NCBI GenBank assembly: GCA_028714515.1 | Contig: JAQTMF010000002.1 | Span: 1-40,900 of the forward strand | Source of the DNA: Chthoniobacteraceae bacterium | GTDB lineage: Bacteria; Verrucomicrobiota; Verrucomicrobiia; Chthoniobacterales; Chthoniobacteraceae | Length of the DNA: 40,900 nucleotides | Direction of reading: 5' to 3' | Part shown: positions 1 through 40,900 of the stretch, piece after piece | Layout: every line of letters starts with the position of its first letter | Numbering within the stretch: position 1 is the stretch's first letter | Notes under the pieces: generated by a model | Seen by the model: the letters and a program-made list of their open reading frames with translations, nothing else | The model's database searches: none | What the model was told of the DNA's origin: nothing | Translations under genes and position numbers: made by a program

Positions 1-2
1 TC

Positions 3-833
3 TGGCACTCGCGCGACATGAACCAGAGCGAGATGATCGTGGGCGTTCCGCTGCTCCTCACGCCTTGGGCCGCCTTCACCGCCCGGACGCCATGGCTCAA
101 ACGGGGGCTTTTCGCATTCCTGCTCTACGTCGTGGCGCAGACGGCGATTTCCACCCAGACGATCGCCACCACGGTCGTCTCCGACGTGCGTTTCTTCTGC
201 GCGCTCCTGCCGCTGATCATCGCCCTGGAAGCCTTTACGCTCGTGGAAGTGGCGGCCCGCTTTGGCCGGGCGCGCTGGGTGGCCGTGCCGGTGGCGCTGG
301 CCGTTTTCTGGACGAATTTTTTCCAGGGCGGGATGTTCTTCCAGCAAGGCTTGCGCGCCACGCCGCTGACGTTCGCGCGCGAACTGGCCGATCCCCCCGC
401 CGACCCCTACACGGCCGCCGCCGCGTGGATCAACACCCACGTGCCGGACGGGGCCTCCATTTGGGTCACGCCCAACGCGATGATCATGCCGCTCGTCTTC
501 CACGCGCCCCGGGCCGTCTACGGCTGGCAGCTCCCCCGGCCGCCCCTGGGCCAGTTCGCCTCAGTCCCGCCCATCTTTTTCGAGAAAACCGTTCCGCCCG
601 ATTACGTGGTTGCCTTCGGCCCCGATGTGAACGTGGCGATGCAGGTATTGAACGAGTTCGACGGCGTTTCCTACGAGCCCGTCGCGCTGCTGGATGTCTA
701 CTACCGCGACCTTTACCGGCCCGAGATTTTATGGCGCTGCTTTGAGGCGGTCCGCAACTTCGATCCCCACCGGGACGGCGTTTTTGTGCTGAAGCGGATC
801 GACGTTCCCCCGCCCCTGAAGCTGGTGCCCTGA
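3..833 (+). CDS. C-terminal part of a polytopic membrane protein, probably a GT-C (PMT/ArnT-like) glycosyltransferase; 5' end outside window
   Basis: The reading frame is already open at the left edge, so the real start lies outside the window; the first internal ATG is at 18. The visible part has about four hydrophobic segments (roughly residues 8-23, 30-48, 65-85 and 92-110 counted from that ATG). A soluble tail of about 150 residues follows, containing a WINTHVPDG motif. Membrane segments followed by a soluble domain with a W-(I/L)-x-x-H/N-x-P-(D/E) motif are typical of GT-C glycosyltransferases that use polyprenyl-phosphate sugars. The catalytic acidic loop would be in the missing N-terminal part, so the function is inferred from the tail only. 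Its TGA abuts the stop codon of the convergent DUF697 gene with no spacing. Confidence 0.6.
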   Translation, partial: WHSRDMNQSEMIVGVPLLLTPWAAFTARTPWLKRGLFAFLLYVVAQTAISTQTIATTVVSDVRFFCALLPLIIALEAFTLVEVAARFGRARWVAVPVALAVFWTNFFQGGMFFQQGLRATPLTFARELADPPADPYTAAAAWINTHVPDGASIWVTPNAMIMPLVFHAPRAVYGWQLPRPPLGQFASVPPIFFEKTVPPDYVVAFGPDVNVAMQVLNEFDGVSYEPVALLDVYYRDLYRPEILWRCFEAVRNFDPHRDGVFVLKRIDVPPPLKLVP

Positions 834-1742
834 TTACCCCCGCAGCTCCGGCGGGCGCTTCTTTTTGAAAAACCAGAACCGCCTGCGGGCCTCGGCCAGC
901 GGCAGCCCTTCCAGGAAGAACGCGCTGGCAGCCCGCCCCACGGCGTAGGTCCCGGCTCCGGCCACCGCGCCCGAAATCGCGTTGCCCAAGCCGGGCACGA
1001 GCTTTACCGCCGCCCGCGCCCCCTCGCGCAAAAGCAGCCCCAGACCGGCGTTTACCCCCAGGGCCGCCAGAAAATCGCGCCCAAGCCGCAGATTCCACTC
1101 CCGCCCCGAGGCGGTGACGATCCCCGCGACCAGCAACGCCTGGAGCGAGGTCAAAATCGGGAAATCCGCCAACGGGATCGGCTGCGCGCCGATGGCCGTG
1201 GAGACGGCGGCGCACGAGCGGGTCAACTGCGCGGCGATTTCCCGCTGCACCCCCGGCTCGCCGCTCACGCGGGCAAATTCCAGGCGGGCCTCCGGCGGAA
1301 GCGCCCGGCCGATGGCGGCCAGGATCGCCGCTTGCGGGGCTTCGCCAAAAACGGCTTCCACGTCTCCCCGCAGGCGGGCAAAAGCGGAGGGCTCCCGGGC
1401 CGCCACGTAGAGGAAAAGGTCCGGCGGCGGGTCTTGCGCGAGCACGGCGCGCGCTTGCGCCTCGTTTTCGGCGATCGCCCACGTAAGCGCCCCCCGCGCG
1501 TGGCTGGGCAGCCAGATTCCCCGGGGCGCTTCCCCCTCTCCCGGCGGGAGCCGCAACAGCGTGCGCGCCCAAAGCTCCGTCGCCGCGTCCGGTTCGCCGA
1601 TCACGAGCAGGCGCGGAGCGCGGCGGTGCAAAAACAGGGTCGAGATCGGCCGCCATTCGTGTTCCACGGGGCGGCGGATCGGGCCGGGGAGCCGGGAGGC
1701 GAGTTTTTCCACGCCCGCGGCCAGTTGGGTAAGCGTCAACAT
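834..1742 (-). CDS. DUF697 family protein with degenerate GTPase-like N-terminal half
   Basis: The protein has 302 residues. The C-terminal part (about 185-290) has the features of DUF697: an IPLADFPILTSLQ stretch, then amphipathic and hydrophobic helices rich in Gly and Ala, including VKLVPGLGNAISG. In many bacteria DUF697 is fused to, or encoded beside, an Era-like small GTPase. Here residues 40-180 look like such a domain (RLLVIGEP, then FLYVAAR and AAIGRAL). The P-loop GxxxxGK(S/T) is absent, and I see no clear DxxG or NKxD motif, so GTP binding is unlikely. The protein is probably membrane-associated and its role is unknown. It is convergent with the upstream membrane protein and lies 52 bases downstream of bcp on the same strand, so the two may be co-transcribed. 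Confidence 0.65.
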   Translation of the reverse strand: MLTLTQLAAGVEKLASRLPGPIRRPVEHEWRPISTLFLHRRAPRLLVIGEPDAATELWARTLLRLPPGEGEAPRGIWLPSHARGALTWAIAENEAQARAVLAQDPPPDLFLYVAAREPSAFARLRGDVEAVFGEAPQAAILAAIGRALPPEARLEFARVSGEPGVQREIAAQLTRSCAAVSTAIGAQPIPLADFPILTSLQALLVAGIVTASGREWNLRLGRDFLAALGVNAGLGLLLREGARAAVKLVPGLGNAISGAVAGAGTYAVGRAASAFFLEGLPLAEARRRFWFFKKKRPPELRG

Positions 1743-1794
1743 CTAGGAAAGGCAAAATGCCCCGGATTTCCCATTTGGCAAGGCTTGCGAGGTC

Positions 1795-2271
1795 CTATTC
1801 CAACACCGCCAGCACTTGCTCGGCGTGTTCCTCCGGCTTCACCTTGCGAAAGATGCTCCGCAGGTTCCCGTCCGCGCCGATCACGAAGGTGGAGCGCTCA
1901 ATGCCCATCCCTTTTTTCCCATAGCGGATCTTTTCCACCCATACGCCGTAGGCCTGGGCGATGGCTTTCGATTCGTCGCAGACGAGCGGGAAGGGGAGCG
2001 TGTATTTGGCGATGAACTTCTGATGGCGCTCGGCCGTGTCGGGGCTCACGCCCAGCACCACGGCCCGTTCGGAAAGCTCGTTCCAGGCATCCCGCATCCC
2101 GCAGGCCTGCCGGGTGCACCCGGGAGTATCATCCCTGGGGTAGAAATAGAGAACCACCGTTTCCCCGGCGAAGTCCCGCAGAGACACGGGCGCGCCGACT
2201 CCATAGCGGCCCCCCACGGCGGTGGCGGTGAAGAGCGGCGCGGGATCGCCCGGCTTCAAAAGGGTGCTCAT
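1795..2271 (-). CDS. bcp: thioredoxin-dependent peroxiredoxin, BCP/PrxQ type
   Basis: This 158-residue protein matches the usual length of BCP/PrxQ. The peroxidatic cysteine is C52 in the DTPGCTRQAC motif, and C57, five residues later, is the usual resolving cysteine, so this is an atypical 2-Cys enzyme. It reduces hydrogen peroxide and organic hydroperoxides in the cytoplasm and is recycled by thioredoxin. The conserved YFYPRDDTPGCT and later FVIGADGN segments are in place. It is divergent from the response-regulator gene, with 59 bases between the two starts, so both promoters must lie in that gap. I saw no OxyR-like site there that I would defend. Confidence 0.93.
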   Translation of the reverse strand: MSTLLKPGDPAPLFTATAVGGRYGVGAPVSLRDFAGETVVLYFYPRDDTPGCTRQACGMRDAWNELSERAVVLGVSPDTAERHQKFIAKYTLPFPLVCDESKAIAQAYGVWVEKIRYGKKGMGIERSTFVIGADGNLRSIFRKVKPEEHAEQVLAVLE

Positions 2272-2330
2272 GAGATAAGAATATCACTATTTCCTCATTC
2301 TGGCACGAAAGTTTCTCTAGGAAGAAAGGC

Positions 2331-2762
2331 GTGAGACTCCTGATTGCCGATGACGACCGCGAACTGGCCTGTGCCATGGCCTCCTACCTGCGCCATAGCA
2401 ACAACGCCATTATCTCCACCGTGACCACGGGCGGCGTGGACGTGCTGCGCAGCGTCAAGCTGTTCGATCCCGACGTCATTCTCATGGACATTCTCATGCC
2501 CCGGCTCAATGGGTTGACGGTCTGCCGGCATATCCTTTCCACTCGTCCCGACGTGCGGATCATCCTCCTTTCGGGCGTCCTGCACAGCGGGCACCCGTTT
2601 GTCGCCGAATCCGGGGCGGCGGGGTTCGTGGCCAAGCCCGTCCGGCTCGCCGAATTGCAGCGGGTCTTCGACGAAATCATCCCGCGCGAGGCCGCCGCTT
2701 CCGCTTCTCCGGCTCTCGCTCCGTCCGCGCTTCCGCCCGTTGTAGGGGCCGTTCACGAATGA
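2331..2762 (+). CDS. single-domain (receiver-only) response regulator
   Basis: The 143-residue protein is a CheY-like receiver domain with no output domain, followed by about 20 Ala/Pro/Ser-rich residues. The acidic pocket is D7-D8-D9, the phospho-acceptor is D53 in DVILMDILMP, S81 takes the Thr/Ser switch position, and K102 lies in the VAKPVR motif. It starts with GTG at 2331, preceded by GAAGAAAGG at good Shine-Dalgarno spacing. No histidine kinase is adjacent, so its partner is unknown. The stop codon overlaps the left end of the palindromic repeat element that follows. Confidence 0.85.
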   Translation: MRLLIADDDRELACAMASYLRHSNNAIISTVTTGGVDVLRSVKLFDPDVILMDILMPRLNGLTVCRHILSTRPDVRIILLSGVLHSGHPFVAESGAAGFVAKPVRLAELQRVFDEIIPREAAASASPALAPSALPPVVGAVHE

Positions 2763-2969
2763 TGGAAACCAGGGGAAAAGAGAAACGCTGGAATTTTTAA
2801 ACAGGATTGGCAGGATTTCTCAGGATGAACGGGATTTTGCTTGGTTGCCGGAACTACGCCCCTTCATCCCATCCCGTAAATCCTCCTTAATCTTGATAAT
2901 CCTGTTATCAAATCACGAGGCCCGGACCAACACACCCGCCTGTAATCTTCTTTTCTGCGGATTCGTGAA
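2752..2969. repeat. nested palindromic intergenic repeat (ACAGGAT family), copy 1
   Basis: This fills the gap between the response regulator and the small charged protein. Its outer ends are a perfect 9-base inverted repeat, TTCACGAAT at 2752-2760 and ATTCGTGAA at 2961-2969. Inside, the left arm (about 2794-2855) carries iterated (A)CAGGATT units. The right arm (about 2870-2912) carries the inverted units, with AATCCTGTTA near its end. A related element lies at 31150-31485. I find no open frame in it. It looks like a non-coding dispersed repeat that can fold into a long imperfect hairpin, not a transposon with a gene. Confidence 0.6.
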
Positions 2970-2996
2970 TGCGCCCTATCGCTTATCCGTAAGCTC

Positions 2997-3272
2997 TTAA
3001 GCGCGGCGGACGCGCTCTTTTTTCGCCTCGGCCTCTTCCTGAATGCGGCGGCGTTCGGTGACGAGTTGTTTTTCCAGGGACTCCAGCGCCAGGCTGTCTC
3101 CGGTGGCGCGGGCCTTGGCGATTTGTTCGCCTAAAAACAACTCCTTCTCCGCGGTGCGGGCTTTGGCAATCGACTCGATCTCAGCGATTTCGGCCTTTTG
3201 CGCATCGGTCAGCTTGCGCGAGGGGTCCGCTTTTTCGAGCCGTTCCATTGCCAGTTCGTATGCAGATTTCAT
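2997..3272 (-). CDS. small charged helical protein of unknown function
   Basis: It encodes 91 residues starting MKSAYELAMERLEKADPSRK, followed by an almost entirely helical, Glu/Lys/Ala-rich sequence that probably forms a coiled coil (about residues 22-91). I recall similar short proteins with this N-terminus in Verrucomicrobiota genomes, but cannot name a family. The ATG at 3270-3272 was chosen because the homologous-looking sequence begins there; the frame stays open upstream, but that part reads as non-coding. It stands alone between the repeat element and the divergent HAD gene. No function can be assigned. Confidence 0.65.
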   Translation of the reverse strand: MKSAYELAMERLEKADPSRKLTDAQKAEIAEIESIAKARTAEKELFLGEQIAKARATGDSLALESLEKQLVTERRRIQEEAEAKKERVRRA

Positions 3273-3383
3273 AGGTTCTACTCTACCCGGGAAACGGGCC
3301 GGTGGGAGCAGAATTTCCGCTTCTTGGCCGGGGCGGGCATCGGGCGCTTGCCGGGGGGCGCGCGGTGGGTACAATGAAAGGGA

Positions 3384-4211
3384 ATGATCCGTTTGTTGAG
3401 CACTGATTTTGACGGCACGCTGGTGGACCACTTTGCGACGCCCCCCGTCGCGCCCGCCTTGTTCGAGTGGTTTGCGGAGCTTCGGCGTTGCGGCGTCTTC
3501 TGGGCGCTCAATACCGGGCGCGACCTGGCTTTCGCCCTGGACGGCCTGCGGGAATTCCAGTTTCCCCTGGAGCCCGATTACATCCTCACCAACGAACGGG
3601 AGCTTTTTCACCGCAATCCGCAGGGGGAATGGCACGATTACGGCGATTGGAACCGGCGGTGCGTGCAGGCCCACGACCGGATGTTCCAGACGGAGGCCCC
3701 GTTTTTGGAGGAAATCCTGCGGTTCCTGCGCGAGGAGACCGAAGCCCAGCCCATCTACGAGAACGGCAGGCCGGTCGGCTTCGCGGCCAAGGACGAAGCC
3801 GAAATGGACCGCGTGGTCGCCCACTTCCACGCCGCGCGCAAGCCGGGTTCCCTCTTTCACTACCAGCGCAACACGATTTACCTGCGCTTCTGCCACGCCT
3901 CCTACTCCAAGGGGGCTGCGCTGGGCGAACTGTGCCGGTTAACCCGGATCTCGCCCCAGGAGACGTTCACCGCGGGCGACCATCACAACGATATTTCCAT
4001 GCTCGACGGCCGCTATGCCCGCTGGGCGTGCGCGCCCGGCAACGCCGTGGACGCCGTCAAAGCCGCCGTGCGCAAAGCCGGGGGCTACGTGGCGGAAGCC
4101 CGTTGCAGCGACGGCGTGCTGGAAGCGCTCCGCCATTTCTTCCAAGCCGAACGCCTCGCCCCGCCGGGATGGGCGGGTGAGGAAGTTGAGAGTCAGGAAG
4201 TTGAGAGTTGA
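3384..4211 (+). CDS. HAD-superfamily phosphatase (Cof/IIB-like)
   Basis: This 275-residue protein has all HAD landmarks. Motif I is D8-F-D10-G-T, where D8 is the nucleophile. TGR (about residues 47-49) sits at motif II, a Lys-containing stretch near SYSKGAAL at motif III, and GDHHNDISML at motif IV. The cap position and motif IV spacing fit the Cof-like IIB group, which dephosphorylates sugar phosphates and similar small substrates; the substrate cannot be read from sequence. The last ten residues (EEVESQEVES) come from a short DNA repeat that also forms the downstream hairpin, so the natural C-terminus has been extended by repeat DNA. Confidence 0.85.
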   Translation: MIRLLSTDFDGTLVDHFATPPVAPALFEWFAELRRCGVFWALNTGRDLAFALDGLREFQFPLEPDYILTNERELFHRNPQGEWHDYGDWNRRCVQAHDRMFQTEAPFLEEILRFLREETEAQPIYENGRPVGFAAKDEAEMDRVVAHFHAARKPGSLFHYQRNTIYLRFCHASYSKGAALGELCRLTRISPQETFTAGDHHNDISMLDGRYARWACAPGNAVDAVKAAVRKAGGYVAEARCSDGVLEALRHFFQAERLAPPGWAGEEVESQEVES

Positions 4212-4252
4212 GAGAAAAGGCATTCGCGCTTTTCCCTCTCTCAACTCTCAAC
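4200..4252. terminator. shared hairpin between convergent HAD and PIG-L genes
   Basis: The left arm GTTGAGAGTTGAGAGAAAAG (4200-4219) pairs with a right arm ending CTCTCAACTCTCAAC at 4252. The match is complete apart from a four-base bulge. The arms contain an A-run and a T-run next to the loop, but there is no long T-run after the stem. It lies exactly between two convergent stop codons and probably ends transcription from both sides, though efficiency is uncertain. The HAD stop codon lies inside the left arm. Confidence 0.6.
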
Positions 4253-4262
4253 ATCCCCTCTC

Positions 4263-5306
4263 TCAACTTCTCCCCACAGGCACTTCGCGCCACCCGGCGT
4301 CGTCCAGGAAGATGGTCCGGCGGTGGAACTTGACGAAGAGGCGGGAGAACGGGGCGGCCGATGCCACCGGGATCTTGATGCGTGCCACTTGGCCCGCGAT
4401 GCGCACTGTCGCGGCCGCTAGCGGGCGGCCGGTGGCGATTTCTTCTACGCTTACCTTTCCCGTGGCGCCGGAAAGCGGGAGCCTCCAGCGGAGGCTGCCT
4501 TTGCTGGGCGATTCCCCGGCGATCCAGATCGCCGCGCCGCGTCCCAGCCGGGGCGGCAGCGTGACCCCGAGGTTGAGCGCCCCGGCGTTTAGGAAAGCGT
4601 CCGGAATGCGGAGATTGGGGTGGAACGGCTCCACCGGGGCCGGTTCAAAGAAGACTTCCTGCGGGCGGGCGTAGGCGGCGAAGCGCTTCCGGCTCAAGAC
4701 CATCTGGGTCGTGTGGCAGAGGATCGCCTCGCGTTTGAGCTGCCGCTCCGCTTCCGTGAGCGAGAGCGCCGCGCGGCAAGGGATCAGGCCCGGCCGCTTG
4801 CAGTGGACCACGAAGCGGAGCTGCGGGAGGGCCGCGAAGCCCGTCCGTTGCAGGGCGATTTGCACTAGCACGTACAGCGCGTTGTGGTCCGGGTGCAAAT
4901 CGTAGGAGGAGGGGCAAACCACCCGCGTCGGCTGCCATTCGCAGATCTCGGCGCAGAGGCGCTCCATCGTGGCCGGGTCGGCTTGCAGGAGCCGGGGCGT
5001 CATGCCTTGGTCGGGGAACCCCAGGAAACGCGCTTCGCCGGGAAACCCGAGGCGCGCGAGAGCTTCCCGGGCCTCCTCGGCCCGCATCGCTCCCCAGCGT
5101 TTGCTCTCCGCCGGGCCGATCCGCCAGCGTTTTTCCAGCCAGCGCTGGGGCCACGGGTTGTTTTCCCCGTTGGTGACCATGAGCAGCCGCGCGGTGGCTC
5201 CCGCCTGTCGAATGCGCTGGATGAGCCCGCCCGTGGCGAGCGATTCGTCGTCCGGGTGCGGCATGATGAGCAGCAGCCGGTCGGCGGGGGAAAACGAGAA
5301 GCTCAT
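4263..5306 (-). CDS. PIG-L family deacetylase (LmbE-like)
   Basis: The 347-residue protein begins with the LmbE/PIG-L fold. The zinc-binding PHPDDE motif is at residues 16-21, and the second metal motif HPDHNALY lies about residue 140. Family members remove acetyl groups from N-acetylglucosamine-type substrates (GPI precursors, mycothiol and bacillithiol intermediates, lipid-linked sugars). The last third (about 230-347) is an additional, probably beta-rich domain that I do not recognise. It is followed 33 bases upstream on the same strand by prfA, so it may be the last gene of the rpmE-prfA unit. The substrate is unknown. Confidence 0.85.
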   Translation of the reverse strand: MSFSFSPADRLLLIMPHPDDESLATGGLIQRIRQAGATARLLMVTNGENNPWPQRWLEKRWRIGPAESKRWGAMRAEEAREALARLGFPGEARFLGFPDQGMTPRLLQADPATMERLCAEICEWQPTRVVCPSSYDLHPDHNALYVLVQIALQRTGFAALPQLRFVVHCKRPGLIPCRAALSLTEAERQLKREAILCHTTQMVLSRKRFAAYARPQEVFFEPAPVEPFHPNLRIPDAFLNAGALNLGVTLPPRLGRGAAIWIAGESPSKGSLRWRLPLSGATGKVSVEEIATGRPLAAATVRIAGQVARIKIPVASAAPFSRLFVKFHRRTIFLDDAGWREVPVGRS

Positions 5307-5339
5307 GGAGGGGGGAGGGAAGCTGCCTGGCGGCGGACG

Positions 5340-6416
5340 TCAGCCCAGGTTGGCTTCGCGCAACCGTTCGGCGACGTCTTCGGCCTGGAGCGCGCCGACC
5401 ATTTCGCCGATTTCTCCCTCCATGAAGCGGTCGAGATTGTAAAGCGTCAGGCCGATGCGGTGATCGGTGACGCGGTTTTGCGGGTAATTGTAGGTCCGCA
5501 CTTTTTCCTCGCGCCCGCCGCCGCCGATGAGGCTCTTGCGGTGGGCGGAATATTTTTCCGCTTCCTCCAGCTGTTTCTTTTCCAGGAGGCGGGAGCGGAG
5601 GATGTTGATCGCTTTTTCCTTGTTCTTCTGCTGGCTGCGGCCGTCCTGGCAGCGGACGATGGTGCCGGTGGGGATGTGCATCACCTGCACGGCCGAGTCG
5701 GTCGTGTTGACGCCCTGGCCGCCGGGGCCGCCCGCGCGGCAGACTTCAATGCGCAGGTCCTCCGGCTTGAGTTCCAGGTCCACTTCCTCGGCTTCCGGCA
5801 GCACGGCGACGGTGGCGGTGCTGGTGTGGATGCGCCCCTGGGCCTCCGTGGCCGGGACGCGCTGGACGCGATGAACGCCGCTTTCATACCGCAGCTTGCG
5901 GAACACGGCGTCGCCCGAGGCGCGGAAAATGACTTCGCGGAAGCCGCCCAGTTCCGAAGGGCTCGACTCCATGATCTCCATTTTAAGCCCCGTGGCTTCC
6001 GCGTAGCGGGTATACATGCGGAAGATGTCGCCCGCGAAAAGCGCGGCTTCGGCGCCCCCGGTTCCGGCGCGGATTTCCACGATGGCGTCGCGGTCCTCGC
6101 CCGGTTCGGGCGGGAGAAGGGAGATTTGGATCTGGCGCTCCAGGTCGGCGAGGCGTTTTTCCAGTTCGGGGATCTCGGCGGCGGCCATTTCGGCCAGTTC
6201 CGCGTCGTCGCCACTGGCAAGTTCCTGGTTTTCCGTGATTTCCGTGCGCGTTTTGCCAAACGCCTCCCAGGCCGTGAGCAGTGTTTTGAGCTGGGAATGC
6301 TCGCGCATCACCTCCCGGGCGTGGGCCGGATTGCCAAAGATGCTCCCGTCCGTGATTTCCGCTTCAAGTTCGCGGAAACGCTCGGTTTTTTTCGCAATCA
6401 ATGGGGCAAAGTCCAT
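5340..6416 (-). CDS. prfA: peptide chain release factor 1
   Basis: This is a full-length class I release factor of 358 residues. The peptidyl-hydrolysis motif GGQ is at about 232-234 within AGGPGGQGVNTTDSA. The codon-recognition motif is PAT (about 188-190), which marks RF1 (UAG/UAA); RF2 would have SPF. It acts in the ribosomal A site to release finished proteins, and its GGQ glutamine is usually methylated by PrmC, which is not in this window. It follows rpmE, but a strong terminator hairpin lies between them, so part of its expression probably comes from its own promoter in 6417-6535. Confidence 0.97.
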   Translation of the reverse strand: MDFAPLIAKKTERFRELEAEITDGSIFGNPAHAREVMREHSQLKTLLTAWEAFGKTRTEITENQELASGDDAELAEMAAAEIPELEKRLADLERQIQISLLPPEPGEDRDAIVEIRAGTGGAEAALFAGDIFRMYTRYAEATGLKMEIMESSPSELGGFREVIFRASGDAVFRKLRYESGVHRVQRVPATEAQGRIHTSTATVAVLPEAEEVDLELKPEDLRIEVCRAGGPGGQGVNTTDSAVQVMHIPTGTIVRCQDGRSQQKNKEKAINILRSRLLEKKQLEEAEKYSAHRKSLIGGGGREEKVRTYNYPQNRVTDHRIGLTLYNLDRFMEGEIGEMVGALQAEDVAERLREANLG

Positions 6417-6457
6417 GGCTGAAATAGAAATTAGGGCGAAAAAAGGGAGCTAAAAAT

Positions 6458-6508
6458 CGGTGTCAAACTGCGGCAACTGCGGATTCCTCTTTTGCGGACG
6501 GTGTCAAA
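6458..6508 (-). promoter_or_regulatory. twin TTTGACACCG boxes upstream of prfA
   Basis: Two identical 10-base copies of TTTGACACCG (minus strand) lie at 6499-6508 and 6458-6467, 41 bases apart, upstream of prfA. Each contains a perfect -35-like TTGACA, but I cannot see a good -10 hexamer 16-18 bases after either. They could be paired promoters or an operator. They lie downstream of the rpmE terminator, where a prfA promoter would be expected. Confidence 0.35.
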
Positions 6509-6535
6509 TCTGAGAGGCATTTTTCCCGGAGTCGC

Positions 6536-6578
6536 AAAAAGAAACGGTGACGCACGCATTCGAGCGCGTCACCGTTTC
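6536..6578 (-). terminator. rho-independent terminator after rpmE
   Basis: On the minus strand a perfect 13-base stem (GAAACGGTGACGC with GCGTCACCGTTTC, arms at 6566-6578 and 6541-6553) is followed immediately by TTTTT (6536-6540). It begins about 20 bases after the rpmE stop codon. It should end most rpmE transcripts before prfA. Confidence 0.85.
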
Positions 6579-6598
6579 GAAATTTTCGGGAAAAGAAG

Positions 6599-6811
6599 CT
6601 ACTTGCGGCGGGCGGCCGTGCCGTAGCGGCGGGCGAATTTCTCAATACGCCCTGCCGTGTCGACGAACTTCTGCTCTCCGGTGAAGAACGGATGGCACGC
6701 GGCGCAAATGCCGACCTTGATGTCGCGGCGGGTGGAACGGGTGTGGTAGACCTTGCCGCACGCGCACGTGATCGTGGTCTCGTTGTAATTAGGATGAATG
6801 TCTGCTTTCAT
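6599..6811 (-). CDS. rpmE: 50S ribosomal protein L31
   Basis: It encodes 70 residues beginning MKADIHPNY, the usual L31 start; an in-frame extension upstream is not conserved and was rejected. It has the zinc-binding form with CxC (ITCACGK) and CxxC ([10 protein letters not shown]), so it is the zinc-containing type and not the zinc-free paralogue. L31 bridges the large and small subunits near the central protuberance. Gene order rpmE-prfA is common, including in Chlamydiae as I recall. No clear Shine-Dalgarno sequence precedes it. Confidence 0.95.
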
Positions 6812-6830
6812 GACCGGAAAAGGGATGGGA

Positions 6831-6858
6831 AACATACCGGCTTAGCGGCCGGGCGCAA
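6831..6858 (-). promoter_or_regulatory. candidate promoter of rpmE
   Basis: On the minus strand TTGCGC (6853-6858) and TATGTT (6831-6836) are 16 bases apart, placing the transcript start about 13 bases before the rpmE ATG. The -35 box is the same as one option for the rpsL promoter. The -35 match to the standard consensus is only partial, so this is a moderate candidate. The spacer also holds a CCGGC/GCCGG stem. Confidence 0.4.
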
Positions 6859-6882
6859 TCAAAAAGTGAGGGGAGGGCAGAT

Positions 6883-8553
6883 TCAGCACGCTTTCATGCC
6901 GATCATATCGGTGTTGGCAGCCCCGGGCGGGACGATGGGAAACACGTTCTCCTCGGGGGCGATGGGCAGGTTCACCAGGCACGGCCCGGGCTGGGCGAGC
7001 GCTTCCTTGAGCATGGCGGCGGGATCGGCCGCTTCGCCGAGGTCGCAGGCGCGGATGCCGAAGGCCCGGGCGAGCGCGGCGAAATCCGGCTGGCGCTCGA
7101 AGACGGAGGCGGAGTAGCGCTTGCCGTAAAAGAGTTCCTGTTGCTGGCGGACCATCCCCAGGCGGTTGTTGTTGAGCAGGATCACCGTCACATCCAGGTT
7201 CCACTCGGCCAGCGTGGCCAGTTCCTGGACGTTCATCAAAAGCGAGCCGTCGCCGCTCACGCAGACCACGCGGCGTCCGGGCGCGGCCAGCGCCGCCCCG
7301 ATGGCGGCGGGGAGCCCAAAGCCCATCGTGCCCAGCCCGCCGGAGGTCAGGAACGTCCGGGGACGGCGCACGGGGTAGCCCTGGGCCATCCACATTTGAT
7401 GCTGGCCCACGTCGGTGGTGACGATGGTTTCCGGCGTGAGGAATGCGCCGAGCGCCTGGCAGAACGCCAGCGGGTGCAATCCGCGTTCGCGCCGGGGGAC
7501 GGCGAGCGGGTGGCTCGCCTTGAGTTCCGCCGCGCGTTGCCGCCAGGCGGGGCGTTCGCGGGGCGGCACCAGCGGCAGAAGCTGGCGCAACACCGCGCCC
7601 ACATCCCCGGCCACGGAGACATCGGCGGGCTTGATCTTGTCGATCTCGCAGGGGTCGATCTCGATGTGGATGATCCGCGCCTCCGGGCAGAACCGGGCCG
7701 CGTGGCCGGTGGCCCGGTCGTCGAACCGCGCCCCCAGCACCACGAGCAAGTCGGCTTCGTCCAAAATATAATTGGTGCACGGCGCTCCGTGCATCCCCAG
7801 CATGCCGAGGGAGAGCGGGTGATCGCACGGGATCGCGCCCAGCCCCATCAGCGTGCTGGCCGCGGGCGCGCCGAGGCGCTCGGCCAGTTCCAAGGCGAGC
7901 CCGCCCGCGTCCGCGCCGATCACCCCGCCGCCCACGTACAGAACGGGGCGCTCGGATGCGGCCAGCAGCGCCGCCATTCGGGCCAGCGCTTCTTGCGAGA
8001 CGGCGGGGGCGGGCGCGGGTCTGCCCGGCTCGGGCCAATCCGTCACCTCGCATTCGCCCAGGAAAACGTCCTTGGGCACATCCACCACCACCGGGCCGGG
8101 GCGGCCGGATTCGGCGATCTCGAACGCCCTCGGGATCACGTCGAAAAGCTCCTCGGTCTGCATCACCATGAAGCTGTGTTTCGTGATCGGCAGCGTGAGT
8201 CCAAAGGTGTCCACCTCCTGGAAGGCGTCCGTGCGCAGGAGCGAGCGCGCCACCTGGCCCGTGATGGCCACCAGCGGCACGGAGTCGAGCTTCGCGTCGG
8301 CGATGGCCGTCAGCAGGTTCGTCGCGCCCGGCCCGGAGGTGCCCAGGCAGACGGCGGCCTTCCCCGTGACGCGCGCCATCCCCTGCGCGATAAAGCCCGC
8401 CCCTTGTTCATGCCGCGCCAGGACGTGCCGCAGCGGGCTCTCGTAAAGGGCGTCATACAAGGGCAGGATCGCGCCGCCGGGGATGCCGGAGAGCGTGGTG
8501 ACGCCCTGGCGTTCCAGTAATTTGCAGAGGATTTGGGCTCCGTTGAACTTCAT
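6883..8553 (-). CDS. ilvB: acetolactate synthase large (catalytic) subunit
   Basis: The 556-residue enzyme condenses two pyruvates to acetolactate (valine/leucine branch), or pyruvate with 2-oxobutyrate (isoleucine branch). The N-terminal pyrimidine-binding domain has the activating glutamate E49 (RHEQGAGF) and the GTSGPGATN loop. The C-terminal ThDP motif runs from GDGSLLMN to LNNNRLGM. Methionines and residues around MVRQQQELFYGKRYS fit anabolic AHAS, not catabolic AlsS. No ilvN regulatory subunit or ilvC lies next to it; rpmE follows directly. A Val/Leu-rich leader peptide and terminator lie upstream, implying attenuation. The start has no visible Shine-Dalgarno sequence. Confidence 0.95.
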   Translation of the reverse strand: MKFNGAQILCKLLERQGVTTLSGIPGGAILPLYDALYESPLRHVLARHEQGAGFIAQGMARVTGKAAVCLGTSGPGATNLLTAIADAKLDSVPLVAITGQVARSLLRTDAFQEVDTFGLTLPITKHSFMVMQTEELFDVIPRAFEIAESGRPGPVVVDVPKDVFLGECEVTDWPEPGRPAPAPAVSQEALARMAALLAASERPVLYVGGGVIGADAGGLALELAERLGAPAASTLMGLGAIPCDHPLSLGMLGMHGAPCTNYILDEADLLVVLGARFDDRATGHAARFCPEARIIHIEIDPCEIDKIKPADVSVAGDVGAVLRQLLPLVPPRERPAWRQRAAELKASHPLAVPRRERGLHPLAFCQALGAFLTPETIVTTDVGQHQMWMAQGYPVRRPRTFLTSGGLGTMGFGLPAAIGAALAAPGRRVVCVSGDGSLLMNVQELATLAEWNLDVTVILLNNNRLGMVRQQQELFYGKRYSASVFERQPDFAALARAFGIRACDLGEAADPAAMLKEALAQPGPCLVNLPIAPEENVFPIVPPGAANTDMIGMKAC

Positions 8554-8596
8554 GGGTCTGGGTATTTCGTTGGGTCCGGCGAGGCCGCGCGAGGGT

Positions 8597-8631
8597 AAAA
8601 AAAATCCCCTCCAGCGGCAGGCCGGAGAGGG
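8597..8631 (-). terminator. attenuator terminator in the ilvB leader
   Basis: On the minus strand CCCTCT pairs with GGAGGG and CGGC with GCCG around a CT loop (stem 8606-8631). Eight T residues follow (8597-8604). It lies 44 bases before ilvB and 23 bases after the leader peptide stop, the position expected of a transcription attenuator. Its 5' arm overlaps the sequence that can instead pair with the end of the leader ORF. Confidence 0.75.
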
Positions 8632-8671
8632 TTATCGTCAGTTTTTTGAACCCCTCACCGAGCCTCCGGCC
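8620..8671 (-). promoter_or_regulatory. antiterminator pairing in the ilvB leader
   Basis: On the minus strand GGCCGGAG (8664-8671, inside leader codons 27-29) is perfectly complementary to CTCCGGCC (8620-8627), which is part of the terminator 5' arm. The two structures exclude each other. A ribosome stalled at the upstream Val codons would leave GGCCGGAG free and favour antitermination. A ribosome at the stop codon (8655-8657) would cover it and allow termination. A further 9-base pairing, CCTCACCGA (8737-8745) with TCGGTGAGG (8653-8661), links the two ends of the leader ORF. Confidence 0.65.
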
Positions 8672-8750
8672 GTACAACGCCTACGAGCGCCACTCCCGCA
8701 AGAACGGGGCGGACGCTAAGGGCTACGGTTTGGAGATCGGTGAGGAACAT
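8655..8750 (-). CDS. branched-chain amino acid leader peptide for ilvB attenuation
   Basis: This 31-codon frame starts with ATG at 8748-8750 and ends with TGA. It includes the stretch VALSVRPVLAGVALVGVV, with seven Val and five Leu codons in 31 and no Ile. Regulatory leader peptides before ilv operons in Proteobacteria have the same character. The terminator with U-run and the competing pairing follow in the correct order. There is no obvious Shine-Dalgarno sequence, and the nearest promoter candidate leaves only about 8 bases of 5' leader. The peptide itself is not expected to have a function beyond sensing charged tRNA. Confidence 0.7.
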   Translation of the reverse strand: MFLTDLQTVALSVRPVLAGVALVGVVRPEAR

Positions 8751-8764
8751 TAGAATCTTGCAGC

Positions 8765-8793
8765 TCATTAACCGGGGAGCCCCGGCTTGTCAA
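8765..8793 (-). promoter_or_regulatory. candidate promoter of the ilvB leader
   Basis: On the minus strand a perfect TTGACA (8788-8793) is followed after 17 bases by TAATGA (8765-8770), a weak -10. The spacer holds a perfect inverted repeat, CCGGGG/CCCCGG. Transcription would begin near 8758, about 8 bases before the leader-peptide ATG. The ilvB unit is divergent from gltA. Confidence 0.5.
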
Positions 8794-8894
8794 TCTCCCA
8801 AAAGCCGCCTTTCGCTCTTTTTTTGGCATTTCGGGGCTCTTGCCGCACTTTTTCTTTTTCGCGGGCGGCGTTCCCTGCTATTGAATGAGGAGAT

Positions 8895-10184
8895 ATGCCA
8901 GAATTCGTCGAGTTTCAGTTGGACGGGAAATGCGTGCGGCTCCCCATTGTCGAGGGGACGGCCGGAGAAAAGGCCATTGATATCTCGACGCTGCGCGAAC
9001 AGACCGGCTACATCACGCTCGACAGCGGCTACGGCAACACCGGTTCCTGCGAGAGCGATATCACCTTTATCGACGGCGAGCAGGGGATCCTGCGCTACCG
9101 GGGGATTCCGATCGAGGAACTGGCGGAGAAATCCACCTTCATCGAAACGGCCTACCTCCTCATGTACGGCCACCTGCCGACGGGGTCGGAGCTGCACCAG
9201 TTTTCCCGGTTGCTCACGGAAAACGAGATGATCCACGAGGACATGAAGTACCACTTCGAGGGCTTCCCCTCGAACGCGCACCCCATGGCGATCCTCTCCT
9301 CCATGATCAACGCCTCGGGCTGCTTCCAGCCCCAGATGCTGGCCGCGCACAGCCGCAAGACCTTCGATCTGCACGCCGCGCGGCTCGTCTCGCAGGTGCG
9401 CACCATCGCCGCGTTTGCCTACCGCAAATCGCTCGGGCTGCCCATCATCTACCCGAAGCCGATTTACAAATACTCGGCCAACTTCCTGCACATGATGTTC
9501 TCGGAGCCGTATTGCGACTACGAGCTGAAGCCGGAAGTCGTCCGCGCGCTGGACTTGATCTTCATCCTCCACGCCGACCACGAGCAGAATTGCTCCACCT
9601 CCACCGTCCGCATGGTCGCCTCCAGCCGGGCCAGCCTGTTCGCGGGCGCGGCCGCCGGTGTCTGCGCCCTTTGGGGGCCGCTGCACGGCGGGGCCAACCA
9701 GGCCGTGCTGGAAATGCTGGAGCGCATTTACGAGGACGGCGACGACGGCACGAAGTTCATCGCCGCCGCCAAGGACAAAAAGAGCCGCAGCCGCCTCATG
9801 GGCTTCGGCCACCGGGTGTACAAAAACTACGACCCGCGCGCGCGGATCATCAAGCAACGCTGCGACGAACTGCTCGCCGCGCTCAAGGTCGAGGACCCGC
9901 TGCTGGACATCGCGCGCAACCTGGAACAGGCCGCGCTCAACGATCCGTACTTCGTCGAACGCAAGCTCTACCCGAACGTCGATTTCTACAGCGGCATCAT
10001 CATGCGGGCCATCGGCATCCCGGTGGAAATGTTCACCGTCATCTTCGCCATCGGGCGCATGCCCGGGTGGATCGCCAACTACCGCGAAACCATCGAAGAC
10101 CGCAACGCCCGCATCTACCGTCCCCGGCAGATCTACCAGGGCAAACCGCTCCAGCATTACGTGCCCATGCACGACCGGGAGTAG
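8895..10184 (+). CDS. gltA: citrate synthase
   Basis: The 429-residue protein has the length and N-terminal beta domain of the hexameric, Gram-negative-type (type II) citrate synthase. It condenses acetyl-CoA and oxaloacetate to citrate at the entry of the TCA cycle. The catalytic histidine motifs [11 protein letters not shown] and [14 protein letters not shown] are intact, and the C-terminal RMPGWIANY and RPRQIYQG segments are present. The ATG at 8895 is preceded by GAGGAG at 6-base spacing, one of the clearest Shine-Dalgarno sites here. It is divergent from the ilvB leader. Confidence 0.97.
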
Positions 10185-10241
10185 GAAGGGAGTGGGAAGA
10201 GAGCCGCGGAGGCGCGCGCACATTTTCCCGTGGCTTCGTTT

Positions 10242-10292
10242 GGAGGCTGGAGCCTCCGGGACACCTGCGTTACCAAGCTGGAGCTTGGTAAC
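10242..10292. repeat. tandem pair of TGGA-loop hairpins, dispersed-repeat type
   Basis: Two perfect palindromes share the same four-base loop TGGA. GGAGGC/GCCTCC occupies 10242-10257 and GTTACCAAGC/GCTTGGTAAC 10269-10292. I recall similar AAGCTGGAGCTT hairpins as dispersed intergenic repeats in several phyla. They lie in the gap after gltA and might also stall polymerase, but no T-run follows them. Confidence 0.55.
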
Positions 10293-10315
10293 GAGAGGAA
10301 CTTGGGAATGAGCCG

Positions 10316-10332
10316 AACGCGGGGCGTTTTTT
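10316..10332 (+). terminator. possible weak terminator after gltA
   Basis: AACGC (10316-10320) and GCGTT (10324-10328) enclose a GGG loop, and a run of T reaches 10332. The stem is only five pairs, so the call is weak. It lies about 130 bases after gltA and 48 before the transporter gene. Confidence 0.35.
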
Positions 10333-10379
10333 CCACGGAAATGTTTTCTTTTCCCCGCCGGGATCGTTAACTTTTAGCC

Positions 10380-11369
10380 GTGACTCTTTCGGAGCAACAG
10401 CGATTCCAGGAGCCGGTAACCAACCACATCCGCAAGGACTATGGATTGCTCCGGGAGGACTGGACTGTCCACGAAACCATCGAGCACCTGCGCACGCTCA
10501 ACATCGGCGAGCGGATCATCTATTTCTACGTCAGCGGCGAGAACGACCGGCTTGTCGGCGTCGTTCCCACGCGCAAGCTGCTCATGTCGGCGGCCGACCA
10601 GAAACTCGGCGAAATCATGAGCCGGCGCGTCGTCGCCATCCCCAAGACCGCCACCGTTTTCGACGCCTGCGAATTCTTCGTGCTGCACAAATTCTTCGCC
10701 CTGCCCGTCGTGGACGAACAGCGCCGCCTGCTCGGCGTCGTGGATATCAACCTCGTCACCGAGGAAGTGCTGGAAGGCACCGAGACGCCCGAGTTGCAGG
10801 ACGTTTTCGAAGTGCTCGGCTTCCACATGGCCGCAGTCCGCAACGCCGGCCCGTTCAAGGCCGTGCGGTTCCGCTTCCCGTGGCTGGTGGCCACCATCCT
10901 GAGCGGCACCGTCTGCGCATTCATCACCGGCGAATTTGAGGCGACCCTCCAGCGCCTGCTCGTGCTCGCGTTTTTCCTCCCGCTCGTCTTCGGGCTGGCC
11001 GAGAGCGTCAGCATGCAGTCGATGACCCTTTTCATCCAATCCCTGCGCGTCAACCCGCCCTCGCGGGCTTGGTATTTCGGAGCCGTGCGCCGCGAAGCCA
11101 CCACGGCCACGCTGCTGGGCCTCGTTTGCGGGCTGGTCGTCGGCCTGATCGTTTGGGCGTGGCATGGCCAGGCGGGCGCGGCGGCGGCCATCGGAGTCAG
11201 CGTGCTCCTCTCGTTTGAAACCGCCTGCTTCCTCGGCCTGAGCATCCCGTCGCTCCTGCACGCCCTCAAGCTGGACCCCAAGATCGCCGCCGGGCCCGTC
11301 ACCCTGGCCCTCACCGACATCGCCACGCTCCTCTTCTACTTCGGCGTCGCGGCGATCGTCCTGCGATAG
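10380..11369 (+). CDS. MgtE-type divalent cation (magnesium) transporter lacking the MgtE N domain
   Basis: The 329-residue protein starts with GTG; an in-frame stop 12 bases upstream excludes a longer form. Residues about 30-150 are a CBS pair with typical motifs (GVVPTRKLL, ALPVVDEQRRLLGVVD). Residues about 165-329 carry five hydrophobic segments with the MgtE-like FFLPLVFGLAESVSMQS and the GPVTLALTDIATLLFYFGVA end. Standard MgtE proteins are near 450 residues, because a superhelical N domain precedes the CBS pair; that domain is missing here. In MgtE the CBS domains sense cytoplasmic magnesium and gate the channel, so a gated cation channel is the best guess. No Shine-Dalgarno sequence is seen. 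Confidence 0.8.
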   Translation: MTLSEQQRFQEPVTNHIRKDYGLLREDWTVHETIEHLRTLNIGERIIYFYVSGENDRLVGVVPTRKLLMSAADQKLGEIMSRRVVAIPKTATVFDACEFFVLHKFFALPVVDEQRRLLGVVDINLVTEEVLEGTETPELQDVFEVLGFHMAAVRNAGPFKAVRFRFPWLVATILSGTVCAFITGEFEATLQRLLVLAFFLPLVFGLAESVSMQSMTLFIQSLRVNPPSRAWYFGAVRREATTATLLGLVCGLVVGLIVWAWHGQAGAAAAIGVSVLLSFETACFLGLSIPSLLHALKLDPKIAAGPVTLALTDIATLLFYFGVAAIVLR

Positions 11370-11388
11370 CCCGCCTCCCCCCCGGAGC

Positions 11389-11417
11389 TTGCAAAAGAGG
11401 GGGATCGCGGGTAAATA
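11389..11417 (+). promoter_or_regulatory. candidate promoter of cimA
   Basis: TTGCAA (11389-11394) and TAAATA (11412-11417) are 17 bases apart, and the implied transcript start is about 10 bases before the cimA ATG. A 7-base inverted repeat, AAGAGGG (11395-11401) and CCCTCTT (11421-11427), brackets the -10 and could be an operator. Both hexamers are imperfect. Confidence 0.4.
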
Positions 11418-11433
11418 TGACCCTCTTGTCCAT

Positions 11434-13020
11434 ATGAACAAACACCAGGTCAGCCTCTACGACACCACGCTGCGTGACGGCACGCAGGGGACCGGAATCT
11501 CGTTTAGTCTCCTGGACAAAATTCGCGTGGCCGAGAAGCTCGACAGCTTCGGCATCCACTACATCGAAGGGGGCTGGCCCGGCTCCAACCCCAAGGACGC
11601 CGAGTTCTTCAAGGAAGTTCGCAAACGCACCTGGGTCCATGCCAAAATCGCCGCCTTCGGCAGCACCCGGCGCGGCGGCGTGCGCGTGGAGGACGACCCG
11701 CAAGTGCGCTCGCTCCTGGAATCCCACGCCCCCGTTGTCACCCTCGTCGGCAAAAGCTGGATCCTGCACGTGCGCGAAGTCCTCAACGTCGCGCCCGAGG
11801 AAAACCTCGCCATGATCCGCGACACCGTCGCCTACTTCAAAGCCCACGGCCGCGAGGTCTTTTACGACGCCGAGCATTTCTTTGACGGCTACAAGGAGGA
11901 CCCGGATTACGCCCTTTGCACCCTGCGCGCCGCCGTGGAAGGCGGGGCCGATCTCCCCGTCCTCTGCGACACCAACGGCGGCACCCTGCCCGACGAAATC
12001 GAGCGGATCACCCGCGATGTGATCGCCCGCATCGGCATGCCCGTGGGCGTTCACCCGCACAACGATTGCGGCCTCGCCGTCGCGAACGCCCTGGCCGCCG
12101 TCCGCGCCGGAGCCGTGCAGGTCCAGGGGACCATGAACGGCTATGGCGAGCGCGTCGGCAACTGCAACCTCACGACGCTGATCCCCAACCTCCAGCTCAA
12201 AATGGGGCTTCCCGTCGTCCCCGACCTCAGCCGCCTGCGCGAGGTCTCCCTTTTTGTCGACGAACTGGCCAACAGCCTCCACGACATCCGCGCCCCCTAC
12301 GTCGGCGCCACCGCCTTTGCCCACAAGGGAGGCATCCACGTCAACGCCGTCCAGAAGCTCGCGCGCAGCTATGAGCACATCCGGCCCGAGCAGGTCGGCA
12401 ATACCCAGAACATCCTCGTCTCCGAGCTATCCGGCCAGAGCAACATTCTGCTCAAGGCCGAGAGCCTCGGCATCCCGCTCCAAAAAGACGCCCCCGAGGT
12501 GCTGCAAATCCTCCAGGAAATCAAGCGGCGCGAATCCCTCGGCTACGAATTCGAGGCCGCCGACGGCTCCCTGGACCTTCTCATTCGCCGCATCCTGCAC
12601 CACCACGAGCCGATCTTCCAACTCCTCGAATACCACTGCACCTTCCGGCGCTCCGGCGCGTCCAATCCCGCGCACACCACCTGCGAGGCCACCGTCAAGA
12701 TGCTGGTCAACGGCGAGCGCGTCTACACCGTGGACGAGGGCGACGGCCCCGTGAACGCCCTGGACGCCGCGTTGCGCAAATCCCTGCGCCCCTACTACCC
12801 GCAGATCGACGGCATCAAGCTGGCCGACTATAAAGTGCGCATCCTCGACAGCCGCCGGGGGACCGCCGCGCGCACCCGCGTGCTTATCGCCAGCACCGAC
12901 GGCAAGACCAGTTGGGGCACCGTCGGCGTCTCCAACAACGTCATCGAGGCGAGCTGGCTGGCCCTGGTGGACGCCATCGAGTGCAAACTGCTCCCCCTTC
13001 CGCGCGCGGAGGCGAAATAA
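11434..13020 (+). CDS. cimA: (R)-citramalate synthase
   Basis: The 528-residue protein belongs to the isopropylmalate/homocitrate synthase family. The TIM barrel opens with the catalytic metal-site motif DTTLRDGTQG (residues 10-19) and contains HPHNDCGLAVAN. The C-terminal LeuA-type regulatory domain (about 370-528) is the site of isoleucine feedback in CimA. Length, the GTGISFS start and the SGQSNILLKAESLGI linker fit citramalate synthase better than LeuA. The reaction joins acetyl-CoA and pyruvate to citramalate, giving 2-oxobutyrate for isoleucine without threonine. The ATG at 11434 begins the conserved sequence. No Shine-Dalgarno sequence is present. Confidence 0.92.
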   Translation: MNKHQVSLYDTTLRDGTQGTGISFSLLDKIRVAEKLDSFGIHYIEGGWPGSNPKDAEFFKEVRKRTWVHAKIAAFGSTRRGGVRVEDDPQVRSLLESHAPVVTLVGKSWILHVREVLNVAPEENLAMIRDTVAYFKAHGREVFYDAEHFFDGYKEDPDYALCTLRAAVEGGADLPVLCDTNGGTLPDEIERITRDVIARIGMPVGVHPHNDCGLAVANALAAVRAGAVQVQGTMNGYGERVGNCNLTTLIPNLQLKMGLPVVPDLSRLREVSLFVDELANSLHDIRAPYVGATAFAHKGGIHVNAVQKLARSYEHIRPEQVGNTQNILVSELSGQSNILLKAESLGIPLQKDAPEVLQILQEIKRRESLGYEFEAADGSLDLLIRRILHHHEPIFQLLEYHCTFRRSGASNPAHTTCEATVKMLVNGERVYTVDEGDGPVNALDAALRKSLRPYYPQIDGIKLADYKVRILDSRRGTAARTRVLIASTDGKTSWGTVGVSNNVIEASWLALVDAIECKLLPLPRAEAK

Positions 13021-13413
<393 letters not shown>

Positions 13414-13437
13414 TTCCTCCTTTTTTCCATCTATTCC

Positions 13438-14232
13438 ATGACATCCTGGCTGGTAGTCGTGCTTCTCGGCATGATCGAGGGGCTCACCGAGTTCATCCCT
13501 GTCTCCTCAACCGGCCATCTCCTTCTGGCCGAACAGTGGCTCCCCAAACAGAGCGAACTGTTCAACGTCGTCATCCAGAGCGGCGCGATGCTCGCGCTGT
13601 TGCCCATCTTCTCGCGCCGCCTGCGGGAGATGATCTTCCGTTTCAACGAGCCGGAGAACCGGGACCTCGTGCTCAAGCTCGCCGCCGCGTTCTTCATCAC
13701 CGGCGTGGGCGGCGTGTTGATGAAAAAACTCGGATTCGTCCTGCCGCACGATCCGATGCCCATCGCCTGGGCCACGCTGCTGGGCGGGTTCGTCATTTTC
13801 GGCGTGGAACGGTGGATCGAAGGGAAGCAACTTCCCGACCGCATCACCTGGACCGTCGCCATCGCCATCGGCCTGGCGCAGTTGATCGCGGCCGTCTTCC
13901 CCGGCTCGTCGCGTTCCGGGACCACCATCATCATGGCGCTGGCCATCGGGCTCAACAGGCCGCGCGCCACGGAGTTTTCCTTTTTGCTGGGCATCCCCAC
14001 CATGTTCGCCGCCGGGGCGCTGGAGATTCACCATGAACTGAAGCAGGCGGGTGGGGCGCACGAAAGCTGGAGCCTCCTGCTGCTGGGCACCGCCGTTTCC
14101 GCCGTCATGGCGTTCATCGTCGTCAAATGGTTGATCCGGTTCGTGCAGCACAACACCTTCCGGGGGTTTGCTTACTACCGCGTCGTGATGGGCGGCGCGA
14201 TGCTCCTCTACTTCTGGCCGCACAAGGGGTAG
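13438..14232 (+). CDS. uppP: undecaprenyl-diphosphatase (bacitracin resistance protein)
   Basis: The 264-residue integral membrane protein carries both signature motifs: EGLTEFIPVSSTGHL near residue 14, and PGSSRSGTT near 157. About eight hydrophobic segments are visible. It dephosphorylates undecaprenyl pyrophosphate so that the lipid carrier can be reused in peptidoglycan and polysaccharide synthesis. It probably forms the end of the cimA-glnB unit. The start is preceded by a pyrimidine-rich stretch with no Shine-Dalgarno sequence. The next gene is convergent. Confidence 0.95.
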   Translation: MTSWLVVVLLGMIEGLTEFIPVSSTGHLLLAEQWLPKQSELFNVVIQSGAMLALLPIFSRRLREMIFRFNEPENRDLVLKLAAAFFITGVGGVLMKKLGFVLPHDPMPIAWATLLGGFVIFGVERWIEGKQLPDRITWTVAIAIGLAQLIAAVFPGSSRSGTTIIMALAIGLNRPRATEFSFLLGIPTMFAAGALEIHHELKQAGGAHESWSLLLLGTAVSAVMAFIVVKWLIRFVQHNTFRGFAYYRVVMGGAMLLYFWPHKG

Positions 14233-14243
14233 GCCGCGTGCCA

Positions 14244-14273
14244 TGTCATCCCGAACGAATGTGAGGGACCCCT
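14244..14273. repeat. fragment resembling the TGTCATCCCGA dispersed intergenic repeat
   Basis: The stretch TGTCATCCCGAACGAATGTG, running on into AGGGACCCCT, resembles an intergenic repeat I recall from many bacterial phyla (TGTCATCC-GAGCGAA...GAGGGACC). It lies in the 92-base gap between the convergent uppP and oppC genes. Only one copy is in the window, so its repeat nature is recalled, not shown. I see no clear terminator in this gap. Confidence 0.4.
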
Positions 14274-14324
14274 CAAGCGTCCCGGAACCCCGCTTCCTTC
14301 AGCGCATCGAGTGATGACGGATTT

Positions 14325-15236
14325 TTAATGCTTCTCGCGCGGGTCGAGCACGTCGCGCAGGGCGTCGCCCAGGAAGTTGAGCGCCAGTAGCGTCGCGCTC
14401 ATCGTCACGGCCGGGAAAACCAAGAGCCACCAGTAGCTTTTCACCGGGTTGATCGCCTGCGCCCCATCGGCCAGCAGCGAGCCCCAACTCGCCTGCGGCG
14501 CCTGGATGCCCAGGCCCAGGAAGCTCAGGAACGACTCGTCCAGGATCACCGCCGGAACCGTCAGCGTCAGGTAAACGATCACCACCCCCAGCAGGTTCGG
14601 CAGCAAGTGGCGCGTCAGGATTTTCCAATGGCTCTGGCCCAGGCTGCGGGCCGCCAGCACGAACTGCCGGGACTTGAGCGCCAGCACCTGCCCCCGCACG
14701 ATCCGCGCCATGGTGAGCCATTCGATGAGCCCCAGCGAAAGCACCAGGATCACAATGCGCGAATAATTGACCAGCCCCGGCACGCCCGCGTCCAGCAGCC
14801 AGGTCTTCATCCGCGCGTCAAACGCGTTGATGGCGATGAGCAGGATGATGAGGCGCGGCACCGCGTAGAGGATCTCGACAAAGCGCATCATCGCCCCGTC
14901 CGTTTTGCCCCCCGCGTAGCCCGAAACGAGCCCGTAAGCCGTGCCGATGAAAAACGCGATCAGCGCCCCGGCGATTCCCACCGCCAGCGACACGCGCGCC
15001 CCGCTCAGCACCCGGTAAAGCATGTCCTGCCCGTGCAGATCCGTCCCGAACGGGTGCGCCCACGACGGCGCGGCGAACTGCGCGGCGCTTACCTCCGCGG
15101 CCGAGGGCGGCAACAGCATCGGCCCGAACACGGCGGCCAGCGCCACGAGCGCCACCACCGCCAGCGAGACGCGCACCGTGTTCCCCCGCGCCCACAACCG
15201 CTGCCAGGCATTGGGAAAATCAGACGGCTTCGTCAT
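14325..15236 (-). CDS. peptide/oligopeptide ABC transporter permease, OppC/DppC type
   Basis: The 303-residue inner-membrane permease has an N-terminal cytoplasmic segment and first helix, then five more helices. The HPFGTDLHGQDMLYRVLSGARVSLAVG sequence region is typical of OppC/DppC. The EAA loop that contacts the ATPase is RSLGQSHWKILTRHLLPNLLG (about 190-210). Its start overlaps the end of the OppB-type gene by 17 bases, so the two are translationally coupled. The binding protein and ATPases are not beside it, so the substrate is unknown. Confidence 0.9.
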   Translation of the reverse strand: MTKPSDFPNAWQRLWARGNTVRVSLAVVALVALAAVFGPMLLPPSAAEVSAAQFAAPSWAHPFGTDLHGQDMLYRVLSGARVSLAVGIAGALIAFFIGTAYGLVSGYAGGKTDGAMMRFVEILYAVPRLIILLIAINAFDARMKTWLLDAGVPGLVNYSRIVILVLSLGLIEWLTMARIVRGQVLALKSRQFVLAARSLGQSHWKILTRHLLPNLLGVVIVYLTLTVPAVILDESFLSFLGLGIQAPQASWGSLLADGAQAINPVKSYWWLLVFPAVTMSATLLALNFLGDALRDVLDPREKH

Positions 15237-16149
15237 AGAGTTTGATGCGGCGGTCCAGCCACGGGTAGGCGAGGTCGGCCAGGAGGTTCAACCCGACCAA
15301 CAGCGCGCAGTAGACAATCACCACGCCCTCCAGCAAAAAGCCGTCCCGGTTCTGGATCGAATTCACGAAAAAGCCGCCCGCGCCCGGGATGTTGAAAATC
15401 GTCTCCACCACGATCGATCCCGTCAGCAGATTCGCCGCCAGCGGGCCCAGGAACGAAACCACCGGCAAGAGCGCCACCTTGGCCGCGTGCCGGGCGACGA
15501 CGCGCCATTCCGCCAGGCCCTTGGCGCGCGCCGTGCGGATGTAATCCTGGCCCAGCACCTCCAGCATGCTCGTGCGCGTGAGCCGGGCGATGTAGGCCAC
15601 ATACGGCCCCGCGAGCGTCACCGCCGGGAGCAGCAAATACGCCGCGCCGCCCCAGCCGCCCACCGGCAGCCAGCCCAGCCAGAGCGAGAAAACGAGAATG
15701 AGCAGCGGCCCCGGCACGAATGTCGGGATCGAGATCGCCAGCAGCGAGGCAATCATCACCCCCGTCTCCTCCGGCGCGCCCCGGCGGGCAGCGGCCCAGC
15801 CGCCCAGCGTGATCCCGCCCAGCGTGGCGAGCAGGAAAGCCGCCCCGCCCAGCGTGGCCGAGACGGGAAGCGTTTGCGCGAGCAGTTCGTTAACGGTGCG
15901 ATTTTTATACTTCGTGGACGGGCCAAGGTCCCCGTGAACGAGACGCCCCATGTAGCCCGTGTACTGCTGCCACGCCGTGCCGTTGAGGTGATACTTTAGC
16001 TCCAGCGCCTGGCGTGCCGCGGGCAGCAACTCGCGCTCCCGGTCAAACGGCCCGCCCGGGGCGGACCGCATCAGGAAAAACGTGATCGACACGACGCAAA
16101 AAAGCACCAGCAGCATCGAGGCGAAACGGCGCAGGACAAAGGCGAACAT
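15220..16149 (-). CDS. peptide/oligopeptide ABC transporter permease, OppB/DppB type
   Basis: The 309-residue permease starts MFAFVLRRFASML, the typical OppB beginning with one helix and then a periplasmic loop containing APGGPFDRER. The EAA loop is TARAKGLAEWRVVARHAAK (about 215-235), and the C-terminal part ends in AYPWLDRRIKLYDE, as expected for OppB. The ATG at 16147-16149 was preferred over an upstream in-frame start whose extra 35 residues look non-coding. With the following permease it would form the transmembrane channel of a five-part importer; the other parts must be encoded elsewhere. Confidence 0.9.
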   Translation of the reverse strand: MFAFVLRRFASMLLVLFCVVSITFFLMRSAPGGPFDRERELLPAARQALELKYHLNGTAWQQYTGYMGRLVHGDLGPSTKYKNRTVNELLAQTLPVSATLGGAAFLLATLGGITLGGWAAARRGAPEETGVMIASLLAISIPTFVPGPLLILVFSLWLGWLPVGGWGGAAYLLLPAVTLAGPYVAYIARLTRTSMLEVLGQDYIRTARAKGLAEWRVVARHAAKVALLPVVSFLGPLAANLLTGSIVVETIFNIPGAGGFFVNSIQNRDGFLLEGVVIVYCALLVGLNLLADLAYPWLDRRIKLYDEAV

Positions 16150-16516
16150 GGGTGGCGGCCGCCAACGTAGCCCAAACCGGGAAGAATTCACGCAAAAGAA
16201 GGTCGAGAGTTGCGGGGCGGGAAAAAAGGGCGGGGTGTTTGATTTTGTTTGCAAAACCGTATTCGCATGGAATGTATCCTGAACACATGAACAACCGCTT
16301 CTTTAACAGACAGTTTATTCTCCGCCGATTCCAGTGCCCTTCTCCCCGCGGAATGCGCGGTTTGCCTTGACGCTGCCAGCCCCCTTTCCCTAGAAACAGA
16401 ATGCTAAAAAGCGGGCGGCAGCGTATCTTTGTGCAACGCGGACTTTTTAACGGCGCGCCATCCCTTATTTTTTTACCCACCCATTTCCAAGTCACTTACA
16501 GAGAGGAATTTTTTCC
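16150..16516. other. gap between divergent oppB and mreB
   Basis: These 367 bases hold no convincing gene. They must include the start region for oppB on the left and for mreB on the right. A CCGCG/CGCGG stem (about 16347-16361) lies just before the candidate mreB promoter. A 27-codon frame at 16287-16370 ends at this promoter but has no other support. The region is less GC-rich than its surroundings. Confidence 0.5.
16367..16396 (+). promoter_or_regulatory. candidate promoter of the mreB operon
   Basis: TTGACG (16367-16372, five of six consensus) and TAGAAA (16391-16396, four of six) are 18 bases apart. Transcription would begin near 16403, giving a leader of about 114 bases before mreB with a normal Shine-Dalgarno site. 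No other pair in the gap is as good. Confidence 0.5.
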
Positions 16517-17563
16517 ATGTTTAACGGTATTTTAGGGCTGTTCTCGAATGACATCGGGATCGACCTCGGCACGGCCAACACCCTTGTCTACGTGCGCGAT
16601 CACGGCATCGTGCTGCGGGAGCCGTCCGTCGTGGCGGTTCAGTCGGGCACGAACAAGGTGCTTTCGGTCGGCGACGAGGCCAAACGGATGCTGGGCCGCA
16701 CCCCGGCGAACATCGTGGCGGTGCGCCCGATGAAGGACGGCGTCATCGCGGACTTTGAAGTCACCGAGGCGATGCTCCGGCACTTCATCCGCAAGGCGCA
16801 CGGCCGACGGACCTTCTTCCGGCCCCGGCCCCGCGTCGTGATCGCGGTTCCCTCGGGCATCACCGAAGTCGAGAAACGCGCCGTGAAGGAATCCGCCATG
16901 CGGGCGGGCGCGCGCGAAGTCTTCTTGATCGAAGAGCCGATGGCAGCCGCCATCGGGTGCGGGCTCCCCGTGCAGGAAGCCGCCGGCAACATGATCGTGG
17001 ACATCGGCGGCGGCACCACCGAAGTCGCGCTGATCTCGCTCGCGGGCATCGTCTTCAGCCGCAGCGTCCGCGTCGCGGGCGACGAGCTGGACGAGGCCAT
17101 CATGCAATACATGAAGCGGGCCTACAACCTCATGATCGGGGAGCGCACGGCGGAAGAGATCAAAATCAAGATCGGCTCCGCGTATCCCATCGAGAACGAG
17201 ACCACCATGGAAGTCAAAGGCCGCGACCTCGTGGCCGGGCTGCCCAAGACCCTCAGCATCACCTCGCAGGAAGTGCGCGAAGCCCTCCTGGAACCCATCT
17301 CCACCATCGTCGAGAGCGTGCGCGTCACCTTGGAGCGCTGCCCTCCGGAACTTTCCGCCGACCTCGTGGACCGCGGCCTCGTGCTCGCGGGCGGCGGCGC
17401 GCTGCTGCGCGGCCTGGACAAGCTCCTCTCCGAAGAAACCGGGCTGCCGGTGCACGTGGCGGAGGACCCCTTGAGCGCGGTGGCCGAAGGCACGGGACGC
17501 GCCTTGCAGGCCATCGAATTCCTGCGGCAGGTGGCGACGGCGGACCGGACTTACCGGGCCTGA
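16517..17563 (+). CDS. mreB: rod shape-determining protein MreB
   Basis: The 348-residue actin-like ATPase has its phosphate-1 motif [10 protein letters not shown] near residue 16, the phosphate-2 motif [14 protein letters not shown], and the adenosine motif [13 protein letters not shown]. It polymerises under the inner membrane and guides the elongasome that inserts peptidoglycan in rod-shaped cells. AGAGGAA about 8 bases upstream is a good Shine-Dalgarno site. It is the first gene of mreB-mreC-mreD-PBP2-rng. A longer reverse-strand open frame over the same span is a codon-bias shadow. Confidence 0.97.
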
Positions 17564-17627
17564 CGCTGGCAAGCGCTCTCCGGCGCGATTCCATCCATCA
17601 AGCAGTCATGGCAGGTCATAGGTCACT

Positions 17628-18431
17628 ATGAGGCGTTTTTCCATCTTTGCGCTGGTTGTGTTCATCCTGGCGGTAGGGGGGCTGTTTGCCCTCGGCCCCT
17701 CGGGAACCCAACGGGTGCAGAATTCGTTCTTGGGCATGATTACCCCGTTTTTCAAAACGGGGTCCGATCTGGAGCGGAAAATCACCGCCGTCCGCCAGGG
17801 GTTGAAAACCCTGCAGGAGGTGGAGGCCGAAAACAAGCAGCTCATCGTCAGCAACAAGGAGTTGCAGGTGGTGAACCAGACATTGCGCGACCTGGAGGCC
17901 GAAAACAACCGGCTGCGCCTGGCCATGCAATACCGCGAGCGGGCCGCCTTCCAACTCGTCCCCGCGCGCGTCATCGCCCGCGACGCCTCCTCGTGGTGGA
18001 ACACCGTCAAAATCGATCGGGGTTCCGCCGACGGCGTGGAAAGCGACATGCCCGTGCTGACCGAGAGCGGCCTCGTGGGCAAAACCACCTTTGTTTCCGA
18101 ACACGCTGCCAATGTCCTCCTCATTTCCGACGAAAACTGCAAAGTGGCCTCCAGCATCGAGGGGTCGCGCGAGCAGGGAATTATCAGCGGAGAACGCGCA
18201 TCGGGGTCAAGCCAACCGGCCCTCTGCATGCGTTTTCTCTCCAAAACAGCCAATTTGAAGTCCGGCCAGAAGGTATATAGCTCGGGCGTCGGCGGCGTCT
18301 ATCCCGCCGGAGTTTCTATTGGCGCCATCAAAGAGTTCCGCGTGCGGGAACTCGACGGCTACGCAACCCTTGTGCCTGCCGTGGACCTGACAACACTGGA
18401 AGACGTGTTCGTCGTTCTGGGCAAAAAATGA
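17628..18431 (+). CDS. mreC: rod shape-determining protein MreC
   Basis: The 267-residue protein has a short cytoplasmic N-terminus, one transmembrane helix (about 4-24), and a coiled coil (about 48-105, repeated E-V-E-A-E-N pattern). The periplasmic double beta-barrel contains the typical GLVGKTTFVSEHAANVLLI stretch. MreC links PBP2 to MreB and activates it. The gene starts 64 bases after mreB, and its stop overlaps the start of the mreD-like gene by four bases (ATGA), so the two are coupled. Confidence 0.93.
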   Translation: MRRFSIFALVVFILAVGGLFALGPSGTQRVQNSFLGMITPFFKTGSDLERKITAVRQGLKTLQEVEAENKQLIVSNKELQVVNQTLRDLEAENNRLRLAMQYRERAAFQLVPARVIARDASSWWNTVKIDRGSADGVESDMPVLTESGLVGKTTFVSEHAANVLLISDENCKVASSIEGSREQGIISGERASGSSQPALCMRFLSKTANLKSGQKVYSSGVGGVYPAGVSIGAIKEFRVRELDGYATLVPAVDLTTLEDVFVVLGKK

Positions 18432-19018
18432 TCCGCTTTTTCCTGATCCTGTTGCTGACGGCGTTTGGAGCGCTGGTGGTGCAGTTTTACATCCCACCGC
18501 TCGCGTTCCTCTATGGCGCGCGCGTGCTGCTGCTGCCGCTCGTCTTCTTCTTCGGCGCGCTGGCGCTGCCCTTCCCGGGGATGCTGGCGCTCGCCTTCGC
18601 CTGCGGGCTGATGTGGGACGCGCTCACCGCGCAGGTGCTCGACATCGGCATGGGCCCCACGAGCGCCCGGGTGGTGGAGATCGGCATGGGGTGGTCCGTC
18701 CTCCTCTACGCCATCCTGGGCGCCCTGATGAGCGGCTTCAAACCCCTCTTCCAGCGCGGCCGGTGGGAGATCCACTGCCTCTTGAGCGGCGTGTGCACCT
18801 CTTTGATCGTCCTGGCCGAGTTCTTCATGATCTCCGTCCGCCGGGCCGCCTTCTACAACGTCCCCATTGAAGTCAGCCCCGACATCTGGTGGCGCATCGG
18901 CGGTCCCGGCCTCGTCGCCCTGGTCCTGGCGCCGGGCGTCTTCTTTTTCCTGAAATCCCTGGCCGCGCTGGTGGGCTACAACCCCGCGGCCCCCGAACTC
19001 CCGGAGGAGGAGGCATAA
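18428..19018 (+). CDS. mreD: MreD-like membrane protein
   Basis: The 196-residue protein has five or six hydrophobic segments starting at residue 3. Similarity to known MreD sequences is weak, as is normal for this fast-evolving family. The assignment rests on position between mreC and PBP2, size and topology. The ACGLMWDALTAQVLDIGMGP stretch resembles the conserved G-L-x-x-D-x-x-x-x-x-x-x-x-G region of MreD. It starts inside the mreC stop codon and is followed four bases later by PBP2, so all three are translated together. Confidence 0.8.
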   Translation: MIRFFLILLLTAFGALVVQFYIPPLAFLYGARVLLLPLVFFFGALALPFPGMLALAFACGLMWDALTAQVLDIGMGPTSARVVEIGMGWSVLLYAILGALMSGFKPLFQRGRWEIHCLLSGVCTSLIVLAEFFMISVRRAAFYNVPIEVSPDIWWRIGGPGLVALVLAPGVFFFLKSLAALVGYNPAAPELPEEEA

Positions 19019-19022
19019 CTCC

Positions 19023-21347
19023 ATGACCCTTTTTTCCCGCTCCGACCTCCGCCTGTTCTGCCTCGCCGTGCTCATGTTCCTGGGCCTCGGGCGCATCGTC
19101 GCGCGGTTGTGGGAATTGCAGGTCATGCGCGGAGACGTCTACGCCAGCAAGATCGGCAGCAAATCGCAAGTGACCGTGCGCATCCCGTCCGTGCGCGGCG
19201 AAATCCGCGACCGCAACGGCATTCCGCTCGTGCAGAACCGGGCCAGCTACAGCGTCGATTTCTACCTCCAGGACATGGAGAACGGCTTCCGCCGCCGGTA
19301 TGGGGCCGTGCCGAAGTTCCTGGAGCGGCGCACTCAGCGGCAGATGATGAAGGAGATCCCCACCACCGACATCATCAAAGTCGTCAACACGGCGGTGATT
19401 CCCCGGCTGGAGGACTTGAACCTCGCCCGCGACTACAACGCCAAGCATCTCAAAAACCATTACGCCCACGACACCCTGGTGCCCTTCCCCTACATCGAGG
19501 ACGCCGACTTCAACACCATCGCCCGCTTCTCTGAGCACGACGTGGGCCTGCCCGGCGTGGAGATCAGCCAGCGGCCCGTGCGCCAGTACCTTTACGGCGC
19601 CTTCGCCGCGCACATCCTCGGCTACGTCGGCATGCCGCGCGAGATCTACCAACTGCCCGACGTTCACTCGTTCACCTACTACCAGCCCGATGTGGAGGGC
19701 AAATCGCAGATCGAGCAATCGATGGACTCCTACCTGCGCGGCAAGCCCGGCGCCCGGGTGATGCAGCGCGACGCCAAGGGGCGCATGGAAAGCGAAGTGC
19801 GCGTCGATGCGCCCAAGCCCGGCGCGAACGTTTACCTGACCCTCGACGCCCGCATCCAATACATCGTCGAGCAGGCGCTGCGGCACCCCTCCCTGGGGCG
19901 CGCCGCCGCCGTCGTGATCGATCCCAACAACGGCGACATCCTGGCCATGGCGTCGATCCCCTCCTTCGACCCCAACATCTTCATCCCGAGCGTCTCCCTC
20001 AAGGATTGGAACGTCCTGCTCAAAGACCCCGCCGTGCCGCTCGTCAACCGGGCCGTCAGCGGCTTCCCGCCCGGGTCCACCTTCAAAATCGTGACCTCCC
20101 TGGCCGGTCTCTCCAAGGGGCTCGCCAACACGCCGTTCACCTGCTCCGGGTCCGTCGAATACGGCGGGCGTTCCTTCCACTGCTGGATTTCCGAGCACGG
20201 GGGATCGCACGGGCGGCTCACGCTGCCCGACGCCATCAAGGTTTCCTGCAACGCCTTCTTTTACCAGTATGGGAACGCCGCGGGCGGCGACACCCTGGAG
20301 CGCGTGGGCGGCATCCTCGGCATGGGCAAACGGTATGAACTGGGCCTCTCGGATGAAAAAGAAGGCTGCATGCCCGGCCCGGCATGGATGAAAGGCCGCG
20401 CCAACGGCGAGAAATGGGGGCCCGCCCAAACGGCCAACACCTCTATCGGCCAGGGCTACGTCCTCGCCAGCCCGCTCCAGATGGCCATGGCCTACGCGGC
20501 CGTCGCCAACGGCGGCGTCGCCTACGAGCCGCGCCTGGTCAAGAAAGTCCTCGAAGCCGACGGCCGTCCCGCCCTCGACGAAAAGGGGAATGTCGCCGTC
20601 CCCGAAGAGCCGAAAGTCCGCGAAGACTTCCGCAAGGAAGGCATCCTGCCCGAGCACATCGAACTCGTCCGCAAAGGGCTCTGGAACGTCATCAACGAAA
20701 CCGGCGGCCCCGGCGGCGGCGGCACCGGCAAGTCGGGGCGCGTGCCCGGCACCGTCGTGGCGGGCAAAACCGGCACCGCCCAGGCCACCGACCGCGGCCA
20801 GAAGGAGCACATCGCGTGGTTCTGCTGCTTTGCCCCCTTCGATCATCCCAAGTATGTCGTCGTCGTCATGGTGCAGGGCGGCGAGCACGGCGGCAGCGTC
20901 TCCGCGCCCATCGCGGCCCGCATCCTCGAACAGGCGCTCGCCGTGGACGCCGGGAAACTGGCCGTCGACTTGAAGCCGCTGGCGCCCGCGCACAGCGCCC
21001 ATCCTTTTGAGACCATCAACTCGCTGCCCGCCTATGGCGCGACCAGCGGCATCGCTCCCGTTGTCGACGATCTTTCGGACGGCGGCAGCAGCGATTCCCC
21101 CGCCCAAGCCGTCCAAATGAGCCACGGCAACGCGAGTCCCGATATCAAAGCCGAAGCCGAAGCGGATGACCAGGGCCGGGTGGCCCACAGGCCCGCGCGC
21201 AGGTCAAGCCCCGCGCCCGCTTCCTCCCCAAAATCCATCAAAACCAGTAAACCAGCCAACCCCAGCGGCGAGCCAGCCTCGCCACAACCCCGACGAAACT
21301 TTCTACAGAGAATTTTTGCCCCCGATCGTCATTCCAACTCTAACTAG
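19023..21347 (+). CDS. mrdA: penicillin-binding protein 2 (elongasome transpeptidase)
   Basis: The 774-residue class B PBP has an N-terminal membrane anchor (about 9-27) and a dimerisation/pedestal region with RGEIRDRNG. The transpeptidase domain has the active serine S352 in PPGSTFK (SxxK), S408-C-N410 (SxN) and K582-T-G (KTGT). It cross-links peptidoglycan during elongation. Typical PBP2 is about 600-650 residues. Here the domain ends near 650, and a low-complexity Ser/Pro/Ala-rich tail of roughly 110 residues follows. The partner rodA is not in the cluster. GGAGGAGG upstream is a strong Shine-Dalgarno site. Confidence 0.95.
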   Translation: MTLFSRSDLRLFCLAVLMFLGLGRIVARLWELQVMRGDVYASKIGSKSQVTVRIPSVRGEIRDRNGIPLVQNRASYSVDFYLQDMENGFRRRYGAVPKFLERRTQRQMMKEIPTTDIIKVVNTAVIPRLEDLNLARDYNAKHLKNHYAHDTLVPFPYIEDADFNTIARFSEHDVGLPGVEISQRPVRQYLYGAFAAHILGYVGMPREIYQLPDVHSFTYYQPDVEGKSQIEQSMDSYLRGKPGARVMQRDAKGRMESEVRVDAPKPGANVYLTLDARIQYIVEQALRHPSLGRAAAVVIDPNNGDILAMASIPSFDPNIFIPSVSLKDWNVLLKDPAVPLVNRAVSGFPPGSTFKIVTSLAGLSKGLANTPFTCSGSVEYGGRSFHCWISEHGGSHGRLTLPDAIKVSCNAFFYQYGNAAGGDTLERVGGILGMGKRYELGLSDEKEGCMPGPAWMKGRANGEKWGPAQTANTSIGQGYVLASPLQMAMAYAAVANGGVAYEPRLVKKVLEADGRPALDEKGNVAVPEEPKVREDFRKEGILPEHIELVRKGLWNVINETGGPGGGGTGKSGRVPGTVVAGKTGTAQATDRGQKEHIAWFCCFAPFDHPKYVVVVMVQGGEHGGSVSAPIAARILEQALAVDAGKLAVDLKPLAPAHSAHPFETINSLPAYGATSGIAPVVDDLSDGGSSDSPAQAVQMSHGNASPDIKAEAEADDQGRVAHRPARRSSPAPASSPKSIKTSKPANPSGEPASPQPRRNFLQRIFAPDRHSNSN

Positions 21348-21421
21348 GCGGCGTCTCCCCTTGGAGGCATCACCACTCACCCTCCGTGTCAGTAAAAACC
21401 TTTTTCCAAACAACCAGATTC

Positions 21422-22990
21422 ATGATCGATAAAGTCAAAAAGATGCTCGGCATCCGGACCGAAACCGGCAACAAGCTCATTATCAACTGCGAACGGCTTG
21501 AGCGTCGCGTCGCCCTGCTCGAAAACGGCCAGGTCGAGGAATATTCCATCGAGCGCACGACCGAGCGCAACATCGTTGGCAGCATCTTCAAAGGCCGCGT
21601 CAAAAACATCGAGCACGGCCTCAAAGCCATGTTCGTCGACATCGGCTTCGAGAAAAACGCCTTCCTCCATTTCTGGGACGCCATCCCCGCCGCCCTCGAC
21701 AGCGGCGTCGAGGAAGTCGAACGCAAGAGCGGCCGCAAGCAGCCCAAGAAAATCACCTCGGCGGACATCCCGAAGATCTACCCCGTCGGCTCCGAAGTCC
21801 TCGTCCAAGTCACCAAAGGCCCCATCTCCAACAAAGGCCCCCGCATCACCACCAACATCTCGCTGGCCGGGCGCTACCTCGTATTGATGCCCTTCAGCGA
21901 CCAGTGCGGCATCTCCCGCAAGATCGAGGACCCCAAGGAGCGCGACCGGCTGCGCAAGATCCTCAAAAAACTCGAAATCCCCGAGAACATGGGCGTCATC
22001 GTCCGCACCGTCGGCGAAGGCCAGCGCGAACGCTACTTCATCCGCGACCTGAGCCTGCTGGTGGACCAATGGGCGAAGATCGAGGAAGCCGTCAAATCCA
22101 AAGGCGCGCCCAACTACGTCTTCCAGGAGCCCGACTTGATCGAGCGGACCGTGCGCGACTTCCTCACCGATGAAATCGACGCCGTCATGTGCGACAGCGA
22201 GGAAGCCGTCAAGCAGATGGGCGACCTCGTGGGCCAGATCTCCCGCCGGTCCAAAAACCGCGTGCAGTTCTACAACGAGCCGACCCCCATCTTCGAGAAA
22301 TTCGGCATCCAGAAGCAGATCGACGACGCCTTCCACCGCCAGGTCTGGCTCCCGTGCGGCGGCTACATCGTCATCGACGAAACCGAGGCCCTCATCGCCA
22401 TCGACGTCAACACCGGCCGCAACAAAGGGGCCAAGGACGTCGAGAAAACCATCCTGCAAACCAACCTGGAGGCCGTGGACGAAATCGCCCGCCAACTCCG
22501 GCTGCGCAACATCGGCGGCCTCGTCATCGGCGACTTCATCGACATGAAGAGCCGCAAGGACCAGCAAAACGTCTTCAACCGGATGAAAGACCGGCTGCGG
22601 CGCGACAAAGCCAAGACGCACGTCCTGCCCCTCTCCAACCTGGGCCTCATGGAAATGACCCGGCAGCGCGCCGCGGAAAGCCTCAGCGGCTCCATCTACG
22701 AAAACTGCCCCTACTGCCACGGGCGCGGCACCGTGAAGAGTTCCATGACGATGAGCGTCGAACTCCAGCGCACCCTGCACCAGGTCCTGCGCAAGAACCC
22801 GGACCTGCACGAATACAAAGTCACCGTCAGCCCGCACCTGCTCGCGCGCCTGCGCAGCGACGACGAGGAACTGCTCGTCGAGATCGAGCGCCGCTACGCC
22901 TGCCGGCTCTCCTTCCGCGCCGACCCCGCCATGCACCACGAGCAATTTGTCATCGTCGACGCCGCCAGCGGCTCGGAGATCAAGCTGTAA
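21422..22990 (+). CDS. rng: ribonuclease G/E family endoribonuclease
   Basis: The 522-residue protein has an N-terminal S1 domain (about 35-125). The RNase H-like and DNase I-like catalytic core carries metal-binding D328 (AIDVNTG) and D371 (GDFIDM). The zinc-link CPYCHGRG starts at C429. Length and the lack of a disordered scaffold tail fit RNase G rather than RNase E. It processes rRNA and starts mRNA decay. In many bacteria rng follows the mre genes, as here. I chose ATG 21422 over an in-frame GTG at 21386 because the extra residues are not family-like; neither has a Shine-Dalgarno site. Confidence 0.93.
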   Translation: MIDKVKKMLGIRTETGNKLIINCERLERRVALLENGQVEEYSIERTTERNIVGSIFKGRVKNIEHGLKAMFVDIGFEKNAFLHFWDAIPAALDSGVEEVERKSGRKQPKKITSADIPKIYPVGSEVLVQVTKGPISNKGPRITTNISLAGRYLVLMPFSDQCGISRKIEDPKERDRLRKILKKLEIPENMGVIVRTVGEGQRERYFIRDLSLLVDQWAKIEEAVKSKGAPNYVFQEPDLIERTVRDFLTDEIDAVMCDSEEAVKQMGDLVGQISRRSKNRVQFYNEPTPIFEKFGIQKQIDDAFHRQVWLPCGGYIVIDETEALIAIDVNTGRNKGAKDVEKTILQTNLEAVDEIARQLRLRNIGGLVIGDFIDMKSRKDQQNVFNRMKDRLRRDKAKTHVLPLSNLGLMEMTRQRAAESLSGSIYENCPYCHGRGTVKSSMTMSVELQRTLHQVLRKNPDLHEYKVTVSPHLLARLRSDDEELLVEIERRYACRLSFRADPAMHHEQFVIVDAASGSEIKL

Positions 22991-23019
22991 AACGAGAACA
23001 TCGGTAAGAATCCCCCGGG

Positions 23020-23050
23020 AGGGTGGAGCGTTTCGGCGCTCCACCCTTTC
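23020..23050 (+). terminator. terminator after rng
   Basis: A perfect 11-base stem (AGGGTGGAGCG with CGCTCCACCCT, 23020-23047) closes a six-base TTTCGG loop and is followed by a short T-rich tail. It lies 30 bases after rng and should end the mre-rng operon. The T-run is short, so efficiency may depend on other factors. Confidence 0.75.
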
Positions 23051-23115
23051 ACGTTTTCAGACTTCCTAAAACGGCCGGGCCTCATTAGGGTTTCCCCGAT
23101 CCGCCTTTCCGCGTT

Positions 23116-23799
23116 ATGAATCCCAAGATCCTGGTCGCCGATGATGAACCGGACGTATTGAACCTGGTGGCCACCAACCTTCGCGCCGCCGGGTTCGAGG
23201 TGTTCCAGGCTTTGGACGGTCCCGCCGCCCTCGCGGCCGTGCGGGAACAGTCCCCAAGCCTCCTCATCCTGGACCTCATGCTGCCCGGGATGAGCGGCCT
23301 GGAAGTCTGCCGCGCGCTCAAGGCCGACCCCGCCACCGCCGCGCTCCCCATCCTCATGCTCACCGCCAAAGCGGAGGAAGTGGACCGCATTGTCGGCCTG
23401 GAACTCGGGGCCGAGGATTACGTCACCAAGCCTTTCAGCCCGCGCGAGCTGGTCCTGCGCGTCAAAAACGTCCTCAAGCGGTCCACCGCCAAGCCGGAAT
23501 CCAACGGCGACCGCCTCGTCCTGGGCGGTATCGTCATCGACCGGCTGCGCATGGAAGTCACCATCGGCGGGCAGACGGTCGATTTCACCGCCACGGAATT
23601 GAAACTCCTCACGCTGCTCATGGAGCGGCGGGGGCGGGTTCAGTCGCGCGAAGTGCTGCTCAACGACGTCTGGGGCTACGAAAGCGTCATCGACACCCGC
23701 ACCGTGGACACCCACATCCGGCGGCTGCGGGAGAAATTGGGAGACGCCGCCGATTGCATTGAAACCGTGCGCGGCTTCGGCTACCGGATCGCGGAATGA
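23116..23799 (+). CDS. OmpR/PhoB-family response regulator
   Basis: The 227-residue protein has a receiver domain (acidic pocket ADDEPD, phospho-acceptor D53 in LLILDLMLPG, Lys in YVTKPFSPREL). An OmpR-type winged helix (about 130-226) ends with TVDTHIRRLREKLG and a GFGYRI motif. The sequence is closest in style to PhoB, the phosphate-starvation regulator, but no pst or phoU genes are nearby to confirm this. The paired kinase starts 20 bases after its stop. Confidence 0.93.
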   Translation: MNPKILVADDEPDVLNLVATNLRAAGFEVFQALDGPAALAAVREQSPSLLILDLMLPGMSGLEVCRALKADPATAALPILMLTAKAEEVDRIVGLELGAEDYVTKPFSPRELVLRVKNVLKRSTAKPESNGDRLVLGGIVIDRLRMEVTIGGQTVDFTATELKLLTLLMERRGRVQSREVLLNDVWGYESVIDTRTVDTHIRRLREKLGDAADCIETVRGFGYRIAE

Positions 23800-23818
23800 G
23801 CAGGGGGACGACCGGCCG

Positions 23819-25120
23819 ATGAACGCGAACCTGTTTCTTGTCGCCGCCTTTCTGGTGATCGCCGTCAGCTTTCTGCGCCACCGGCACCGGACGCGCGCCC
23901 AGTGGCGGCAGGTGGGCGCGATGATGGACGCCATCGCCCGGGGCGAGCGGCCCACGAGCTTCATCCTGCACGGCGAGAAGCCCTTCCGCCGGCTCGGCCT
24001 CGGCCTGGAAACGCTGGCCGACCAGCGCGACCGGCTGGAAAGCCAGATCTCCCGCGAAGGGTTCAACCTCCAGGCCATTCTCGCCAGCATGCGCGAGGGC
24101 GTCATGGTCGTGGATACGGACCGCGTCATCCGGCTCGTCAACGGCTCCTTCCTCAACCTTTTCCATCTGCAAACGCCGCCCGTGGGCCGGGACAGCCTCA
24201 CCACGCTGCGCGACGCCGAAGTGGAAGGCGTGCTGCGCCAGGTTCTCGCGGAGGGCCAGCCGCAATCGCGCGAAATCGCCCTCCATCATCCCACCCGCCA
24301 CCTCGCCATGAGCGCCGCGCCCGTGCGGGACCAGGCGGGCGGCATCCTCGGCGCGGCCGTGACGTTCCACGACATCACCCGCATCCACCAGTTGGAGGAA
24401 GTCCGGCGCGACTTTGTCGCCAACGTCTCCCACGAACTGCGCACCCCGCTGTCCATCTTCCAAGGCTACGTCGAGATGCTGCGCGACAACCCGGAGCTGC
24501 CGCGCGAAGAGATCGGCCGGACGCTGCAAATCCTCGCCAAGCATTCCACGCGGCTCAACGCGCTGGTGGAAGACCTGCTTACCCTCGCCCGGCTCGAATC
24601 GCGCGGGGAGGAACTCGAACGCGAAGCCATCGACCCCGCCGGCTTCCTGCGCGGCGTGGAGACCGATTGGAAGCTCAAATTCCAGGCGACCTCCATCCGG
24701 TTCGGCGTGGAGATCGCGCCGGATCTTCCCGCGCTTTGCGGCGACGCCTTCCGGCTGGAGCAGGTCTTCAACAACCTGCTGGAGAACGCCCTCAAATACA
24801 CCCCGGCGCAGGGAGCCGTCACGCTCCAGGCCCGGCGGGGGACCGCTCGGGACGGGACGCCCGGCGCGGAAGTGGAAATCGTGGTCCACGACACCGGCAG
24901 CGGCATCCCGGTGGCCGATCTGCCGCACATTTTCGAGCGCTTTTACCGCGCCGACAAAGCCCGCAGCCGCGCGCTGGGCGGGACGGGCCTCGGGCTCTCC
25001 ATCGTCAAACACATCGTCCGCAGCCACGGCGGCAGCGTGCGGGCCGAGAGCAAAGTGGGCGAGGGGACGACGTTCTTTATCCGGCTGCCGGGAGCGGTTG
25101 CTTCTACTTCGGCCCTTTGA
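23819..25120 (+). CDS. PhoR-like sensor histidine kinase
   Basis: The 433-residue kinase has one N-terminal hydrophobic helix (about 4-20) and no periplasmic domain. A linker follows, then a PAS domain (about 80-190) and the HisKA domain with H205 in ANVSHELRTPLS. The HATPase domain has the N box (NNLLENALKYTP), G1 (HDTGSGIP), F (IFERFYR) and G2 (GTGLGLSIVKHI) motifs. This architecture is that of PhoR, which is thought to sense phosphate through the Pst/PhoU complex. The ATG at 23819 is preceded by a GGGGGA Shine-Dalgarno site. Its last 17 bases overlap a small convergent gene. Confidence 0.9.
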   Translation: MNANLFLVAAFLVIAVSFLRHRHRTRAQWRQVGAMMDAIARGERPTSFILHGEKPFRRLGLGLETLADQRDRLESQISREGFNLQAILASMREGVMVVDTDRVIRLVNGSFLNLFHLQTPPVGRDSLTTLRDAEVEGVLRQVLAEGQPQSREIALHHPTRHLAMSAAPVRDQAGGILGAAVTFHDITRIHQLEEVRRDFVANVSHELRTPLSIFQGYVEMLRDNPELPREEIGRTLQILAKHSTRLNALVEDLLTLARLESRGEELEREAIDPAGFLRGVETDWKLKFQATSIRFGVEIAPDLPALCGDAFRLEQVFNNLLENALKYTPAQGAVTLQARRGTARDGTPGAEVEIVVHDTGSGIPVADLPHIFERFYRADKARSRALGGTGLGLSIVKHIVRSHGGSVRAESKVGEGTTFFIRLPGAVASTSAL

Positions 25121-25343
25121 CCTGGAAGTAGGCGTAAAACTCGCCGTCTTCGCGTCCCCGGCGCGGCTCGAGGTCCAGTTCCTCGTAGGCGGCATCCAGC
25201 GCTTCCGGGTGGTTGCGCAATGCGGGATAAAGGGCCAGCAAACGCCGCTTGACCCACGTCTTGGCCATGCCGCATTCCACGGCATTGACGGGCGGCGCTT
25301 TTTTGAGCGCGCGCTGGAAGAGCGATCGGAGGCCGGTTCTCAT
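25104..25343 (-). CDS. small hypothetical protein
   Basis: It encodes 79 residues starting MRTGLRSLFQRALKK, with a mixed helical sequence ending in EDGEFYAYFQVKGPK. I do not recognise it. The 3' end overlaps the kinase gene by 17 bases in antiparallel orientation, and it lies upstream of lysC on the same strand, on the far side of the lysC stop. The codon bias matches its neighbours, and the C-terminal aromatic strand looks like real protein, so I think it is expressed. No Shine-Dalgarno site is seen. Confidence 0.5.
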   Translation of the reverse strand: MRTGLRSLFQRALKKAPPVNAVECGMAKTWVKRRLLALYPALRNHPEALDAAYEELDLEPRRGREDGEFYAYFQVKGPK

Positions 25344-25411
25344 GAGGGGGGAGGGGGATGAGAGACGCGGAGAAGGGGAGATGCGGAAAGTGCGCCGCTC
25401 CCCTTTTTATC

Positions 25412-26632
25412 CTATGCCTTGCTTAAGCCAAACGCCTCGTGCACGAGGTTGGCGGCTTCGGTGATTTTGTCCTCGTCCACGACGACGGCGATCTTGATCT
25501 CCGAGGTGGAGATCATCTGGATGTTGATGCCGCCCTGGCTCAGGGCCTCGAAAACTTTGGCCGCGACGCCGGAGTGGGAGCGCATGCCGATGCCCACCAC
25601 GCTCAGCTTGGCGATGCCGTCGCGGGCGGTGACGCCTTTGCCGAGCCCTTCGGCCAGCGGGGCGAGGGCGGCTTGCGCTTTGGGCAGGTCGTCTTTGTTA
25701 AGGGTGAAGGAAATGTCGGTGGTCCCGGCCAGCGAGACGTTCTGGACGATCATGTCCACGGCGATCCCCGAATCGGCGATGGCTTTGAAGACGCGGGAGG
25801 CGATGCCGGGGGTGTCGGGCACTTGGCGGATGGTGACTTTGGCCTGGTTGCGTTCGATGGATACGCCGCGGATGACGACTTGCTCCATGCTCATGGTTTC
25901 TTCTTTCACGAGAGTTCCCGGGTTATTGTTGAACGAGCTGCGCACTTCAAAGGGGACGCCGAATTTCTTGGCGAATTCCACGGAGCGCGATTGCATGACT
26001 TTGGAGCCGGAACTCGCCATTTCCAGCATTTCGTCGTAGGAAAGCTCGTCCATTTTGCGGGCGGTCTTGACCACGCGCGGGTCGCACGTGAAGACGCCTT
26101 CCACGTCGGTGAAGATCTGGCAGAGGTCGGCCTTGATGGCGGCGGCGATGGCGATGGCCGTCAGGTCGGAGCCGCCCCGGCCCAGCGTCGTGGTCTGGCC
26201 GTCATCGGTTTCGCCCTGGAACCCGGCGACGACGACGATGTTCCCTTCTTTGAGAAATTGGTGGACCTTGCGCGGGGTGATGTCGCGGATCTTGGCCTTG
26301 GTGTGGACGCCGTCGGTGACGATGCCCGCCTGCGCGCCGGTGAGCGAGACGGCTTTGTGCCCCAGGCTTTGGATGGCCATGGCGGTGAGCGCGATGGTCG
26401 TCTGTTCTCCGGTGGCCAGCAGCATGTCCATCTCCCGCTCGGGCGGGGGGATGGTGAGGCAGACTTGCTTGGCGAGCTTGATGAGGCCGTCGGTGACGCC
26501 CGACATGGCGGAGACGACGACGACCACTTGGTTGCCTTCGTCGTGGGTCGCGATCACGCGCCGGGCGACATTCAGGATGCGGTTCGGATCGCCGACGGAC
26601 GTGCCGCCGTATTTCTGGACAATCACACTCAT
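25412..26632 (-). CDS. lysC: aspartate kinase
   Basis: The 406-residue monofunctional aspartokinase starts MSVIVQKYGGTSVGD, the nucleotide-binding motif. The kinase domain contains GRGGSDLTAIAIAAA and FTDVEGVFTCDPR. Two C-terminal ACT domains (about 265-406) bind the feedback inhibitor, usually lysine and/or threonine. It phosphorylates aspartate at the head of the lysine, threonine, methionine and diaminopimelate pathway. The start at 26632 was chosen at the conserved motif; a longer in-frame start was rejected. No lysine riboswitch fits in the short upstream gap. Confidence 0.96.
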   Translation of the reverse strand: MSVIVQKYGGTSVGDPNRILNVARRVIATHDEGNQVVVVVSAMSGVTDGLIKLAKQVCLTIPPPEREMDMLLATGEQTTIALTAMAIQSLGHKAVSLTGAQAGIVTDGVHTKAKIRDITPRKVHQFLKEGNIVVVAGFQGETDDGQTTTLGRGGSDLTAIAIAAAIKADLCQIFTDVEGVFTCDPRVVKTARKMDELSYDEMLEMASSGSKVMQSRSVEFAKKFGVPFEVRSSFNNNPGTLVKEETMSMEQVVIRGVSIERNQAKVTIRQVPDTPGIASRVFKAIADSGIAVDMIVQNVSLAGTTDISFTLNKDDLPKAQAALAPLAEGLGKGVTARDGIAKLSVVGIGMRSHSGVAAKVFEALSQGGINIQMISTSEIKIAVVVDEDKITEAANLVHEAFGLSKA

Positions 26633-26645
26633 GGGAGAGCCGGGG

Positions 26646-26674
26646 AGTTTCTTTTGGGAAGAGGGGGTTGTCAA
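26646..26674 (-). promoter_or_regulatory. candidate promoter of lysC
   Basis: On the minus strand a perfect TTGACA (26669-26674) is followed after 17 bases by GAAACT (26646-26651), a poor -10. The transcript start would be about 7 bases before the lysC ATG. The spacing and the short leader resemble those of the ilvB leader promoter. Confidence 0.4.
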
Positions 26675-26678
26675 TGCT

Positions 26679-26703
26679 GGGAATTGCCGGAGTGGCAATC
26701 CCC
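26679..26703 (-). terminator. hairpin after the 603-residue membrane protein gene
   Basis: On the minus strand GGGGATTGCC and GGCAATTCCC pair at nine of ten positions around ACTCC. It lies about 22 bases after the stop codon and just before the lysC promoter candidate. There is no T-run after it, so it may be a rho-dependent or 3'-protective stem. Confidence 0.4.
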
Positions 26704-26725
26704 GCCCCCGGCATCCGGGGCAAAA

Positions 26726-28537
26726 TCACGGTTCCTTCGATGGGGCGGCCTGTTTTGGCTCTGCCGCCGCCGCGAAGTTCCACGATTGGCTGCCGCCGAG
26801 CGGGAGGAGGAAAAAAGTGTCGTCGATAACCGCGAGGTCGCCGGTGCACCCTCTTGTGACCCAGGGCGGGATGGGCGTGAGTTTCAACGCGGCGGAATGC
26901 GCGGCGAGATCGCCGATCACCTCCCATTTTGCGCCAGGGATGACCACGGAGGGATGTTCCGCGCGGGCTTTGCCCTCCTGCATTCGGGCGCGGGCAAACC
27001 GGATCATCTCGGCTTGTTCGCGGAGGAGGAGAACGAAGTTGAGGCGGGCATTTGCGCGGAGGTAGGAAGGGGTAAGGAGGGAGGAGCCCGTGGGGGGCTG
27101 TCCCTCGATCTCCTGTTCACCCAAGTCGTTCCGGTCCAGGTCCTTGTTTCGTAGTTGAATTCGCACGAATTCGGCCGAGTAGTCCGAGTTTTTGGCCGCT
27201 TCGAGCCGCAGAAAGGCGGACGTATACCGTTTGGCTGCCCACGTTGGGAGGGGGTAATACCATCGGGAGCTGGGGACCGTGCCAAAGGCATCGGCCGTGA
27301 ACTCGCCGGGATAGATGGCGGCAACGCGCGTTGCCCAACAGGCTTCCGACTGAACGGACGAGAGGAGTTGCTCCCTTTCCGCGACGGCGTCCGTTGCGAG
27401 CTGTTCCCACGCCTGGGGATCTTCCGGCAGCCAGGCCGCCGTCCGTGCGAACAGGACGTTGATCGCTACCTTGATCATGCAGGAAATCAGCTCCGGTTGT
27501 TCCCCGAGGTTCTGCGTGATCTTCAGGCCCGCGGCGGTTGCCGCATGCGCCCCGGCGTGGTCGCTTTTCGTGATCCGGTATGCCGCGTCGGCCGCGATCA
27601 GCTGAGAGAGTTTCCGAAGCGTCAGGAAATCCGGAGTCCTGGAATGGATGGGGTCGGCAAAGTTCCGCGCCCACACGGGCCGGTCGCGTCGCAAAATGTT
27701 CTGGTAGAGGTGGTTCAGTTCCTCCGCGTGCTGTTCCAAGTAGGCCTGTTTGGGAGCCGGCGGGGCGAGCACGTCCGTCGGTTGACGGGAGGCGGAGATT
27801 TCGAGGACGCCGGAGGGGAGGTCGAACTTGTTCGGATGCTCGAATTCCGGGGCGGTCGACGGTTTATACAGCGTGACGATGCCGAAGGGCTTCAGGTCGT
27901 TGGTAAGTTCTTTGAGCGAGGCGTTTTCTTCGATCCGCGCGAGCTTTTTTTCGAACTCCGGCATGGGCCGTCCCATTTGCGCCCATTGGGCCGAGGCTTT
28001 TTCCTGGAACCGGCGGGCTTCCGCTTCGGTTTTTTCCGTCCAGGCCACACCGAGGAGCGCGGTGACGAGCCCGGCGCAAACGGTTCCCAGCGCGATGTCC
28101 GCCACCCAGCCACGGAGGGCCGCTTTCCAACGGTTGCCGCGCGGAGGGGTTGCCGGTATGGCGCGCCGTTCCCAAATTCCTATTCCAAGAAGGGTGAGAA
28201 GCGGGATGAGGAGAAAGGTTGCCGCGGCCCGCAGTTCGCCTTTGGCAAAGAGGTCCGCTCCTCGGCTCCAGAGGATGAGCCCGATAAAGCCGATTCCCAT
28301 CATCGCGGGCGTCCAGAAAAGGACTCGTAGCCATCGCTTCCTCCCTGCTCCCGCTTTGATGGCGCGCCACCCACAGATCAAAGAGAGCGCGGGAATAAAG
28401 GCGCCGCAGAGCCACGGGCCGATCAAAAGGGGCTCCTGCGGTTTCTTGAAAAGCAAATACCCGGTGCAGGCAAGCAGGGCCCACGTTGCCAGGTTCCAAG
28501 TCATCCATGAGGCGGTATTGCGTACGCGGCTGTCCAT
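26726..28537 (-). CDS. membrane-anchored protein of unknown function (603 aa)
   Basis: Five hydrophobic segments occupy about residues 12-30, 37-57, 69-92, 104-122 and 145-166. A soluble part of roughly 430 residues follows, rich in Ala, Glu and Arg and probably helical. The stretch HAGAHAATAAGLKITQNLG (about 350), followed by PELISCMIKVAIN, recalls a helical motif in large hypothetical-protein families of Planctomycetota and Verrucomicrobiota; this is memory, not a search. No catalytic motif is seen. It lies alone between lysC and the polyprenyl synthase on the same strand, with 58 bases to the latter. Function unknown. Confidence 0.7.
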   Translation of the reverse strand: MDSRVRNTASWMTWNLATWALLACTGYLLFKKPQEPLLIGPWLCGAFIPALSLICGWRAIKAGAGRKRWLRVLFWTPAMMGIGFIGLILWSRGADLFAKGELRAAATFLLIPLLTLLGIGIWERRAIPATPPRGNRWKAALRGWVADIALGTVCAGLVTALLGVAWTEKTEAEARRFQEKASAQWAQMGRPMPEFEKKLARIEENASLKELTNDLKPFGIVTLYKPSTAPEFEHPNKFDLPSGVLEISASRQPTDVLAPPAPKQAYLEQHAEELNHLYQNILRRDRPVWARNFADPIHSRTPDFLTLRKLSQLIAADAAYRITKSDHAGAHAATAAGLKITQNLGEQPELISCMIKVAINVLFARTAAWLPEDPQAWEQLATDAVAEREQLLSSVQSEACWATRVAAIYPGEFTADAFGTVPSSRWYYPLPTWAAKRYTSAFLRLEAAKNSDYSAEFVRIQLRNKDLDRNDLGEQEIEGQPPTGSSLLTPSYLRANARLNFVLLLREQAEMIRFARARMQEGKARAEHPSVVIPGAKWEVIGDLAAHSAALKLTPIPPWVTRGCTGDLAVIDDTFFLLPLGGSQSWNFAAAAEPKQAAPSKEP

Positions 28538-28595
28538 AGGGAGGATGATGAAACCCCTCCCAAGCCGCGAGGTCTATCCCTATTTTCAGCGGCCC

Positions 28596-29615
28596 TTACG
28601 CAAACTGTTTGAGGAGCCGGTCCACGGAGCCGCACAGATCGCACATGCCGTCGCGGTAGGCGCTCGCCGGGAGGACGCCGAGCCCGTCCACCGCTTCGCG
28701 GAGCAGCGTGCGCGCCGTTTCGATGGCTTTTTCGAGCCCGCCGGAGGCGCGGATGGCGGCCAGGAGGGCCTCGGTGTCGCGCCCTTGGACGATGGCGGCG
28801 GTCCACCGGGCGCGGTCCGCCTCGGTAGCCGTTTGCAGGAGCAGGAGCACGGGGAGGGTCAGTTTGCCCTTGCGCAGGTCGCTGCCGAGGGTCTTGCCCG
28901 CCTTGGATTCCTCGCCCGCGATGTCCAGGCAGTCGTCGTAAATCTGGTAAGCCGTGCCGAGTTTGAGCCCGTAGGCGTGGAGCGCCGCGACGGTTTCGGC
29001 CGGGGTGCCTTCGTTGAGCATCGCGCCCAGCTCCGTGGCCGCCGCGAACAGGGCGGCCGTCTTCATTTCGATGACCTTGAAGTAATCGGCCACGCGCAGG
29101 TTCATGTCGAACCGGCGCTGGGTCTGGATGATCTCGCCGGAGCAGACTTCCGCCGCGGCGTTGGCGATTTTCTTGGCCACCTCGCCGTTGGTGAAGTGGG
29201 TGGAAAGTTTGAGCGCGTGGGCGAACATGCAGTCGCCCAGGAGGACGCTGATCGCGTTGCCCCACTTGGCGTTGGGGGTGGGCTGGCTGCGCCGCAGATC
29301 CGCGCCGTCGATGATGTCGTCGTGAACGAGTGTGGCGGCGTGGATCAGCTCCATGATGACCGCCAGGTCGAGGTGCTGCGCCCCGATGCCGCCGGTGGCC
29401 CCGGCGGAAAGCAGCGTGAGGGCCGGGCGCAGGCGCTTGCCGGCCGATTCGCAGGCGTAGGCGACGTAGCCTTCCACCGCCGGGTCGAACTCGCGCGCCT
29501 GGGCGCGGATGCGCTCCTCGACGCTGGCAAGGGGCGTGGCGATCAGTTCGAAGGCGGCTTTGATCTCCTTCGGGATGTTTTTGGCCTTCGCGTCGGGCCT
29601 CGGCAGGTGTTTCAC
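28596..29615 (-). CDS. trans-polyprenyl diphosphate synthase (IspB/HepT-like)
   Basis: The 339-residue enzyme has GKRLRPAL (about 59-66), the first aspartate-rich motif D99-D-I-I-D103, and the second motif DDCLD within YQIYDDCLDIAGEE. It condenses isopentenyl diphosphate units onto an allylic primer. Length and the small residues before the first DDxxD suggest a medium- or long-chain product such as a quinone side chain, but chain length cannot be fixed from sequence. The start codon is GTG. It is divergent from the DUF4159 gene. Confidence 0.88.
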   Translation of the reverse strand: MKHLPRPDAKAKNIPKEIKAAFELIATPLASVEERIRAQAREFDPAVEGYVAYACESAGKRLRPALTLLSAGATGGIGAQHLDLAVIMELIHAATLVHDDIIDGADLRRSQPTPNAKWGNAISVLLGDCMFAHALKLSTHFTNGEVAKKIANAAAEVCSGEIIQTQRRFDMNLRVADYFKVIEMKTAALFAAATELGAMLNEGTPAETVAALHAYGLKLGTAYQIYDDCLDIAGEESKAGKTLGSDLRKGKLTLPVLLLLQTATEADRARWTAAIVQGRDTEALLAAIRASGGLEKAIETARTLLREAVDGLGVLPASAYRDGMCDLCGSVDRLLKQFA

Positions 29616-29624
29616 GGGGTGTTC

Positions 29625-29652
29625 AAAATAGGGATCGGCGTTTGAAAGTCAA
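29625..29652 (-). promoter_or_regulatory. candidate promoter of the polyprenyl synthase gene
   Basis: On the minus strand TTGACT (29647-29652) and TATTTT (29625-29630) are 16 bases apart; each is a good partial match. The -10 lies only about 10 bases before the GTG start, which would make the transcript nearly leaderless. Confidence 0.45.
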
Positions 29653-29757
29653 TCCGTGGAGGGGCGTTTTGCCTTGGGATGGCAGCCAAACCGTCTTTTC
29701 TATGCGAAAACTACTGGCAAAATGTCGGCCAGTCCGTTAACTAGACTACGCCCTCCT

Positions 29758-31068
29758 ATGTCGTTTTCCATCCAGAACAAGAGCCGCGCCCTGCGCGAGC
29801 TGAAAAACAAACTTTTCAATTCCCGCTTTTTCACCCTTTCCGTCCTTTTCCACCTTGTGCTGGTTCTGGGATTGGGGGGAACGGTGATTATCCAGCAGGC
29901 GACGGAACCGTCGGACTTCACCGGTGGCGATCCCGAGTCGAAGTTCGTGCAAAACGAGGTGCAGCCCGTCAAGCCGGCCGTGGAGACGCCCCGCGAGACG
30001 CCCGCCATGACGCCCACGGTGCAGACAACGAAGACGCTGGATGTGATCACCGCCAACGCGCCGACGATGACCCCGTTCCAGATGCCGGCCATGGCGCAGG
30101 TGGTGCCCGTCACCACCGCCGATCCCTCCAAGGTCATCACGCCCACGATAAAGCAGGTGAATCCCGGGCAATTGACCCCCGCCCAAGCGCAGGCCATCAG
30201 GAAGTTCGCGACCTGGGCCAAGGGCCCCGGCGGACCGGGGACCAGCCCGAAGGAGCGGGAGTTCGAGTTCAACGCTTACCTGGCCAAATACGCGGGGGGC
30301 GACTGGGCCTCCACCAACGTCATCCAAAACGGGCAGATCACCAAAGGCAGCCTTCCCAACCTGCTCTACTTCATGGCCAATCTCTCCAAGGGGAAGATCA
30401 AGGCCAACCCGATCGCCGAGCCGCTGGATCTTTCCAGCCAGGATATTTTCATCAAGAAGCCGCCGTTTATTTTCTTCACCGGCCACAAGGATTTCGTCCT
30501 GACCGACAAAGAGGTGGAGAACCTCCAGAAATACGTGCAAGTGGGCGGGTGCATCTGGGGCGACAGCTCGTTGCCGGGCCTGCGCTCGCGCTTCGACCTC
30601 GCCTTCCGCCGCGAAATGCGCCGCGTCATCCCCGACGCCGACAAGGAATGGGAAGCGCTCCCTCCCGATTACCCGATGTTCAAGAAGAATTTGTATTACG
30701 CGGAAGTGGCGCAGCCGCCGCCCGGCGTCAATTACTACAAAGAGTCGGTGTATGCGCTGCGCTTTGGCGGGGAAGTGGCCATCATCTACACCCCCAATGA
30801 CTACGGCGATATGTGGCGCCTTGCGCTTCACTACAAGCCCGGCGAGGAGAAGAAGGGCGACGCGGGGCTGGAGATCGATACCACCCGCATCGAGCGTACG
30901 TGGACGATGAAATTTACCGATGACAGCGTCTTCTACCGGATGGAGATGTACTATCGCGGAATGGAGCTGCCCAAGCTCATCAATTCCTACAAATTCGGCA
31001 CGAACGTCGTCATTCACCTGCTGACCCGCTGGGAAGACCGGCTCAAGACCGTCCCGCAAGGGCTGTAG
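29758..31068 (+). CDS. DUF4159 domain protein with N-terminal membrane anchor
   Basis: The 436-residue protein has a short basic cytoplasmic N-terminus, one transmembrane helix (about 24-42) and a Pro/Thr/Val-rich linker (about 55-150). A C-terminal DUF4159 domain (about 180-436) contains FFTGHKDFVLTDKEVENLQKYV and GGCIWGDSS. DUF4159 has a class I glutamine-amidotransferase-like fold and is often periplasmic, but its activity is unknown. Anchor plus Pro-rich linker is TonB-like in layout. The ATG at 29758 is preceded by a pyrimidine-rich sequence and no Shine-Dalgarno site. It seems monocistronic. Confidence 0.75.
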   Translation: MSFSIQNKSRALRELKNKLFNSRFFTLSVLFHLVLVLGLGGTVIIQQATEPSDFTGGDPESKFVQNEVQPVKPAVETPRETPAMTPTVQTTKTLDVITANAPTMTPFQMPAMAQVVPVTTADPSKVITPTIKQVNPGQLTPAQAQAIRKFATWAKGPGGPGTSPKEREFEFNAYLAKYAGGDWASTNVIQNGQITKGSLPNLLYFMANLSKGKIKANPIAEPLDLSSQDIFIKKPPFIFFTGHKDFVLTDKEVENLQKYVQVGGCIWGDSSLPGLRSRFDLAFRREMRRVIPDADKEWEALPPDYPMFKKNLYYAEVAQPPPGVNYYKESVYALRFGGEVAIIYTPNDYGDMWRLALHYKPGEEKKGDAGLEIDTTRIERTWTMKFTDDSVFYRMEMYYRGMELPKLINSYKFGTNVVIHLLTRWEDRLKTVPQGL

Positions 31069-31149
31069 GGGGGGCTATTCTCGAATTTAAAGAGGTTTAG
31101 TCCTTTGTGTCTGCCAAACGCCTCTCGTGACGACACTGTCTAGGCGCTG

Positions 31150-31485
31150 TTAGCGAATGGAAGCTGGCGCAAAAGACAGGATGAATGGGAAGGAAAAGAG
31201 GCAGGAAGGCAGACGATGCGCCGGAATTTTCAACAGGATTAACAAGATGAGTAGGATTGACAGGATTTTTCCTGAAGACTGACCCGCTTGGATTCGAGAA
31301 AACGCTTCGGCGTATGCAAGGGATTGACGCCGGTAGTCGGGCCTCGCGTGTCAGGCTGTAAGCGAAATCCTCTCAATCCTGTAAATCCTGTTAAAAAAAG
31401 GCGGCGGCCCGAATTCAAACCGGCGGTTTTCTTCCAACCCGCGCCCACCCCAATAAAAACGTTCATCCTGTCTTGGATTCGTAAA
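31150..31485. repeat. nested palindromic intergenic repeat (ACAGGAT family), copy 2
   Basis: This fills most of the 423-base gap between the DUF4159 gene and gluQ. An imperfect outer inverted repeat (TTAGCGAAT at 31150-31158, ATTCGTAAA at 31477-31485) encloses a perfect 13-base one (AAGACAGGATGAA at 31173-31185, TTCATCCTGTCTT at 31462-31474). An inner pair of iterated ACAGGATT arms (about 31223-31270 and 31363-31398) lies within. Layout and motifs match the element at 2752-2969. No open frame is credible. It ends six bases before the gluQ stop codon, so its folded RNA may also end gluQ transcripts. Confidence 0.65.
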
Positions 31486-31491
31486 CAGCCC

Positions 31492-32340
31492 CTAGTTCGC
31501 CCAACCGCGCCGCAAGACCCCGGGCATCGCGCCCCCGGCTCGCAACTGGCGCAGGCTTAAGGCGGCGTGGCGCTTGGCCAGCCGCAGGCCGGTGGCCGGG
31601 TCGCACAGGAGCGGCGCGTGATAGAACGCGGGCGGCGTGAATCCGAGCGCCCGGTAGATCAGCAGTTGCCGGAACGTCGAAAGCAGCAAGTCCGCCCCGC
31701 GCACCACTTCCGTGATCCCCATGGCCATGTCGTCGGCCACCACCGCGAGCTGGTAAGCCGGGACGCCGTCCCGCCGCCAGACCACGAAGTCGCCAAAATC
31801 GCTCCCCGCCAGCGCCGTTTGCGGTCCCCGCGCCCCGTCGGTGAAAAAGAGCCGCTCGCCTTGCGGCACGCGGAAGCGCCAGTGGACGCCGGTCAGCCCT
31901 TCGGGAGCGATTGCACCGGCCGCTTTCGGGCGGCACGTGCCGGGATACAGCGGTTCCTCTTCTCCCGGGTGGGGCGCGCCCGCGGCGAGCTGCACATCGC
32001 GCCGGGAACAGCGGCAAGGGTAGACGAAGCCGCCCACGCGCAGCCGCTCCAGCAGTTCCAGGTAAAGGGGCGTCCGGGCGCTCTGGACATAGGGGCCGTG
32101 AGGACCGCCGCAATCCGGGCCCTCGGCCCACTGGAACCCGAACCAACGCAAGTCCTCCTGGAGCGCCGCCGTGAACTCCGGCTTGCAGCGGGCCGTGTCG
32201 AGGTCCTCCACACGCAGAATCAGCGTTCCCCCGGCCTGCCGCGCCCGCTCCTGGGCGATCCAGAACGTCCGCGCGTGCCCAAGGTGGAGGAACCCGGTGG
32301 GCGAGGGGGCGATGCGGCCGCGATAGGGTGAAGTGGGCAT
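31492..32340 (-). CDS. gluQ: glutamyl-Q tRNA(Asp) synthetase
   Basis: The 282-residue protein is a truncated GluRS. It has the Rossmann catalytic core with RIAPSPTGFLHLGHA (HIGH motif), a zinc site formed by CxC (YPCRCSRRD) and a later YPGTCR, and a KR in place of KMSKS (LAKRHAA), but no anticodon-binding domain. Such enzymes attach glutamate to queuosine in tRNA-Asp. The start MPTSPYRG at 32340 is preceded by GGGGAAAG; a longer in-frame start was rejected. It is divergent from deoC. Confidence 0.92.
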   Translation of the reverse strand: MPTSPYRGRIAPSPTGFLHLGHARTFWIAQERARQAGGTLILRVEDLDTARCKPEFTAALQEDLRWFGFQWAEGPDCGGPHGPYVQSARTPLYLELLERLRVGGFVYPCRCSRRDVQLAAGAPHPGEEEPLYPGTCRPKAAGAIAPEGLTGVHWRFRVPQGERLFFTDGARGPQTALAGSDFGDFVVWRRDGVPAYQLAVVADDMAMGITEVVRGADLLLSTFRQLLIYRALGFTPPAFYHAPLLCDPATGLRLAKRHAALSLRQLRAGGAMPGVLRRGWAN

Positions 32341-32491
32341 TTCTTTCCCCGCAAAAAGGCGCAAAAACCGCCAAAAGAAAAGGCCGAACTTACTTCCAGG
32401 CGGGCGCGAGGATGCGGGTTTGACTTTTGAGTTGACCGGCCGCCCCATAGCGTTCACCAAAGGCTCTTCATTCCCTCAAACCAAGAACCTC

Positions 32492-33256
32492 ATGAAAACT
32501 CTCCCTGTGACCCTCAAGGATTTGGCCAAGATGATCGATCATTCGCTCCTTCATCCCACCATGACCGATGCCGACATCCGCAAAGGGTGTGAACTGGCCC
32601 GCGCCTACGACGTCGCAACGGCCTGTGTGAAACCGTATGCGATCCCGCTTGCCAGAGAAGTGCTCGCGGGAACCGATGTCGCCGTTTGCCCCGTCATTGG
32701 GTTTCCCCATGGGAACAGCGCCACCGCCATCAAAGTCCTGGAGGCCGAAGCCGCCGCCAGGGAAGGGGGCGCTGAGATCGACATGGTCATCAACATCGGG
32801 AAGGCGCTTGGGGGCGACTGGAGCTACGTCGCGGCGGAGATCCAGGCCGTCCAGGATGTCGTCGTGGCGAACCACGCCATTTTGAAGGTGATCTTTGAAA
32901 ACGATTTTCTGGAAGACCGGCACATCATCAAACTTTGCGAGATCTGCTCCGGCATCGGAGTCGCTTTTGTGAAGACCTCCACCGGCTACGGCTTTGTGAA
33001 GCAGAGCAACGGCATGTATACTTACAAAGGCGCGACCTTGCCGCACTTGAAGCTCATGCGGCAACATTGCCCGCCTTCCGTCCGGATCAAGGCGGCGGGC
33101 GGGGTGCGCACGCTGGACGATCTCCTGCTGGTGCGTTCCCTCGGCGTGAGCCGGATCGGCGCGACGGCGACCCAGGTCATCCTGGAGGAAGCCAAAAAGC
33201 GGGGCATCGGGGAGACCCCTCGGGAGGTCGAGATCAAGGACCCCGCTCTGGCCTAG
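32492..33256 (+). CDS. deoC: deoxyribose-phosphate aldolase
   Basis: The 254-residue TIM-barrel enzyme has the Schiff-base lysine K161 in AFVKTSTGYGF, a conserved VCPVIGFPHG loop and the second lysine in VRIKAAGGVRT. It cleaves 2-deoxyribose-5-phosphate to glyceraldehyde-3-phosphate and acetaldehyde in deoxynucleoside salvage. The ATG at 32492 starts the conserved part; the upstream frame is not protein-like. Other deo genes are absent. No Shine-Dalgarno site is visible. The next gene, recO, starts 54 bases downstream. Confidence 0.95.
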   Translation: MKTLPVTLKDLAKMIDHSLLHPTMTDADIRKGCELARAYDVATACVKPYAIPLAREVLAGTDVAVCPVIGFPHGNSATAIKVLEAEAAAREGGAEIDMVINIGKALGGDWSYVAAEIQAVQDVVVANHAILKVIFENDFLEDRHIIKLCEICSGIGVAFVKTSTGYGFVKQSNGMYTYKGATLPHLKLMRQHCPPSVRIKAAGGVRTLDDLLLVRSLGVSRIGATATQVILEEAKKRGIGETPREVEIKDPALA

Positions 33257-33310
33257 GCCGAGGGCCGCTGATCCCCGCGCGAAGTTCGAAAAACACCGGC
33301 GAACCCGCCC

Positions 33311-33847
33311 ATGGAAAGCACCCCCGCCATCCTGCTTCGGCGCACGAGGTTCTCGGAAACGAGCCTCATCGTGACGTGGCTGACGCGCGACCATGGCAAG
33401 CTCAAGACCATGGCGCGCGGGGTGTTGCGTCCCAAGAGCCCGCTGGCCGGGGCGCTGGATCTCTTTTTCGAGACGGAAATCGCGTTTGTGCGAAGCCGCC
33501 GGAGCGAGATCCATACCCTGCGCGAAGTGGTCCTGCGGAACCCGTTTGAGGGCTTGCGCAAAGACTACGCGCGGGTGGAGCTGGCCGCTTATTTTGTCGA
33601 ATTGCTGGAGGCGGCGACCGAGCCGGAGCACCCCGTGCCGGAGCTTTTCGATCTTCTGCACCGGGCCCTGGCTTATCTGGAAACCGCCGCGCCGAGCCGC
33701 CGCGCGCTGCTGCATTTTGAAAACGAACTGGCGCGTTTGCTGGGGATCCACGGCGAAGCGGGCACCGGAAGCGCCGCTTCGGCGCTCGCGCGGGCGTGTT
33801 CCCGGCTCCCCTCCGCGCGGCCGGGCCTCCTGCACAAGCTGCCGTAG
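33311..33847 (+). CDS. recO: short RecO-like DNA repair protein
   Basis: The 178-residue protein starts with the RecO OB fold: ILLRRTRFSETSLIVTWLTRDHGK, then MARGVLRPKSPLAG. A helical part (about 80-160) with FENELARLLGIHGE follows. Typical RecO is near 240 residues, and its C-terminal part usually carries zinc cysteines after the LLxxLGY region. Here the protein ends soon after that point, with no cysteine motif. It still should bind SSB and ssDNA and help RecR load RecA. The 3' end has no sign of a frameshift, so the short form looks natural. Confidence 0.8.
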   Translation: MESTPAILLRRTRFSETSLIVTWLTRDHGKLKTMARGVLRPKSPLAGALDLFFETEIAFVRSRRSEIHTLREVVLRNPFEGLRKDYARVELAAYFVELLEAATEPEHPVPELFDLLHRALAYLETAAPSRRALLHFENELARLLGIHGEAGTGSAASALARACSRLPSARPGLLHKLP

Positions 33848-33866
33848 CCGCCCAATGGGGCCGCCG

Positions 33867-33950
33867 TCACGGTTCCTCGTTTTTACATGCCCACCACACC
33901 CCGGTTAGCAGCGAGAAGACGAACAGGGAAAAAGCGGCGAGGGAGAGCAT
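33867..33950 (-). CDS. possible 27-residue single-pass membrane peptide
   Basis: This frame reads MLSLAAFSLFVFSLLTGVWW and then ACKNEEP. It is one hydrophobic helix with a charged C-terminal tail, as in small membrane proteins that associate with larger complexes. AGAGAGAG just upstream could act as a weak Shine-Dalgarno site. It lies 48 bases downstream of the UVR-motif gene on the same strand and could be co-transcribed with it. A frame this short could arise by chance, so confidence is low. Confidence 0.35.
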   Translation of the reverse strand: MLSLAAFSLFVFSLLTGVWWACKNEEP

Positions 33951-33998
33951 GGCTCTCTCTTTCAGCAACGGCCGTACCCAAAACGCGCGGCGGGCGCG

Positions 33999-34907
33999 CT
34001 ATTTTGAGCGTTTTTTGGAGGCCTTCGGCGTTTTGGGGGCCTTGGCCTGTTTGGATGCTTTGGGAGCGCCTTTGGGAGCGCTCTTGGCGGACGCTTTGGG
34101 GGCGCTTTTGGCCGTCCCCGTCTTTGGCTTGCGCGTGCGCTTAACCGGTTGCTTCTCAGGGGCCGTTTCGGCGCTTCGGAAGGCCCGGATGGCGTCCCGC
34201 AACTCCGCCGCCCGTTCGTAGGCTTCCGTCGCCACCGCGCGGTCCATTTCCCGCTGGAGAAGCTCCAGCTTGGAGAGCGGGCGTTTGCTGCGCAGCTCCT
34301 GGAGCCACTCCGTAAGGAACTCCACTTCCGGGCAGGTTTCCAGCGGCTCCGGCCGGGTTTTGATCATCTCCAGGATGCGGTCGCGGTTGCGCTCGATTTC
34401 CTCGATGGCGTTGCCGATGTTGCCCCGCTCCAGTTCCAGAGAGGCCTTGGCCCGGGTGTTCATCATCAGGACATAGGGGCGGAACTGCTCAAAGGATAGG
34501 GCCATGTCCTCCCGTTCCGCATGGCGCGAAACGAAGGTGAAAAGATCGAGGTTGTGCTGGGTGTCGCGCACCACACCGGCAAAGTCCTCCAATTGGAAGA
34601 GAGCCAGGTAGCGGTGGTAATATTGGACTCCCTCCTGGTGGAGTTCCCCGCAATCGTCGCCGCTCAGCGTGTAATCGCCCCCCTTGTCCATCGCGGATTT
34701 GGCCCGTTCCTTGTGCCACGTGAGAAGGGAATCCCGCCCGTGCGGGCGCGTACCGTCCGGCCGCCCGGCGGTTTCCATCTGAATCAACCCGAGATCGAGC
34801 CGGAGCTGGATTTTTTCTCTCCCGTCGACTCCCTTGATTTTGCGGACAAGAATCTGTCCAGGCTCGTGAGGCCAGCCTTCGAGGAGGGTGTTCAAATCCA
34901 AGTTCAT
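33999..34907 (-). CDS. UVR-motif protein with basic Lys/Ala/Pro tail
   Basis: The 302-residue protein starts MNLDLNTLLEGW; a TTG two codons upstream is a less likely start. The N-terminal half is unrecognised. A helical middle (about 80-200) may hold TPR-like repeats. A UvrB/UvrC (UVR) motif lies at about 215-250 (KLELLQREMDRAVATEAYERAAELRD). The last 45 residues are low-complexity Lys/Ala/Pro with KAPK-type repeats, like histone-H1 tails. UVR motifs mediate protein-protein contacts in UvrB/UvrC and also occur in McsA/ClpC. I infer a nucleic-acid-binding or adaptor role. It is divergent from the str operon. Confidence 0.7.
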   Translation of the reverse strand: MNLDLNTLLEGWPHEPGQILVRKIKGVDGREKIQLRLDLGLIQMETAGRPDGTRPHGRDSLLTWHKERAKSAMDKGGDYTLSGDDCGELHQEGVQYYHRYLALFQLEDFAGVVRDTQHNLDLFTFVSRHAEREDMALSFEQFRPYVLMMNTRAKASLELERGNIGNAIEEIERNRDRILEMIKTRPEPLETCPEVEFLTEWLQELRSKRPLSKLELLQREMDRAVATEAYERAAELRDAIRAFRSAETAPEKQPVKRTRKPKTGTAKSAPKASAKSAPKGAPKASKQAKAPKTPKASKKRSK

Positions 34908-35155
34908 AGGCAATATCGAAGCGTGAAATCGGGCGAAAACAAGCAGGAAAGCGGGTCAAACGCGCAAAAAACCGTGAAAAATTTTAAAACTCCCTTGCAG
35001 CCCGGGAGCATCTGCGATACAAAAACCATCCCGCGCCAATTAGGGCGTCTGGAAAGCAGGGGTTGGAAGTTCTTTGAAAAAAGCGACATCCGGTCCGGTT
35101 TCCGGCCGCGCTCCGAGCGGCGGGGGGAGGCGAAAAATGCAGTTGGCGCGGAGAA

Positions 35156-35188
35156 TTGACTTGCGCCATAGCTTGGTTCGTCTACAGT
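35156..35188 (+). promoter_or_regulatory. candidate promoter of the str operon
   Basis: TTGACT (35156-35161) overlaps TTGCGC (35161-35166), and TACAGT (35183-35188) follows. Using TTGCGC the spacer is 16 bases, the same arrangement as the rpmE candidate; with TTGACT it is 21, too long. Transcription would start near 35195, leaving a leader of about 88 bases. TTGCAG/TACAAA near 35004-35032 is a weaker upstream alternative. Confidence 0.4.
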
Positions 35189-35222
35189 TCGCGCTCCCCG
35201 CAACCAGCAGTGGATGTGGAAT

Positions 35223-35245
35223 CCCCGCTGCGAGGCGGGTTTTTT
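35223..35245 (+). terminator. terminator-like hairpin in the rpsL leader (possible attenuator)
   Basis: CCCGC (35224-35228) pairs with GCGGG (35235-35239) around TGCGAG, followed by six T residues (35240-35245). It lies 38 bases before rpsL and after the best promoter, so it would regulate the operon rather than end an upstream gene. A second small stem (CCCG/CGGG, about 35250-35262) follows. The stem has only five GC pairs, so read-through is expected. Confidence 0.5.
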
Positions 35246-35282
35246 GGTCCCCGTAAACCGGGAAACTTTTTTCAAATTTAAC

Positions 35283-35702
35283 ATGCCAACGATCAACCAG
35301 CTTGTCCGAAAGGGACGCAATAAGGTGACGGTGAAATCCAAGTCGCCGGCCCTTGTCAGTTGCCCGCAGCGCCGTGGGGTGTGCGTGCAAGTCATGACCC
35401 GTACTCCCAAGAAGCCCAACTCGGCGCTTCGCAAAGTCGCCAAAGTCCGGTTGACCAACGGCCAGGAGGTCATCGCCTACATTCCTGGCGAGGGACACAA
35501 CCTCCAGGAGCACTCGATTGTTCTCGTGCGTGGCGGCCGTGTGAAAGATCTTCCCGGCGTCCGTTATCATATTGTGCGCGGCACGCTCGACTCCCTCGGG
35601 GTGGATGGCCGTCGCCGTTCGCGCTCCAAATACGGGGCGAAACGTCCGAAGGCCGGCCAGGAGGCCGCAGCCAAGGGCAAAGGTGGAGCCAAGAAGAAAT
35701 AA
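35283..35702 (+). CDS. rpsL: 30S ribosomal protein S12
   Basis: The 139-residue protein begins [12 protein letters not shown], the universal S12 start. It contains [17 protein letters not shown] and [12 protein letters not shown], the two decoding-centre loops. The lysines at the positions where streptomycin-resistance changes arise are present, so the protein is of wild-type form. A longer in-frame start at 35214 was rejected. A Lys/Ala/Gly-rich tail of about 20 residues extends the C-terminus. The gene has no Shine-Dalgarno sequence; a T/A-rich stretch precedes the ATG. Confidence 0.98.
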
Positions 35703-35708
35703 TTTCCT

Positions 35709-36182
35709 ATGTCCCGTCGTCGCAGAGTCATCAAAAAAACGGAGAAGTTTGACAGCCGCTACGGCAGCCCTCTGGTTGCCCGGTTGATCAACACGATCAT
35801 GGAGAGCGGCAAGAAATCCGTCGCCGAGCGCATTGTTTACGGTGCGATCGAAAAAACCCGCGAGGGTTCCGACTCGGTTGATCCGCTCGAAACGCTCAAC
35901 AAGGCGATCGACAACGTCAAGCCGCGCCTGGAAGTGAAGTCCCGCCGCGTTGGCGGTGCGACCTACCAGGTGCCCATGGAGGTTCCGGCTCCCCGCCAGA
36001 TGGCGCTTGCCATGCGCTGGATCGTCACCTTCGCCCTCAAACGCAAAAGCGTGCCGATGATGGATGCGCTTGCCAGCGAGCTGAAAGAAGCGGCCGCCGG
36101 ACAGGGCAATGCGATTAAAAAACGCGACGACACGCACAAGATGGCTCAGGCCAACCGCGCGTTCGCACATTTCCGATTCTAA
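35709..36182 (+). CDS. rpsG: 30S ribosomal protein S7
   Basis: The 157-residue protein starts [20 protein letters not shown] and has the usual length for S7, which binds the 3' domain of 16S rRNA and nucleates small-subunit head assembly. The GGATYQVP and RWIVTFAL segments are conserved. It follows rpsL after six bases with no recognisable Shine-Dalgarno site. In E. coli, S7 represses its own operon; I do not see an obvious S7 target here. Confidence 0.98.
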
Positions 36183-36196
36183 CCTATTTTTCCACC

Positions 36197-38350
36197 GTGG
36201 CCGAACAAGCTTCCAATCCCAACTCTCCCGATCGTGCGTATCCGCTGGAGCGGACCCGCAACATCGGGATCGCTGCGCACATTGATGCCGGAAAGACGAC
36301 CCTCACCGAGCGAATCCTCTTCTACACGGGGATGATTCACAAGATCGGTGAAGTGCACGAGGGCACCACCGCCACCGACTGGATGGAGCAGGAGCGTGAG
36401 CGCGGCATCACGATCACCTCCGCCGCCACTACCTGCTTCTGGCAACAGACCAAGCAGGAAGGGGTTGTTAAACTTTTTGAGGGCATCAAGCACCGCGTCA
36501 ACATTATCGACACTCCCGGCCACGTGGACTTCACGGCCGAGGTCGAGCGCTCCTTGCGCGTTTTGGACGGAGCGGTTGCGGTATTCTGCGGCGTGGCCGG
36601 GGTTCAGCCCCAGTCCGAGACCGTCTGGCGCCAGGCAAGCAAATACGGCGTGCCGCGTATCGCGTTCGTCAACAAGATGGATCGCACCGGCGCCAATTTT
36701 GATAACGCCGTCAACGACATGCGCACCAAGCTCGGTGCGAATGCGTGGCCGATCCTTATCCCGCTGGGCCGGGAAGACTATCTCCGTGGTCAGCTCGATG
36801 TGATCAACAAGAAGGCGATCGTTTACTCCGATAACGACCAGTGGGGCTCCACTTATACGGTCGAGGAGATCCCCGCCGAACACAAAGAGATGATTGATCG
36901 GGCTCACGAAGAGCTCGTCAGCGCCGTCGCCGACCTCGATGACGAGGTGGGGACGCTCTTCCTCGAAGAAAAGCCGATCACCACCGAGGTTCTCAAACAG
37001 GCCATCCGCCGTTTGACCATCGCCAACAAGTTCGTCCCGGTTGTGGGCGGTTCCGCTTTCAAAAACAAAGGCGTTCAGTATCTCGTCGATGCCGTGGTGG
37101 ATTATCTCCCGAGCCCGCTCGAGACCGTTCCGGCCCGTGGACAAAACCCGGACACCAACGAAGAGGTCCTTGTCACGGCCGATGACAATGCCAAATTTTG
37201 CTCGCTCGCGTTCAAACTTTGGAGCGATCCCTTCGTGGGCAAGCTCGTTTTCTTCCGCGTCTACTCCGGCAAGCTCACCAAGGGCGACACCGTTTACAAC
37301 CCGCGCACGAACAAACGTGAGCGCATCAGCCGCCTGATCCAGATCCAGGCTGATAAACGCGAAGATATCGACGTTTGCTACTCGGGCGATATCGCCGCCA
37401 TCGTTGGTATCAAGAACATTACCACGGGTGACACCCTTTGCGACGAAGATCATCCTGTTCTTCTCGAACCGCCGACTTTCCCCGACACGGTTATTTCGAT
37501 GGCCGTCGAGCCCAAGACCAAAATCGACCAGGAGAAGATGTCCATCGCTCTGCAGCGTCTTGCTGAAGAAGATCCGACCTTCCGGGTTCGCACCGATGAG
37601 GAAACCGGCCAAACGATCATCGCGGGAATGGGTGAGCTTCACCTGGAGATCATCCGCGACCGTATGCTGCGTGAGTTCAAGGTCGAGGCCAACTCCGGCA
37701 AACCGCAGATCGCCTACCGCGAAACCATCACCGGCGAAGCCGGCGGCGAAGGCAAACTCGTCAAGCAGTCCGGTGGCCGCGGCCAATACGGTCACGTTGT
37801 CGTCCGGGTCAAACCGAACGAGCGCGGCGTGGGCATCACCATCGAGAACAAAACGGTGGGCGGCTCGATCCCGAAAGACTTCATCCCCGCCGTCAAGAAG
37901 GGCCTCGAAGAGGCTGTTCTGAACGGTGTCGTCGGCGGCTACCCTGTCATCGACGTCAACATCGACATCATCGACGGGTCCTTCCATGAAGTCGACTCCA
38001 ACGAAATGGCGTTCAAGATGGCCGCCATCTTCGCCGCCAAAGACGGCTTCAAGAAAGCGAAATCCATTCTTCTCGAACCGATCATGAAAGTCGAGAACCT
38101 CACCCCGGAAGAGTTCCAGGGCGATATTCTCGGCGACCTCAACCGCCGCCGTGGCCGCATCCAGAGCATGGAAGCCAAAGGTAATCTCTCGGCCGTTCAC
38201 GCCGAGGTGCCGCTGGCCGAAATGTTCGGTTACTCCACCGCAATCCGTTCCCTTTCCAAAGGCCGCTCATCCTACTCGATGGAGCCCTCGCACTTTGAGC
38301 AAGTGCCCGCCAGCGTTCTCGCGGCGGTGCTCGACCAGAAGGGTTCCTAA
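36197..38350 (+). CDS. fusA: elongation factor G
   Basis: The 717-residue GTPase starts with GTG. G1 is [12 protein letters not shown] (about 27-38), the switch region has [13 protein letters not shown]3 is DTPGHVDF and G4 is NKMD. Domains II to V follow, with the typical [15 protein letters not shown] segment. It drives translocation of tRNA and mRNA on the ribosome. The first 20 residues are a slightly longer N-terminus than in E. coli. The next gene is rpsJ, with no tuf between them. Confidence 0.98.
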
Positions 38351-38389
38351 CCTCCATCGCATCGTTCTTTATCTCAATCGTCCTTTCCT

Positions 38390-38701
38390 ATGACAAACGG
38401 CCAACGAATTCGTATTCGGCTTAAAGCCTTCGACTACCGGATGCTCGACCAGTCCTCGCTGGACATCGTCGAAACCGCCAAGCGCACCGGCGCGAAAGTG
38501 GCGGGCCCGATTCCGCTCCCTACGCGGATTGAAAAATTCACCGTCAACCGTTCTCCGCACGTGGATAAAAAATCCATGGAACAGTTCGAAATCCGCACCC
38601 ACAAACGGTTGCTGGACATCATCGAGCCGACCGCCAAGACAGTGGACGAACTTAAGAAGCTGAACCTCCCGGCTGGTGTTGATATCACCATCAAGATCTG
38701 A
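38390..38701 (+). CDS. rpsJ: 30S ribosomal protein S10
   Basis: The 103-residue protein has the normal S10 sequence: [15 protein letters not shown] near the start, [21 protein letters not shown] in the middle loop and [10 protein letters not shown] at the end. It is in the small-subunit head and, as NusE, takes part in antitermination. It starts 39 bases after fusA, after a pyrimidine-rich stretch with no Shine-Dalgarno site. It begins the S10 part of the operon. Confidence 0.98.
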
Positions 38702-38727
38702 CCGGCGTTCACGAACCAAGAACCGCA

Positions 38728-39378
38728 ATGAAATACGGACTGCTAGGAAAGAAAATCGGGATGACCCGAGTGTACGACGAGAAGGGGAAGATTGTTCCCG
38801 TCACCGTCGTCTCCGTGGAGGGCAATACGCTGCTCCAGGTCAAGACCGTCGAAAAGGATGGCTACAACGCCATTCAGGTTGGGTTTGACACCCAGAAAGA
38901 ATCGCGTCTGCCCAAAGCGCAGCTCGGCGTCTTCAAGAAAGCCGCCTCCGAGCCGAAAAAGCACGTTGGGGAATTCCGCCTCGCCGCGACCGACAAGGTC
39001 GAGGGGGAACTCAACCTCAAGGCCAACCACTTCCAGGCCGGGCAGATCGTCGACGTCATCGGGCAGTCCAAAGGCAAGGGCTTCCAGGGCATCATGCGCA
39101 AGCATGGCACCGACGGCCAGCCCGCTTCCCACGGTTCCATGATGCACCGCCGTCCGGGTTCCATCGGTTGCCGGTCCACTCCCGGCCGCATTTGGAAAAA
39201 CCAGAGCATGGCCGGTCACATGGGTGACGAGCGCGTGACGGTTCAAAATCTCGAGATCGTACAAGTGCGCGATGCCGAACAGGTTCTTCTGATTCGCGGC
39301 GCGGTTCCCGGATGCAACGGCGGTTACGTCGTTGTCCGTCCGGCCAAGAAATCCCCACTTCCCGCAGAGGCTAAGTAA
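38728..39378 (+). CDS. rplC: 50S ribosomal protein L3
   Basis: The 216-residue protein starts [18 protein letters not shown]. The central extension [22 protein letters not shown], followed by HRRPGSIG and MAGHMG, is the loop that reaches toward the peptidyl-transferase centre. It is one of the first proteins to assemble on 23S rRNA. Its stop codon overlaps the rplD start by one base (TAATG). Confidence 0.97.
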
Positions 39379-39989
39379 TGAGCGCAACGGTACTTTCAAT
39401 TGAAGCAGCCAAGGCGGCGAATCTCGCCGTCATCGAAAACGGCATTGGGACCCAGGCCGTGCACGACGTGGTGGTCGCCCTCCGGGCGGCGCGCCGCAGC
39501 GGCACCGCCAACACGAAGTCCAAAGCCGAAGTCAATCTTTCCGGCGCCAAACCCTGGCGTCAAAAAGGAACCGGACGCGCCCGCGCCGGTTACAAAGGTT
39601 CGGCAGTTTGGACGGGTGGCGGCGTCGTTTTCGGCCCGGTTGCCCGCGATTATTCCAAAAAGGTGACCAAGTCGGTCCGCCGCCTCGCGCTCCGCAAAGC
39701 GTTGAGCGCCCGGATCGTCGCCGGAGACGTGCTGGTGGTCGAGAACTTCGCCATCCTCACCCCGAAAACCAAAGCCTTCACCGGCTGGGTCAAGGAGAAC
39801 GTCGGCGTCGAAAAAGCGCTCATCATCTCCACCGACTTTGACGAAACGACGTTCATGGCCGCGCGCAACGTGCAGCCGACGCGTCTCGTCACCGCCGCCG
39901 AGGTCAACACCGAAGACCTCCTCGCTTACAAGAAGATCGTCCTCACGCAAGGGGCGCTCAGCAAACTGGCAGAAAGGACGCAGAAATGA
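39378..39989 (+). CDS. rplD: 50S ribosomal protein L4
   Basis: The 203-residue protein has the conserved loop AKPWRQKGTGRARAG (about 55-70) that lines the exit tunnel, and a VTKSVRRLALRKALSAR helix. In E. coli, L4 represses the S10 operon; there is no sign here of the matching leader before rpsJ. It is translationally coupled to rplC and overlaps rplW by four bases. Confidence 0.97.
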   Translation: MSATVLSIEAAKAANLAVIENGIGTQAVHDVVVALRAARRSGTANTKSKAEVNLSGAKPWRQKGTGRARAGYKGSAVWTGGGVVFGPVARDYSKKVTKSVRRLALRKALSARIVAGDVLVVENFAILTPKTKAFTGWVKENVGVEKALIISTDFDETTFMAARNVQPTRLVTAAEVNTEDLLAYKKIVLTQGALSKLAERTQK

Positions 39990-40270
39990 ACGAGCCGCAC
40001 GATTTGATCCAGACTATCGCCTTTAGCGAAAAGGCCACCATCCTCAGCGAAACGCTCGGCAAATACGTCTTCCGCGTCGCTCCCCACGCCAACAAGCTCC
40101 AGATCAAGCATGCCGTGGAGAAACTCTTTGGCAAAACGGTGACCAGCGTGAACACCTGCAACTATGCGGGCAAAAAACGGCGGGAACGCCGCGCTGACGC
40201 CGGCCGCACCGCGCATTGGAAGAAAGCCATCGTGACCTTGAAGGCCGGAGAAAAGATCGAACTGGCCTAA
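39986..40270 (+). CDS. rplW: 50S ribosomal protein L23
   Basis: The 94-residue protein has the L23 pattern: an N-terminal ATILSETLGKYVFRVAPHANK, then VEKLFGKTVTSVNT and WKKAIVTLKAGEKI. L23 sits at the tunnel exit and docks trigger factor and SRP. AAAGGA before the ATG is a clear Shine-Dalgarno site within the rplD end. It precedes rplB by 27 bases. Confidence 0.96.
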   Translation: MNEPHDLIQTIAFSEKATILSETLGKYVFRVAPHANKLQIKHAVEKLFGKTVTSVNTCNYAGKKRRERRADAGRTAHWKKAIVTLKAGEKIELA

Positions 40271-40297
40271 GGCACCCATTCACCGAGAACACCGACT

Positions 40298-40900
40298 ATG
40301 GCACTCAAAACTTTCCGTCCTCTGACTCCGACCATGCGCTACAAGGCGCTGCCGGCATTCGAGGAAATCACCAAGTCCAAGCCCGAGAAGAGCCTGCTCG
40401 TCACCCTCAAGAAAACGGGCGGCCGCAACAACCGCGGGCGTTTGACCTCCCGCCACATCGGCGGCGGGCACAAGCAGAAATACCGTCTCGTCGACTTCAA
40501 ACGCCGTAAGTTTGACGTCGTGGCTGAGGTGATCGGGATCGAATACGATCCGAACCGCAGCGCCCGTATCGCCCTCATCCAGTATGCGGACGGCGTGAAG
40601 AGCTACATCCTCGCCCCGCTCGGCCTGGCCGTGGGAGCGAAGGTTGTCTCCGGCGCGAATGTTCTGCCGGAGATCGGCAACGCGCTCCCTCTCAAGAACA
40701 TTCCGCTTGGTTCCGCGATCCATAACATCGAGTTGATCCCCGGCAAGGGCGGTCAAATCGCTCGCAGCGCCGGGCAGCAAGCTATTCTGAGCAACCGCGA
40801 AGCGGGCTACGCGCTCATCAAGATGCCCTCGGGCGAGATCCGCAAGATCAACGAGGAAGCCTACGCCACGATCGGACAGGTCGGCAACGTCGATCACATG
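40298..40900 (+). CDS. rplB: 50S ribosomal protein L2, 3' end outside window
   Basis: The first 201 codons of L2 are present, beginning [19 protein letters not shown]; the full protein is normally about 275 residues. The conserved [22 protein letters not shown] segment region and [24 protein letters not shown] are visible. The histidine loop near the peptidyl-transferase centre (GxxMNPxDHPHGGGEG) lies beyond the window edge. No stop codon occurs before position 40900, as expected for a gene cut by the edge. Confidence 0.96.

Follow-up and report, generated by a model that had tools for sequence, protein, structure and literature searches.

Known attenuators of acetohydroxyacid synthase genes

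Leader-peptide attenuation is a known mechanism, and the case most relevant here is ivbL, as the leader before the orthologous ilvB is annotated in Escherichia coli records. Until a 2010 survey, leader-peptide systems were known only in Proteobacteria and Actinobacteria; the survey added the Firmicutes (PMC2965389). In Corynebacterium glutamicum, the ilvBNC attenuator (ilvB-II motif) combines a uORF rich in branched-chain amino acids (BCAA) with a terminator opposed by an antiterminator (PMC10272879, PMC11857589), and a paper that PMC10272879 cites (Morbach et al. 2000) states in its title that the leader peptide is made without a ribosome-binding site. Two further motifs are described in PMC10272879: ilvB-OMG, with BCAA-rich uORFs before ilvB in "various bacterial phyla" (41 representatives), and the Leptospira ilvB motif, whose BCAA-rich uORF before ilvB contains three or more Val codons in a row.

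The window, that is, the whole 40,900-nucleotide stretch of Chthoniobacteraceae DNA analysed in this study, carries on its minus strand an ilvB gene of the AHAS I type and, upstream of it, what is very probably its control element, a ribosome-mediated transcription attenuator of the ivbL-ilvB type. The features, with the evidence for each, are as follows.

8788-8793 (-): -35 box TTGACA of the ilvB leader promoter (sequence; recurs in the genus and in locus L007)
8765-8770 (-): -10-like box TAATGA, with a 17-nt spacer from TTGACA (sequence)
8655-8750 (-): leader ORF, MFLTDLQTVALSVRPVLAGVALVGVVRPEAR followed by a stop, 31 codons with 7 Val and 5 Leu (sequence, relatives, scoring of upstream regions)
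8737-8745 (-): region 1, CCTCACCGA, at the start of the leader ORF, protector partner of region 2 (folding, comparison with L005)
8664-8671 (-): 5' strand of the antiterminator as first proposed, GGCCGGAG (complementarity to 8620-8627; specific to the window species)
8652-8665 (-): region 2, AGGCTCGGTGAGGG, with the leader stop codon at its centre (invariant motif, minimum-energy fold)
8619-8631 (-): region 3, CCCTCTCCGGCCT, which forms the 5' arm of the terminator and also pairs with region 2 (duplex, fold, ribosome model)
8597-8630 (-): intrinsic terminator, stem-loop 8630-8606 (regions 3:4) and U-tract 8604-8597 (sequence, terminator scan)
6883-8553 (-): ilvB, acetohydroxyacid synthase catalytic subunit, AHAS I (E. 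coli IlvB) type (identity, tree)

An earlier note on this DNA had ascribed to the leader the logic of the enterobacterial ilv attenuators, and the comparison bears this out: the gene is an orthologue of E. coli IlvB (AHAS I), and ivbL occupies the same position before it. The E. coli ivbL-ilvBN locus also shares with the window a Val-rich leader ORF, an intrinsic terminator and the same predicted switch, and in both the stop codon lies inside region 2, within CCG-TAG-GG in enterobacteria and within CGG-TGA/TAG-GG in the window genus and L007, a locus from another family of the same order. The two differ in that the Val codons of the window are mixed with Leu and other codons and form no solid runs, the predicted 5' UTR is about 8 nt rather than about 20-28 nt, and no ilvN lies downstream. 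Beyond their Val content the IvbL and window leader peptides cannot be aligned. Peptides of such small length and low complexity give no basis for establishing common descent.

The C. glutamicum attenuator resembles the window leader in its BCAA-rich uORF and its opposed terminator and antiterminator but precedes an ilvBNC operon in another phylum. A BCAA-rich uORF is also common to the window and the ilvB-OMG and Leptospira motifs, which were compared by description, so that the sets may overlap. The enterobacterial ilvL attenuator of ilvG, of which the control set contains examples (L052, L058, L060), likewise places an AHAS gene under leader-peptide attenuation; unlike the window leader, it precedes a gene outside the AHAS-I clade, and its Ile codons are prominent. 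When searched against Rfam, the window region gave no match to leader or ilvB families at gathering or relaxed thresholds. The earlier note had also supposed that such a system was undescribed in Verrucomicrobiota, and the literature searched, to which most subscription-journal papers did not belong, contained no leader-peptide attenuator from that phylum. While the mechanistic novelty is low, what is apparently new is the lineage, the seemingly near-leaderless leader ORF and the association of switch and gene across phyla.

The leader ORF and its promoter

The TTGACA promoter box and the ORF reported in the earlier note are both present on the minus strand (8793-8788 and 8750-8655), and the codon counts are correct. 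The distance from TTGACA to the leader start is 34-43 nt in all five members of the genus and L007, and the -10-like box reads TAACAC or TAACAA in congeners and TATATT in L007. A promoter scan reported no site in the window leader, as it accepts only -10 boxes with T in sixth position. From the spacing of these elements we infer that transcription starts near 8759. The 5' UTRs predicted in this way, from consensus spacing and with -10 assignments that are weak in several loci, measure 0-8 nt in the genus and L007, 0-15 nt in many other non-enterobacterial loci and about 20-28 nt in most enterobacterial controls. A 5' UTR as short as that predicted for the window has no room for a Shine-Dalgarno sequence, and the leader ORF would therefore be read from a nearly leaderless mRNA.

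Leader ORFs were scored as the number of Val codons plus half the number of Leu and Ile codons in any 12 residues near the stop. The window scores 6.0, compared to 5.5-11 (median 9) in 33 AHAS-I loci and a median of 3.5 in 89 other ilvB loci, 17% of which score at least 6, several of these being enterobacterial leaders of the ilvL type. Breznakibacter xylanolyticus (Bacteroidota; L057) was counted among the other 89 loci, yet falls in the AHAS-I clade by the tree; with it added, a Val-rich leader ORF is present in all 34 scored loci of the AHAS-I type, which come from six phyla and include the ivbL-ilvB loci of Enterobacteriaceae. No Val-rich leader precedes this order's canonical ilvB genes (L008-L031), none of which scores 6 or more. 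Since loci were fetched by IlvB similarity only, the association between leader and gene was not selected for. That a Val-rich ORF arose by chance in GC-rich DNA beside a terminator is hardly conceivable: GTN codons are indeed common in GC-rich random sequence, but only 0.6% of shuffled upstream regions reach a score of 6 or more, all AHAS-I loci reach the window score or come within half a point of it, and the leader is conserved in relatives.

Between relatives, the leader peptides vary in sequence and length and keep their richness in Val and Leu; the leader of L007, for example, is the Val-rich MASTASFIPDSAIPTSVLSVVVVVTHDTR. This pattern bears on the idea that the short ORF is the gene of a small, functional hydrophobic protein and that the hairpin is merely the ordinary terminator of its transcript. 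Retention of the ORF in all relatives, together with a promoter and a terminator, would suit such a gene, but the peptide is conserved in neither sequence nor length, and its stop codon forms part of the pairing motif CGG-stop-GG, for which a free protein gene would have no use. We consider a small-protein gene exceedingly improbable and retain the leader ORF as the sensing part of an attenuator.

Individual leaders show some departures. In L003, the leader start, about 187 bases upstream of ilvB, is ATT, where its nearest relative L004 has ATG; this may represent a rare start codon, an internal GTG start or a decaying leader. The leader ORF of Accumulibacter (L034) is longer, with about 51 codons, and its Val codons are distant from the stop, so the geometry of the switch may differ there. 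An ORF on the plus strand of the window (8740-9231) that overlaps the leader and the start of gltA was rejected as a gene, since gltA is read in another frame.

Terminator and competing pairings

The terminator with eight T residues that the earlier note placed before ilvB is present: its stem (8630-8606) has 10 pairs and a 5-nt loop, is followed by T8 (8604-8597) and ends 43 bases before the ilvB ATG. The upstream neighbour, gltA (citrate synthase, 8895-10184, plus strand), is divergent from ilvB; with no gene upstream whose transcript it could end, the terminator must serve the leader/ilvB transcript. Folding of the whole leader is more stable than that of 199 of 200 dinucleotide shuffles (z -4.2). 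Terminators were detected automatically in 28 of 31 AHAS-I loci; of the other hairpins noted, those of L125 and L126 are strong with a short U-run and that of L045 lacks a U-tract. All leader elements recur in four congeners and in the 56%-identical orthologue L007, so that the leader ORF and stems, whose absence from relatives would have argued against the earlier reading, are found there. Here, as for the mutual exclusivity and the predicted switch described below, the basis is sequence and comparison.

The antiterminator proposed in the earlier note, an 8-base pairing of 8664-8671 with 8620-8627, stood only in part. Complementarity between 8671-8664 (GGCCGGAG) and 8627-8620 (CTCCGGCC) is perfect, and the best two-strand duplex of the window (p 0.005) uses this pairing together with 8656-8649:8633-8627. 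In the congeners, however, GGCCGGAG is not kept, whereas a pairing centred on the stop is: CGG-stop-GG, with TGA or TAG as the stop, is invariant across the six genomes in the alignment of the window genus and L007. For RNA free from 8671 onward, the minimum-energy fold of the single strand prefers this stop-centred arrangement, pairing 8665-8652 with 8631-8619 in 12 pairs around the leader stop, and 8671-8664 would lie under a ribosome positioned on the last two Val codons (8678-8673). It is thus unlikely, though a reasonable variant of the same attenuator that differs in this one detail, that the 8-base pairing is the working antiterminator; we take the pairing of region 2 with region 3 to fill that role.

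In addition, the full-leader fold contains a pairing that the earlier description lacked, in which 8745-8737 pairs with 8661-8653 as a protector and leaves the terminator intact. Region 1 was not aligned across loci by MAFFT, and the 1:2 helix was compared by hand. Relative to L005 (CCTTACCGG:CCGGTAGGG), the helix differs by two compensatory base-pair exchanges (C-G to U-A, A-U to G-C) and by one change on a single side, and the stop codon is switched from TGA to TAG; L007 has AUCCCU:AGGGAU at the corresponding place, and no alignment was obtained for region 1 of L006. The protector hairpin is clear in the window and L003-L005. In a two-strand duplex test of 28 loci, p<0.05 was reached by the 2:3 pairing in 12 loci and by the 1:2 pairing in five (only 18% exceeding shuffles); the test is informative only in part and appears to choose the wrong partners in Enterobacteriaceae. 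Outside this group of relatives, the Breznakibacter locus has a leader with a run of Val (MNIHLSTIVLSVVVVVVCQPPQG), in which CCTCCGCAGGG and CCCCTGCGGAG form the matching pairing, and a terminator with seven T residues.

According to the proposed mechanism, transcription would start just upstream of the Val/Leu-rich leader ORF. With ample charged tRNA-Val and tRNA-Leu, a ribosome would reach the leader stop and cover region 2 (8665-8652), so that region 3 could build the terminator with region 4 and RNA polymerase would stop at the U-tract. With charged tRNA scarce, the ribosome would stall on Val/Leu codons and leave region 2 exposed to capture region 3; no terminator would then form, and ilvB would be transcribed. 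On a leader without a ribosome, region 1 would pair with region 2 and the terminator would form by default.

These states were modelled with an assumed ribosome footprint and assumed energies, the RNA being free from 13 nt past the first base of the A-site codon. At equilibrium, the window terminator has a probability of 0.91 if no ribosome is present or if one stands at the stop; over Val stalls the mean is 0.13, compared to 0.87 when the leader is shuffled (0 of 40 shuffles as low). Across loci, the equilibrium test detects switching in only a minority and next to none in the Escherichia control, where terminator stability is too high; such a failure is to be expected of a switch governed by kinetics, and the test is not decisive. 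Because attenuation is settled before region 4 has been transcribed, the RNA was cut after region 3 in a further test, which was chosen after the equilibrium test proved uninformative on the Escherichia control. With the RNA ending at region 3, mean sequestration of region 3 over 28 loci rises from 0.10 at the stop to 0.70 at Val stalls (shuffled difference 0.16), with p<=0.05 in 20 of the 28, a count that overstates the number of separate tests, as do the other 28-locus counts, since congeners are not independent. Sequestration increases from 0.04 to 0.53 in the Escherichia control (L037), from 0.01-0.06 to 0.80-0.85 in L003-L005 and from 0.32 to 0.89 in the window (p 0.067); for L006, p is 0.15. 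Without a ribosome, the window and L003-L005 tend towards termination (0.14-0.22), in keeping with the protector; most other loci do not. In the folding model, therefore, antiterminator and terminator do exclude each other and a ribosome at the stop does cover the antiterminator, as the earlier note had held, with the antiterminator recentred on the stop at 8665-8652.

Terminator and antiterminator alone do not identify the sensor, and the 1:2 helix could in principle bind something else; the fold might thus be chosen by an uncharacterised riboswitch, a T-box or an RNA-binding protein, with the terminator and ORF both real. Such a sensor is very improbable, given that no Rfam family reaches threshold (the best, His_leader, scores 17.1 bits, E 1.2), that the Val content of the ORF is conserved across loci and the RNA sequence is not, and that the switch predicted by the truncated-RNA test turns on at or adjacent to Val codons. 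In the window, the codon-by-codon switch profile points chiefly to the Val and Leu codons at 8693-8676 as control codons. Attenuation of ilvB by a translating ribosome is the best explanation, and in function it would be the ivbL mechanism, most of the testable sequence features being in agreement, with the leader presumably translated and responding to the supply of Val and Leu.

The AHAS-I gene type and its distribution

Orthologues of the window ilvB are 78-80% identical in four genomes of the same genus and 56% identical in L007. The other sampled genomes of the order contain only more distant ilvB types, at best 41-46% identical, and the window genome also carries this second type (G000:C55). 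In a scan of named genomes, window IlvB is 56-61% identical to IlvB of Enterobacteriaceae and Accumulibacter. In the maximum-likelihood tree, a branch with support of 100/99 sets apart the AHAS-I type, which comprises Verrucomicrobiota, Enterobacteriaceae, Accumulibacter, Spirochaetota, Fibrobacterota, Myxococcota and Breznakibacter. It is found in 13 of 388 genomes in a sample of the phylum and 19 of 384 in a sample of the class.

In the window, the next gene after ilvB is rpmE, with no AHAS-I-type ilvN downstream. The sole ilvN-like gene found in the genome is canonical (161 aa), lies on another contig (G000:C18:18073-18543) and is 40% identical to the IlvN of L007, which, like several members of the class, has a short ilvN directly downstream of ilvB. 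The window genus thus has an AHAS-I catalytic subunit without a small subunit of its own.

A published model derives AHAS I from a duplication within Gammaproteobacteria and has it almost absent elsewhere, apart from rare transfers (PMC5727371). The Enterobacteriaceae AHAS I sequences group with Accumulibacter and Verrucomicrobiota branches with support 100/100 (L032-L039, L112-L127, L007). As judged from the tree, the position of Enterobacteriaceae among Verrucomicrobiota branches does not easily fit the duplication model. It is possible, in a balance that we regard as even, that the Val-codon attenuator and AHAS-I ilvB have been inherited together as a single unit in six or more phyla (Verrucomicrobiota, Pseudomonadota, Spirochaetota, Fibrobacterota, Myxococcota and Bacteroidota), with the leader ORF often translated, outside Enterobacteriaceae, from an mRNA that is nearly leaderless.

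These findings extend leader-peptide attenuation beyond mainly Proteobacteria, Actinobacteria and Firmicutes to a phylum without a described case in the literature searched. They tie the switch to a type of gene and not to a bacterial lineage, as it accompanies AHAS-I ilvB in every place where that gene was found and does not accompany the canonical ilvB of the order. If inheritance as one unit is true, enterobacterial ivbL-ilvBN would be a branch of an older, possibly mobile cassette of gene plus switch rather than an invention of Gammaproteobacteria.
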